A stretch of DNA of 64,000 nucleotides from Struthio camelus. Taxonomy: Eukaryota > Chordata > Aves > Struthioniformes > Struthionidae. The position numbers were made by a program, and so were the translations under genes. Each line of letters opens with the position of its first letter. The first letter of the stretch is position 1. Positions 1-64,000 of this stretch are shown here, one piece after another. The notes under the pieces are model-generated. The model was given only the letters and a program-made list of their open reading frames with translations. It was not told the DNA's origin and did not search any database. The stretch lies in contig NC_090968.1 in the NCBI RefSeq assembly GCF_040807025.1, positions 5,569,906 through 5,633,905 of the forward strand, in the 5' to 3' direction.

Positions 1-170
1 AACCCCGTCCCCGGGCCACGGGACCCTGTCCCGGGGCGCGGGAACCCCGTCCCCGGGCCACCGGCACCTACCTTAGAGCCCGGGATCCTTCTCCTAGGGC
101 ACACGACCCTGTTCCCCGGCCACGGGCCCTTGTTGTAAGGCCCAGGGCCCCCTCTCGGGGCCGGTGCCCC
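1..170. repeat. GC-rich short tandem repeat in FHIP2B intron 2
   Basis: The left edge lies in the second intron of FHIP2B. It holds two to three imperfect copies of a unit of about 44 bp built on the words CCCCGTCCCCGGGCCACGG and GACCCTGTCCCGGGGCGCGG, which then decay. No coding exon is visible in this stretch. Confidence 0.5.
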
Positions 171-176
171 ACTCAC

Positions 177-402
177 CCGTGGCCTCCAGGTAGTAGCCAG
201 TGATGCCCTTCCAGTGCTCGGTGAAGGCCTCCAGCAGGTCCACGCTGGGCTCCCGCTGCGCACACCGGGGCCGCGGTCAGGGGCGCCCGGAGCGCCCGGC
301 CCCGGCCCCGCCCGGCCCACGCGTGTCCCGGCCCCGCGCGTCCCCGGCCCCGCTCACCGCCTCCACCGCCTGCTGCAGCAGCGCGCCCAGGCGGCTCAGC
401 AT
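177..402 (-). CDS. FHIP2B: FHIP2B (FAM160B2), first two coding exons; rest off the left edge
   Basis: Two coding exons are visible. Exon 1 is 402-358: ATG, MLSRLGALLQQAVEA, donor GTGAGC. Exon 2 is 255-177: REPSVDLLEAFTEHWKGITG, then YYLEAT, donor GTGAGT. They join in phase. From memory they match the amino terminus of human FHIP2B (MLSRLGALLQEAV, then REPSIDLLQAF and EHWKGIT). The family comprises FHF-complex interacting proteins; relatives link dynein/Hook adaptors to vesicles, while the role of FHIP2B is less clear. The start is the first ATG in a CpG-rich exon. Human FHIP2B lies just downstream of DMTN in the same orientation; here an AFAP1-like gene lies between them. Identity is strong despite the short sample. 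The remaining exons are beyond position 1. Confidence 0.9.
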
Positions 403-640
403 GGCTGCGCCCGCCCGGGCCCTGGTACCGGTACCGGCCCCGGAGCCGCTTCCTGCGCCCGGCCCGGCCCGGCCCCGCGGCGCTGGCTCCGCCCGGCGCC
501 GTGCGGGGAGGGCGGCCCGGCCGCGGCGCCTCCCCCGGCAGGTCGGCTCGGCTCGGCTCGGCTCGACCGCGGCGCTGGAGGGGGCGGAGGGAGGGAGGGA
601 GGAAGGGAGGGAGGGAGAGCCATGGGGCCGAAAAGATCCG
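403..640 (-). promoter_or_regulatory. CpG-rich FHIP2B promoter and 5' UTR region
   Basis: Dense CpG sequence lies directly upstream of the FHIP2B start codon. It includes a run of CGGCT pentanucleotides at about 544-565 and a purine-rich GGGA tract at about 575-620. No TATA box is apparent, as expected for a housekeeping CpG-island promoter. The transcription start cannot be placed from sequence alone. Confidence 0.5.
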
Positions 641-654
641 CGGGTGCAACCGTG

Positions 655-1134
655 GCGCCCAGCGGGACAGGGAGATCCCCCTGCGCACCTGGCACCGGGA
701 CGGGGAGAGACCCCTGTGTGCACCTGGCACTAGAGTGGGGAGAGACCCCTGCGCACCTGGCACCGGGACGGGGAGAGACCCCTGCACGCACCTGGCACTA
801 GAGTGGGGAGATCCCCCTGCACACCTGGCACCAGGACGGGGAGAGACCCCTGCGCGCACCTGGCACCAGGATGGGGAGAGACCCCCCCCTGCACACACCT
901 GGCACCGGGATGGGGAGAGACCCCTGCACACCTCACACCAGGATGGGGAGAGACCCCTGCACACCTGGCACCGGGATGGGGAGAGACCCCTGCACACACC
1001 TGGCACCAGGAAATAGAGAGACCCCCATGCACACCTCACACCAGGACAGGGAGAGACCCCTGCGCACACCTCACACCGGGACAGGGACATCCCCTGCACA
1101 CCTCACACCGGGACAGGGAGAGACGCCCGCACAC
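655..1134. repeat. Minisatellite upstream of FHIP2B, unit about 31-35 bp
   Basis: About 14 imperfect copies of a unit containing GGGGAGAGACCCCTGCACAC followed by CTGGCACCGGGAT or CTCACACCAGGAT. Copies differ by short CA, GT or C indels, so the unit length varies and several frames stay open. It lies between the FHIP2B promoter and the 3' end of the AFAP1-like gene. It ends abruptly at about 1134. Confidence 0.85.
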
Positions 1135-1284
1135 ACCACGCAGACATGAATAAGAGCACCACTGTGACATGCTCCTTTGCGTAGGGAAAGACAGAAAACA
1201 ACCGCTCTCCTGCAGGTTAGGGGCCCACTGCTCAGGGGCACGGCCCAGCTCACCTCTTCCCGCGATGCAATCTGGTAGAAGCCA

Positions 1285-2065
1285 GGTTTGTTTGGTTTTT
1301 TTAATCCTTACAAAATGTTTCCACAATTAAAAACAAACAACAACAAACACAACCCAGCTGCTTTTAAGCAGCCCAGGGCTGCAGCCTGCTGAAGAGAGCC
1401 CATGGAAAGCAGGCCGGGTGCCGAAAAGGCCCAGCGCCAGCCCCGGTGCCAGCAGTCTCTTCCGGCCCTGCTGCGGGCACGAGGCCGTGGCAGGACACCA
1501 GCCTGTTGCTATTGTGGGCCGGGGCACAGAAACAAGGTGCCCCCTTCATCCTCCAACAGGTAAACTCACACCTGACAGCCCCTCTCCTTCCAGAGCCGCT
1601 GCCCTTCTGCATCTGCCCCTGGTGGCTTGATCCTCGGGTGTCCTGGGAAAACGCTGCCTGGGCACCATTTTCGGCAGGATCTGCACCAGGGCAGAGCTGG
1701 TGGCAGATGCGGTTGCAGCTGGAAAACTGGGCCCAAAGCGCAAAGCTGCTGGGAGCAGTCCTGAGCTAGGGTCGGGGAGGGGGAGAAGGCAGCGGGCCTG
1801 CAAAGGGCTGCCCTCCCTTCAGCGCCATTGCAGAGAAACTGCAAACCCACAGGCAGGAAGTTTATATATATATATATAATACATATAAAAAATAGATACA
1901 CGCAGTTATAGCATTTGATACCAATGGTTAGAAAACAGATACCAAGTTGGTCCTGCACGATCCACGTGCAGCGTTAATGTTGTGCTGAGAGACGCCCAGA
2001 CCGGCAGGGTACGTGTGCGTGGCGGATCCTGCCCTTGGGGACGCGGCACTGGCACCAGGGGCTGG
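1285..2065 (-). other. 3' UTR of the AFAP1-like gene
   Basis: This is the stretch downstream of the stop codon at 2066-2068. On the minus strand an ATTAAA signal lies at 1305-1300, giving a probable 3' end near 1.28 kb. A (TA)n run with some A-rich sequence lies at about 1860-1895. No further coding exon is visible. The poly(A) site is inferred from the signal only. Confidence 0.5.
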
Positions 2066-5000
2066 TCACATGGCAGACTTCATCTCCCACTCCTGGAAAG
2101 CAGCAGAGTCAGGGCAGCTTCTGGCAGGACCTCTTGTGACCTCGTGCTGCACCCAAGTCACCTTAACTCTGCCCGCTTGCGACCGTCCCTAGTTTCCCAG
2201 GCTGCGCTGCTCGCTGCCTGCCCGCTCCCAGCCGTACCTTTCTCTTCTGCAGCACCTTCCCCTTTTCGATGATGACCACGGAGGGAGCTCGCTTCAGGGC
2301 GCTCTTCGTGGAGGCCGTGCGCTTCAGGAGCGGCGTGAGGAAAGAGCCCTGAGAGCAAAACCAGGGCGGGGAGAGGTCAGAGGGCGATGCCTGCTCTCCC
2401 TAACCCCGATGAGCAATGGACAGAGACTCCGCTGCCTTTCTAGCCCCCCTTTACACCCATGCAGCTTCCTACCCGGCAAAAGGCCCTACGCAGCCCTCCC
2501 CAGGCCATGCACGCCCCGGACCTTGTCACCGCGGCCCTCCTACCTCGGAGCCGGCCGAGCTCGTGGTGGCGGCTATGTGGCCCTTGAGCGACTTGCCGAG
2601 GGCCAGCAGGTTCATCTCGGAGCCGGCTTTCAGCCTGGTCTTCATGCGGCAGGCCCTCTCCAGCTGCCCCACCTTCTCCTCCAGCTTGGGGAAGGCTCTC
2701 TTCCCTGCAAGGGCAGCGGGGAGCCTGCGAGGCCCGCGGCACCCCTCTGCCCCGGCGCCAGCCCCGCTGGCTGCGCGGGCCAGGGAGAGGCACCCCTGCA
2801 CCAACCCTGGCACGTCTCGCCCGTTGCAGTCCTACCGATGAGGAAATCCAAGCCGTCCCGAGCCCCTTTGCTCTCGGGCAGCGTCAGCGTGCGCTGGGAC
2901 CGGAAGAAATCCCTGTTCTTGAGCTCCGGGCTCACCTCCGCCCGCTGCTGGCTGGCAGCCTTGCCCAGGCGAGGCGCAGCGGATGCTGGAGGAGGAAGGG
3001 CAGAGGAAAGAGTAGCCATGACACGGTGCTCTTGGACATCACATCCTCTCCCGGGACGTGCTGAGCCCAGCACGCAGGGCCGGTTTGCATGGGGTGCACC
3101 CATGCCCCGCAGGACACTGGACCCTCCTCACCTGCTTGCGATGGCACAGCACTGCCTGGAGCGTTGCTGTAGGCACCGGTGGGCACGGCGGACAGGGGTC
3201 TCCTGTGCTGCCTGTGGGCTGCACGGTCCAGGCTCTGCTGCTGCAGAAGGAAGCCCGAGAGAAGCCCATCAGCAAGCAGACGGAGAGCCAGCTGCCCTCG
3301 CCCTCGCCGGCCGGCCCCGCGACCCGCTCACAGCCCGGGGCGGCCGGAGGCATCGGCGGCGGTTACCAGCTGCTGCAGCCGCTCCGCGTTGGAGTAGACG
3401 GGGCCGGGGGACGTGGCTGGCGGGAGCTGCCCGAAGGGGTCGTCCATGTAGGCGTTGGGGGTTGGGAAGCGGCGCAGCAGCAGCCCGCTGCAAGCAGGAG
3501 CAGAGGCCACCCCGTCAGCGCCAGCAGCCCCAGGGCGGCGGCGCGGCCCCCCGGGAGCCGCGGGCAGGCCGAGGCAGCCCCACGGACGCCCCGCGGCCGG
3601 CGCTGCCTCCTTACCCTGCAGCCGGGGCGCTGCTGGCGTCCCCCAGCCTCGGCGTTTCCGCGCAGGTCCGGTCACAGGCGGGCTCCGCTCCTCCCCTGGC
3701 CCGCAGGGTCTTCAGCCAGGCCTCCCTCTCCTCGTCCGAGCGGGTCTGGCAGGCGGGAGGAGGGGGACGGGCTCGGGGGGGCCCCAGGGGCAGGCCCCCC
3801 CGGGCAGGGGGTGCACAGGACCCGGTGGAGGACGAGGACGGCCGCTCACCTCCAGCACAGCGAGCTCCTTGCCCCGCTGGGCGATGTGGATGCGGAGGCG
3901 CTGGGGGGTGGCGGCGGCGGCGGCCCCCGGCGTCACCTCGCAGCCCTCCAGCGGCACGGCGCACACGGGGCGCTGGGCGCCGCCGGGCTCGGCGAACATG
4001 CGCAGGGCGCCCTGCCGCACCGCGCACCACAGCCGCTGCCAGCGCCCGCTCAGCCGCACCGCCAGGAAGCCCCCCGGCCCCGCCGTGTCGCCCCCGGGCT
4101 CCCCGCCGCGGGCCGCCCCACGGGGCCGCCCCCGCTCCCCATCCCCGCCGGGAGCATCCTCCCCGGGCGGGGGGCCGTGGGCAGGGCTCCGCGGTGAGCG
4201 GTCCGAGTCCGAGTCCGAGCTGAGCCGCGGGCCGGCAGCCTGCAAAAGGAGAGAGGCAGGCTGAGCCGTCCCATCCCCGTCCCCACGGGGGTTTGGAGCC
4301 CCCTGCGCGCCACCGTGCCTCAGTTTCCCAGACGGAGACTAGCGACTCACCCTGCCGGGCCGCGAGGAAGGCGACGCCGGGAGGCTGTGGGCTGCCAGCC
4401 CGCTCGGAGAATTGCTGCTGACTTCTTCGATCACCTGCCGAGGGAGAGGGAGCGTCGCTGCCCCGGGCTCCCGCTCCCCGGGGCACAGCGCGGCTCCAAG
4501 CGCCGCGGGAGCGGGAAGGCAGCGGGCGATGGACGCGGCCGCCCCAGGAGGGCTGCGCCCCCGTTTCTCCGTGCCCCCCTCCCTCCCACCCCTGCAGAGC
4601 TCTGCCAGGCTGTGACACCTCCAAACCTTCCTCCAGTCCTCGGCCTGCTGCCGGCTCTGGAAGCCGATGACCAGGGCCTCGCCGGCCGTCCCCGTCACCT
4701 TCAGCTCGTGCTGCATCTTCTTGCCGGGCTTGGCCTTGTAGGCCACGCGGCAGCCCCGCAGGTCCAGCTCCAGCACCGGCTGCAGGTCCTTGGCACACTT
4801 GAAGCACTGCGGAGGCAGGGGGTGCGTGAGCGGCGGGCTGCCGGCACGGGGACGGGAGCGTGCCCCGGGCGAGCGGGCTGCTGGGGCGCAGAGCAGGGGA
4901 TGGGGGCAATTGGTGGGGTCGGGGATTTAGGGGTGCAGGCTGGGACGGTGCAGGGGACGGGTTCAAGGACGAACCCCGGGAGAGGAGGCGGCGTGGGGCT

Positions 5001-8000
5001 GGGGGACCCGCTGCCTCCCTCCGTGCCCTGCCTGCGGCCGGGCTCTCACCAGCAGCACGTGCTCCCTGACGATGAAGAGCTGCTTCGCCCACTGCCCCAG
5101 CCAGCGCTTCCTCCAGAGGAAACCGCAGAGCTGGGCCTCGGGGCGGGCTGGGGGGTCCGCGTCGGGGCCTGCAGCCGGCGGCCACCGCAGGTAGTGGGCA
5201 CGGTCCTTCACGCACTCCTCATCCTCCCCGTATGACTCGTAGTGGCTGCTGTCGCTGTCGGCACCGCCTGCTAGCCGGGGCAAAGGGGCAGCGTCAGGGC
5301 ACTGGGCGCACGGGGGTGCCGGGGACTGGGCACATCGGGGTGCTCACCGGAGTCGACGTGCCCTCCCGGGCTGACAGGCTCAGCTTCCTCGTAGGAGTCA
5401 TCGGCCGGCGGGCTCTGGGGGTACGGCAGGACGCCCGGCCCGTTGCTCTGGGGAGAGAAGGGGCGCTCAGAAGGCAGCGCCCCACGGGGTGCATCCCCTC
5501 CGGCTGCCTCGGTCCCTGCCCGTGGCGGCATTTGCCCCCTCGCAGCCAGCCCCGTGCCAGCAGCAGGGATGCTGCCCAGCCTTTTGCTCCTGGTGCCTGC
5601 AAGGGCGGGCGTCGCGGCGGGCCCCCGGGGCAGACCGAGGGCAGCACCAGGATGGCTGCGGAGCCAGGGCTCGCTCAGCCCAGCCCGCGGCTCCCGCTGG
5701 GCGCAGGGCAAGCGGGAGGAGGTGGGCGCTGCTGCCCACCCCGGGGCCCCTCCAGCTCCTCCTGGAGCTCGCGGCCGGACCACGCACCCTGCCTGGCCGA
5801 GGGCCCTGCTCCCACGGCCCCCGGCCACGCACTGGCTCTGTCCCAGGTGGCAGCCAGGGAGGGGGCAAGGCAGAGCGCTGTCCCCAGCCCCCGTCCCCTC
5901 GGTGACCTGAGCATGTGCCCTCCATCCCCTCCGCACCAGCTGCACTTGTGGCAGCCGCATGGGGACATCCTGGGGGACAAACGGAGCCGGGTCCCCGAGA
6001 GGCTGCCGGCGGGGCGGCTCGGACGCCAGCACTCCCCGGAGCTGGCAGGCAGCATGGGAACATTCCTGGCCCGGCCGGGCCCTCTGCGCTCCCTGTTCGG
6101 CACTCTTGGCGCGAGCGAGGCTGCAGCGCAGGGATCTCCGCCGGGTCCCCCTCTCTCACGCCCTGGCACCCTCCCGGCCCCGTGCCACCCGCCCTTACTC
6201 CAGCAGGTGAGCTCGGGGGTCTGGCCGGGGGGCACTCGCATGCTCTCCCTCCCAGCGCATCCGGAGTCCTGGATCCTGGGGGGAAAAGCAGGATTATGAG
6301 TAGCCCTTCCCCACTCCGCAGCATGGGCGCAGAGCTGGGCGTCCCCAGGTGAGACACCACTGCCCGCAGCGCGGCCACTCACCTGGCCGGGGGCCCAGGC
6401 TGGCCCGGCCCTGCAGGCTGCCGGTCCCCGAGGAAGGCGCGAGGCAGCGCATGATCATGTACTCGGCGTCCTCCGCTGCGGGGGGACAACGGAGTCACAG
6501 CCCGGCAGCTTGAGGCTGTCCTGCTCCTAGCACCCCGCCGTGCACCAGCACTGACCCAGCAGGGCACCCCCTCCCCGCCAACCCATCTGGGCTGGTCTAA
6601 AACTACCAGCCCAGGGCTTTGAGCTGGCAGAAATTGGGATGAAAGGCGGCAGGGAGAGGCAGGGGTCCTCGTGCTCCGAGGGGGGTCAGCTCCCATCGCA
6701 CCCTGCCCAGGCCACCCCTGCGCCCCTCTGGCCACGTGCTCACACGGAGGGCTCTGGAGCCTGGAGAGGAGGTCGGCCACCGACTTCTTCTTGGCCTGGG
6801 CCACGGCGCTGAGGTTCTCCCGGTCCAGGATGAGCAGGAAGGACCGCAGGTCCGAGAGCAGCTTGTCCAGATCTGCAGGGCACACGGACGTGTCCCCTCG
6901 AGGCCACCGCTGACGAGACCCAGGCAGGGATGCGATCCTGCCCCTGCCCCCCGCTCCTCCTTCGGCTGCTGGCGAGGAGACCGGCCGAAGCGGGGACGGA
7001 GGCGACGGGGGCTCCTGTGCCAAAGCTCTGCAGAGCCGAGGAGCAGGGACCGCAGCGGTGGCGGCTCCTGCCCCGTGCCGGCCGGCCGTGCCCCCGCTGC
7101 CCGCCACCTGCCCCGGTGCCCCACACAATCCCGTTATTGATGGGACTGGGGATGCCCGGGGCAGGGCGGCCGCGGGGGGGACCGAGGCCCCGCGGCACTC
7201 AAGGCCCCTCTGTGTGCATGCACAGAGCCGGCTTGTTCCCGGTCGGGGGCCGGCTGCGCCGCGCCGGCTCCGGGGGCAGCGGGAGAAGGGAGCTGAGGCC
7301 CGTCGCCCCGGCCGGCCGCGGGGGCGGCCGAAAGCACGGCTCCTTCGCCAGCACCCTGCGTGCCCGCTGCAGCGGGGAGGAGGGGGAGGAGGAGGAGGAG
7401 GAAGGGCGGATGGAAACAGCTGATGAAGGCTGCTCCGGGGCGTGCCAAAAATGCTGAGCATGCCCCCGCTGCCCCCTCCCGAGGGCAGGGAGCACCTCGG
7501 GCCCCAGCAAGGGCCTGGGGCAGCGGGCTCCCCGCTCCAGCATCAGCCCCAGCCGGGGAGCCCTGGCCCCGCCGAGCAATCGCGGCGGAGCGGGACAAGG
7601 AACTGCATTGTGCCCCCTCGCCCCCGGCGCCATCCCGCGGCCCCCGCCGAGGAGGGGGAGAGACCCGAAGGGCTGCAGGGCCTGGGGAAAGGGGCCCTCC
7701 GTCTCGCACGGCGGCCGCGTCTGCTTTGCGTCCGGGCAGGCATTTCCTGCGCTCGAGGCGCGCGTGGCAGCAGAGAGCCCCGCGCACAGCCCCGGCCCGG
7801 CCCGGTGCATGCCCCCTCCCTGCGCCGGCACAGCCCCCGGCACCTCCAGCAGCCGCGCGGGGAGCGGGGATGGGGCCGAAGCCCCCTGGCCGCCTGGCCC
7901 CCCCCGGGCCGCTGCCCGCCTCTCCCCGGCTCCTTCCTGCCATGCATCTGGAAGTGGTTTGCATCGCTCTTCTCCGGCCGCTCCGGGCTCTGCTCCCTGC

Positions 8001-10475
8001 TCCCAGCTGTGATAAAACGTTGCAGACCCGCTGTCGAAACCCACTGCCTCCTGGCGCGGGGCCAGGCCGGCCCTTCCCTCCGTGCCGTCCCCCCCAGCCA
8101 CCGTGCTCAGCTCGGAGAGTCCCTCCTTGCCTTCCCCCTACACTAAGCTGCAATTTCCCGCCTGGAAAAGGCCCAGCATCGAGACAACTGCAGCGAAGCC
8201 CTGGCCATCGCCTTCCTCCTGTCCCGCCAGGGCGAGCCCCAAAACACCCCAGGCTGCAGCCCGGCACCCCGAGCCAGGCTGGCATCGCCGCGCTCCCTCT
8301 GCATCCCTACAGCCGGGATGCATCCGGGCAGCGCAGACGTGACGCCCCTGCAAAGCCCTTCCAGACCCGTCACTAACAGGAGACAAACATCGCGAGGCCC
8401 CCGGGGAAGCAGAGGGGCCCCAGCGAGGCTGGCCAGGGGAGCACCCTGCTCTGCTCATGGGTGCAGGAGGAAGCACCCACGAGCGTGCACCACGTGGGTG
8501 CATGGGTGCCAGCTGGTCCCACGTGTGTCGCAAGGGACATGGGAGAAGCCCGTGCGGAGCTGCTGAGCACGCAGGAACGGTGTCCTCCCCCGGGCTCGCG
8601 CCTGCCGGAGCTGACCTAGGAAGCCTGACATCCTGGGCAGGGCTGGCCGGCCAGGGAGCGCATACGCACTGTCCCTGCCCGGGGGGAGCGAAAACATCTG
8701 GCAGGGCAGCGAGGCTGAGCAATGCCGGAGCTGGGCCCAAACATCTGGATATCCCTGGAAACTGGGGAGGGAAGGGGGGGACTAACTCCTGGCGCTTCCC
8801 GGGATGCTGGTGGGGGAGGCTGGGCACAAGGGCTGGCAGGAGATGAGCCGTGGGCAGAGTGCAAGAGCGGAGAGGCTGGGGGGGCCTGGGAATGGCCCCC
8901 GCTGCCCGTGCCCGGTGTGCCTGGCTCTTCCTCTCCCCTCCCTTTCTCCTCTCCTCCACCCAGGCCGAATTCCTCGGCTATGACATCTCCGTCCATCCGC
9001 TCCCCCTAGCCCTCTATCTGCATCTTGTGCTCTCCTGACCTCCCCCAGGCTCCCCCCGCCGCGGCAAGCCCCAGCGCCCGCATCCCCGCCGGCCAGCCCG
9101 CACCGGCAGCAGGGGCAGCGGCGCCTGGGGTGCTGGGTGGCCCCGTCGCCCGCGGAGCGGTGCCCGCGCCCAGCGCGGCGGGGTCTGCAGCTCGCCCCTG
9201 ACACCCCGCCAGCCGCAGGCTGCTGGGGCCAAGCAAATGCAGCGGAGATTAAAAACAGCTGCCTTAGTCTCCATGGTGAGAGGGAGCCGGGGAAGGAAAA
9301 CGCCCCCCAAACACACACGCGCGTCTCCTAGCAAAGCGCCCCGGTCCCCGCAGGCCACGGCCCCGCTGGCGCTGCATCCGGAGGCAGGGCACGGCCGCGG
9401 GCGCCCCGGATGCCACGCTGCCTGGCCGGCATGCCGCCGAGGCGAGGGCTCGCCCTCCGCACCGCGGGCAGGCGCGGAGCCCGGGCCCTGCACCCGCGGC
9501 CCCGGGGCACCCGCGGCCCAGGCAGCCCCGCGGCGGGCGGCCGAGCTCCAGCGCTCGGGGCTGCGCTCGCCAAGCGCCCGATGACTCAGAGGATGAGGCT
9601 CGACGCGAGGCCGTGGCAGAGCCTGGAGTCCCTCCTCTCGGCAGCGTGACCGCTCGGCCTCTCGGCCTCTCGGGGCCCCTCGCTGCGGGGACGGGGGCAT
9701 TTCCCCGGTGGCCGCTCCACCCCCAACGTGCCCCTTGCTGCTGCCAGGCAGGGTGCTGGCAGGGCCGTGGGAGAAGCTGGGGTGTCCCAGCGCCTGCACC
9801 CTGCCACGGCACCGTGCTGGGGTAGCACCGCAGCCTGCCTTGCGGGGGGGCACCCGGTGCCCGGGCACCCCGTGCACGCTTCTCCGCGCTCTTACACCCA
9901 CACCTTGTCCCCTGCCGCCTCGCACAGACGCCCCCCCCCCACCCCTTCCTCCCAGGAACCCCTGCCCATCCCCACAGCCCCGCTTCGCACATGCCATCCT
10001 CACACCCCTTCCCTGCGCCCCGCTCTCCCCCCTCTTCCCATGCACCCCCTTTCCCTTTCACCCCTCCTGCACCCCCTTGGCGAGCGCTCCCGCCGTCTGC
10101 ACCCTCTTGCACGCTCACACCCCACTGCACCCTCCCTGGGCACCCTCCCACCCCCTGCACACCCCCTTTGCGCTCGCTCCTCCCCCGTTTTCACCTTTTT
10201 ACCCCCTCGCACCCCTTTCACCCACCCTCGCACCCCTGCCGCCCCCGCCTTCGCGCACGCCCTCGCCCTGTTTTCACCTTTTTGGCGCGCCCACACGCCA
10301 GCCGCACCCGCTTGGCACACACCCGCCCTGCTCTCACCCCCTTTGCACGCTCGCGCCCCGCTGCATCCCTTCGCGCACGCTCTCGCCCTGTTCTCCCCTT
10401 TTTGCAGGCTCGCCCCCCCCGCTACCCCCGCTCCTCCTGCACCCCTCGCCCCCCGCTACCTCTCTGCCGGGCCAT
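2066..10475 (-). CDS. AFAP1-family actin-filament-associated protein, probable fourth ohnolog (719 aa)
   Basis: 17 coding exons join in phase with no stop: 10475-10460, 6872-6744, 6475-6383, 6275-6199, 5969-5907, 5447-5348, 5267-5050, 4806-4627, 4434-4351, 4239-3850, 3745-3615, 3487-3367, 3240-3132, 2985-2836, 2704-2544, 2348-2238, 2092-2066. The start MARQR-DLDKLLSDL mirrors the AFAP1L2 start MERYK-ALEQLLTEL, including the exon break. Then come an SH2-ligand-like YEEAEP (about residue 145), the acidic SHYESYGEDEE, PH1 at about 205-296 (LCGFLWRKRWLGQWAKQLF) and PH2 at about 375-470 (GRWQRLWCAVRQ). A short charged segment (LEEKVGQLERACRMK, about 625) replaces the long family coiled coil. The C-terminus GKVLQKRKEWEMKSAM matches the family end. 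Relatives crosslink F-actin and are Src adaptors. The paralogs are 730-818 aa. Exons 4 and 5 are the least certain, supported only by phase and splice sites. The symbol is left blank because human has no clear equivalent. Confidence 0.9.
9890..10450. repeat. C-rich degenerate tandem repeat in AFAP1-like intron 1
   Basis: A strongly pyrimidine-rich stretch on the plus strand with recurring words such as CACCCC, TTTGCACGC, TTTTCACC and CTCGCCCTGTT at loose 25-60 bp spacing. It ends about 10 bp before the first coding exon, so it lies at the start of intron 1. It keeps a plus-strand frame open for over 270 codons, but the translation is low-complexity and without splice context. Confidence 0.6.
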
Positions 10476-10815
10476 GGTGCGGGCGGCGCTCACATCGCGC
10501 CGGTGCCGGTGCAGCGCTGGCCCGGCTCGGCCCGGCCCGGCTCGGCTCGGCTCGGCTCGCACACGCCCTGCGGGCCCCCAGCGCAGCCCGGCGGGGAGGA
10601 GGGAGGGCGGGGAAGGGCTCCGCATCCTCCTCGGAGCACCACCGCCATCTGCAGGGCACGGCGCCGGCCGGACGCCTGGGCCCTCGGCCGGGCCGGGCCG
10701 GGCCGGGCCGGGGGCGACCGAGCCACCGCGCCGTGCCTCAGTTTCCCCCGCCGGAGAGAGGGGCCGCGGCGCGCCGGGAGTGCAGCGAGGAAAGCAAAGC
10801 GCCGGGAGCCAGGCG
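10476..10815 (-). promoter_or_regulatory. CpG-island promoter of the AFAP1-like gene
   Basis: CpG-dense sequence lies directly upstream of the MARQR start codon. It has a (GGCCG)n-like run near 10690-10715 and a CGGCT run near 10535-10560. Only about 350 bp separate this start codon from the likely poly(A) signal of DMTN at 10839-10834, so promoter and upstream terminator are almost back to back. The transcription start is not defined by sequence. Confidence 0.5.
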
Positions 10816-10819
10816 GAAT

Positions 10820-12278
10820 AAAGCCATTTCACCTTTAATTATAAGCAAAAATCACTCTCACACGGAATTCTCTGACACCAGCAAATAAAATAAAATCTAA
10901 CAAAACAGAGAAAGTGAATCACTGTATTCAAATCAGAAAACAATCCATATTTATATATATTTATAGATATGTCGTTTGTAGAAGTAGCAGTGAAAGGCAA
11001 GTATGGGCCAGTGATTTCCCGATAAATTACATTCTTTACATCCCAACAAGGTTTAGCGGCTGGAAAGTGGCTGGAAACAGAAACCGGGGAGCGTGGGGGG
11101 CCAGGGAGTGCAGGGGCAGAGGGGTCTCTGCCCAAAACGTGTGCCCAAAGAGGGGAGGGGAGAGGCATGAGAGGGAGGCGCTGCCCGATGCAGGGCCCAG
11201 CCTGTGCGGCCTGCGGGCGCCAGGACTGCGCTGCCCAGGCCCCATGCTCACGACACCCTTTGAGCCATGCCCGGCTCTTTTCCACCCTGCTGCTTGCAGT
11301 GAGCCTGGCCGTGCGCTGCCTCGATGCCAGGTGATGGGCAAGCACTGCCCGGGGCGCGTTTGCAGCCGGGGAAGCGCAGCGAGCTCTGAGCCGGGCTCCA
11401 GTAGCCCTGGCTTTTGCCTGCGACCCTGCTCATCTCTGCCGGCATGGCCATGCAGGCCTGCGAGCTGCCCGTCCCCCGGCAGGAGCGCAGCGCTCCAGGT
11501 CTCACCGAGGTGCCAGCCTGGCCCTCCGCCAGCCCGGGGTGCTCCTCCGCCGTGCGGGTTTTGGCAGTGTACGAGTCATTGTGGTCCTCGCTGCAGGAGC
11601 TGGCACTGGAGGGATGTTAAGTGGGGCTGGAGGGGAGCGGGGCGGGACGCCGGCCCGGCTCACCGGGAGCCCATGGGTCTGGCAGGGAGCCGCAGCCTCC
11701 AGACTCTCCCCAAGTCCCCGCTCAGGGCTGCGGTGCAGGGGGATGCGGGTACCCGGGCGTGGGAGCGGGATGCTGCTGGCCGGGGCTCACAGACTCAAGC
11801 GAAGGGAGGCACACAGTCGGGGAGGGAGGGAGGGAAGCAGCCCCGGCACCCGCTCACCGGCACGCTCCCAGCCCGCCAGCCAGAAACGGGGCCGGGGAAG
11901 CGGCCCCTGGGGGGCCAAGGGAGCCGCCTGCCCCGGGGACCGACAGGCCCCAAGTGCAGGAGCCCCCGGGCCTCTCCTGGCAGCCGAACCATGCCCGCTT
12001 CGGGGCAGCTTTTGCCCGCTGTGCCCCAGGCAGCCCCGCTGCGAGCAGGATGCTGAGAAGGACCGCGCGCTGCGGGAGCGGGGCAGCAGGGAGGGCGCCG
12101 GGGCAGAAGAGGAAGGGCCGAGCCCTCCTTTTCCCACAGGGCAAGCGAGGCAGGGGATGGGGGACCGGGTGTTTGGAGGGGCTGGGGGAGAGGGAAAGGG
12201 ATTCCTAGTTAAAACCGGCTGAGAGCCCTAAAGCGGTTACACTGCGCGACACGGACTGAGCTCGGGGCCGAGGCGGGC
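10820..12278 (-). other. DMTN: 3' UTR of DMTN
   Basis: Sequence downstream of the dematin stop codon. An ATTAAA signal on the minus strand lies at 10839-10834. The last 200 bp are AT-rich (10840-11040) against a GC-rich background, as is common just before a cleavage site. No coding exon is visible. Confidence 0.55.
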
Positions 12279-15200
12279 TCAGAAGAGGAAGGCTTTCTTC
12301 TTCAGCTCGTTGCGCTTCCACAGGGCCAGCTTGCTGAACTCCTCGGGGGACATCTCGAAGACCCGCAGGAAATCCTCGGGGGAGAGGTGCCGCTGGGGGG
12401 ACAGGCAGGGTCAGGGGGTGCCGGGGCCCCGCGCCCTCGCCCGCGCTCCTGCCCCGGCCTCAGCCCGGCCCCTACCTCTAGCCTGGTCCTGTCCACGCCG
12501 GGGGGCAGTTTCACACGGCCTCTGTTGGTCACCATCAGCATTTCGTAGGGGTAGATCTGCAAACCAGGGGAGGGCGGAGGCTGTAAGTCCTTCCTCTCTG
12601 CCTTCCCTCCATCCTGCCACCCCCGTCCATGCCCCCGTGGTCCCCAGCAGGCCCCCGGCCCCTCTTACCTTCTGCTCCAGCATGCTGGGCAGGGAGTTGC
12701 CTCTGTCCATGCGCCCGTGCTGGCCGTTCTGCAGGGACAAAGCCTAGCGTCAGCTCTGCAACGGGCTGCTCTCTCCCGCTGAACCAAAGCCAGGGTGATG
12801 GGCTCCAGCCCTGGCACTGGCATGCCATCCCTCTCTCCCTGCCCCAGTTTCTCCCTTCTTTGTCCCTCCGATGCCCCCCGGACCCCATTGGCAGCTGGCC
12901 CCGGTGCACCCCACTCCCGACCCTGGCATACGTCACCCTCTCACTGGGTCTCTGCGCCGGCAGCCAGGCGAGTGCTTACCTGCAGGCCTGGAAAGTAGAA
13001 AAAGCAGGGCTCAGAGCCAGGGACCCCTGCACGATGCCCTCCCAGGGTGCGGGGCAGCCGGTCCCCCCCCCGGCTGCATCGTCCGCCAGGGAACCAGAAG
13101 CCCCTTGGGGCAGCCCAGGCTTGCCCCAGCATCCCCCGTCCCGGGGACGTCCCCATGCCCTATGCTGCATGCTCACCTGGACTGCCCTTCTCGCTGCCTG
13201 CTGAGCTGAACTCCGCCGACTGCAGCTGCAGGGGAGAGGGGACAGCGTCAGAGCGACGCCAGGCGGGCCTCAGCGCCCAGACCCCGGCCACGGCCACCGT
13301 GCCCTGGCTCCGGGCAACCTACCCGGGTGAGGGTGCTCCTGCCGGACGCGGGCAGCGAGGAGCTCTTGTAGCTCCCCATGTGCAGAGCTGTAAGAGAGCA
13401 AGAGGCTGTCAGTAGGGATGTGGGTGGCCGGAGCAAAAGATGCTCCAGCAGGAGCGCAGGGCCAGGCCAGGCCATTAACCAGCAGCATGGGGCAGGGCAG
13501 GGATGGGGGAAGAGCTGGTTAGTGCTGGCACTGCTGGCAGGGCAAGCCGGTGCCAGGTGCCTGCGTCCCACGTACATGTGTGGAAGGGCGTCCGGTCAGG
13601 CAGCGAGCGGGTTTTCCTCCGGATGGGGAGAGATTTCTCCATCTCCTCCTTCAGGATCAGCTTCCCAAGGTTGGAGGTGACCTGGGGGCAAAGGAGCGTG
13701 GGGATCAGTGCCAGGACGTCCCTAGCCCATCGCACCGAGACCGTCCGCCCCACCGGGTCTGCCCTGCACCTTGCTCAGCTCCTGCCTCTGCAGCTCCCGC
13801 AGGTTCTTCATCTCCTCCGTGAGGTCCTCTTCCTCCTCCTCCCCTCTCTTGGAGGCCATCCGCTTCCTCCACTCCGTCTCTGGGGAAGAGAAGGGGACAT
13901 CATGCCTCGGGTGTCCGAGAGGACAGACCGGGCTGCCCTGCCATGGCCAGCCCCTCATGCCTGCACCCTCCTCCCGGTCCCCCACCTACCCACGACCGCC
14001 AGGGACGGGGGGCACGGCCAGTAGTCCGTCTCGATCTTGGCGGGCTGGTTGGGGTCCGGGGGCTGAGCCGCCGGGAACTTGGAGGATTCGATGATCAAGT
14101 CCTCTATGAGGTGCTTGCCATGGTGGGCGCCGGGGTGGTGCTCTGCGTGGGACAGGGCAGCGGAGGCGGGTGAGGCCGGACCCCACGGCGCTGGGCTGCC
14201 CCGAGGCCGCCGGACAGCAGCCCCACACTCACCTTTCTGCTTGTAGATCGGAGGCTTCTTGTATATGTTCAGCTCCGTCGTGTCGGTCTCTGCAGCGGGG
14301 AAGGGGTTTGGGGAGCAGACCGGTGAGAGTGGTCCCGGGGGGAAACGGCCCCAGCGCCCCGCAGAGCTTCCCGCCTCAGCCCAGTCTGCCCAGTTGCCCT
14401 CCCCGGGGGTGCTGGGGCTGGGAATCGCGCGACGGCAGCCCTGCAGGGCTCCGCTGGGGTTGCGGGCGGCGGGCGAAGCGGGTGCCGAGCGGGCGTACCG
14501 GGGCGGTGGAAGTGCTGCACGCTGCTGCGGGCCGCGGTGCCGCCGTGGCGCGGGGCGCTCTGCGCGGCGCTCCCCGGGGACCGGCTCTCCAGCCATTCCC
14601 GGACGACCTGTGGGCGAGCGGAGCCGGTGAGGAGCCGAGGGGGCACCGCGCGGCCCGGGGCGATTCGGCAGCGCGCCTGCTCGCCCGCCCAGCCTCCTCG
14701 GGGCGATGCTGTGCTCGAGCCCCAGCAGCCCCGAGGCCGGTGGCCGCTCTCGCAGTCCGGCGGGGGAGCCGCACGGCCCCGGAGCGGCGGCAGTGGCGGA
14801 GGGCCGGCTGGCTGCGGATGCCCCATCGCCCTGCGGGGAGCCGGCTGGGCTACCTCGGGCCCGGCATCCCCGGCTCAGCACAAGCGGTGCCAGTACTCAC
14901 CTCTGGAGATGGAGGAGGAGAGATGGATTTAGGCGACAGGGAGCGCTGCGGAAGGCAAAAAGCATTTTATTGCAACCCAAGTGCAAAGGCCGTGCCCCTG
15001 GACAGACACCGTGCCCTCTCCATCCGGTCGCTCCGGGGCAGAGCAGGGCTTCCCCCGCCGGCCGGCAGCGCGGAGGACTGGGGGGACGCGGGGTGGCGCA
15101 AGGGGGAGGCCTCTCCGCCCGGTGCCCGCCCGAGGCACCCTCACCTCTCGGCTCCGGGGCAGCTCCACGTGCTCCATGAGCGAGTAGGTGAAATGGGGTT

Positions 15201-16124
15201 CGTAGATCATCAAGTCGGGGCGCTCGATGTCCAGGATCGCTTTGTCCTTGGGGATAGCCGCCAGGTCCTTGTAGCCCAGAACCTCATTGTCCATTTTGGC
15301 CTGGGAGAAAGGAAAACCTCCTGTGCATTCGGGTGCAAAAAGTGTGTCCCTGGGGCTGGCGTGGCACTCGCTCCGCAGCGGCGGCAGCAGCAGCCTGCCG
15401 GGGCGGTCGGGAGGGCTCGGAGAGGCACGGCAAGGCCCCACAGATGGAGGGACGCGGGGTGGAGGTGCGAGCGAGCCACTTACCACGATGCTGGAGGGCG
15501 ATCCCGGGACGCTGGACCCACGGGAGGAACAGACGCTCCCAGGGGAGGTCAGCGGTTGCTGGAAGGAAGGGGAGGTTTTGGCAAACCTCATCCCTCGGGC
15601 TGCCTGCCTGGGAAGCCGCTCGCGCTGTGCTCAGCACCCCCCAGGAGCCGGGGACACCCCGTGCCCGCGGCCTGGGTGAGATGCCCCTGGGGACAGGGCA
15701 TTTCTGGATGGGCCCTGGGGTCTCCTCTGCAGAAGCCAGCTCCAGCCTTGTGGTTTAGGGCTGGGGACACTCAGGACACGACAGTGGCTTGGACAAGACA
15801 CATGTCCACTAGATGGTGCTACCAGGCTGGGCTGGGAGGAGGGGGAGGAAGGCGGGGAGGAAGGCTGGCCAAATGGAGAGGAGCGTGTCCCTCCCGCGCC
15901 CACCTGAGAGCTAGCAGCCTCCCGGGGCACTACCTGCCGATGCCCTTGGCCACTGGCCCCTTGCCCTTGGCCACTAGCCCTTGCATGTCTCCTCTGGCTC
16001 CCCGCTGTGTGCACGCCCCGAGCCCCCTGCCCTATCCCCCGAGCCCCCTGCCCATGGCAGCCCTCACCTTCTGCAGTCTTTCCATTCAGCTGTGGGCCGG
16101 AGGGGCTGTGTCAGTCACAGGGTC
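12279..16124 (-). CDS. DMTN: DMTN, dematin actin-binding protein (401 aa)
   Basis: 15 coding exons join in phase: 16085-16068 (in an exon starting at 16124), 15558-15484, 15300-15145, 14945-14901, 14607-14499, 14289-14233, 14142-13990, 13879-13770, 13681-13576, 13387-13323, 13225-13177, 12987-12980, 12728-12669, 12556-12476, 12392-12279. The protein starts [15 protein letters not shown] and contains [20 protein letters not shown] and [10 protein letters not shown]. It also has [18 protein letters not shown], a Glu-rich stretch, [18 protein letters not shown] and a villin-type headpiece from MLEQK to the end ([12 protein letters not shown]). Human dematin is 383-405 aa. It bundles F-actin and joins the spectrin-actin junction of red cells; PKA acts on the headpiece. 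The RRKTRSLPD segment is intact. One exon is only 8 nt. The promoter lies upstream of 16.1 kb. Confidence 0.97.
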
Positions 16125-17464
16125 CTGCGTGGGGAGGAGAACGGGGATTTGGGGGCAGCCATCAGTGTGGGCACGGCCCCCCGCTGCACCCCGAGGCGGC
16201 TCCCAGGCCAGACACCCGGCAGCGCAGCTGGGCCGGGCAGACCCGGCTCCCCAGCGGCCCCGTGCTGCCGGGTCGAGCCCCCGGGCGGGAGGCGAGGGGG
16301 GCTCAGAGGAGCCAGGCTGGCTCGGGGCCCGACAGCCCACCGGGCACGTGATGCTAATGCGACGCGAGGCATGCGCGGCCCTGCTATCAAATATTCATGC
16401 GCGGGCGGCTGTGCAGGCTCGCCGGGGGACCAGGCAGTGCCACAGTCTCCAAAGTGCCAGAGGTGGCCAAACAGCTCAGAGATGGGTCGGGGGCAAGGGA
16501 AAGGCTTCGGGGCTCTTTGGGGCCCCACTTACCACTGCCTCTGTGGCTCCACATCCCTCTGGGCACTAACACCAGGCTGGGGCTCGGGTGCTGCCTCTGC
16601 AACAGAGACGGGAGAGGTGAGAGGTGCCCGGGCTGCGGCAGCAGAGCCGACCGGGCCGGGGGCTCCCCCGGCCCCGGCTGTGCATCCCCTGCACCGGCCG
16701 CGGGCTGCCCGCACCGCTCCGAGCCATTGTTCCCGGGACGCCGGGAAGGAACAGCGAGTGCCTTTGGACATGGCCCAGGCTCTGAGCGCCGACGCACACA
16801 CTCCCTATCCGGCCCTCCCTGCCTCGCATGAGCGAATCCTGGCAAGCGGGGTTTTCCGGGAAGTCCAGAAGCAGCTTTGCTCGGCTGCCTGCCCCGAGGG
16901 CGCGCATCCCGCCCCGGGGGGACCTGGCCGGGACAAACCCTTGAGGCTGCAGGTTGACAACCGTGCAGAGCTCAGCCGCGGCCTCCCACCCGGAGAAGGC
17001 AGCCTCCCCGCCAGCGCAGCGCCGTGCACCCCGGGGGAGTCCGGACCTCCCGGAGCAGCGACGGCGCCCGGCAGCTCCGAAGAGGTCCCCGGCGCCCGGC
17101 GCGTGCCGCCCCGCGCCCGTATGCCCAGCCCCGGCGGCTGTTGACGAGCGCTGACAAGCAGAGCAGAGGTAATGAAGCCTTTTGTCCCCCGGCAGCCAGC
17201 GGCCTCGAGAAGGCTCCAGCGGGAGCAGGACGGGCGAGCTGCCCCAGAGCCCCCGGCCCCGCTCTGAAAAGGGGCCGAACGGCACGGCCGAGCCCTCGTG
17301 GTGCTCTAAACCCACAACAAACACAACAAACAAAGGAGAAAGTTCCTGATTTTCCTCGGACTTCTCCTTTTAGCTGGGAAACCACAGGGAAAACTTGGCA
17401 AAATCCAGTCCCTGGTTCCCGACAGTGATGCTGAGCCCAAGCCTGAAGCCAGAGCTCAGTCCAA

Positions 17465-17560
17465 GCCCCTCCACCAACTCTGCATCATGGCCCTTCTACG
17501 CCTGGGGAAACTGAGGCAGCTTGAGTGAGCCACTTCCCAGGGCAGCACCAGCACCAGCAC
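17465..17560 (-). repeat. MIR/CORE-SINE-like remnant
   Basis: The stretch CCTGGGGAAACTGAGGCAG, followed by GCTTGAGTGAGCCACTTCCC, resembles the reverse complement of the MIR SINE core (GAGGAAACTGAGGCACAGAG then AAGTGACTTGCCC). Only about 60 bp match, so this is an old, worn copy or a chance match. Related short words recur elsewhere in the window. Confidence 0.35.
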
Positions 17561-18809
17561 CAGGAGGCCCCAACGCTCAGCTGTGCTGGGACCGTCGCCC
17601 TTCCCACACCCCAGCAGCAAAGCGCTTTGCAGACAGGTTTGTGCAGAGCTGGGGAGCTGCGACCGCCTCCGGGAGCAGCCCGGACCATGCCCGCTGCCCT
17701 CCTGCCCGGGAGGCCAGGCCTCCGGCAAGGGCTCAGAGCTCAGAAACTGAGAAGGAGCAGCTCCAGCAAACCCTGGAGCATCATGCAGCTACTGGAAATC
17801 AGCCGCGCATGAGATCCTGCCCAGAGCCGCCCAGGCAGGAGACACGGGGTCGTTCCGGGACAGCTGGCATCGCTGGCCCTCCGCTCCGCGCGCTGAGCTG
17901 CCGTGTGCAGGGACCCCCTGCTACAAGAAACCCAGCTTGGTGCTAGCAGGGCCCCAAACCGCAAGGAGCCCGGGCTCTGGCCAGCACCCCGCCGTCGCCC
18001 ACCCAGCGCCCAGCCCAGCTCTGCCGTGGGCTGCGGCGCCGGCGCACGCAGGATGGCCGAGCACTGACACCTCTTTCTGGGGCGGCGGGAGCGGTGCTGG
18101 GTACAAGGCAGCATTGTCCGGGCCGGGCTGAGCAGCGTCCGGCCGTCCCCACGCACCCATGAGCTCACACTTTCCACCGGCGACGGCGGCCAGAGCCAGG
18201 GCGGGATTCCCAGGAGCGGCTGGCTCCTCGGGCCGCGCTGGCGGACTGCCCTCAGGGGGCTGAGCAGGGCGTGCAGGAGATGCCGTGCACGGAGCGTGCA
18301 AAAGCGGCAGACCCCCGTCTTCGAGGCGGGGAGACCCGAGCACCTGCGCGCCCTGCGGAGCCGAGCCAGCCTGCCCGCGGCGGCTGCCTGCTCCCTGCGT
18401 ATCCTGCAAAGCTCAGTGCCAAAAAGCACCACCCTGGAGCCCGTAACGGCCAGCGCAGGGGCTGGAGCGGCTTGCAATGGAGCGGGCCTACCTGCACCCC
18501 GGAGAGGGTGGGAGCGGGCGGCGGGGCCAGGCGCCGCGGGTGGACGCAGGCGGAGGCGAGCAGATGGATGAGATAGCAAATAGCAGGAGGCAGAGGAAGT
18601 GGCAGAAGCTGGCGGGAGGGTGGGTGCGGGGACGGGTGGATGCGAATGCTGATGAGAAGGAAAACAAGCGGGAGCGAGGGGTCTGCAGGAGGGCTAGCGG
18701 CCGGGGAAGGCGCCGAGAGGGAGCGCAAGGGGCGGCAGAGGGAGGCGCGGGGTGCCGGCCAGCCCTGGCAGCGCTCCCACGCCGCCGGCACGGCCGGGGG
18801 ACGCAGGGA

Positions 18810-18932
18810 CACCTTATCTGGAGCAGGCAGAGAGCCACCGCCCAAATCAGCAGCCTCTCTCCCCGTGACAACCTCCCATCTGCCCGGGCCGGCGGCTGGG
18901 CTGCCGGGCTCCCGTGCCTGCAGAGATAAGGC
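18810..18932. promoter_or_regulatory. Paired GATA sites upstream of DMTN, one an E-box/GATA composite
   Basis: AGATAAG lies at 18924-18930 (plus) and again in reverse at 18819-18813, about 105 bp apart. The reverse copy reads CTG, eight bases, AGATAAG on the minus strand, which fits the TAL1-GATA1 composite layout. WGATAR words are rare in such GC-rich DNA. Dematin is an abundant red-cell membrane-skeleton protein, so an erythroid element here would make sense. The motifs are seen; the function is inferred. Confidence 0.45.
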
Positions 18933-21900
18933 CGCCCGACGCGGGCTGGGGATTTCTGCGGCCGGCCGCCGTGCAGGAGGCAGGGGAGCGGGGTCCGGGG
19001 TGCGGGAGGGGGGCAGCGCCATCGCCCCGTCCCAGGGCTCGGCGGCGTGCATGGCTCTGCCTCGCCGCGCTACGGGCAGTGAAAGACGCTGGGAAGAGAG
19101 GAACGGGAAGAGGAAGAGCGAGAGACGGACGGACAGACCACGTGCAGAAGGAGGCTTGCCTGGCTGCATGGAGGCGCCGAGCCGGACCGGCTACGCGGGG
19201 CCTGGCGGAGGTGCCTGCGAGCGGCGCCCGGGCGGCCGGGATGCCGGCGCGGGGATGCCGGCGGGATGCAGGGATGCCAGCGGGCTGCGGGACGGCGGCG
19301 GCGGGGAGCGCGGCGGCAGGGCCTCGGAGGCTGCCGGTGCCGCGAGGAGGGCTGACGCCGCAGCACGGAGAGGTCAGCTCCCTCCGCCCCCCCTCGAGGA
19401 AATCCGGATTTGACTTTTCGCAGCCGCCAAACCCATTAGCTCGCAGCCCCTGGGCAGAGGGCCAGGCTGCGCAGCCCCTCGGCCCCGGAGAGCCCTCGCC
19501 GCGGGGCGAAGGGAGGCACCCCCAGCCTTCCTCTCCTCTCACTCCTCCTCTCCACGCCGCCCTCGCCGCCTTTCCCTTCGCATGGCGACCGGCCCTTCTG
19601 CCTGGCATTTCCACGCTCACCCCGCCACCCCAGCTCCCGGCCCAGCCTCACGCTGCAGTTGCCATGGAAAAAACTCCCAGCCAGAAATAAGCGGGGGATA
19701 GAGCCGGGTCACAAGTTCCCCGAACAGCCGGGGAGGGCGAGCCCTGGGAACGCGCGTCCGGCGCTTCCCGGCCCGGCTCCTCCTCCCGCGCGCACGCACC
19801 GCGCTGCTCCTAGCGACGCCACCAAATAAATACTACACACTGCAGCCCCGGCGCGCCCGCGGCCCCCGGAGACCCCGCCGTGGGGCTGCCTGCCCCCCTT
19901 GCTGGCTCCGGCGGGCAGAGGAGGATGGGGAAACTGAGGCACGGCACCCGGAGCGGCTCAGCGAAGCGCCGCGGTGCACGGAGCAGGGCACACGAGGGCA
20001 AGGCTGGCATCGGGCCCCCGCAGTGTGCATCCCGCCCGGATGCCCCGAGCACGCGGCAGGCCAGCCCGAGCCGGAGGGAGACGAGGGAGCGCGGCTGGCT
20101 TGGCCCAGCAGCCGGGCAGCGGCGGGCGCGCACAGCCTCGTGTTTGCCCCCGTGCCACCCTCGCCTTTGCACGGCAAGTGACCAAGCGAGCCAGCACATC
20201 GCAGGCAGGCCACCGCCACAGCTGCCCGTGCGCGGGGACCAGGCGACGGGCTGGAGCAGCTGGGGCAGCAGACGCGGGTCCCTGGGCATCGCTCGCAGGG
20301 AGGTGGGATCGGGATCCTACCGGCAACTTGATCCCAGCGGGAGAGCTGGAGGGAGGCTGGGGCACGTGAATCCCCGGCCCGCCTCTCGCTGGTATCCGGT
20401 TCCTCCTCTGTCCTGGTTCTCGTCCTTTCTGGCCCCGGTGGAGCGTCGCCCGGCAGAGGGGAGCTAACCTTCAGCTATTGACAATCCATTCCTTCCGTGC
20501 CATTTAACTCTGCCCGGCGCAGCCGCCCGGCTGCACAGGGATGCCTCTTTAGCGTTAAAAGCCACCAGCTGCCAGCGGGAAGCGGCTGGGATTTTTCCAT
20601 CTCTCGGCGCCGAGGGTGCAGCTGGGCGAGCGGGGCCAGCCAGCTCCCTTCCCGCGTGCCGGGAAAAGCAGGTCAGCGCGGAGCCTGGGAGCAGGCGAGC
20701 AGCTCGCGGGCTGCCCCTCGCAGCACCCCTGCGCCTGCGGCTGCCGAGCAGCCCCCCGGCCCGGGGCTGCTCCGTGCCTCGGTTTCCCTGGCAGTCTATT
20801 CCTCCCGTCGGACTTGGGAACGACGGATGGATCTGGGCCAAGCCAGCTGGTCTCCTGCTCCCGAGCCCAGCTCAGAGGCTTCCGTTCCTCAAGTCCCCAA
20901 ACAGTCAGCAAGTTCACGGCAGCCACACGCGACGCTCGCCCGAAAGGCCCTGGGGGCGTCCGGCCGCTCCGCGTGCAGCGGGCCCGGCCCCCTGCCCTGC
21001 ACGGCCCCGATGGCCACGCTGCAGCCCGCTTCGGGCAGAGGCTCACGTGGCGTGTAATCTGGGATTAAAACAGGATTAGCCTGCTCGTCCTGCATGCAGA
21101 GGGGCTGGAGGGACCCATCGGGGCCGGGGCTGGAGCGAGTGAGCACAGAAGCGAGTGCAGGCTGCACCTGGCCGGCCCGCGGCGCGGAGCAGGCGATGCC
21201 CCGCAGCCCCGAGCTCGTCCCCCTCTGGGCACGGCCCTGATGGGCTGCCTGGCCTCGAGCGCCTCCCAGCCTGGCCTCGGCCAGGCGAGGGTCCCTGGGT
21301 GCACCGAGGGTGGCCATCATGGCGAGGCGCCCGCCTGGGGGCCGCTGGGCAGCGGGATGCAGCCGGGGGCCTCCCGGTGCCGGGGCCGCGGCAGCAGCTG
21401 GCGGCTCAGGTCTTCCCGGGAGAGGCCGGGCTTAGCCCTGCCTGACCAGCGCTCCTCGCACGCCCACGGCCCCCAGCCCCGTGGAAAGGCCGCGGCACGG
21501 CTCCATCCATGCCCGAGAGCCGGCGGCAGGGCCTGGCCTTGCACCCCAGCACCCCCCCGGCATCGGGCACCCTGGCCCCTTCCTCGCCAGGTGAAGCCCC
21601 GAGGCGGCGCAGCAGCGGCGGAGAGATGGACGCGCCTGTCCTCGGTCCCCAGCCAGCGGCCTGGCCCCGTTCCCTGCATGGCAACCCGGCAGAGCGGGAA
21701 GGGTCTGAAATCCCAGTGGGGGCCCAGAGCCCCCTCTCAGCCCGGAGCATCCCGGGGAGACACACAGGGGACAGGAGAGACGCATCCCCCTGCGCCAGCC
21801 CCGGCCCCAAGCCTTGCTGTGTTGGAGCAGCGCGAGAGCCCAGCCCCACGGCTCCGTGCCCAAAGGCGGCTCCCGCTGCGCTCCAGCCTTGCCAGACTGC

Positions 21901-24900
21901 TCCCCGCGGGAGCAGGATACGGGGCAGTCCTCCTCTAGCTACCGCGCTGAGGCCTCACAAACTCACTCCACAGGTGGGGCTGGGAAGGGCAGGTCTGAAC
22001 TGGCCCGCTCCCCTGGGAGACACAAGAGTCAGTTTTGCCCCAGGGAAGGAGGCAGGGGACCGTCCCTGCTCCAGCGGGGAAGGGCCGAGCAGCGCCCGGA
22101 GGGTGTCCCCGGAGGGAGCGGGGCGCCGCGGCGGAGCGGGGGAAAGGCTGCACCGCCCGCCAGGGGCTGCGGCAGCAAGGGGCATCGCTGGCCCCCCCCC
22201 CCGGGAACAGAGGGGCCGCATCCCACCGCTCAGACAGCGACGGGAGGAAGGGACGAGCCGGCAGCTGGGAATATAAAGAGCAAAGGGAGGGGGAGCGGTG
22301 GGACCGGAAGGGCGAGGGGAAAGCAGCGGGCAGCTGCCGCCGCTCGCAGCCGACCCCGCCGAGGGGGCCGCGGGTCGAGCGCGCCCCGGGCACGGCCCCC
22401 CGCGCCTCTGCCCGCCCGTGCCCTCCCTCCCCGAGCCCCGGCAGGGCTGCGGCACCACGCCGGGGCGATAACGCCGCCACTCACCTGGCACCTAGGGACG
22501 CCTGCGGCGGGGATCCCGCATGCCTCCCGGCCCGCGGCGAGGCCGCCAGCGCACCCCCGGCCCGCCGGGACCGCCGCGCCGCCCTGCCTCGCGGCGCTAG
22601 ACCGCGCGCTCCCGGGCGGGCTGCCCTGGCGCGGGCTGAGCGGCCGCGCTGCAGCGTGCATCCGAGAGCATGACAGCCGTGCGCGTGTATCTCCCAGCCC
22701 CAGAGGCAGGGGCTGTGCAGCCCGGCGCGCTGATAACGGAGCGGGTCGCGGCGCCAGGCAGCGCGTGCATGCGTGCGCGGGTGGGCGGGTGGGTGCTGCG
22801 CGCCTCTCCCCACCTCTGCTGCTGGCTCAGTCCCTTTCCCGACAAGAGGAGAATTAACCGGCATCATGACGAAGCAGTATTTGCACCGGGCGCTGCTCGC
22901 TCCCGCTCCTGCCGCTCCGCCGGCACAAAGAGGGAGGAAAACATAAATAAAACGGGTCTTGTCAGCACCGCCTCGCCGCTGGAAGCAATGCAGGGGTCCC
23001 CAGCGCCCCCCCCTCCAGTCCCCGGTGCAAGCTGGGGTGCAGCCGGCACAGCATCGCCCCAGCCCCCCACTGAGATTTCAGCACCCCGGTGCCCCGCAGC
23101 GCCTCGGCTGCGAGCACTGCGCGTGGCGGCGGGCACGGGCCCAGGAGGCCCCCCGGCACCCCACAACCCCCTGCAGCACCCTGGGCGATGCAGGAGGATC
23201 GCGTCCCACTCGGTACCAGCCTGGACCTGGACCGGGCTTTGTGGCACCGCCCAGGGCGGCACTGGCGCAGAAAAGAGGAGCCTTGCAGAAAAAGGCCAAA
23301 ACTCCGGGCTCTGGGGCCAGCGCTGCTTAGCAAACACCTGGGAGCTGCCTGGCAGCTGATAAAAAACCAAATCTTGATCTCTGCAGCCCCTCGAAGCTGC
23401 CAGGGCTGCCGGAGAGGGCCAGGGCAGCAGGGAGAGCCCCCTCCCTGCATCCTGGCCCCCATCCCGGCGGCCGCGCTCCAGCCCTGCCCGCAGCCGGGGT
23501 CTCAGCGCCCGCGAGCGCTGCACGGGGCTGGCCGGGGGCCCAGGGAGCGGCCCGGGGCGGCCGGCTGGAACGGGGCAGGGCAGGGAGGGCTCCGGCCGCC
23601 CCCGGGAGCCCCTCCGGCACGCGGGCCTGCAGGAGAAGCCGGGCAGCCCGGCCGTGCAGACCGCCCGCGGCGGCTGCCCTGGCCCTCCCGGGTGAGGCAG
23701 GGGCGGCGGGGGCCGGCGGCTCGAGCTGCGGCGCGCGCGGACGCCTGGGATCTATTCCTGGCTCCGCGTGGGAGACGGCTGCCTAGTGACAGGAGCCGCC
23801 GAGCTCCGTTTCTGGGTCCTCTCCCTCGAGCGCGGCGCGAGGCCCTGCGCTGCCTCAGTTTCCCCCTTAGCGCAACGGAGGCTCACGGGCTAGGCGCCCC
23901 GCGGGAGGGCTGCGGGCACCGGCAGGGGAGATGCCCCGCGGGGCCGGGGTGCAGCGTGGCGGGGGGGAAGCGGGCGGGCGGCGCGCTGGGATGCGCCGGC
24001 CCCGGCGCAGCCGGCCGGAGCGGCGTCGTGTCCAGCACACGTCCGCTAAACCATCGCGCCTGCGGCTGCCTCCCCCGTGCTAACCCAGTTTCCCGAGCAT
24101 GAGGACGACTGCAGAGCCTGCTCAGCATCCCTCCATCTCCTTCGCCCGGCGAGCCAGCTCCCAGCGCAGAGCTCGGCGGCCGTCGGGACCGCGGGTGCCG
24201 CCGCGGCGCGTGGTGCTGCACCCCCGCAGCGGGTGCCCGGGCCCTGGCGCTGCACGCCGGGGCCCCCGCGGCCCCCCGGGACGTGTTGCCCGGGCAGCCC
24301 AGCCCCGCTTGTCCCCAGCCTGTTCGCAGGCTGGATCCGGGTGCAGAGCATCCCGGGGCCTGGGGAGGCGGCGCGGGGGAGGAGGGGGGGCAAAGGGCGG
24401 TGCAGGCAGGGAGCAGAGCGGGTGCAACCCGGGGAAGGTGGGCAGCCCGCTGCCGAGAGCGGGGCCGGAGGGAGGAGTGGGGAAACGCACCCCTCCGTCC
24501 CCGGCCGGACACCTGGACACGCCGGCGTGCGCGGCCTCGCCGTGCGCTCACGCCTGCTCTTGCACGCTCACCCCGTTGCGCGCAGGCGCCGCGCGCAGCC
24601 CCACAGAGCCGCCCCCCTCCGCGGGGACCCCCAGGGACCCCCCAGGCACCCGGTGCGGCGCTCCCGGCCCTGCCGAAGCCGCCGGCTCACCCCTCCGCCC
24701 GGCCGTGCCCTTCAAACCCCCCCGGCAGGGCCCGGCGCAGTCGGAGCGCTGCAGCAGCCGCCGCCGGGGACCGGGGCGGGGGGGGGGGGGGGCTGCAGCG
24801 GGGCCGAGGGGGCCGGAGGCGAGGAGGAGGCAGGGTGCGAAGGGCCCTACCTTCACGGGCGCCCGCGGCCCGCTGCAGGCAGGGTCGCCTCTCCGCCAGG

Positions 24901-26456
24901 AGCCATGCCTGCGCCGAGCATCCCCTCCCCTGCGCCGCACCGCACCGCACGTTGCTACAGCGACCGCCTCCCTCCGCCAGCCGGGGCCGAGCAGGGCTGG
25001 CGGCGAGCGAGGATGTGCAGGAGCCGCTCGGCACCGCCGCCGCCCAGCCGGGCCCGGGGACCCCCTGCCCCCCCCCCGCCCCGTGCCAGCCCCAAAACCC
25101 CTTGGCCGGCCCGGCCCCGCTGCTGGGGAGGCTCCTGTTTGCACCGGAGCGTGCCCGGAGGGGCAGGGGGCTGGTGGGTGCAGGTCGTGGGATGCCCGTG
25201 GTGCTCGCCCCCAGCACCCCGGGAGCATCGCTGTGCACCCCACGGCTTGGGGACCCCGGGTGGGGGGGGGGGACAGGCCCCCGCAGAGCCCCAGCGCAGC
25301 CAGGGCCCGCAGCGGGGTGACTGTCCCCAGCGGGGCTGTCGCTGGCGCGATAGGACCCCGACCCAGCGCGAGGTGCACCCCCACCCAGCGGGGTCCCGGG
25401 GGGCACCCAGCGCCGGCCACCCTGCGGCAGCATGGCCTTTCCACCCGGCCCCGGCTGCTCCCGGCACGGCACCCACCCAGACGGGCTGCCCGGGGCCGCC
25501 TGCCCCTCGTCGCGGCCGCCATCGCCTCCGCCCCCGCCAGCTGGCGCCCCGAAACCCCCCTTTCCCGGCAGCTTGCAGGGCTGCGGCCGGAGCCGGCGGG
25601 GAGAAAAGCCCTGGGAAAGACGCGGCGCGTTTGAGCGGGGCTGTCGGCAGGGCGAGACATCCTCCAGTGCACTTTCTCCACAGAGAGCATTCCTGTCTCC
25701 CCCTCCGCCCCCCGCCCCGGGTCTCACCTCAAAAAACAAGAAAGAAACAGTGTGAGTTTTTTCTTCCCCGGCCATAATTAAAAAGGACTCACCCTTCAGA
25801 GCCCTTTCTATCCCGGGAGGTCGAGAAGAAAGAGAGGGGAGGAAGGGGAAAGCCCTGAAAGAAAAGAGAGGAAGGGCTTGGGAAGGAGAAGAGAAGGAGA
25901 AAAAAAGGGACGGGGAAAAATTAAAGCGGAGATTACACAAAGGGAACTCCTCTACCTTTGAAGCTTGGGCTAAATTGGGGAGGGGGCGGCGGGGGCAGGG
26001 AGGGTACGGACAAAATCGGCCCTTTTTCAAAGCCCTCTCCTTTAAAGAGCGTCTCGAATTCCTGCGGAAACAAGGAGCCGCGTCTGTGAGGCCGAAGGAA
26101 ACGGGAGGGGAAAAATTAACCCAGCGGCGCTGCTAATTCCCGCCCGCCCGCCACACCTGGGCAGGCGGCGGCGGGCGCATTGTTCGGCCGGAATCGCCGG
26201 GTGTTGCATTTCTCTTCTGCTTTAAAGCTTCATTTAACAAAAACTGTTATAATTTCCCCCTTCACTCCCCCCCCCCCCACAGTGTTACGGCCCGGCTGGG
26301 ACCCGGCTCGGGGATTACGGCGAGGGTCCCGGGCAGCGCCCAGCCCCAGGCGCCTCCTGCCGAGCCGCGGCAAGGCGAGCGCGGCCGGCTGCTGGGCCAG
26401 GCTGCCCGCTCGCTTTTAGTGGCCTTAGGGCTTCCTTCCCCCCTTCTCCTTCTGGT

Positions 26457-26488
26457 TTTTTGTTTGTTTGTTTGTTTGTTTTTTTAAT
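26457..26488. repeat. (TTTG)n microsatellite with T run
   Basis: Five to six TTTG units followed by a T run. An ATTAAA on the minus strand at 26488-26483 overlaps its end and is a possible FGF17 poly(A) signal. Confidence 0.7.
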
Positions 26489-27210
26489 ATACAAAATAAA
26501 CTCCCAAGTCTAAACGTTTAGGCCTAAAAGTGACGCATGAGTCAGAAACAGCAGAGTTCGTAAGGACAGCGACGCGCGCGGAGCCGGCAGAGGGGCAGCC
26601 CGGCGCTTCCCGGCCAATAAATAAGGCGGGGGGCCGGGGGCGGCCGCGGGCAGGGGGGCGAGTGCCGGCCCTGCCAGCCCGGCGCTCTCCCGCCCCGCGG
26701 GGGCAAAACGCGCAAGGGGCATGTGGGAGAGGCGGCGAAGGCAGCGGGGACGGACGCAGGTCCCGCGGGAACTGCGGGTCTCGCCATCAGCCGTCCCCGC
26801 GGGGACTTCGCCCGCTCTCGCTGCCGTCCATCCCCGCCGACGGGCGCCGGGAGCCGAGTCGGCGGGCAGCAGGGTGGAGAGGGCGACGCGTGCCGGGGCT
26901 CGCAGCCCCGGGCAGCGCGGGAGACGCGTCCGGGCTGCTGCGGCGGCCACCGAGGGCAGCGGGTGAAGGCACCGAGGGGTGCGAGGCTCCAGGGGCGAAG
27001 GGAGCCCGGCACGGGGCCAGGGAGCAGAGCCCGTACCCCCCGCTTCCCCGCTGTCTCTGGGTGCCTAGGAGGAGTACAAAAATAGAGCATCTTCCTTAAA
27101 AAAAAAAAAAAAAAACAAAAGCAAAAAAACCCCAAGAAAGGGAGGAGGAAAGAGCGCTGGAGGGTGCGAGGAGAAGGGGCAGCGGCTGCCCCGGCGGGAG
27201 GCCGCGGGCG
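26480..27210 (-). other. FGF17: Probable 3' UTR of FGF17
   Basis: Sequence downstream of the FGF17 stop codon. It holds an A19 run on the plus strand (27097-27115) and, at 26531-26544, the word TGACGCATGAGTCA, a CRE-like half followed by a perfect AP-1 site. The only nearby minus-strand poly(A) signal is ATTAAA at 26488-26483, so the UTR end is tentative. Confidence 0.4.
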
Positions 27211-29532
27211 CTACGTGCGCGGGGCGCGGGTGCGCTTGGTGCGGCGCGGCGGCGAGGACGAGCCCACGAACTCGAACTGCTTCTGCCGCTCGGCGTTGTT
27301 GGGGAAGGGCGGCTGGCCGCGGTAGAGGCGCTTGATGAAGTGGGCTTCGCGCTGGTTCTGGCGGCTCTTGGAGGCCGCGCGGGGCCGGCCGCGGCGGGTG
27401 AAGGCCATGTACCAGCCCTCGTAGCGGGCGTTCTGGAAAGCCGTGTAGTTGTTCTCCAGCACGATCTCCGTGAAGATGCAGTCTTTGCTCTTGCCGTTGG
27501 GCTGCGAAAGGAGGAGAGGGACCGTCAGCGCCGGCGGGGAAGGGGCCCGGGGCTGGGGACGGGAGCGCCGGCGCTCGCCAGGGGCATGCCGATGGCACTC
27601 ACTTTGCCGATGAGCTTCCCCCGCTTGCTCATGCAGATGTACTTCTCGCTCTCGGCCCCCTTGATGCGCACGCGGCTGCCGAAGGTGTCCGTCTCCACGA
27701 TGAGCTTCGCTGCCAGGGCGAGAGCCAGGGGAGAGGTGTCCCGGGGCGCCGCGGGAAAACCCTTCTCCCTGCCTCCGTTGGGCCCCGCGCCGGCAGGACC
27801 GCGAGCCTCGCGGCCGGCGGGGACCGCGGCTCCCGGCTCGGCGCCGCCGCGATGCCCGGCGGCCTTTGTTGAGGCTCAGCGGAGGCAAACGGCGCATTTG
27901 ATAAAAGCTTCCCCCCCCACCCCCAGCCCATCCGCATTGTCGGAGATTCAATGAGTTTTCCAGGGCTAGACCGAGTCCAGCACCCGGCGGGTTAATTATC
28001 CTCGTCCTCATTGTTTCGCGACAACACAGAGGTGGCTGGAAAGGTTGGGAGCCGATACTGAAACCAATGACCCCGCCGGGTGCTGCGCCCAGCGGCTGAC
28101 AGCCCGCGTTCGCGCTGGCATAGATAATTCAGGGAAAGACCTGGAAAGGTGGTGAATCAGCCTCGTCGGTCACCGGGCTTAGAAAGCCTTTCGCGAAGCT
28201 TTTGTGCTGCGGACACGCGAGTGCGGCCTCGGCGGGGCTGCGACGGGCAGCAGCGCGCGCCGGGGCCGGAGACCCCCCGGGCTGCACCGCGGGGAGCTGC
28301 AGCGAGCCGCGGGGCGGCTTTTCCCGTCGGTGGGCTGCCCGGGAGGGCGCTCGCTGCTCCGCTTTCGCAGCTCCCTCTACCTATAAATATTTAAGATGCT
28401 GACACTGGGGTCAGGTGATTGCAACCAGCCCGGGCAGATGCAGTTCTTGTCAAATAAAAGTCGTGTTTCTCACGCGGAGAAGAGGTTAGAAAGCAAAAGC
28501 CTTAAATACAGGATGTAAAAAGTAATGTTGCCTGATATTAGAGAGAAACACGACTCTAGAAACGTTGAGGTCAGGGCTTGCTGGGCTTCAGCCTCGTTCT
28601 CGTGGGAGTTGCTTCGTTTTGGGGAACCGCGCTGCCCCGCCGGGCACGGCACCGGGGCCGGGCCGTGTCTGGGTCTGAGCGGCTGCGGAGGGCATCACGG
28701 ACCGCGTCCGGGCGGACGCCCCACAGCGAGTGTCCCCACTGCTGCCCCCGAGCCCTTAGGGGAAGGAGGGTTTTTTAGCTCAGTTATGGGCAAAACCCTG
28801 GTGGGAAACCAAGCCCTTTAAATGGAGTTACGCCAGGGCGTAAAGATTCATCGATCCGTCTCAGAGGAGCTGAAAAGCCAGTTTTCAGCCGGAGCTGAAC
28901 TTGGTGCCTAAGCAACTATGAGAACTGGCACAAGAGCCACGGGCAACGTGGGCCAAGCTCTCTTATCGGCTGCCCCGCGCCAGGAAAACGCTCGCGCCCG
29001 GGTTCAGGATGAGACCGACTCCATCGGGGCAACTCAAACCTTTAACCCTTCCCAGGCGTTTGCCTCCCGCAGCCCTGCCGCGGGCTCCCTGCGCCACTCC
29101 TCGGTGAGCGGAGATCTCCCTGAGCTTTCCTAGCCGCTGCATGAAACCCTCTGTCCTGGGAAGGGGCCAGCCTCATCCCCCGGCTCCGCATAAACCCCTC
29201 CAAGCCCTCAAATAATCGCAAGACGCAGCTGCAACGCCCGCGGGACCCTGCGAGGCTGCTGGGCTGCGACCGCACGGACCCGGAGGCGGAGGATTTCGCC
29301 GCGCCTCGGACCCAGCCCTGCCCCGTTCCCTCCCCGGGCCCGAGGGCTCCTTACCGAATTTGTTGCCGTCCTCCGCCGTGGCGGTGATCCTTTTGCCGTT
29401 CACCTGGACGTGCTTGCCGCTGGTCCGGCTGTAGAGCTGGTACTCCCTGATCTGCCTTCGGCTCAGCTGGTCGGTCATGGCGCCCTGGTCCCTCACGTAC
29501 TGGTTAAAATTAGGAGACGGTTGATTCTCCCC
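27211..29532 (-). CDS. FGF17: FGF17, secreted fibroblast growth factor (three exons; signal-peptide exon not found)
   Basis: Three coding exons join in phase: 29532-29355 ([40 protein letters not shown]), 27709-27603 ([20 protein letters not shown]) and 27501-27211 ([20 protein letters not shown] to [10 protein letters not shown], stop TAG). The [14 protein letters not shown] and [14 protein letters not shown] blocks are FGF17-like rather than FGF8 or FGF18, which differ there, and the locus agrees. The FGF core ([10 protein letters not shown], heparin-binding Arg/Lys-rich tail) is intact; the ligand signals through FGFR b/c forms in midbrain-hindbrain and frontal cortex patterning. The first exon, about 24 aa of signal peptide, was not recognised upstream. 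The acceptor of the first exon shown is AAAG rather than CAG or TAG. Confidence 0.93.
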
Positions 29533-29539
29533 CTTTGTT

Positions 29540-32500
29540 TACAAAGGGAAAAATAAAATCAATTTGTTTTGGACAGCCCACGGCAAGGGGACGGAGAGGG
29601 GAGCCTGGCGGGGCTCTCGCGGGCAGCACCCCGGGGGCGCCGAGGGTGCAGGACGCCCCCGGGGCCGTCCCGAGGCAGAGACCTTCCTTTCCATCTCACG
29701 GCCCGAGAAAGACGGCCCCGGGGCCGACCGTTCCCGGCCGCAGGAATAAAGCACGGCGCGGACCCCGACCAGCGTTGTGGCTTATGCTAATGCAGCAGCA
29801 CAAGCACACGCTCCCCCAGAGAAGCGTTATTGTATGGTAAACGGCAGCTAATTCCTGCCGGCCAGCCGGGGGGAGGATTAGTGCCCCGCGGCCGCCCGCT
29901 CTCCCGCAGCACCGGGCCCCGACCGGCGCCTTTACGCACGCCCCTTACGCGAAGGCTTCAGTTAACCGCGGCGCCCGTCGGAGGCCAGGTCTGAGAGCTG
30001 GCGTCGCGGCTTGCCAAGGTGCCAAAGGGACGCGAGCGGGGGGGGATCCCACATTTCCTGCTGCACTTCAAAAAAACCAGTTATAAAGGGAAAACTGAAA
30101 GCCGGTTGGGGTACCGCCGCACAGGTTGGGGTTTAAGGGATCAGTAATTCCAACTGGTTGAGCTCCGGCTTTCAGAAGCTGTCGTTTCGAGTCAGAAGGC
30201 ACCGGCTTGCTGCTGTGCTTTCCCGAGAGGGGAAAGCGGTGCCAGCTGCCTGGGGAAGGGTCCCTGAACAGCCACAGCCCTCCTCGGGGCAGCAAACCCA
30301 GGGGAGAGCGGCGCTCTCCGTCCCGCTTGCCGCGGGCTCGCCGGCACCGGCGTCGTGGGGACCTGCCACCCCACGGCCCTCGGGGACCCGGCCACCCCGG
30401 GGACAGGCGGGGACCCGCTCACCGCCACCTTTGTGCGCGCCTCGGGGACTCATTTCCTGCCCGGATCTGCTCTAAAGCCTTTGGGGCTGGCTCGGGGCGG
30501 GGGGGTGGGGGGAAGGCCCCTCTCCATCAAAGGCAGTTCCCTTCCCTTCTCGTTTTCAAAGAAATAAAGGCATTTTCCTTGGGGAAGAAAAAAAGAAGAA
30601 AAAAAGGAAGAAAAAAGGGTCCCAAGCACATATTAAGGCCTCTGAGGGCGGCAGCTACGGCGGTTTTGTTCGGGCTCTGGAGAAGAGGGTGCTGATATGG
30701 AACAGTGCATTTTAATAGCCGCTGCCTTTCTAAAGCGCACAAAAAGGGACGGTGCATCCTTAACAAGGATGGGGGCGAGGGAAGGGGGGCTCCGAACCTC
30801 GCACCGCTGCGCCGGCGGTGCAAACGTGCCGGGCCGGGCTCCGCGCTGCCCCGTTAACCCCCTCGGCGGCCGGCGTCGAGCGGCCGCCGCTGGCGCGAGC
30901 GAGGGCAGAGCCCAGCCCAGAGATCTCAAGGCTGACGGACGGACTTGGCACGTCCCTGCCCGAGCCGAGCTGCAAGAAACATATCGGATGCATCTGCGGC
31001 GCACGGGGAGGGTTCTCCTCGCTGACCTTGCCCGTGCCTGCCGTCCCCGGCCAGACCGCGCTCGTCTGCCGCGCCGAGCCCCGCGCCGCCCCCGTGGCTG
31101 CCCGCGCTCAGCGCCCGCCACCGAGCCCCGTCCCCGGGGGGCCAGCGCCGGCCCCGGGCACCTTGGCTAGGTCAGGCTTTGCACACGGCGGTTTATTTAA
31201 GAGCTGTGCCCAAGGCAGGGTGCCCCGCGGGGAGGGACCGCCGCGACAGGGAAAGCCACCGGCTGTCCAAAAGGATGCAAACGGCCCCAAGCGGTTAGTC
31301 CAGGGGCTGATGCCGTTGCAAACCTGGCGCCTTCAAACCACCCGGCTTCGAAGTGAAGCGAGACCTCGGCAGCCAGCAAACGCTGGGCTCGCGCTGTTAC
31401 AGGGTTAGTAAAACACACAGTGTATTATTGACATACCTGGGTCTGACAGGAAAACATGAGGAGCTGGAAACATCTGCATTTGGAAACAAAAGAGAGAGGG
31501 AGAGAAACAGGGCATTTTGTTTGGGGTTAGTTTGTTTTTTCCCCAAGCGATGAATAGCTGTATCTAACTGCACTAATAATAAACTACTGATGAAACCCGT
31601 GTTGCAAAGAATTGCAACAAAACTAGCAGGTGGGGAGAGGGAAAAGCAGCGCTTACATGGAGAGGTTCTGCAGGCTGATGGGCTGCATGTCGCTCGCCAA
31701 AGCCCCCCAGATAAAGGCATGAAACGGAGGCACCGAGATGGGCTCGCTGCAAAGCTCCCGACCTCGCCGAGCTCCCTCACTGCCGGCACGCTCCCGCTGG
31801 GGCAGCCGGAGCGAAGGAGCAGACCGTCCCCGTCCTCCTAGCGTGGTCCCCTCGCTCAGAGCCAGCCAGGGTAAAGCAAGGAGAAACCCAGGCTCCCGTT
31901 GTGCTTCTAAGCCCACGTGCGATGCCAGTGCCCCTGGAGCAGGAGCGGAGACGGCGCATGGGGGAGACAGCGGGGAGAGCGCGTCCGCCGGCTGCGGTCC
32001 TCTCTTCTTGCACCCCTCCGGGCTGCGTGTCCTACGCCGCAAGAGCCTTCGGGGCAGCCAGATCCATGGTGTCCCCTGCGTCCCCACCCCATCAGCCTCC
32101 TGTCCTCGGGCTAGTCCCTGGGATGCGTCTCCTCCGGCCGCTGGGAAGCGGCTAGTGGGAAAGGTGGCTGGGGGCCGGGCACGGCTGCCCTCCGCGGAGC
32201 GGAGCACCTGGAGCCCTGCGCCCCATCGAGCCGGGAGCCAGCAGGTCCTTGCGCCTGTCCCGGCCCGGTGACAGCCTTTAAAGCTTGGAAGAGCCTGTGC
32301 AGAGAGGGGCCGAACCTCTCCTGGGAGGCAGTCGGCACTGCAGAGGGAAGGAGGATCGGACCTAGCAGGGGCCCGGGAGGGAGGAGGGGAAGGGGGAGGC
32401 GGGGAGGGAGGCAGCTCGGCGCAGCGGCTCGGGGTGTCCCCGTCCCACACGTGGGGAGGGGGGGCAAAGCGCCGCGTGGGGAGGATGCGGGTGCAGGGCA

Positions 32501-34945
32501 CGGCGGCCAGCTGCATTGCAAGAGCGCAGGGGGTGGGCAGAGCCCCGGGCACCCCCTGCGCCCGGGGCAGCCGCGCCGGGCCCCGGGGAGCCGGGAAGGG
32601 CCGCGCGCGCTTGCGCGGGGGATGCTTTCCGTCACCCTCCTTTCGCCAGCGCATCAGGCCCCCGCTGAGCCCAGGGGCGGTTCGCGCCTGCCTCGTCCCC
32701 CCGAGCAGTGCCGGGGGCTCCCCGCCGAGACCCCCAGACCATGCCGTGCTGGGCAAGGCATGAAAAAAGCACCACAAAAGGTTTTTAATCAACTGCTGCA
32801 GTACTCCTGCTCCCCTGGAGCCGGCTCCCCTCTCCGGAGGCTTCCTGGGGGCCCGCGGCAGCTCCCCCAGCCTGGCACTCGCTTGCTAACAGCTCCCCCC
32901 TTCCCCTTTGGGCCCCCAGGGCTCCGCTCTCGCCGCCGGCGGAGGATGCGCGGCCCCCCGTGCTCCGTTTGCTCCGGCGCTCGGCCGCGGAGGTGCTAAG
33001 TGCCTTGTAAACACCCCGGCAGGTAGCTAGGCTGCGCCCTTTGTCCCGGAGGCGGCCGCAGGCGGGCAGCAGCCCCTCGGCTGAGCCCTGCGGCCTGGGA
33101 GCGCTGCGCCCCCCGAGACGGGAGACCCACGCCCGGAGCGGGAGGATTCGGGGTCCCGGCCAGGGGACAGGGACTTGCAGCGCAATTGCCTGGCTGTCAC
33201 ATTGACCGCCCATGTCAGTGGCCTCCTCCAGACGCTGGCCTGAAGCCCAGGGCTCGGCCCAGAAGCAGCCCGTGCCTCAGTTTCCCCAGCAGCAGGAGCG
33301 GGGCGCAGGCAACGGCAGCATGGCCATGGGGCAGGGAGGTGCTGCCGCCTCGCACGCCTCGCCGGGCAAGGCTGCTTCGCAGAGCGGCACGGCTGCCCGA
33401 GGAGCTGCGGCAGCCGGTACCTGCACCCCCCCCAACTTGGGGGTGGATTCGGTGCTAACAACCCCAATTAAACCTCCCCTGGTGCTTTCTCACCTCCCAG
33501 GCCAGGAATTCAGCCCAAACCACAAACTGCTGCTCCCAATAAACACAAGGGTTGCATTTCCCCCTGGATCCCATGCCGGGGTGCGAAGCTCCCCCAGGGA
33601 GCTGGCAGCTCTCGCCGAGCGCTCAGCATCCCGAGCCGAGGGCTCAGCATCCCGGCGCTGCCGCAGCAGCGAGCTGCCCCCGAGCCGGCGAGGGGCCATG
33701 TCTCCGGCCCCCCCGGCTGCGGCCGATGATTGATGGCCCCGGACCCGTCATCACTCCAGGCGTCCCCTCCTCGGGCTGGGGCGGAGGGTCCCGGCGAGCC
33801 GTCAACGCGCCGGGGGGAGCCTGCTTGTGCAAGCAGCTCCCGCGGGGAGAAGAAAGCCTGAAGGGAGGGGGCCGCCTGTCAAAACCTTCTGCAGAGCCTG
33901 CCTGCGGCGAGCCCCGGGCTCTCGCCGCGCGTGTGGCCGGCCCGGGGCCACCTGGGCCAGCTGTCCCCTCGCCCTGGCTGCCCGGGGAGCAGGGTCCCCG
34001 CGGCACCCCCGCGGCCACCGCCTCCCCGGCGAGCGGGCAGCAATCCCCCTCGGACACGGCCCTCCTGCCACACACCTGGAGGAGAATTAAAGCCTGCCTT
34101 TGTGGCCGGCTCGGCTCCCCTCTTGGAGCCAATCTGAGAGCACAGCGGTCTCCTGCCTGCTCCCGAGGGGCACCAGACCCTCCACAAATACCTGCTAACT
34201 CCAGACCAAGGCCAGGTCAATGGGTTATAATCATCTCCCTGCTGCTTGGTAATCCCCTATTGTCTCCTATTCACAGCCGCACTTGTTCCCGCGCGCGGCC
34301 GGGGCTGGCCCTGCGCGGGGCGGTGCGCACGGCGGGCAGGGGGTGCCGGCGAGGGGCCTCCGGCTGCCGCAGGTTTTGCCCCACACCAAGGCAGGGAGCC
34401 AGCAGGATGCTCGGGAACAGCGACCGCCTCGCAGACCCCATCGCGGTCATCCACAGCTGGAGCGGTGCAGCCCGAACGTGCCGCAACGCCGAAGCGGTGG
34501 TAGAGCCGAGGGGGAGCTTGCCCGGATCAGAGGGCACGAATCAGTCCTCTGCAGGGCAGGGGTCTCCTCGCAGCCCCGCAGGGGGTCCAGCCCTCAGCGG
34601 CATGAGCATCCTGCAGCCCGTGCTGCAGGGCCGGCCGCCCCCAGATGCTCCTGCACCAGTGGGTCAGGCGTCTCCCAGACGGCACAGCACCAGCTCGGCC
34701 CACCGCCCGTCCCCGCTGCAGCCCTGGCCTCTGCAGGGACAGGCGAGAATTGCAAGGCTGCAGCGGCACAGGACACGGCTCGCCACAGTTCGGACTGTCC
34801 CGGCATCCGAACCCTCCTGCCTCGGGGCAGGAACACAGCCTCCCCGGGCAGGCGCAGAGGGAGCTGCTGCCCAGCGGCACCCCAGGGAAGGGCCGAGGCA
34901 TCAAGCCTCCAGCATGTTTCCCAGCCCTCCAGCCCCAGCACAGAG
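29540..34945. other. FGF17 upstream region with candidate conserved elements
   Basis: No exon could be supported. The FGF17 first exon and promoter should lie here on the minus strand. AT-rich islands stand out from the GC-rich background: about 29755-29870 (TTATGCTAATGCAGCAGCA), 31385-31660 (including TTGCAAAGAATTGCAA, a C/EBP-like repeat), 33455-33560 (CCAATTAAA, AACCACAAA, CAATAAACA) and 34190-34290 (GGTTATAATCATCTCCCTGC, CCTATTGT SOX-like words). Such islands are typical of developmental enhancers, but conservation cannot be judged from one sequence. Confidence 0.35.
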
Positions 34946-37900
34946 CTAGGGGTGCAAAACAGATCCTTTATTTAAGGAGGACTGCACAAAAAACAAAAAA
35001 AGATAGTCTTCCAAACTCTTCTGCACCAGGCCCTGAAAGGGAAGGGGAAAGAGTCTTAAACACGGGCATCCCAGGCTCTCCTTGCTCTCCCTGGGGACGG
35101 GCTCCCACCCCCTCTCCGAGGGGCTCACAAGGAGCAGCTCCAAGCCTTGCAGGTCAGTCCTGGCTCGCTTCGCCCGCAGGGAGCGGGCAGGGAAGCAGCT
35201 CCGTTTCCAGGCTGAGCAGCACAAGCAGATGCTGGACTCGAGCCCTCCCCAGCTTCTGGGCAGAGCACTAACGCGCTCAGGCCACCTCAGCCCAGCATCA
35301 CACCCTGTCCTCCATGTAGGAGAGCAGACGAGCAACCAGCACCCTCCGAGCCTGCTGCTCGGAGGAGAAACCGTCGCACCCGGACACTGTGGCCTCGCTC
35401 CCCCCTTACCTGGCCAGGCCCTGCTGTAGCTCACACTACTTCTTTGCTGCTGGCTTCTTCCCCCTGCCTGCTCCTCGCCCCTGCCAGAGGACCAAGACCA
35501 CGGCTTACCGCAGCCGCGCGGTGCTGAGCACAGGGAGCCCAGGCCGAGCCCAGCCAGGACAACCCGACCCTCCCGGGCCCTTCATTACTCTCCCATTTTA
35601 GAGAGTCCAGCAACCAGCCAGGACCATGATGAGCATCACGTGTCAGTCCCTTTCCTTCCCCAAGGGCTCTCAGTCCTGATCGAGCAGGATTAATCCAGGC
35701 AGGCCCTGTGGTCCCACGGGAGCTCAGAGCCTGCCCGGAGCCAGCCAGGCGCCTGGCTGAGACGGAGCCACTGGGAAGGCACAGGACACAGACGGAGACT
35801 CCCCGGCAGCACGGCCGGCTCCTACCTTGCTGGGAAGGGGATCCTCGGAGGAGACGCTGTTCCTGCTCGGGAGAGAAGGAGAGGGCTGGGATCACGGTTC
35901 CTCCTGCCGAGCCGGCAGGAGACCCCGGCAAATCCCGCTGCTCCCTGGCAGGGCTGGTCCACGCTCCTGCCCAACATCTGCCAGCTCCCTCCGTGATACT
36001 CACAGCTCTTCGTCCTTCTCCAGCCTCCTCTTCTAGGAGGGAGAGATGCAGTTAACGGGGCTGGGCACATCTGCAAGCGCAGGAGGACAGGACTCCCACG
36101 ACCAGCAGCCTGCGACCTCTCCAAGGGACGAGCCGCACACCTCATCCCACTCAAGGAGAGGGTCGTTCAGGTTGGCTGCAGCATGGGGGCTTGGAGGGAG
36201 CTCAGAGCAGCCTGCGTCCCGCGGCCCAGCCACCACCCCGCACGCGGGACCCCCTTCTGCCAGCTCTGCGGAGGAGCCGCGCGCCCGGCGGCTCTGCGCA
36301 CACCTTGGCGACGCTGCCCTTCTTGGCAGCCTGGGCCTTGGGGGGCTTCTCGGGGGACTCCTCTGCAGACTCTTCCTCCTCTGCCGCCTCCTCCTCCTCA
36401 TCCCAGGACAGGTTCGGCATCACTGTGGGAGAGGCCAGCTCAACCCTCACTCGTGCTGGGGGGGAAGACCCCCCCCCCCCCCCCAGGTCAAGAGGTTTCC
36501 CTCGGGGCACCCCATCCCGACGCCCTCCCACCGCTCAGCTCCTGCGGCAGCTGCTGGAGGCAGCTCCTCATCCAGCGAGGAGGAGGGTGGCAGGGCAAGG
36601 TCCGGCAGCAAGCGGGGAAGCTGCAGCCCGGAAGCACGAGTCCCCCCACCCCTCCGCACCCCAGCGGCTTACGGGAAACGTGCTGCCCGCTGATGTAGAC
36701 GGGGCCAGAGCCGGCTCTCAAGTGGAAGGTGACGGGAGGAGTCAGCTCCACTCCCACCAGGGTGGCCTGGAAGAGAGGCGTGTGGCAGTGCCCGCCGGCC
36801 CCAGCCCCCTCGGGCAGCCCCCGGCGCGGGCACTCACCATCGGCAGCACCGAGGGCTTCAGGGTGGCGAGCGGGACTGGGGCGCGGGGGGGTTCGCCGTC
36901 CTCCGCCGGCACGATCTCCACCACGTGGAACTCGTCCCTGGCCTTCTCCCCCAGGCAGATCTTTGGGAGCAAAACAGCCCCCCCCAATGGCACCCTGCCA
37001 CCTCCGGACATCCCTCGCCCGACGGAGGGCTGGGGGTCTCCTCCGGGTGCTCCCGCATCGACCCACGGAGGTGACCACCTACCGTCCGCAGGGCCAGCTG
37101 CTGCTCGTACTGCCACTCGTCCGGCACCTGGAAGGTGTAGGAGTCCCTCTCGCTGCTCAGCTCGCACCCTGCGGACACGGCGAGCCTCAGGGAGCCACCC
37201 CAGCCAGCCTGCTCCTCCAGCACCACCGGGCCAGGCTGCCGGGGAGGACCGCGGGTCTCCTGTCCCACCCAGAGGGCACTGGGGACATCAGGGACCAGCT
37301 GCAGCAGACGATGCTGCAGCAGACGATGCTGCGGTCCCCAGCTCCCTGCCGGGCAGGTGAGGTGAAGGCAGGAGCTCAGCCCCGTTACAGAGGGAGGGAG
37401 ACCACAGAGGAGTCAGAGCAGTTCAACGCACACCTCGACACCACGGGGACCACCGAGAGGGTCTCTGGTGGAGGGGCTCATCACTGGCCTAGGCAGGCCA
37501 GGCACCCTGACCTGAGTGGGCTCGGTCTCACTGCTGGGGATCACAGCACGAGGCAGAGGTCCTTACCCCAAATCAGGGACATGGGCTTCTCAGATTTGCT
37601 ATCAACGTCGATGCTGTCTGTGAGAGACATAGCAGCAGGATCCCTCTTCCTGGGGGAGCAAACAGCATCACTCAGGAGGGCTCCCTGGCTGCAAAGGCTT
37701 TCCCAAACCTTCCCCCCAGCCCCAACCCAGCACTGCAGGAGGATATCTGCCCATGCCCAGTGCTGCATGTGGCTGCAGAGCTGAGGGTGCCGGGCTGGTG
37801 AGTCCTGTGCCCCCAGGGGCTTGCCCTGGGCCCCAAGACCCACCAGTATCATGGGGCTCCAGGGCAGGGGAGCTCCTCCAGCTCCCACCAACCTTGCTCT

Positions 37901-38065
37901 GTTTGCAGCTGGAGGCTCAGCTTTTCCAGAAGGGCTCAGAGACAAACCTAGGCAGCTCAGCCCCAGAAGCAAAGCCACAGACAACAATGCTGCATTAGAA
38001 AAACTTACCCCAGACACTTGACTTATACCAAACCCCACAAAAGCCTCCTAAACGCACCAGCAGCA
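34945..38065 (-). CDS. NPM2: NPM2, nucleoplasmin 2 (198 aa)
   Basis: A noncoding exon ends at 38009 (donor GTAAGT). Exon 2 starts at 37649 with the ATG at 37630. Coding exons: 37630-37567, 37168-37083, 36960-36838, 36766-36673, 36422-36304, 36032-36004, 35861-35825, 35480-35436 (TAG). All junctions keep phase. Key blocks are [54 protein letters not shown] and [19 protein letters not shown]. The acidic tract is [15 protein letters not shown], and the basic end is [14 protein letters not shown]. This is the nucleoplasmin core fold, a pentameric histone chaperone of the oocyte that remodels sperm chromatin. Human NPM2 is 214 aa. AATAAA on the minus strand is at 34972-34967. Exon 3 uses an AAAG acceptor. 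Confidence 0.95.
36470..36484. repeat. C homopolymer in NPM2 intron
   Basis: A run of about 15 C residues just upstream (minus sense) of the NPM2 acidic-tract exon. Similar G/C runs occur at 40610-40622, 52035-52051 and 54392-54406. Their lengths are likely to be unreliable in an assembly. Confidence 0.8.
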
Positions 38066-38175
38066 GCTGCCCTCTAGCCCCTGCTCAGCAGCTTATAGAG
38101 GCCGAGGAGCCCCTGCCCACCCAATCAGCACCCCTTAAAGAGGAGCAGCCGCTCCGGGAGAGCAGATCTGCTCGT
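38066..38175 (-). promoter_or_regulatory. NPM2: NPM2 promoter with TATA-like and CCAAT boxes
   Basis: On the minus strand a TATAAG box lies at 38097-38092, about 30 bp before the likely start of the noncoding first exon. ATTGG, an inverted CCAAT box, lies at 38125-38121. A perfect 14-bp palindrome GAGCAGATCTGCTC covers 38160-38173. A TATA and CCAAT promoter fits a tissue-restricted, oocyte-type gene, in contrast to the CpG-island promoters of its neighbours. Confidence 0.55.
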
Positions 38176-38727
38176 AGGGCCATCACACCTCACAGCTGTG
38201 CCCCATTGCATGAGACCCCCCCCCCCCACCCCACCCTGCAGCTAGCGAGGGCAGCCCCCCACTGCACCCCAGGAATCCAGCCGGCAGCGAAGCCGGTCCG
38301 GACGTGCCCCTTGCGGGCAGCGCTGCCAACAGCTGCCGGGCCCTGCCCAGCCTTTCTGCCTGCCTCGCTCCCCCTGGCTGCTGGATCGCAGCTCCTCGTC
38401 GGACGAGCTGAGCCTGGCAAGCGGGCCCAAAACTGCTGGCGGAGGAACGGGCGCCGCAGTGGCGCCAGCCTTGTTCCCTTCGTGACCCCGCAAGTCCCAT
38501 CCTGCAGCCGGGCGGTGGCGAGGGCAGGTCTGCGGCATCCCCGTGCCCCCCAGCTTCCTCGTGCACCCTCCGGGGACAGCTCCGGGAGCGCAGGGACGGG
38601 GGCGCGGAGGCACCAGCTCCGGCTGTGACTGCCTGCCACGCGGGGCCGCCCCGCGGGCTGCGCGGGAGCTCGCCGAGCCTCTGGCCACCCAGCAGGTTGC
38701 AGCACAGGGGCTGCACAGGGTCCCGTT
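38176..38727. other. NPM2-PBDC1 intergenic spacer
   Basis: GC-rich spacer with a C run at 38217-38227. I see no exon, tRNA or clear motif in it. Minus-strand open frames that cross it continue into the minisatellite and are not credible genes. Confidence 0.5.
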
Positions 38728-40102
38728 GGGTGCCACCGTGCCCTACCACCCCTGCTGGGTGCCACCATACCCTGCTGTGTGCCACCGTGCCCTGCCATCC
38801 TGCTGGGTGCCACTGCGCCCTGCCATCCTGGCTGAGTGGCACTGTGCCCTGCCGGGTGCCACCATGTCCCGCCAGGTGCCACTGCGCCCTGCCATCCTGG
38901 CAGGTGCCACTGTGCCCTGCCGGGTGCCACCATGCCCTGCCACCCCTGCTGGGTGCCACCGTGCCCTGCCGGGTGCCACTGCGCCCTGCCATCTTGCTGG
39001 GTGCCACCGTGCCCTGCTGGGTGCCACTGTGCCCTGTCGGGTGTCACCGTGCCCTGTCATCTTGCCGGGTGCCACCGTGCCCTGCCGGGTGTCACCGTGC
39101 CCTGCCATCTTGCTGGGTGCCACCGTGCCCTGCTGGGTGCCACTGTGCCCTGTCGGGTGTCACCGTGCCCTGTCATCTTGCCGGGTGCCACTGTGCCCTG
39201 TCGGGTGTCACCGTGCCCTGTCATCTTGCCGGGTGCCACCGTGCCCTGCTGTGTGCCACCATGCCCTGCCACCCCTGCTGGGTGCCACCGTGCCCTGTCG
39301 GGTGCCACCGTGCCCTGCCATCCTGCTGGGTGCCACCGTGCCCTGCCAGGTGACACCATGCCCTGCCATCCTGCTGGGTGCCACCATGCCCTGTCATCTT
39401 GCCAGGTGCCACCGTGCCCTGCTGAGTGCCACCGTGCCCTGCTGGGTGCCACCGTGCCCTGCCATCCTGCCGGGTGCCACCGTGCCCTGCCGGGTGCCAC
39501 CATGCCCTGCCACCCCTGCTGGGTGCCACCGTGCCCTGCCGGGTGCCACCGTGCCCTGCCATCCTGCCGAGTGCCACCGTGCCCTGTCATCCTGCCGAGT
39601 GCCACCGTGCCCTGCCAGGTGCCACCGTGCCCTGTCATCCTGCCGGGTGCCACCGTGCCCTGCCGGGTGCCACCGCGCCCTGCCACCCCTGCCGGGTGCC
39701 ACCGTGCCCTGCCGGGTGCCACCGCGCCCTGCCACCCCTGCCGGGTGCCACCGTGCCCTGCCATCTTGCCAGGTGCCACCGTGCCCTGCCGAGTGCCACC
39801 GTGCCCTGCCAGGTGCCACCGTGCCCTGCCACCCCTGCCGGGTGCCACCGTGCCCTGCCGGGTGCCACTGTGCCCTGCCGGGTGCCACCATGCCCTGCCA
39901 CCCCTGCTGGGTGCCACCGTGCCCTGCCGGGTGCCACCGTGCCCTGCCATCCTGCCGAGTGCCACCGTGCCCTGCCATCCTGCCGGGTGCCACCGTGCCC
40001 TGCCGAGTGCCACCGTGCCCTGTCATCCTGCCGGGTGCCACCATGCCCTGCCATCCTGCCGGGTGCCACCGTGCCCTGCCAGGTGCCACCGTGCCCTGCC
40101 AC
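38728..40102. repeat. Composite minisatellite upstream of PBDC1, 20/28/29-bp units
   Basis: About 1.4 kb of tandem copies of GCCACCGTGCCCTGCCGGGT (20 bp), mixed with 28-bp units that add ATCCTGCC and 29-bp units that add ACCCCTGCT. Variants swap CCG for CAC or CTG, CGG for TGG, and CTGCC for CTGTC. Long and short units alternate in recurring blocks, which suggests a higher-order repeat amplified in pieces. The array ends about 130 bp before the PBDC1 start codon. It lacks stop codons in several frames of both strands and so imitates proteins of 300-600 aa. Confidence 0.95.
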
Positions 40103-40232
40103 CCAGCTGCACGACCCCGCCCACCGCTTGGCCCCGCCCCCGCCCGGCCCCGCCCCGCCCGGAGGCGGCGCATGCGCGCGGGGCGGCCGGAAGCGCCGAG
40201 CGCGGCGTGGCGGCCCCGCTTCCGGCGGCGTG
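40103..40232 (+). promoter_or_regulatory. PBDC1: PBDC1 promoter: GC boxes, NRF-1 and ETS sites
   Basis: Several CCCCGCCC GC boxes (about 40113-40160) precede a perfect palindromic NRF-1 site GCGCATGCGC at 40168-40177. ETS/GABP-type words follow: CCGGAAGC at 40187-40194 and, in reverse, GCTTCCGG at 40218-40225. This is a classic housekeeping promoter layout, squeezed into about 130 bp between the minisatellite and the start codon. Confidence 0.7.
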
Positions 40233-42240
40233 ATGATGGCGGCTGCGGCGGGGGCGCCGCTGGGCGCCCTGGTGAGGCCGCGGGGGGCGGGGGGGGCCGG
40301 GCGGGGGCGGGGGGCCGCTCGCCGCGGTAGCGGCCGGGGCCATGGCAGCTTCTCTCCTGTGTCGCCTCCAGGGAGCCGGCGAGGCCGTGGCGGCCGCCCG
40401 CGCCCTGTCGCTGCCGGCCGAGGCCTACGGCAACGACGTGAGTACGAACGGGGCCCGGGGGGGGGGCGGCTGCGGGGCCCGGGGGGCGTCGGTCCTCGGG
40501 GCAGGAGTCTTCCCTCCTCCCTCCCTGCCTTTTATCGCGTCCTTCGGGGGCCTCAGGTCTGATCCGAGCCCGTTTGGGCTCTAGAACCGGGTCCTGGCTA
40601 ACGTGGGACCCCCCCCCCCCCCGACTGGGTAAACCCGGTTACCTGCAAGCTTAGTTATCGCTGTTTGTTGTTCTCTACTCCCATGAAAACCACTGCCAGC
40701 CACCCGCTCCCCCTCGCCCCACCCCGAAGCAGCAGGAAACAACTTCAAAGCATTTGCCGAGTTGAAGATGGCAGCGTGTAACCACCTTTGCTCCTCTCTG
40801 TCTGCAGCCCAACATTGAAATGATCTGGGCCATGAAGGCGTACCAGCATGCTGAAGTCTACTTTAACGTAAGTCCACGGGGGCTGGCTGGTGGTTGAGCG
40901 GGAGAAGTGGCGGTGGGTTGTGGATGGGATCTCGTGGGCTTCCTCTTTTTGTAAGACAAATACCCATCGCACAGCGTGAGACCCAGGGCTGAAACAGCTG
41001 GAGGGGAACCACAGGTCAAGAGGAAAGGGTATAAGCTGTACTGCTTCTTGTATCTTCCCTGGTAGCTTATTTCCTCCGTTGATCCCAAGTTTCTGAACCT
41101 CACCAAAGTTGATGACCAGATCTATGGTGAATTCAGGAAAACCTTTAATGATCTTAAAGTTGATGTACTTGACCCAGAAGAGCTCAAATCAGAGCCAGCC
41201 AAAGAGGTAAGTGCTGAAAGGGTACGAGGGAGGGGTGAATATCCCATCTCTCCCTCAACCTTTGGCTTCAAGTGGCTCTAGGAACGAGGCAGATATGAAC
41301 GTTGCTCTCTCTAGAAATGGCGCCCATTCTGCATGCAATTTGAAGGGGTGGTTGAGGACTTCAACTACGGTACCCTGCTCCGCCTGGACTGCAGCAAAGA
41401 CTACACAGACGAGAACACGATATTTGGTGAGTGAGTTGGCCTGTGGCTAGACGGGGTGTTATGTCAGGTGTCGCACCAGCTCTACGGGCTCTAGGCAGCT
41501 AGAGGCAGCTATTGCCTTCAGGGACTGACCTGGCTCTTCCGTGCTGCGGATGCCAAAAGCATTGCACCTTTCTGTCTTCCTCATTCCCAGAAATCTGCAC
41601 TCGGTGTCTGTGCTCTTTCTCAAATAGGTGTGACTAAGATGGTTACCATTTTCTCTCCTCCTGTGGGCAGGCTGAATTGCAGAGGAAAAAAAGGAGCAGT
41701 TTGGTGTGCGTGCTGCTAGCAAGGGTCAAGGTGAAGCGTGAAGCACGTTCCTTTTGTGCTAGAAAAAGCCCTGCTGTTCTGTGGAGATGGGAAGCGTTAG
41801 TTAGGACTGAGGCTGCATGAGGTTATAGGAAATCTAAATCTACCTTATCCACAGATCTGCTCTAATGCTCTAAACTTTTCTTTCTCCTTTTTTAGCCACC
41901 AGAATCCAGTTTTTTGCCATTGAAATAGCTCGGAACAGAGAGGGCTGTAACAACGTTGTCTACAACAGTGCCAAAAAACCAGCATCCGCTGGAGCGGCAG
42001 CAGAAGCATCTGCATGATTTTAGGATGGAGTTCACCCCCAGTGCGTAACAGATGTGAGAGACAGAAAACTTTGACGCAGGAGCATCTGTTCCTTCATAAG
42101 GGAGGCATGTACTGACCCAAGTCAGGGTAGATACTCTCCCCAGGACTGAACTGTGCTTTCATTGCCTTTCCTGCAGAAATGGCCTTTTGAGTTCAGATTC
42201 CATTTGCAGATTGTAAATAAACATTTGAAACTCCCTTGTG
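40233..42240 (+). CDS. PBDC1: PBDC1 (polysaccharide biosynthesis domain containing 1), 179 aa
   Basis: Six coding exons join in phase: 40233-40271, 40372-40437, 40808-40867, 41066-41206, 41315-41426, 41896-42017 (TGA). AATAAA at 42216-42221 marks the 3' end. The protein reads MMAAAAGAPLGALGAGEAVA, then RALSLPAEAYGNDPNIEMIW, LISSVDPKFLNLTKVDDQIY, KWRPFCMQFEGVVEDFNYGT and RIQFFAIEIARNREG. These match human PBDC1 (from memory SLPAESYGNDPDIEM, LISSVDPQFLKLTKVDDQIY). The family is conserved from yeast (YPL225W) to human; yeast work links it to eEF1A biogenesis as a chaperone. The human protein is 233 aa with a long Glu/Lys-rich tail; here the tail is a short Ala-rich end (SAKKPASAGAAAEASA). Two tandem ATGs open the frame; I took the first. 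Human PBDC1 is on the X, not beside NPM2. Confidence 0.95.
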
Positions 42241-42634
42241 CTGCACGAGTTAACAGACCTGCTGCCAGCTTCTCTTCTATAGAAAGAAAGAGTTGTCAGA
42301 TTCCCCTAGAACAAACCTAAAAATCTAAGGAATAGTCCTGTATCTGCTTTGATTTTAATCAGATTTCAGGCTAGAGATCAGCATTGTATTAGCAGTAAGT
42401 AGCAGGGTTCAGCACTGCAGCTAGAATATTAATACCCGACTCTATGGTACAACCCTGTCCAAGGGCCCCCGTATATCAAATACACTTTTTGAGCTGCCAC
42501 CTCACTTGTGAAACAAAACCCACCAAGCATTGGCCCAGATGCTCCATCAGGTCTGTGCAGAGAAGAGCCCACAACACACACTCTTGGCGGAGGGGTCTGT
42601 CTCCCAAGCACAGGCAAGGCCCAGATAGACACAG
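42241..42634. other. Tail-to-tail gap between PBDC1 and XPO7
   Basis: About 400 bp separate the poly(A) signals of the convergent genes PBDC1 (42216-42221, plus) and XPO7 (42660-42655, minus). I see nothing else in it. Confidence 0.6.
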
Positions 42635-44131
42635 CTCAGTAGAAACCATTGAAGTTTATTTGCAGTCACAATGCTTACACTGTATGCAGCAAACACCCTT
42701 ACAAGTCAACCAGCAATCTGCTCACGCGAAAAAGGACCCAACACACAATCGCCAGAGGAAAGAACAAAAAAAGAAAAAAAATAAAAAAAAATAAAATTAA
42801 GAATAGGTGGTGTCTGGGAAGAGAAACTGAAACCCTAAGGACTGAGTGTCTGTGGGGTAGAGCTGAGCAAGAGAATGCACACGACTAGCAGCAACAATAG
42901 TGGAAAAAGTACAAGGCAAACAGGTTCCCCTCCCCCATCAGCTTTCCTCTGTAAGTAAATTTTATATCCAAAACATCTAGTATGGTGACTTAGAAAAAAA
43001 TGGAATCATTTTAAAGGGGGTGTTAAATACTTCATGCTAGGCAAACCTTGTTATTAAGAACCCTCCACGGTGGCTAATTCACTGCAGCAGTCCTGCATTC
43101 CTGGCTCTGTCCAAGTATGCGCACGCTGCCCTAAGGGCCGACTGCACTCACTGCTCACAGCTTTGTGGTGGGCGAGTTCGCAAGACCATGGCAAGCTCAT
43201 CCCCAGCCCGATTATTCCACACATGCTTCCTGCTTTACAGCAACTAGGAAACAAGTACAAGGCAGTCAGGAGAGTGTCTACTGCAGAGCTGCTGGGCAGG
43301 GTGGGGAGCCAGCACCCACGCAATGTGTCCGTTCAACAGGTCACCCGGAGCGGGGGGGGAAGGCAAGGGCCCTACTAGAAGCAAACTGACAATGGGGACA
43401 GTGCCTACTGTTACACCGGGAGGATAAGAGAGACACCCACGAGCAAGCACGAATGAGAGATCACGCAGCATGGCTTAGAGTTCCTAATAACAAGGGCAAG
43501 ACGGTAACAGGAAGTTGTGATTTCAAGGGGCTTAATAAGAAAAAATATACATTTGGAATTTTACATTTTTTTTTTGTTTTTGTTGTTTTTGCTTCTTTCT
43601 ACACTTGTCACTAAATATATCTCTGCACTTTCACACACCCACCCCTCGCCCAGTAAAGCTTCAGGCCTGCAGGACACACTTTCCTCACTCGCATACACAA
43701 CCCTCACGCCAGCACTGGTGCACCAGGACTCTGTAAAAATTTCAATCACACTTTTTTTTTTTTTTAAATTGAGTCAATATAAACCTTGTTCAAAATGTTA
43801 TGAAAAAATGTACATGTTTATACAAGGCAGGCTGCAGCAGAGCACTGGCGTTCCACGCAGACATTCTGGTAGGGAGACGCTGGATTCTTGCACCTGGCTT
43901 ATGCCCTTCCACCCCCTCCCACGGAAACAGAAGCACCCTGCCTGGTGAGCTTAACAACCCCTCCTGTTCCCTCCTCCCTCGGGACGTGGAGTACGGTCAA
44001 AGCGAGCACCGCAATCCAGCCCTAGGGAAGAGCAGGGATTAGAAACGCCCTCTTTTCTTTCCATCGGAAACGGTAACCCCTCTGGGCCAGGCCAAAGAGA
44101 TGCTGCTCTGTACAGGTGGAGTTGGGAGATG
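42635..44131 (-). other. XPO7: 3' UTR of XPO7
   Basis: About 1.5 kb from the XPO7 stop to an AATAAA on the minus strand at 42660-42655. It is AT-rich in places, with U-rich runs in the transcript (42765-42800, 43566-43590, 43749-43765). Confidence 0.75.
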
Positions 44132-47100
44132 TCAGCTCATCATGTCATTGCTGTTCACACCGTAGGTGGAGTTCTTCATGGAGTCGTTTACCTCTCGCCT
44201 GAACGCTGACAGATTTTGTGTAAACCTAAGGAAAACACAGAGCAACACGTGTTAGAGCGGGAGGTTGCCCATGCCTTGAGTGTTTTGCTATCCGTGAGGC
44301 TGCCACAAGGATCAGTGCATGCTGGATTCTCTAGGCTGTACTGCTGCATAACCCTATGGCCTCTGAACACCTCAGGACCCAGGAAGATCTCAGTCCCACA
44401 AACAGGCCTTTGGCCCAGTGCTTCCATACTGACCTGTCCCTGTTCTTGGTTAGGAGGTTGCGTTCGATGCCTTCCATGAGGTTCTCAAAGCACAGGTGCA
44501 TGGCCTGCTGTTTCTCTGGAGGCTGGCTGTTCACTATACTGTTCCTCAAGTCAGAGAAATACTGGGGGAGACAAGAGGAGTATGGGTTAATTTTCAGAGC
44601 AATAGCCAGCTTGGCTTTGGGACAGGGCATAACACATCCTGTTCAGGAAGACAGGGGGAACATGTGTTACAGCTCTTCATGTGATTTCTAGTGCTCTTAT
44701 TAATGAGACTTCAATAGGATTCACTAGTGCCAAGGCTGCTGCAGAGAAGGGCCAGACACCTTTCTGCCTTGGCGCACAGTCTCTCTCCTGACTTCCCAAC
44801 CTCCTGCTGCACCACAGTACTGCTTAGTTCAGCCCAAAGGCTCCAGCATCGTTCAAGCCTAGACAGCTTCTCCGGCTGGGATAGCAGGTCAGGACGTTTA
44901 CCTTTTCATTGAGCAGTATCAAGCCAAGCAGAGGCCGAGACATTGACCACTGGTTCCTGCAGTCCTCAAAGATGATGATATTCAACACTGTTGACAGCAT
45001 CTGGAAAAGGGAGATTGAGGCTTAAAACCAGCCCCTCAAATCCAGCTCTCCCCTTGCCATGACATTGTGTGTGCACAAGAGTGAGGATTCACCTCCACAA
45101 TTTCCTTCCCACAGGAGGAGAAAACATCCCTGCATTACACGCAAGGGGTGGAATAGGCACGTTCATGCTGCCAAAATGAGCCCCCTCTGAAAGCTGACTG
45201 GCCTCTGTACCAGGCTAGAACCATCATCAGTGATGTCAAAGATACTCAGACGCTGAGATTAAAAGCCAAGCATATACATACAAAGGGCAGCTCATGCTTG
45301 TTTAATGCTTCTGGTATTGTCTCCTATTGGATCCTCAATGCTACAGTGCTCCCAGCATCATGGGACAAAAGGAGCACCTGGTTAGTAGAGAACAGTGAAC
45401 AGTGGTTAGTAGAGAACTCTTCAGTGAAGGCACACATAGCAGGTGCTGAAAGCTGTCACAGTATTTGTTTCTGAGATACCCCATCCTGCCCCAAGGCAGC
45501 CAGGGGCAGATTGTCTAATCTTCATTTAACATAACAGCAAGAGCTAAGTGCACAAACTGCACATGGACATATGTTCCAGTGCCCTGGGAAGCTGCTTCTA
45601 TTCCACGCTAGCGGCGTCCGCATTCCCTTCCACAGCCTTGTTAGGCTATAATACCATGAACAAAACCGAGGTCTAACCCAGCCAGTTTGGAAATGCAGTT
45701 TCTCTTTTATGCCCAGAGAACATAACTTCTAGCTCCCAATGGGGGCCTGCTTTTGATCTACCCAGGTGGAAGGACGGACAGAACAATATTTTTCCTGCTT
45801 TCACTTGGGAGTCATGCCAACGCTTTGACTAGTACCAGTGAACGAGGGTGGATAACACTAAGAAATGCACTGCGTGCTGCTGTTCAAAGGCAGCAGGTCA
45901 GGCGAGGGACATATACAAAAGTGTTTTGCTATGAGGTATGGATGTCCAGATCCCGGTGCTGAGCCCTCTGGAGTGCCAAAACCAAGATCTCTGTGAGCAG
46001 AATCTCTTGTCGTTGAGAAATACCACACAAAGGTACCTAAACAACATGGTACATGCAGATATATGTTGAGACTCGTCTAAGCAAGGAAAACGTGTCTTCA
46101 GCACATTGATTTCTGCCATCACATACGCTCATGACCAGCAGAGGAGACAAATCCCAGCAAGCTCAGTGGATATCAAACGCGTTGTGGATAGAGGCAGGAG
46201 ACAGATGGCAGATGTGCTACCAGCATGTAAAACTTGATTATCAAATTCATACTGCAGAGGCCATTCTGAATCCAGGCATGAACAGTGCCGCCAAGGTAGC
46301 GCATGCTCTAACGGGCAGCAAACCTAACTTTCACGTGGTCTCAGCACAAGAGTCACAGCAGAAACTGCTCCTGTATGCTGAAGTCTAACCACAGCCTTGT
46401 TAAGTACAGGGACCCCATGGTTTCTGCTTTGCTGTCAGAGCACATGTACCATTGAATTGTTCCAGGGCTTCAAATAAACCTTGTCTTAAAGCAGCTCAAG
46501 ATCACATGCTCATTGGCAGGTGGTTTATTTCCTGGCTCTGTTTCTACAAATTGCCAGCGCAGTCCACACCATTTTTTTAAAAAAAGAAAAACAAATCTCA
46601 TTTTCAGCTACTTCCTTTCACTTCTGAAATGCAAAAATGGTGTTCCTCGCACAGGGAAAACCTGAAGTGTTTTCAGATCAGACCTACCACGTACTGAACG
46701 TGTAGGAGAAATGCAGCACTAGCCAGAAAATCCTTTTCCCTCAGGAAAAGCCCAGAGCTCTAGAGCAAGGATCATGCATCCCCCATATTATGTCACGCTA
46801 GAAGAATTCAGGGCTTATCAGGCAGTTCACCATGCCATGCCACGCCACAACAAGGCCCTACACCTTCACTCTTTACCTGCTGAATCATCTCTGGGTGCTG
46901 CTGCATAATGTGCAAGAACCGGTCGCTCTCCTGGGTTAGAGGTGTGGTCCTCTTCTTGGTGCTGCGAGACAGCTGCTTGAAGAGATAGGTGACAATGTGG
47001 TCCAAACAGGAGCAGCAGCCTGTGCAAACCATGGTGTCTGCAAGAACAGGAGAGGGGGAGATACTGGGACACTGCTAGCATTTCTCTCGCTCAGACACAC

Positions 47101-50100
47101 CTGGGCAGACTCCCAGGAAAGCATCACCATTCATCTGCTCCCATTCAGGGGCTTAGCAAGCGAGAGCTATCTAACCTATAGACCTGTCAGCACAAGTTCC
47201 TCACTGACACGTTCAATTCTCTAACGTTTCAGCTTTAACAGAGGTGAAACAACGTGACTCTTAGTTGACTCAACAACTCATTCCACCCCTTTCCACAAGC
47301 CGTTACGAATGCAGAAAAAAGACAAATCAGGTTTACACCAAGATCGATTACCCACAGTGAGGACAAGAGTCAACAACTCCATGGCCTGAACCTGATGCTT
47401 TTAGGTATTACTTTGGTTGCTTTCAGACTCTTTCCCCACTTCCAAATCAAAGCTCTAAGAGCACAACAGAGAGCAGAAATAGTTACCTAGTGCAGTGAGG
47501 CCTTCTGAAATGGAAGAGAGAATATACATGATTACATGAGGCTCCAGACTGGCTATAAAGTTCATGTGGTCCTGGGTAAGAACTTCCAGCAAGGAATAGT
47601 ACGACTGGCTGAGTTTGGGATAATCCTGCAGAGAAAGAAAGAGAGAAAGTCTTAGGCCTCCTGGCTACTCAGGAAGCAACAGCCAGACTTTCTGCAGTGG
47701 GGAATACCCAACCCATTCATTAATCATCTTAAAATTGCTTACCGAATCTCTTGGAATAAGAACACACACACCTCTCTCATAGCATAACTTCTGAGTCAAT
47801 ATATTCCCCCCCTCAAATAAGCATCCAAATAGGCTCCAACAACAATGGCCCACCAGGTTCCCAACACTGTAATATCAAGACATCTTTCCCCACTGCTTTG
47901 CTCACTTCTAATGGGGAGTGTTAGCTGACTAATGCCAGTGTTGGAGATAAAGATAGGAATGGCGCTCCAGGTGTCCATTGCAGAGTGCCAGATCACCCGA
48001 AATCCATGTGCACAGTGCTGGGCTCAACAGCCCGCACTGCCGATTCTTCTGCAGTCAGTGACACAGATCCCTCAGCCGCCCCCAGACAAGGAGGACCCTG
48101 CTGATAGTCCTGCAAAGTGGTCCCACTGCAAGAGCTGCACGTTTCAAGAGCCACTGTTTGGCTACTGCTGTATCAAATCAAGAACGTGCTGAATGCAGTC
48201 ACAGAGATAACTCCTTTCAGATCTTGCTATGGCAATAGGATGAGTAAGACAGACTCAGAGGGATATGTCGTCCCCTCTCCCCAACATTTTGCCAGGCGGG
48301 ACTGTGCTGACAGGGTCTCAAAGCTCTGCTGCAAAATGAATTACTGTATTTGAGGTCCGGATAGGAGCAAGACTCTGTAGGTGGATGTCTTCAGCAAGCA
48401 GTCTGCTCTGTAACCGCTGACACACTCAGATCTTTGCCCACAGGCAGCACAGGGAAGAACAATCCTTCGCTTGCAGGAAGCATTTTTCAGGTAGAGAAGC
48501 AATTATTTTGGTAACTACTCTGCCGAGACTTGGAGCATACCCCAATGGAGAGATGAGCAGCAGGGCTGCCCAGCAGGCCCGCCCAGCAGGCCCATGGCCT
48601 TCGCACAGGACTTGCTGCTGCACGTTCCAGGAGCTGTAATTTCCTGCTGGCCTGTGCCTAGCTGGGGTTCCAGGAAGTGGCACAAGTTCACTTGTCTCTG
48701 ATTAAAGTATTCCTTTACTGTATAATCTTCCACCCTGTCTTTCCTAGCCATGCGTTTACACTGCTAGTCACAGGTGTCTGCTTACCAGAAGGTCACTGTG
48801 AGGGATGGAAAGCAGAAGCTTGATAAAAGTTTGCAAGGCATTGTCCAGTGCATCATCCCCATACAGACGGAAGACCCCAAAGTTGACGTAGCTCCCACTC
48901 AGCGCAGCCTTCAGCATAGAGAAGCAGATGGAAATCCCCTTGAGCTTCAAGGCATAGACTTGATCCTTTGGGACCTCCCCAAGCGTTAGGATACGATTCC
49001 CTGCACGAGCACAGAAGCAGACTCAGTATTTCCACGACCGCATCCACTTTCTCCCTCAGGGTGCAGGAAAAACAAAGAAGCAGAGCCATAAGGAGCGACT
49101 GAGAAGTCAGTCACAAACACTGGAGACTTATTTCCCAGCAAAGGTTACGGGAACCTTAACCCATTACATGTTAACAACATGGTTCTACTAGGAACCAGGG
49201 ATAACACAGCTGCATGTAATTTTGCTGTGGAAACAGGACAGCACGAGGGCAGAATTGCTCTCGTTTGCTTTATAGGTTCCCCTTTGCCACCTTGCATACT
49301 CACAAGGGGCTCGGCTGGGTGGGCTTCCTGTTCATTGCTGTCATTTTTCTTCTTCGTTTGCATGGTAAATACCCCACCCCTTCTGCTTGCCTGCTGACCC
49401 AGCACTCGGAGCAGAAGCCTCTCCCTGTATCTGAGCATGTATGCAGCAAGTGACTTGGCACTGCTTCCCAGCCTGGGCTCATTCTCTGAGCTGGCAAGTG
49501 CCCCAGTGCTCACTCTTCAAGCGAGTGGAGGAGGCAAGGGCAGAGTGAGGCTGCCTAGATCCCACCTGCTGGCTACTCACCGTAAGTAGTTATCATTTTA
49601 CTCGTTTCTCGGAAAAGCAGAATGCCATTTGGTGAGGACACATCAAATTGCAGCCGTTGGGACCTAATGGAAAAACAGTGAATAAATATGAGCTCATGTA
49701 TATCAGAATGAAAACAGAGGCAATGTTGCAGCACCTCCGTGTGCTGCTATGTACTGGGGCACCCTCCTCTGGGATCTATTCACAAGAGTTCAACAGAATG
49801 CCCCGGTCTGGCAAGGCAGGACACAGCCGTTTAGGGACAGACAAGCTCTGCTGTCTCAGAAGAAAGGGCCTATATTTCACAGATATTAGGAATATTACAA
49901 GTCTGAGTCTGGAAATCCTGTCTTGGCAATAGTCACTAGGCTACTGTACACAAACACAGTGAACATCTTGGAAGCGAATCCTGTGGGGCAGGCTGACTGG
50001 CTCCTATTCATAACACAACCAAGAATCCAGAGCTTGGCATTTTTTCCCCACCACAGTGAACAGATCTCAAAACTGAAGCGCGAGCGAGTTTTCCAGTTCA

Positions 50101-53100
50101 CCTCTGAAATAAGTAAGTGGACATGTTCCAGTAAGGTTTGTTCTACTGCAAGATGCCATTTGGTTGTGGTAAACAGTCTAACAGTATAGATTCTCAAGAA
50201 CTCTAAAGCGACTGCGTCTGAACCTTCTGTCCTTTCTGCCTGGCTGTAACAATGGTCCCTTCCTAGAGGGTTGCGTTCAGCTGGCTGTATGCCAGAGCCA
50301 CATTTTGGCAAACTTCCATTGCCAGACTAGACAGTTCCTGAATTATCTGAACAGCCTCAGAGATACCTCTTCTAGCAAAGAATGGATGGTCTAAAGCAAA
50401 AACAGTTGTCTCGCTGCCTATTGCGCAACGCTCGTTTTAAACACAGGTTTTAAAAATTAATACAAGTTGCATCTGTCTTATGATGCTACCCTTAGAAACA
50501 GACGCTCAAGAAATTCAGTGTGCTTACTGATCTTGTCTCTTGATCCGAGTCAGGACACATGACTGATATTTGTGACTTTCCTCCCTACTGAAACAGCAGG
50601 GAAGTTTTCCCCCCACCTCTTTGGCAGCCTGTAAAGTAGACTGAAGTAGAAAAAGACAGCTGGGCACCAACACCCACAAAATGGCTGAAGTTGCAGACAG
50701 ACATAAATCCCTGCCAATTTGCAGACACTGGAGGTTCATACCTATTATGTACCAACTCAGCCATCAGTTTGAGGACAGGTGTAGTGCAGGCTGGGTCATG
50801 GTACCAGAGTTCAATTGCTCGCTGTAGGATTGGCATGTAGGAGGGGTAGCTGCAAGGTGAAAGCTAAGGAACTTTGTTTACATGAAGAAAAAAGGCCAGC
50901 AACTTCTACCAAAAGGCATCGCTCGTGCACTGCGTCCAAGCCTTGCAAAGCAGCTTGCTTAAGGTTAAATAGAGCTGATGCTGCTAGCTGGGGTCTGTTT
51001 TATCAGAGAAACATCCCACTTCCACTGAAGGAAGTGCATACATGCTTCTTATACTATGGCAAACCAGAATCAAAAAGGTTTTGGACAAAGGGCAGATAGA
51101 TACAAAGATCTGCCAAAGCAGCAAACAAGTAACCTTCACCAGCCAAAGAGCACTCTGGAGCACACAGATCCCACGCTCTTTGAGCCGCTATAGACTCATC
51201 AAGAGGTCAAATATACCAACTGCTGTGAGACTTAGTAAGTAGGAGGAACACTTTTGCTGCTGCCGAGATGCATATATCCCGTTAAAAAAGCCTTTGCGAT
51301 TTACAGGCCAAATCTCTAGGTTGCTGCTCAGACAGAGCAAGCTAAAGCTATTTTAAAGCTTCCAGACATGACACAGGTACTATAACAGTGAAGTGAAACC
51401 CCACTCAGTACTTAGCTGGGAAGGTATGGCATTTGGATACAGCCAGCTAGAGTTCCCCCTCTAACTGGCAGGGCGGCTTGAGCTGTAGGGCAACAGAAGG
51501 ATACATCCACTCAAACAACATCATGAAGCTGGTCTTGGCATTGAAGGCAAAGGCTATTCCCCTCAAGTCTCTCACCAAACCAACCAAGGTTCTCTGCGTT
51601 ACAAAAGAAAAGTCATGACATGTTAAAATACACCACACACGGATGCCTTTCCCTCAACTCCTCCAGCCTGGAGTTGCTAGCCTTCTTCCCATCCTAGCAG
51701 TAATGCAATGTTTCTGTGGTGACTGCCAACCTCAAGCAAGTCAGCTCTTCCTCTTAAGGAAGGCTTCCGGCACTAACTGAAGTTGAGCTAGTGCAGTGAC
51801 AGAACTGGGCTACTTCATTCCCAGGAGGAAAGCTGGCAGTTTAGCCCCGTTGCTTAAATTACACACTACATCCAAAACCCAAGGAGTCCAGGGGATATCA
51901 CCTCTTCCCCATATATTGGGAGGAAAACACCACCTATTCTGGCAGCTACTCGTCTCAAAGGCAAGAACGCCTCTCCCTCGTCAGGATTTGTTTGTTCTCT
52001 CCTGTGTGACTGCACCTGGAACGGCTAAGCCTCGGGGGGGGGGGGGGGGGGAAGAGAAAGGATAGCACAGATAACATGAAAGGTTCTGCCCAACTTACTT
52101 TTGCCTCTTGTTCATTGAAAGTATTTGTGCTGAACATCTGTGCCACAGTCTCAAAAGCAGCTGTAAGGGGAAGCATGAACTGCTCATATTGATCCTCATC
52201 TTCCCCTGAAAGAAAAAAAAAGAAGTTAAGGGGAAATAGACTGCACATCCCTACGCTCTGCATATCTGCCTCAGTAAAGCAGGTGTTGAGAGCTTCAGAC
52301 ACTGGTCATCCACAGAGCTAGAGACCACGTGTTTCCAGACAGAGGTGCTGTCACTGTCCATCTCTAACTTGCTTTAGAAAAGCTTAGAACAAACCCTGCC
52401 TTCTCAGGGAAGCGTTTGGTGTATTAAGAAGGGAAAACTTAGCTCCAGTCTTACTGGCAAGCACGTGTGGACAACCTGCACACAGCAACATAGCCACACT
52501 TGAGCTCCTTTCCCTTCCTTTTTCTTATTCCATTTGATTTTTCCCATTCCAATGTCCTTTTCTAGTCCTACAGCTTCCTAAATGGCAGTCAGTACCCAGC
52601 ATCCTGCAGAGCCCAACATCCAAACCACAACGTCACCACTTTGCTCTGGTTCCCGGGAGAAGACAGTAATACCTAAATCCACCATGAGAAGACGCCCAAG
52701 TGCAGTATAGAAAGTAGTCCGACATCTCATGTCAGTCAGGTTGGACTGATTGTTAATACCCAGGAAAGAAAAGTGCTCACTCTGCAAACAGAAGAAAACA
52801 GTGGGGTTAAAAGCAAATCACTAGCCTGAATGGGCTCCTGTACTAGGAGTTGAGTCATTTATGAATCCCCCATTCTTCTGTCTGATTCTTAGCCTCTTCA
52901 AGAATAAGAGCTGAACTGCACAGTTATCTTGCTATTCACTGCACAGTAATGATCCAGATACCAGGCCACAAGAGGGCAATACGTACGGGGTCTGCGAACC
53001 CCGAAGCAATAACGCTTAGAGTATGTCCTGTGTACTGGCAAAGATACCTGCTCTATCACTTCTCCTCTGGGAATTCCCCAATACAAGATGAACAAGAAAG

Positions 53101-56100
53101 TCTTGCTTTGCCTCCAGAACAGAGAAGCATCCTGCCCCTCATTCTCAAGCAGACTCTCAAGGGGTTAAAGTTGCTGAAAATCAGCCCTCTGCAGACAGAT
53201 TCACAATTACTTTGCCTACGTTCTCCATGGGCAAAGTGCAGTCTAAATGCAGTTTCTGGACCAGGCATAGCACATGTGACTACCTACAAAAAACCCACCT
53301 AGATCAAGGAATACAATGCCGCATTCAACCAGCCAACCCAAGCCTCCTGGACGTAGTTCAGGCATCAGGGCATCAAATGACCATGTGTTCTCAAAGGCAA
53401 GTCAGTAATCTGATGCTCTCTGTTGCTCACTTCTAGTTGCTCATTCTGACATTCTTGCTTTCAAGTCAACATCCTAGTCCCGCACAGGGACTATCACGCT
53501 GCTAGTGACAGAAACAAGGCTGCTATCCTGACCACTGCTGCAACGGCACTTCCTCCAAGTCAGCAGTGTTCAGAACGAAAGCTGAGGCTTTAGCACACTG
53601 TTATTTCTGTTTTAAATTTCAGAAAAGGTGCTCACTGTTTTCTGCCTGCATGTACAGCAGCACCAGCTGTCTCCTGCCTTTCACCCTGGACATGCCTGTC
53701 TTTCAGTGCAAAGACCCCCACATTAACCCTTCTGGGATGAAAGGTACCACATAATTACAACCCATCAAAGTTGAAGGGCAGGCTCTGAACAAAGAGAGAA
53801 GGAGTGAAGATAACTTTTTCTAGATGCTCATTTTATATGATGGAAGCATCTGGGAAACAGATAAACTTCAAAAGTGTGTCCAGATGCCAAAGTTCAGGGA
53901 TTTTCTCAGCTGCACAAAGGCATATGTAGGAGTCTGCTGCGAGACAAGAAGCAGAAGATAAAAAGACTTACCGTGTGATTGTTCAGCATGAACTGTACGG
54001 CGCTCAGTTTCACCAGTTTTCTAACGCTACTGTACGTAAAGAGGTGTTAAGGAAGCAGCAGAGTCAGCAGAAAACCTCATATACTTGCAAAGCACCCTCC
54101 AGAGCAAAGCTGGAAGGGATTCGTGTCTATTTTATTTAAAATATTCTAGCTTCTACTCTATTTGGTTCAGGAACAACTCTTACTACATTGCACCCATATC
54201 TACTGCAGAGACCTACAGTCTATTTACTTTGGCAGACTGTGATTGCACACAAATTAAGACTGTGGATGGTAAGCTACAAAGCAGCTATGATCCACAGTAA
54301 AAAGCCTATGAAACTTTTATAGGCCATCAACTTTTATTCAACAGCTAGATGAAAAAGTTGACCAAGCACTTATACTCTGCTCTTTTCACTACCCCCCCCC
54401 CCCCCAAATTAAATGCTTTGGGAATCTGTTATATGCAGAGTGCTCCTGTTCCACATGAGCATCTGGGTTGCTCTTCCTCCATCCTGAAGCTTAAGTGCTC
54501 TGTACCCTCACAGCTCTTCTGAAAAGGATATCCAATGGAGAGGTCATTGAGCAGCTGCAGAGTCTTGGAAGTGATAGGTTCACATCGACCCCAGTACTTC
54601 AAGTTGGTGATGCTAGGGGAGAGGACAACAAGGATGGATCAGAGGGGTTTGCCTGGTTTCTTCTCCTTTGCTGTGTGGCGGATTCTTCCGGTCAAAAGTC
54701 ACCCAACATCATCAGCTCCACCCTCCATCAAAGCCACAGACATCACAAGCCACAAAATATTGGTATAAAATTACTGTACTTACATTTGGTTGACTAGAAA
54801 ATTATCCTTCAGATAATCTTCACTACTTGGGTCCCAAGCTACACTGGCCCATACCCAGGCCCTTGGAATTCTGTGGCACTCCAGGGCTGATTTCTGCAGC
54901 AAGGGTAAGAGAATTCTGCGGCAGTGACAACATGCAGATGTATGCAATTCTGCACCTGCACCATCCACTGTCAGCTGCAGAATTCTAGTAGCCCTTGCTT
55001 CTTCCAGGAGAGCCATTTCACCCCTTGCGGATGTGCAGCTCAGGTGCGCTTGAGTAGGCAAGGCACCACGCACGTCTAGACGGGGTGACGCTAAAAAAGT
55101 CGAGGGGAAGCTACTGGCTGCATGCCTCCCTGCACGGCACCGGGCTTCAGCCTTACAGCTACTGAAGCAGTTCAAAATGCTAACGGAGGCCGCCAAAGAC
55201 ATGACAAAACCCACTTGACAGGTTCGGTCCAGAGGAAAGCTGCTAAGCAGCAGTTTGAATAGGGCATCTACCAGAGTAGAAGAATTTTAAGAAAAGGACT
55301 TGTGCTACTCTGGTAGTAACAGTGCTATTTGGAAGGAGGAGGGAGGAGAGAAGGAAAAAAAAAAAAAGAAAAATCTTTGAAAGAGTAGTCCCCTCCCCAT
55401 AGAGCTTTCGTGGCTGGTGATTGGCAATAGTCAAGTGAATGAATGAGCTTGAGGCTGTCCCCACTCTGACTTTGGTTTCACTAAGCAGGCACTGGAATGA
55501 GAGAATCCATTATCCTGGTGCAGGATGCTTTTTTGTGTCTCCATGGCCCAGTCTAAGTCCACGGCAGATAAATCAATCCTGGATATTGTGCATGACTTAA
55601 GCCCCTGATCACAACTGTTAGTTAATTCGCTAAAGTAGCCAGATGTTACTACTCTTAGACTGAATAACACTGCCTCAATATTGCAGTTGTCCCAGTTATA
55701 CCTTCACATGAACCCTGGAAACGCCGATGCCTGCAAGCAGGAACACTTACATTTTTCCTATGAAGACACTCAGGACCATGGTCTCATCATTCAACCCCAG
55801 GACCTCCGAGAGACGACGGTACAGCTAGAGACAGAAAATAACATCAATCTAAAAGCTGCTGATAAAACAAGCAATGCTCAAGGCAACAACAACAACAGTT
55901 TTCTTGCTCATCACAGCTTCTGAACATAAACTTCAAATAATCCTTGACTATTTGTTTTTCATTTGTTCACCCTTTGTGGCAGACATGGTCGGGAGGGCAC
56001 ATAACATTGCATTATTTGTGTGATTTGGGAAAGCCACAGAGATGCTCAAGATCTGATCCAGACCAATACTTGCCCTAATCACCACTACCTCTTTTTCAAT

Positions 56101-59100
56101 CACTCGTCACAGCAGCTTCAAATACTTTGCACAGAAGCTGGATGCTTTTCCTCAGGAAAGAGGGCACCATAACTGTATTCCTCCACCTGCAGCTACACCT
56201 GCTATCTTAGTGAGTTTGTCTAGAACTCTTAAGTCCTTTGTAACATTTGTGCTCCAAAGTCTCTGGGGTGGGGAAGGAAAGTTGCATGTTACTGGAAGTG
56301 AAGAGAACTCTAGAATCTAGATTTCTAGAATAAGAATGTTCCCATTCTTACTTTTTTTTTTGAAAAAAGTTTTTTGTATCTCTAAATGCACACTGAGACA
56401 TTCAGACTCCAGCATATTTACCGCTGCTTTGCGATGAAGGGAATGGTTACTTATCCTCACTTTAGAGCTGAAGAAACAAAGCACAAATGCTAAGGTTCAG
56501 CTCCTCATGGGTGTACACATCCAGCAAGTCAACACTTTTACACTGGCTTAAGGGACTCATTCGAAGTCACACATAGGAACCTGCTAGATAACAAAACTGA
56601 ACCCAGGCCTCAAGTTCTAGGCTACTGCCATAGTCACTGGCTCCTTCCTCAAGCATATGGAATATGTTACTTCAAGAACAGCTCATGGTTTGCAATATTA
56701 GAACACTGGACATGCATCTAGAAAACGGAACAGGCAGGTCTCAAACATTTCTGCTATTTTCTACCTGCTTTCATAAAAAAAAAAAAGCTATTATTGCATT
56801 TGGCATGATCCCTATAGTAAAGGGAATTACCTTGGAAGACTTCTGCACCTGATCTCCAATATAGATCTTTCGAAACTGCTCAAAGAAGCTTAGCATCGCA
56901 AGCTCTAACTTCTCATTCCCAGCCTGAGCCAGACGAGAGTCTGTCAGGTTCATCAGTTGTAGCACCCTGGAGAGAGGCGGAGAAAAAACACACTTAGATG
57001 GATGCTGCTGGACATGGGGAGGCAAGGAATTTCTGGCACACGGTATTGCTTCCAAGCTGCACACAACAATATTTAATTTTTGTGGGTGCTGTTGTTTTGG
57101 GTCAAGAACTGACAAAACAGGTAACACTAAGGCACATTCTCCTGTGCAAGACCATTATAAGGCTTCTGTATCACTCAAAAGGAATACAAGGCCTTGGCTT
57201 TAATTTGCTGCAGAAGTGAATTTCAGGTGCTTTGCAGCACTTACCCACTGTCTGGTCCAGCATGTGCTCAAACACCCTTGAGAAACCACTACCTGCTCCC
57301 CTCAGAGTCAGGCTCTCTAAATGACGCTCCCACCTCAGTTTGGCTTTTATTGTGAGCGCTATGGAAACACGCTAGGGGCTGTGCACAGGGTCGATAAGCA
57401 GACCTTTCTGGTAAGGAAGGGGTGGAGGGATTTCACAGTAATATCTATGCAATAGAGCAGGGGGTAAAAGAAATGATTTTGGCAAATCTCACAAAACAAA
57501 GAGTGGGCAAGGAGAAGATAAAACTGTCAACAGGCTTCTATGAACATGTCTCTAGTGCCGAGGGTAGCTGAAATACAACATGAGGTCTCATCTTTGCCCT
57601 TTCAGTAACTATCAGCTACAGGGGAAGCTAATGCTTGATGTTACCCTTTAACAACGGCTCATCAACAAGCCGAATTCCATACGTTCACAGATTTAGCTCC
57701 TCTTTCCATCTTAGCTTCCAGAATGGAGCAATTGGGTTTTGGTCAGTGCAACTCAAGGTCGTTCATGAATAGTAAGCGACATATTCTCACATACATCAAA
57801 CACAGCTTGCAGCGGAGAGGATTTACAATTCTGAATATCTACCAGGTGTTAGAAGACAGTAGACAGCTGCAGAACAACTACAACATCCACAGCATATTTA
57901 TGGACAAAACCCACTTTGAGTTATTAACTAGGAAAAAGACTCCCCCCTACCCCGGCATAGAATCATCATGCGTTTAGTTCTACCCCAACGTATGCATTTA
58001 AGCATGGTATAAATTCCCTTCTTACATGCTCTTCCCCTCTCATTCTCTTACTTACAACCCAGACTTCCCAATTTAGCCGAGTCGCAGCAGAAGCTTGCTG
58101 ACTGGCTCTAGCCAATGCTGGCAATCTCTTCTCTCAGGATGACCAATTCCACACACTGTTCTTTTCAGTAAAAAGAGGGGAAGAACATGGTGGCAGCTTC
58201 ATAACAACTCCTCTGGTGTTGACTTCAAGTATGGTGCAGCTAGAAAACAGTCAGCATCCCTACCGACAAACCAACTCGCCATCCATCGCATCCTGCTCAT
58301 CCGTGCTGGCGAACGAGACCCTACCACCAATCACTGCCCCGATAATATAGACGAGCCACGTCAGGCGCCCTGAAACCAACAGAGGATATCAGAACCAAGC
58401 ACGTCACACGTTACACGGAGGAAGCGGAGCAGACTCGCGTTTCATTTTGGCAAAAACAGGATTCAAAGAGAATATTTTTCTGCTTTAGTACCCCGTTATA
58501 CCAAAAGTATTCAATTCTCCACTTAGTGGAGAAAAGGCATGCCATTACTGCAACAGAAAAAAAGAAAACCAGGTCTGCCTGGAAGATTTTCATTGTTCAA
58601 AAGTTATTTCACCACAGAAAGACATTTTCTTGCAAAGCTACATTCACTACATTTAAACACATGTAGATGCCATCAGGTAGCATTTATTCTTCCAAAATGT
58701 ATGTGGCTTACAGATAAGTCAACAGCATATGGAATTTTGCCCACATAAAAATTGTACTGCTTTGGATCAAACAATGATACTGTTGCAGAAAAAAACTGTA
58801 GAGTTTCTATACTTGTGCTGGCATGTCCAATTCTGGCGTGGAAAGGGAAGCCAGCTACATCATTAGAAAAGAGGATAACACAGCTATACCTGAACCTCCA
58901 AAGGCACTGCTTCTCTCTAGCCAGTGTTAAAACAATTCCTAAACCAAGCAACTGCGCAAATACAAAAACCTACGTGCAGAACCCACCCAAGGCTGTAGAG
59001 AGACATTCTCTTTTCAGACAGTGGCACCAGCTGAAGAACCCACTTCCAGTCCCTCGTCACCAACCACCAGCTGGAGGTTTCTGCCACATAGCCAGTGGAG

Positions 59101-62100
59101 AGGTTTAAATGAGCACTCCATACCCTGCCTCAGATAGATGGGGTAGGTAGTGCTGATGAGGGAACGTTCACATCATTTGTCTCTCTGAAAGTCTGGGCTA
59201 GGAGATGCTTTAAGTAATTTCCAGCAGAGGGGTGGAGTCAGTTGCAGGACAGCAACTGCATCTTCAGTCAGCACTGCTGTGTGCATTGGGAATGTCTATC
59301 CACAGCCACAAGTATTCTACACCATACAGGCATCTCTGCAAGGGAACGTTTGCAAGATCTGCCTCCCCCTTGCATGGATTTCACCAGGAACGCAGGCTTC
59401 TGGAACAGTACTTTTGAGAATGGGCCACCTACTACAAGCTAGCAGGCCACAGGTCTCCAAACAGGCTCACCTTCTTGTACAGCAACGTCCATGGGGCTGG
59501 CAGTGGCACTCTGTAGCAGCTCCTGGTAGGACTGGGCTGACTGGTCAAAGAGCTGCACAAGCAGAGCACAGGTTTTCTCATACTCGCACCGGCCAATGGT
59601 AGATAGCTGATCTAGCTGCTGTTGCACAAGGCCAGTATCATCCAGTGGATCCTCCAAGCCATCCCTATACAGTAAGAAATCAGATTAGAAAGGGACTAAA
59701 AATGCAGAAATAGCCTAACCCGTAACACAGGCATCTCCTCTCTGGTAGGAATAAGCTTTTCCTCAGTCACATAGCAATTCCAATGACTAAAGTCTCTCCC
59801 TCTAGTATTTGTCATGACGCAGCGCTATACAGACTGACGTAATAGTCTGATTACTATTGCTGTGACCATAAATCTGAAGAACACTAGTGGCCCAAGTGGA
59901 AAGTTTATCAGGACCTGGGATGAGTAAGCTCTTCTTACATCTTTATCGAGGTCTTTGAACAGAACAGGCAGTGCCAAGGACAAGGTCTCTTTCTGACTGT
60001 CTTTGATGAAAAATTTTTCATCTTTCATGTTTCAGTTTCCTTTTCCTCTAGATACACTAATCTTAATAGTAAGTTACATTTTGAACTCCAGAACTAGTTA
60101 AACCTGAAGTTCCTCCCATGCATTGTCAGATACTTAAAAAGGGATAAGCCAACCAGCATCCCCCTCAGAGAGGCATTCATATAGCTTATTTTTCTATACT
60201 CAATCAATCATCTTTTCATCAAATACATACAAACACGAGGTGGAATTCATCCCACCTAAGCTCAGGCACTGCAGTAGAGAGTCCTCCACACTGCCCTTAC
60301 AGGCACAGGAGAGAGAAAGGGGGAGGAAAAAAAAAAAAAAGAAAGAAAATGATGGCATAATTTTGTCATCCTGAGGTAGAGATCTAAAAGTGAAGTGAAT
60401 CACACCTTGTATACTCATACCTCTCTGCTATGATGGCAATACAGAGCATAAACACTATACTGCAGATGCATAATGCTATGTAAGAAGAATTCCACCCATA
60501 ACATCTCTGAAACTGCTACTAAAGTCATCTGAGATTGACCAAAGGGCTAAACAAACAAAAAAAAAAAAAATCAGGGAAGGGAGAATACTGCAGATAGTGA
60601 CAACATAAGCATCTTTTCTTCAGAAAAGATTCAGCTGGGGGGTGGGGGGGGAAAATCCATGCTGTTTTGTGTAAGAGACAGAATATACAGTTTAGGTAAG
60701 CCTCCTTTAGAAATCCTTTGGTGACTCACAGAACTTCCTACCGTCAGAGTCTTTTTTTTTTTTTTTTTTTTTTTTAAAAACAAGGAAATTCAGAACAAAA
60801 ACACACCAGAGACTTCTACACTGGATTCTGGTGCCTACAGCAGAAGCACTGCTCTCTCTCTGTGCTTTTCTTACCTCAATATGATGTGCACAGATTCCAG
60901 CCTGGACGTGATGTAAGCTTTTGTGACTTCTGGTGTGTATGTTTCTAGCATGTGAGGCTCTGTGGCTTTAACATAGGGCACTGATGCAGCCAGCCGCTGC
61001 CACAAGCTTAACAGATAGTGAACGCTGTTTGGCGCAAACTCCCAGTGCTACCAAAGAAAAAGCAAAAAAAGGAGAGGAAACCAGTAGATTATGATCCTGA
61101 TTATTTTGTCCAGGTTACTTTGTCTCACACAGCACTAGAAATGGCAACATCTTGAAGCTTTAATGATACAGTTGGTGATTTTAACAATGAATTTCATATA
61201 GCATCTAAGTTCAGATGGCATTATCAACATTCAGTAAAAACTGAAAGATAACCCAAAATAAATTCCAATGATATGTAGCTGAGCCAAAGCCTTTGATTCC
61301 AAATCACTGCTGAGCTCATACTCTAGCATGCTACCGACAGCTCCCCAAATTAAATGTACAGTTTAAAGCTATTTTCCAAATAAAGAATTTGTTTGTCAAA
61401 TTTTAATATTTAGGTAAGCTATACAATCTTTAAACCGAATTCTCTGCAGAGGTGTAGTTACAAGCTGTACACCAGTGGAAAACTCAGTGGGAATATGGCA
61501 TGATATTCATATTACTAGCAATCCCTGCAACTATATTTTAATAGTGAAGTGATACATAATTCTAAAAATAAGCCTTATTTAACAAGTTCTTTTTTTTTTT
61601 TCCTTGCTAGGACATGGAAAGACTCTAGAGGCATAGCAACCCCGCCTTCCCCCACCTGCTGCTCCTGTTCCATTCAGTGGGAAATCACAGTATAATCAGT
61701 GCTACACTGCAGGATTCTGTCATACAGCCTACAGGCTTTTTTGGTTTTTTTTAGCAGTGGGCTTCTTCACAGGACAATTATAGCAAAGTAAGGGGCAAAG
61801 AACAGACAAGAGGGCAATAATTTTGTTTCAAGAGAAACCCAGGAGAGAGAAGGAAAAAAAACAACAACAAAAAAAACCTATCAAGGGTAAGCGAAACCAG
61901 TTTCTACCTGCAGGCTGGTCACTGTGAAGTTGGCAATGAGTCGGATAACCTCTGGGTAGTTCTCTACCTTCACCAGCTCTCCCAGCTGGTAATTGCTTTT
62001 CAATCGGGCCAGCAATCGGCAGAACTCATGGTAGTTGTTTGGGTCTGACAAACTCTAGGAGAAAAAAAGAGCAGCAGAATTGAGAAACAACACTACTTAC

Positions 62101-62791
62101 CACCACCTGGCAGTAGGAAGAGGTACAGATTTATGGTAAGGGGTTAGGGAACGGAAGAGGAAGAGCAATAGGATGCTGCACCCTTCCACCCAGTGCCACA
62201 GGTTGTGACAAGACATACGTTCATACAGTGCAGCCCCTCTTCAACTCAGTTTAGGATGGCCGCAGTCATACCAATGAGGGATAAAAGCATTCTACAGTGT
62301 GCCATCCCATTTGTCTGGATAAAGCTATCACCTACCCCAGTGTTCTTCCAACATCCCTAAATTTTACGCCCTTCAAATCTTTACCTTGGTAGAGCATTAT
62401 TCTCTTCTATGACTACATTTAAAACTCTGACTTATCATCAAGTTACTGCTGCCACTAATTCTTTAAAACCCCTTTACTGGAATAAACATCTTTATTACTC
62501 TGACCTTTCTTCAGCTTTTCTACTTTTTCTTTAAATAAAAGAAGTTGGTATGAAATGGAAATGTTTAGGAGTACGGACTGGAACAAATACAGTAGAAATT
62601 ATTTTCTGTCAAGAAACTTGATTTAGAGAGAAGGCAGAGAAAATTCCACTGACTGCATCTGAAGTACTCACCTGTGGGTTTTCCAGTATTCGTTTTACTC
62701 CATCAACGAGATGAGATAGGAACTTTGCTCTTTCAGCATTGTTAAAGAGGGACCTGCGTACAGAAGCTATCTGCACTAAGCAGGATAAAAC
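44132..62791 (-). CDS. XPO7: XPO7, exportin-7, last 20 coding exons (808 aa); amino end off the right edge
   Basis: Exons: 62791-62672, 62054-61908, 61047-60875, 59664-59471, 58369-58264, 56966-56831, 55824-55751, 54612-54532, 54035-53972, 52781-52673, 52205-52099, 51593-51505, 50849-50742, 49663-49581, 49000-48786, 47625-47487, 47037-46877, 45000-44902, 44561-44434, 44225-44132. All join in phase, from [16 protein letters not shown] to [13 protein letters not shown]. The sequence is near identical to human exportin-7 (1087 aa), a RanGTP-dependent karyopherin-beta of HEAT repeats that moves varied cargo through the nuclear pore and aids histone export in maturing red cells. About 280 N-terminal residues, including the importin-beta N domain, lie beyond 64000. 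Introns are 0.2-2 kb. The intron between 54532 and 54035 is AT-AC (U12 type). Confidence 0.98.
54036..54531 (-). other. XPO7: U12-type AT-AC intron of XPO7
   Basis: The 5' splice site reads ATATCCTTTT (from 54531 down), the U12 AT-AC consensus. The 3' end is AC at 54037-54036, with the perfect branch-site word TTCCTTAAC at 54054-54046, about ten bases upstream. Only these sites give the conserved junction ...[18 protein letters not shown] choices do not keep the frame. Confidence 0.92.
56440..56650 (-). repeat. Worn MIR-family SINE in an XPO7 intron
   Basis: The stretch reads like the reverse complement of MIR: CTTATCCTCACTTTAGAGCTG, AAGAAACAAAGCAC and later GAAGTCACACATAGGAACC and CTGAACCCAGGCCTCAAG. 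An extra 40-50 bp sits in the middle. MIRs are old amniote SINEs and few remain readable in birds. Confidence 0.55.
60749..60780. repeat. Poly(T) tract in XPO7 intron
   Basis: About 27 T residues followed by AAAAA. No SINE body was recognised beside it. Confidence 0.8.
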
Positions 62792-64000
62792 CTAAAAGGG
62801 GCAAAGAGAATAAATAGAAAGGGAGGACTTAGAATAATAGAATTAATAGCAGAGGTTTCCTTTCACGACGCAGAATAAATCAGCTAAGTTTGATGCTTCT
62901 TTGCAAGCTGCACATCAGCTGATTTCAAAAGTGAATGTAGTTCGAAAGATGTATTTGAAATGACAGTCGCCACCTTTATAATTCTATGCATTCTATGTTT
63001 AAAAAAAAAATACAGTAGAGATAAAAACGTATCACCCAAAGGAACAACATTTCCAGTCTGACAGTCAAAGATACATTCCAAATTCTGCTGTGCAGCCCCC
63101 AAAATAGCGAGATTTCTTCAGATGGAAGACATAGAAAGCGTAAGACTGACAATACGCTAGCAGAGGGAAGAAAAGCTGGTAAGCCTAATATAGGCTTGGA
63201 AAAGTAATGCAGAAGATAGAAGACTGGTAAGTAAAGTATCACAGCATTCTCAACCCAAACCTCGCATTTGAACTAAGTGTAAACTACAAGAACGCAGCTG
63301 TACTAGTAAGCAAGCTGCTGAACGGGGTTATGAACAGCAGAAGCGAGTCAGTTATAACTAGTACCTTGGAATGCTTATCTGGAGGCAAATCCCCATTCCC
63401 TCTAACCAGTATAACTACTACCATCTCAGCTGTTAAGCCTCTCATTCTTGCTGGCTCTTACATTTAATGATCAAAGACTCAGGACAATTACAGGCTTAAT
63501 TGCCTCACATTTCTGTACAGTAACAAAAAAGTCTCATACTGTTAATATCTCTTATGAATATTTGAGGCTCTAAATTCAGAACTAGCTAAGTAACCCTGCA
63601 ACATAATGAACAGTGCTAAGAGTTTCAGTGGTAAAAATACCTCTGAAGGACCCTTCCCTCCCTAGCCAAAGGGCACATTTTCATTGTAGCATTAATTAGG
63701 AAAAATATTTATTAGACAGATAAACGACTGGCAGGCAAGTTTTTTTCCAAGGAAGAAATAATCCAACTTTTCGTTGAGTTGTGCTATTGGCTATTTCATG
63801 CAACTGGGACACGGCCTAGTTTTAAAGCGTAGAAAGAGAATTCTAATTCCTTAGTTGCACTCGCAGATTTGCTACCTACTTGTAGTACGGTTTCAGGATC
63901 AACTACGTTAGCTGTACAGTGGAAATAACATCAGATGCATCCATCAAGAAGGACGTGCTTGCAGACTTAGCAGAGAGATTCTATGTTACGCAAGGACAAA
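62792..64000 (-). other. XPO7: XPO7 intron at the right edge
   Basis: AT-rich intronic sequence upstream of the exon starting at 62791. No further XPO7 exon was recognised before the window ends. Confidence 0.6.

What the first reader, a model, noticed from the sequence alone, without database searches (positions are those of the whole stretch)
2066..10475. An intact fourth AFAP1-family gene downstream of dematin: a probable lost ohnolog
The sequence shows a 17-exon, 719-aa frame with both PH domains, the family N-terminus with the same first exon break as AFAP1L2, and the family C-terminus. It sits on the same strand directly downstream of DMTN. Established: the human AFAP1, AFAP1L1 and AFAP1L2 genes each lie directly downstream of ABLIM2, ABLIM3 and ABLIM1, and DMTN shares the headpiece and linker with the ABLIMs. 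FGF8/17/18 and NPM1/2/3 follow the same genome-duplication pattern. Inference: this is the fourth copy of the ABLIM-AFAP1 pair, removed in the human lineage between DMTN and FHIP2B.
Basis: partly seen in the sequence, partly recalled or inferred. Interest (0 to 1): 0.88.

Follow-up and report, generated by a model that had tools for sequence, protein, structure and literature searches.

The report
A fourth AFAP gene, beside dematin
The ostrich carries an intact fourth member of the three-gene AFAP signalling-adaptor family, next to the dematin gene, that is shared with sharks, fish, salamanders, turtles and crocodiles but was not seen among mammals, and that databases mostly label with the name of a sister gene.

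Summary
On the minus strand at 10475-2066 lies a complete AFAP-family gene. My model has 16 coding exons and 698 aa (not 17/719), all GT-AG, directly downstream of DMTN and upstream of FHIP2B. The database ostrich protein (P0001) is identical except at splice choices. The same genome holds AFAP1, AFAP1L1 and AFAP1L2 on three other contigs. All four AFAP genes lie downstream, on the same strand, of the four ABLIM/dematin headpiece genes. In a 30-row tree the fourth clade (sharks to ostrich) has 100/100 support, and the unrooted split is AFAP1+AFAP1L1 | AFAP1L2+fourth. This supports a lost 2R ohnolog, mostly named AFAP1L2, AFAP1L1 or "AFAP1-like" in databases. Of 120 listed homologues (233 matched), none is mammalian, squamate or frog.

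Most likely function: a membrane-recruited tyrosine-kinase/PI3K adaptor like XB130 (AFAP1L2). Tyr54 and Met57 of the YxxM motif are invariant in 32 of 32 aligned orthologues; the C-terminal coiled coil looks mostly lost. Function is inferred, not tested.

Novelty: new member of a known family. The gene models exist in databases; my paper searches found no recognition of a fourth paralogue.

The parts
10460..10475 (-). coding exon 1 (MARQR + 1 nt), phase 1
   Evidence: P0001 starts identically
6744..6872 (-). exon 2, N-terminal helical region (DLDKLLSDLRSFLLILDRENLS...)
   Evidence: intron phase after it matches the paralogues
6383..6475 (-). exon 3, carries EDAEYMIM (YxxM, Tyr54)
6199..6275 (-). 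exon 4, variable linker
5348..5447 (-). exon 5, carries DDSYEEAEP
5050..5267 (-). exon 6, DSDSSHYESY and first half of PH1 (P0001 starts it 3 nt earlier)
4627..4806 (-). exon 7, second half of PH1
4351..4434 (-). exon 8, inter-PH linker (P0001 extends it to about 4340)
3850..4239 (-). exon 9, linker and first part of PH2 (P0001 starts it near 4218 and leaves out about 75 nt inside it)
3615..3745 (-). exon 10, end of PH2
3367..3487 (-). exon 11, RRFPTPNAYMDDPFGQL
3132..3240 (-). exon 12
2836..2985 (-). exon 13, at the place of the paralogues' first coiled-coil exon, little coiled-coil likeness left
2544..2704 (-). exon 14, LEEKVGQLERACRMKTRLKAGSEMNLL, likely remnant of the second coiled-coil exon
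2238..2348 (-). exon 15, LLKRTAS...VLQKRK
2066..2092 (-). exon 16, EWEMKSAM and stop
12282..12389 (-). DMTN (dematin) headpiece, last coding part of the upstream neighbour
   Evidence: further DMTN exons to about 15.3 kb
1..402 (-). FHIP2B, first coding exon from 402 and second exon; downstream neighbour continuing out of the window
   Evidence: name from recalled sequence

Best explanation
This is the fourth AFAP-family gene of jawed vertebrates, an ohnolog of AFAP1, AFAP1L1 and AFAP1L2 made by the early vertebrate genome duplications and kept beside dematin, itself the fourth ABLIM-type gene. It was not seen in mammals and is presumed lost there. Its protein most likely works like AFAP1L2/XB130: a cytosolic scaffold whose two PH domains bring it to membranes and whose N-terminal tyrosines (Tyr54 in a YxxM motif, YEEA, YESY) are phosphorylated by Src-family or receptor tyrosine kinases, recruiting the PI3K p85 SH2 domain and other SH2 proteins. 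It seems to have lost most of the C-terminal coiled coil, so it probably does not dimerise or cross-link actin as AFAP1 does. Shown: gene, orthology, synteny, motif conservation. Inferred: lipid binding, phosphorylation, p85 binding, loss of actin cross-linking.
For: Intact 16-exon frame, matching the NCBI model but for splice choices. AFAP matches on four contigs of the own genome, C4, C13, C7 and C27 (31 matches), each gene downstream on the same strand of an ABLIM/DMTN headpiece: C4 75065432, C7 10105691, C13 7697107, C27 5582187; these are 4 of the 7 headpiece hits, and the other 3 lie on C6 and C2, where no AFAP match was found. Headpiece best PDB matches: ABLIM2 2.5e-19 for C4, ABLIM homologue 1ujs 7.8e-20 for C13, ABLIM2 2.9e-15 for C7, dematin 5.5e-15 for C27. 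Introns of the same place and phase in 4 of 4 paralogues at four places. Tree with 100/100 for the fourth clade, and AU tests. Tyr54 and Met57 invariant in 32 of 32 orthologues. YxxM in the first 160 aa in 94 of 120 hits; of the other 26, 8 carry it further in, 10 begin at the Met inside the motif and 8 lack that region; it is in 0 of 120 AFAP1/AFAP1L1-type hits. XB130 Tyr54 in YxxM is the p85 site (PMC4068053, passages). Two confident PH folds, an N-terminal helical pair, and a C-terminus predicted disordered apart from one short helix (residues 479-495).
Against: No expression, binding or knockout data. No invertebrate root, so '2R' rests on synteny and on the presence of sharks, not on a rooted tree. 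The tree's AFAP1, AFAP1L1 and AFAP1L2 rows are amniotes only. All four bird rows of the fourth clade have a skewed composition. The intron before PH2 that the three paralogues have (phase 1) is missing in the window gene's model. The coiled-coil loss is weakly measured: helix propensity and charge fall, but a crude heptad score (0.30) does not separate it from AFAP1L2 (0.31), and no AFAP1L2 model was predicted as a control. The chicken model (P0092) is short and divergent, so constraint may be relaxed in some birds. Mean pLDDT is 54.9, so only the domains are trustworthy.
Confidence: 0.86

Rival explanations
1. It is simply AFAP1L2 (or AFAP1L1), as many database names say, moved or misassembled in this genome.
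For: Most source names are 'AFAP1-like 2', 'AFAP1-like 1' or 'AFAP1-like'.
Against: AFAP1, AFAP1L1 and AFAP1L2 are separately present on C4, C13 and C7. Only 32-34% identity to each of the three in ostrich. Grus americana has both genes under one name, on contigs of 6.3 Mb (P0008) and 41.6 Mb (P0256). Own clade 100/100.
Confidence: 0.01
2. A lineage-specific duplicate of AFAP1L2, made in tetrapods or sauropsids and moved next to DMTN.
For: AFAP1L2 is its partner in the unrooted tree and shares the YxxM site.
Against: The clade contains sharks, ray-finned fish, coelacanth and salamanders in an order that broadly fits the species tree, with some forks unresolved. Tetrapod fourth + AFAP1L2 as one clade is rejected (p-AU 4.6e-75). 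The same-strand position behind a headpiece gene repeats in all four copies.
Confidence: 0.02
3. A real fourth paralogue, but from a local or segmental duplication of an ABLIM-AFAP block rather than 2R whole-genome duplication.
For: No invertebrate root is available here, and PMC4906994 (section 6 read) also could not date the AFAP expansion for lack of invertebrate members.
Against: Four blocks on four contigs with the same order and strand. [quoted passage not shown]
Confidence: 0.06
4. An intact-looking but dispensable or decaying gene, retained in some lineages only.
For: The chicken model P0092 is truncated and divergent; no mammal, squamate or frog among the 120 listed hits.
Against: Full-length models in sharks, fish, salamanders, turtles, a crocodilian and many birds (81 of the 120 listed proteins are from birds, several per species; hand tally). 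Motifs invariant over 32 rows. Full-length frames on short fish-like contigs.
Confidence: 0.05

Closest known systems
AFAP1L2 / XB130
   Same: Two PH domains, N-terminal helical region, YxxM at Tyr54, YEEA and YESY tyrosines, EWE C-terminus, shared intron places and phases, position downstream of a headpiece gene; its partner in the unrooted tree.
   Different: 33% identity over aligned residues in ostrich; C-terminal coiled coil mostly lost by crude measures; no intron before PH2; downstream of DMTN rather than an ABLIM gene; not seen in mammals; no SH3-type proline motif identified by eye.
AFAP1
   Same: Family architecture and gene structure.
   Different: AFAP1 has a leucine zipper and actin-binding domain (PMC4068053, section 6 read), and none of the hits has an N-terminal YxxM.
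AFAP1L1
   Same: Family architecture, intron phases, position behind an ABLIM-type gene.
   Different: The tyrosine site reads YMYV in ostrich, not YxxM; coiled coil kept.
Dematin (DMTN) as fourth ABLIM-type gene
   Same: The neighbouring copy of the linked gene family; headpiece and linker conserved.
   Different: DMTN is well known and kept in mammals (recalled); its AFAP partner was not seen there.

Membership tests
AFAP family | Two PH domains | tested here: met
   Pfam PH, 2 stretches, 8e-19; 2cof match 9e-10; two confident PH folds. The own-genome PH-family search (150 of 204 candidates scored) did not list this gene, whose PH domains are split over exons
AFAP family | Conserved N-terminal region and SH2-binding-type tyrosine motifs | tested here: met
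   Alignment A2, invariant Y54, Y124, Y149, Y152; binding not tested
AFAP family | Family intron positions and phases | tested here: met
   Same place and phase in 4 of 4 genes before the YxxM or equivalent region, before the YESY region, after PH1 and after PH2; in 3 of 4 between the coiled-coil exons; inside PH1 and PH2 the automatic models agree only in part; the paralogues' intron before PH2 is absent here
AFAP family | C-terminal leucine zipper/actin-binding domain (AFAP1, AFAP1L1) or coiled coil (AFAP1L2) | tested here: not met
   Exons at the same place exist, but helix propensity and E/K/R content fall (1.06 and 0.31 against 1.14-1.15 and 0.45-0.51); heptad score 0.30 against 0.31-0.41; tail predicted disordered apart from one short helix. 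The feature differs among accepted members, so it lowers likeness rather than kinship
AFAP family | N-terminal SH3-binding proline motif | tested here: inconclusive
   No clear equivalent by eye in A2; no motif test run
2R ohnolog quartet | Each copy linked to the same neighbouring family, on separate chromosomes | tested here: met
   4 of 4 in ostrich, on four contigs
2R ohnolog quartet | Split before jawed-vertebrate radiation | tested here: met
   Three sharks inside the fourth clade, 100/100; shark members of the other three clades not sampled
2R ohnolog quartet | Split after divergence from invertebrate chordates | not tested
   No invertebrate outgroup obtained
PI3K-recruiting adaptor | YxxM bound by p85 SH2 after phosphorylation | not testable with these tools
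   Motif present and invariant; binding needs an experiment

The most novel reading that the evidence does not exclude
A fourth AFAP paralogue present in sharks, bony fish, salamanders and archosaurs is a PI3K-recruiting tyrosine-kinase adaptor freed from actin and dimerisation, and its absence from mammals (and perhaps squamates and frogs) means part of XB130-type signalling in many vertebrates has no mammalian counterpart and has been attributed to AFAP1L2 through mislabelling.
Probability: 0.4. Interest if true: 0.65.

Novelty: new member of a known kind. Interest (0 to 1): 0.55.

Why it matters
A review of the family counts three members (PMC4068053, section 6). A fourth, old member completes the ABLIM-AFAP pairing in all four paralogous regions, corrects names in many bird, reptile, fish and shark genomes (where studies crediting AFAP1L2 may concern this gene), and offers a natural comparison: which XB130 functions need the YxxM site and which need the coiled coil.

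Tried and rejected
Rejected: AFAP1L2 or AFAP1L1 under a correct name; late duplicate of AFAP1L2; pseudogene (see rivals). Pairing the fourth clade with AFAP1L1 or with AFAP1 instead of AFAP1L2 is disfavoured (p-AU 0.0010 and 0.0011). Eight paper searches: 'AFAP1L3' 0 papers; AFAP1L1+AFAP1L2+ohnolog 0; XB130/YxxM/p85/PH domain, 3 of 4 terms, 37, 8 listed, for function; AFAP1L2/ABLIM1/paralogon, 2 of 3 terms, 14; AFAP1L2/DMTN/FGF17/FAM160B2/FHIP2B, 2 of 5 terms, 12; 'actin filament-associated protein 1-like' + 'lost in mammals' 0; AFAP1/L1/L2/vertebrate/gene duplication, 4 of 5 terms, 2, neither opened; dematin+ABLIM+whole genome duplication 0. No listed title or abstract start speaks of a fourth AFAP gene; only open-licence PMC papers are searched. 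Opened: PMC4906994 (passages, section 6), PMC4068053 (passages, section 6), PMC6233590 (passages). The supplementary AFAP tree of PMC4906994 was not available, so I cannot say whether it contains the gene. Not answered: FGF (PF00167), nucleoplasmin (PF03066) and LIM (PF00412) searches of the own genome.

The absence claim for mammals, squamates and frogs rests on the 120 listed of 233 matches (113 unseen; only 7985 candidates were scored). Hand tally of the 120 proteins (several per species): birds 81, ray-finned fish 14, turtles 9, sharks 7, salamanders 3, crocodilians 2, caecilian 1, coelacanth 1, unnamed 2. Squamate and mammalian proteins are in the database; that frog proteins are was not checked.

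Full report
What is there. On the minus strand between 10475 and 2066 I could build one open frame of 16 coding exons, 698 codons, all introns GT-AG. The NCBI ostrich protein P0001 aligns with no differences except where splice choices differ: one added residue at exon 5/6, and other boundaries around exons 8 and 9. That identifies the window as ostrich and shows the gene is already in public annotation, named 'AFAP1-like 2'. The coding GC is 71% and GC3 88%. The neighbours are DMTN (headpiece at 12282-12389, minus), FHIP2B (start at 402, minus) and, further up, FGF17 at about 27.4-29.4 kb (FHIP2B and FGF17 named from recalled sequence).

Is it a separate paralogue? A search of the whole ostrich genome with AFAP1 gave 31 matches on four contigs and no others: C4 (AFAP1, up to 96% identity to the mammalian query), C13 (AFAP1L1), C7 (AFAP1L2) and C27 (the window). 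The three known paralogues were read nearly whole. The window protein is 33%, 34% and 32% identical over aligned residues to ostrich AFAP1L2, AFAP1L1 and AFAP1. In a tree of 30 rows (17 fourth, 5 AFAP1L2, 4 AFAP1L1, 4 AFAP1; 26 picked by me from 360 database hits plus four ostrich genes) each group is one side of a branch with 100/100 support, and AFAP1+AFAP1L1 are split from AFAP1L2+fourth at 100/99. AU tests reject a tetrapod-only origin from AFAP1L2 (p 4.6e-75) and disfavour the two other pairings (p about 0.001). The root was not inferred.

Synteny. A headpiece (PF02209) search of the ostrich genome gave 7 hits. Four lie on the same strand upstream of an AFAP gene: C4, 66 kb before AFAP1; C7, 70 kb before the first AFAP1L2 exon found; C13, 25 kb before AFAP1L1; C27, 1.8 kb before the window gene. 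I did not check for other genes inside the three longer gaps. Best PDB matches are ABLIM2 for C4, an ABLIM homologue (1ujs) for C13, ABLIM2 for C7 and dematin for C27. The other three hits (C6, C2, C2) have no AFAP match on their contigs. The pairing thus repeats four times out of four, which is the strongest evidence for an ohnolog quartet. PMC4906994 (section 6) had placed the ABLIM and AFAP families in a 2R paralogon, with PDE6 genes on human chromosomes 4, 5 and 10 and a quartet of regions, without being able to date AFAP; DMTN does not occur in its main text, and the section read names no fourth AFAP gene.

Gene structure. Four introns have the same place and phase in all four ostrich genes: before the YxxM or equivalent region (phase 1), before the YESY region (phase 1), after PH1 (phase 0) and after PH2 (phase 2). 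The junction between the coiled-coil exons (phase 1) agrees in three of four, the AFAP1 model there being unreliable. Against full agreement, the phase-1 intron before PH2 of the three paralogues is absent in the window model.

Distribution. Among the 120 best of 233 matches I tallied by hand proteins from birds 81, ray-finned fish 14, turtles 9, sharks 7, salamanders 3, crocodilians 2, caecilian 1, coelacanth 1, unnamed 2; no mammal, squamate or frog. A mammalian or squamate orthologue of ordinary divergence should have ranked above fish, so absence is likely but not proven. The human DMTN-FHIP2B adjacency is recalled, not tested. A similar pattern (kept in sauropsids, amphibians and fish, lost in mammals) is published for npm2a of the same conserved region (PMC6233590, passages).

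How it probably works. Alignment A2 (32 orthologues chosen of 120) keeps Tyr54, Met55 and Met57 without exception, and also Tyr124, Tyr149 and Tyr152. The corresponding Tyr54 YxxM of XB130/AFAP1L2 is the p85 SH2-binding site after Src or RET/PTC phosphorylation (PMC4068053, passages). A YxxM within the first 160 residues occurs in 94 of 120 proteins; of the other 26, 8 have it further in, 10 start at the Met inside it and 8 lack that region. It occurs in 0 of 120 proteins, which are AFAP1 and AFAP1L1 type by name or rank. AlphaFold, run on P0001 with A2, gives an N-terminal helical pair (2-45), two confident PH domains (about 185-280 and 328-420) and a largely disordered tail; 2cof, a human AFAP1L2 PH domain, is among the PDB matches (rank 9, TMt 0.77). 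At the place of the paralogues' coiled-coil exons, helix propensity and charge have fallen, though a crude heptad score does not separate the window gene from AFAP1L2. I therefore infer a PI3K/SH2 adaptor at the membrane, probably without AFAP1-type actin cross-linking. Binding and phosphorylation are not shown.

Expression. I had no RNA-seq. Two unnamed homologues, closest to ray-finned fish, are complete 599-residue frames on 2410- and 2780-base contigs; for a gene of this exon structure that suggests spliced RNA, or less likely a processed copy.

Verdict.

Noticed in passing
window 663-1134: Minisatellite with a unit of about 35 bases (about 14 copies, 79% matches; also read as a 68-base unit) between FHIP2B and the gene's 3' end.
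   Followed up: no
P0092 (Gallus gallus): The chicken orthologue model is short (513 aa), lacks the YxxM region and has a divergent PH2, so the gene may be decaying or misassembled in chicken.
   Followed up: no
window exon 15 (2238-2348): The tail motif LLK/RRTASAKS..LKR.PS, including an RRTAS-like basophilic kinase site (recalled consensus), is conserved from sharks to ostrich; its function is unknown.
   Followed up: no
window exons 8-9 (about 4069-4351): The NCBI model and mine disagree on splice sites in this GC-rich linker; the NCBI model leaves out about 75 nt just before PH2.
   Followed up: partly
G000 C7, C13 and C27 AFAP loci: Ostrich AFAP1L1 carries YMYV where AFAP1L2 has YIYM and the window gene YMIM, so the tyrosine may be older than the PI3K-type Met.
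   Followed up: partly
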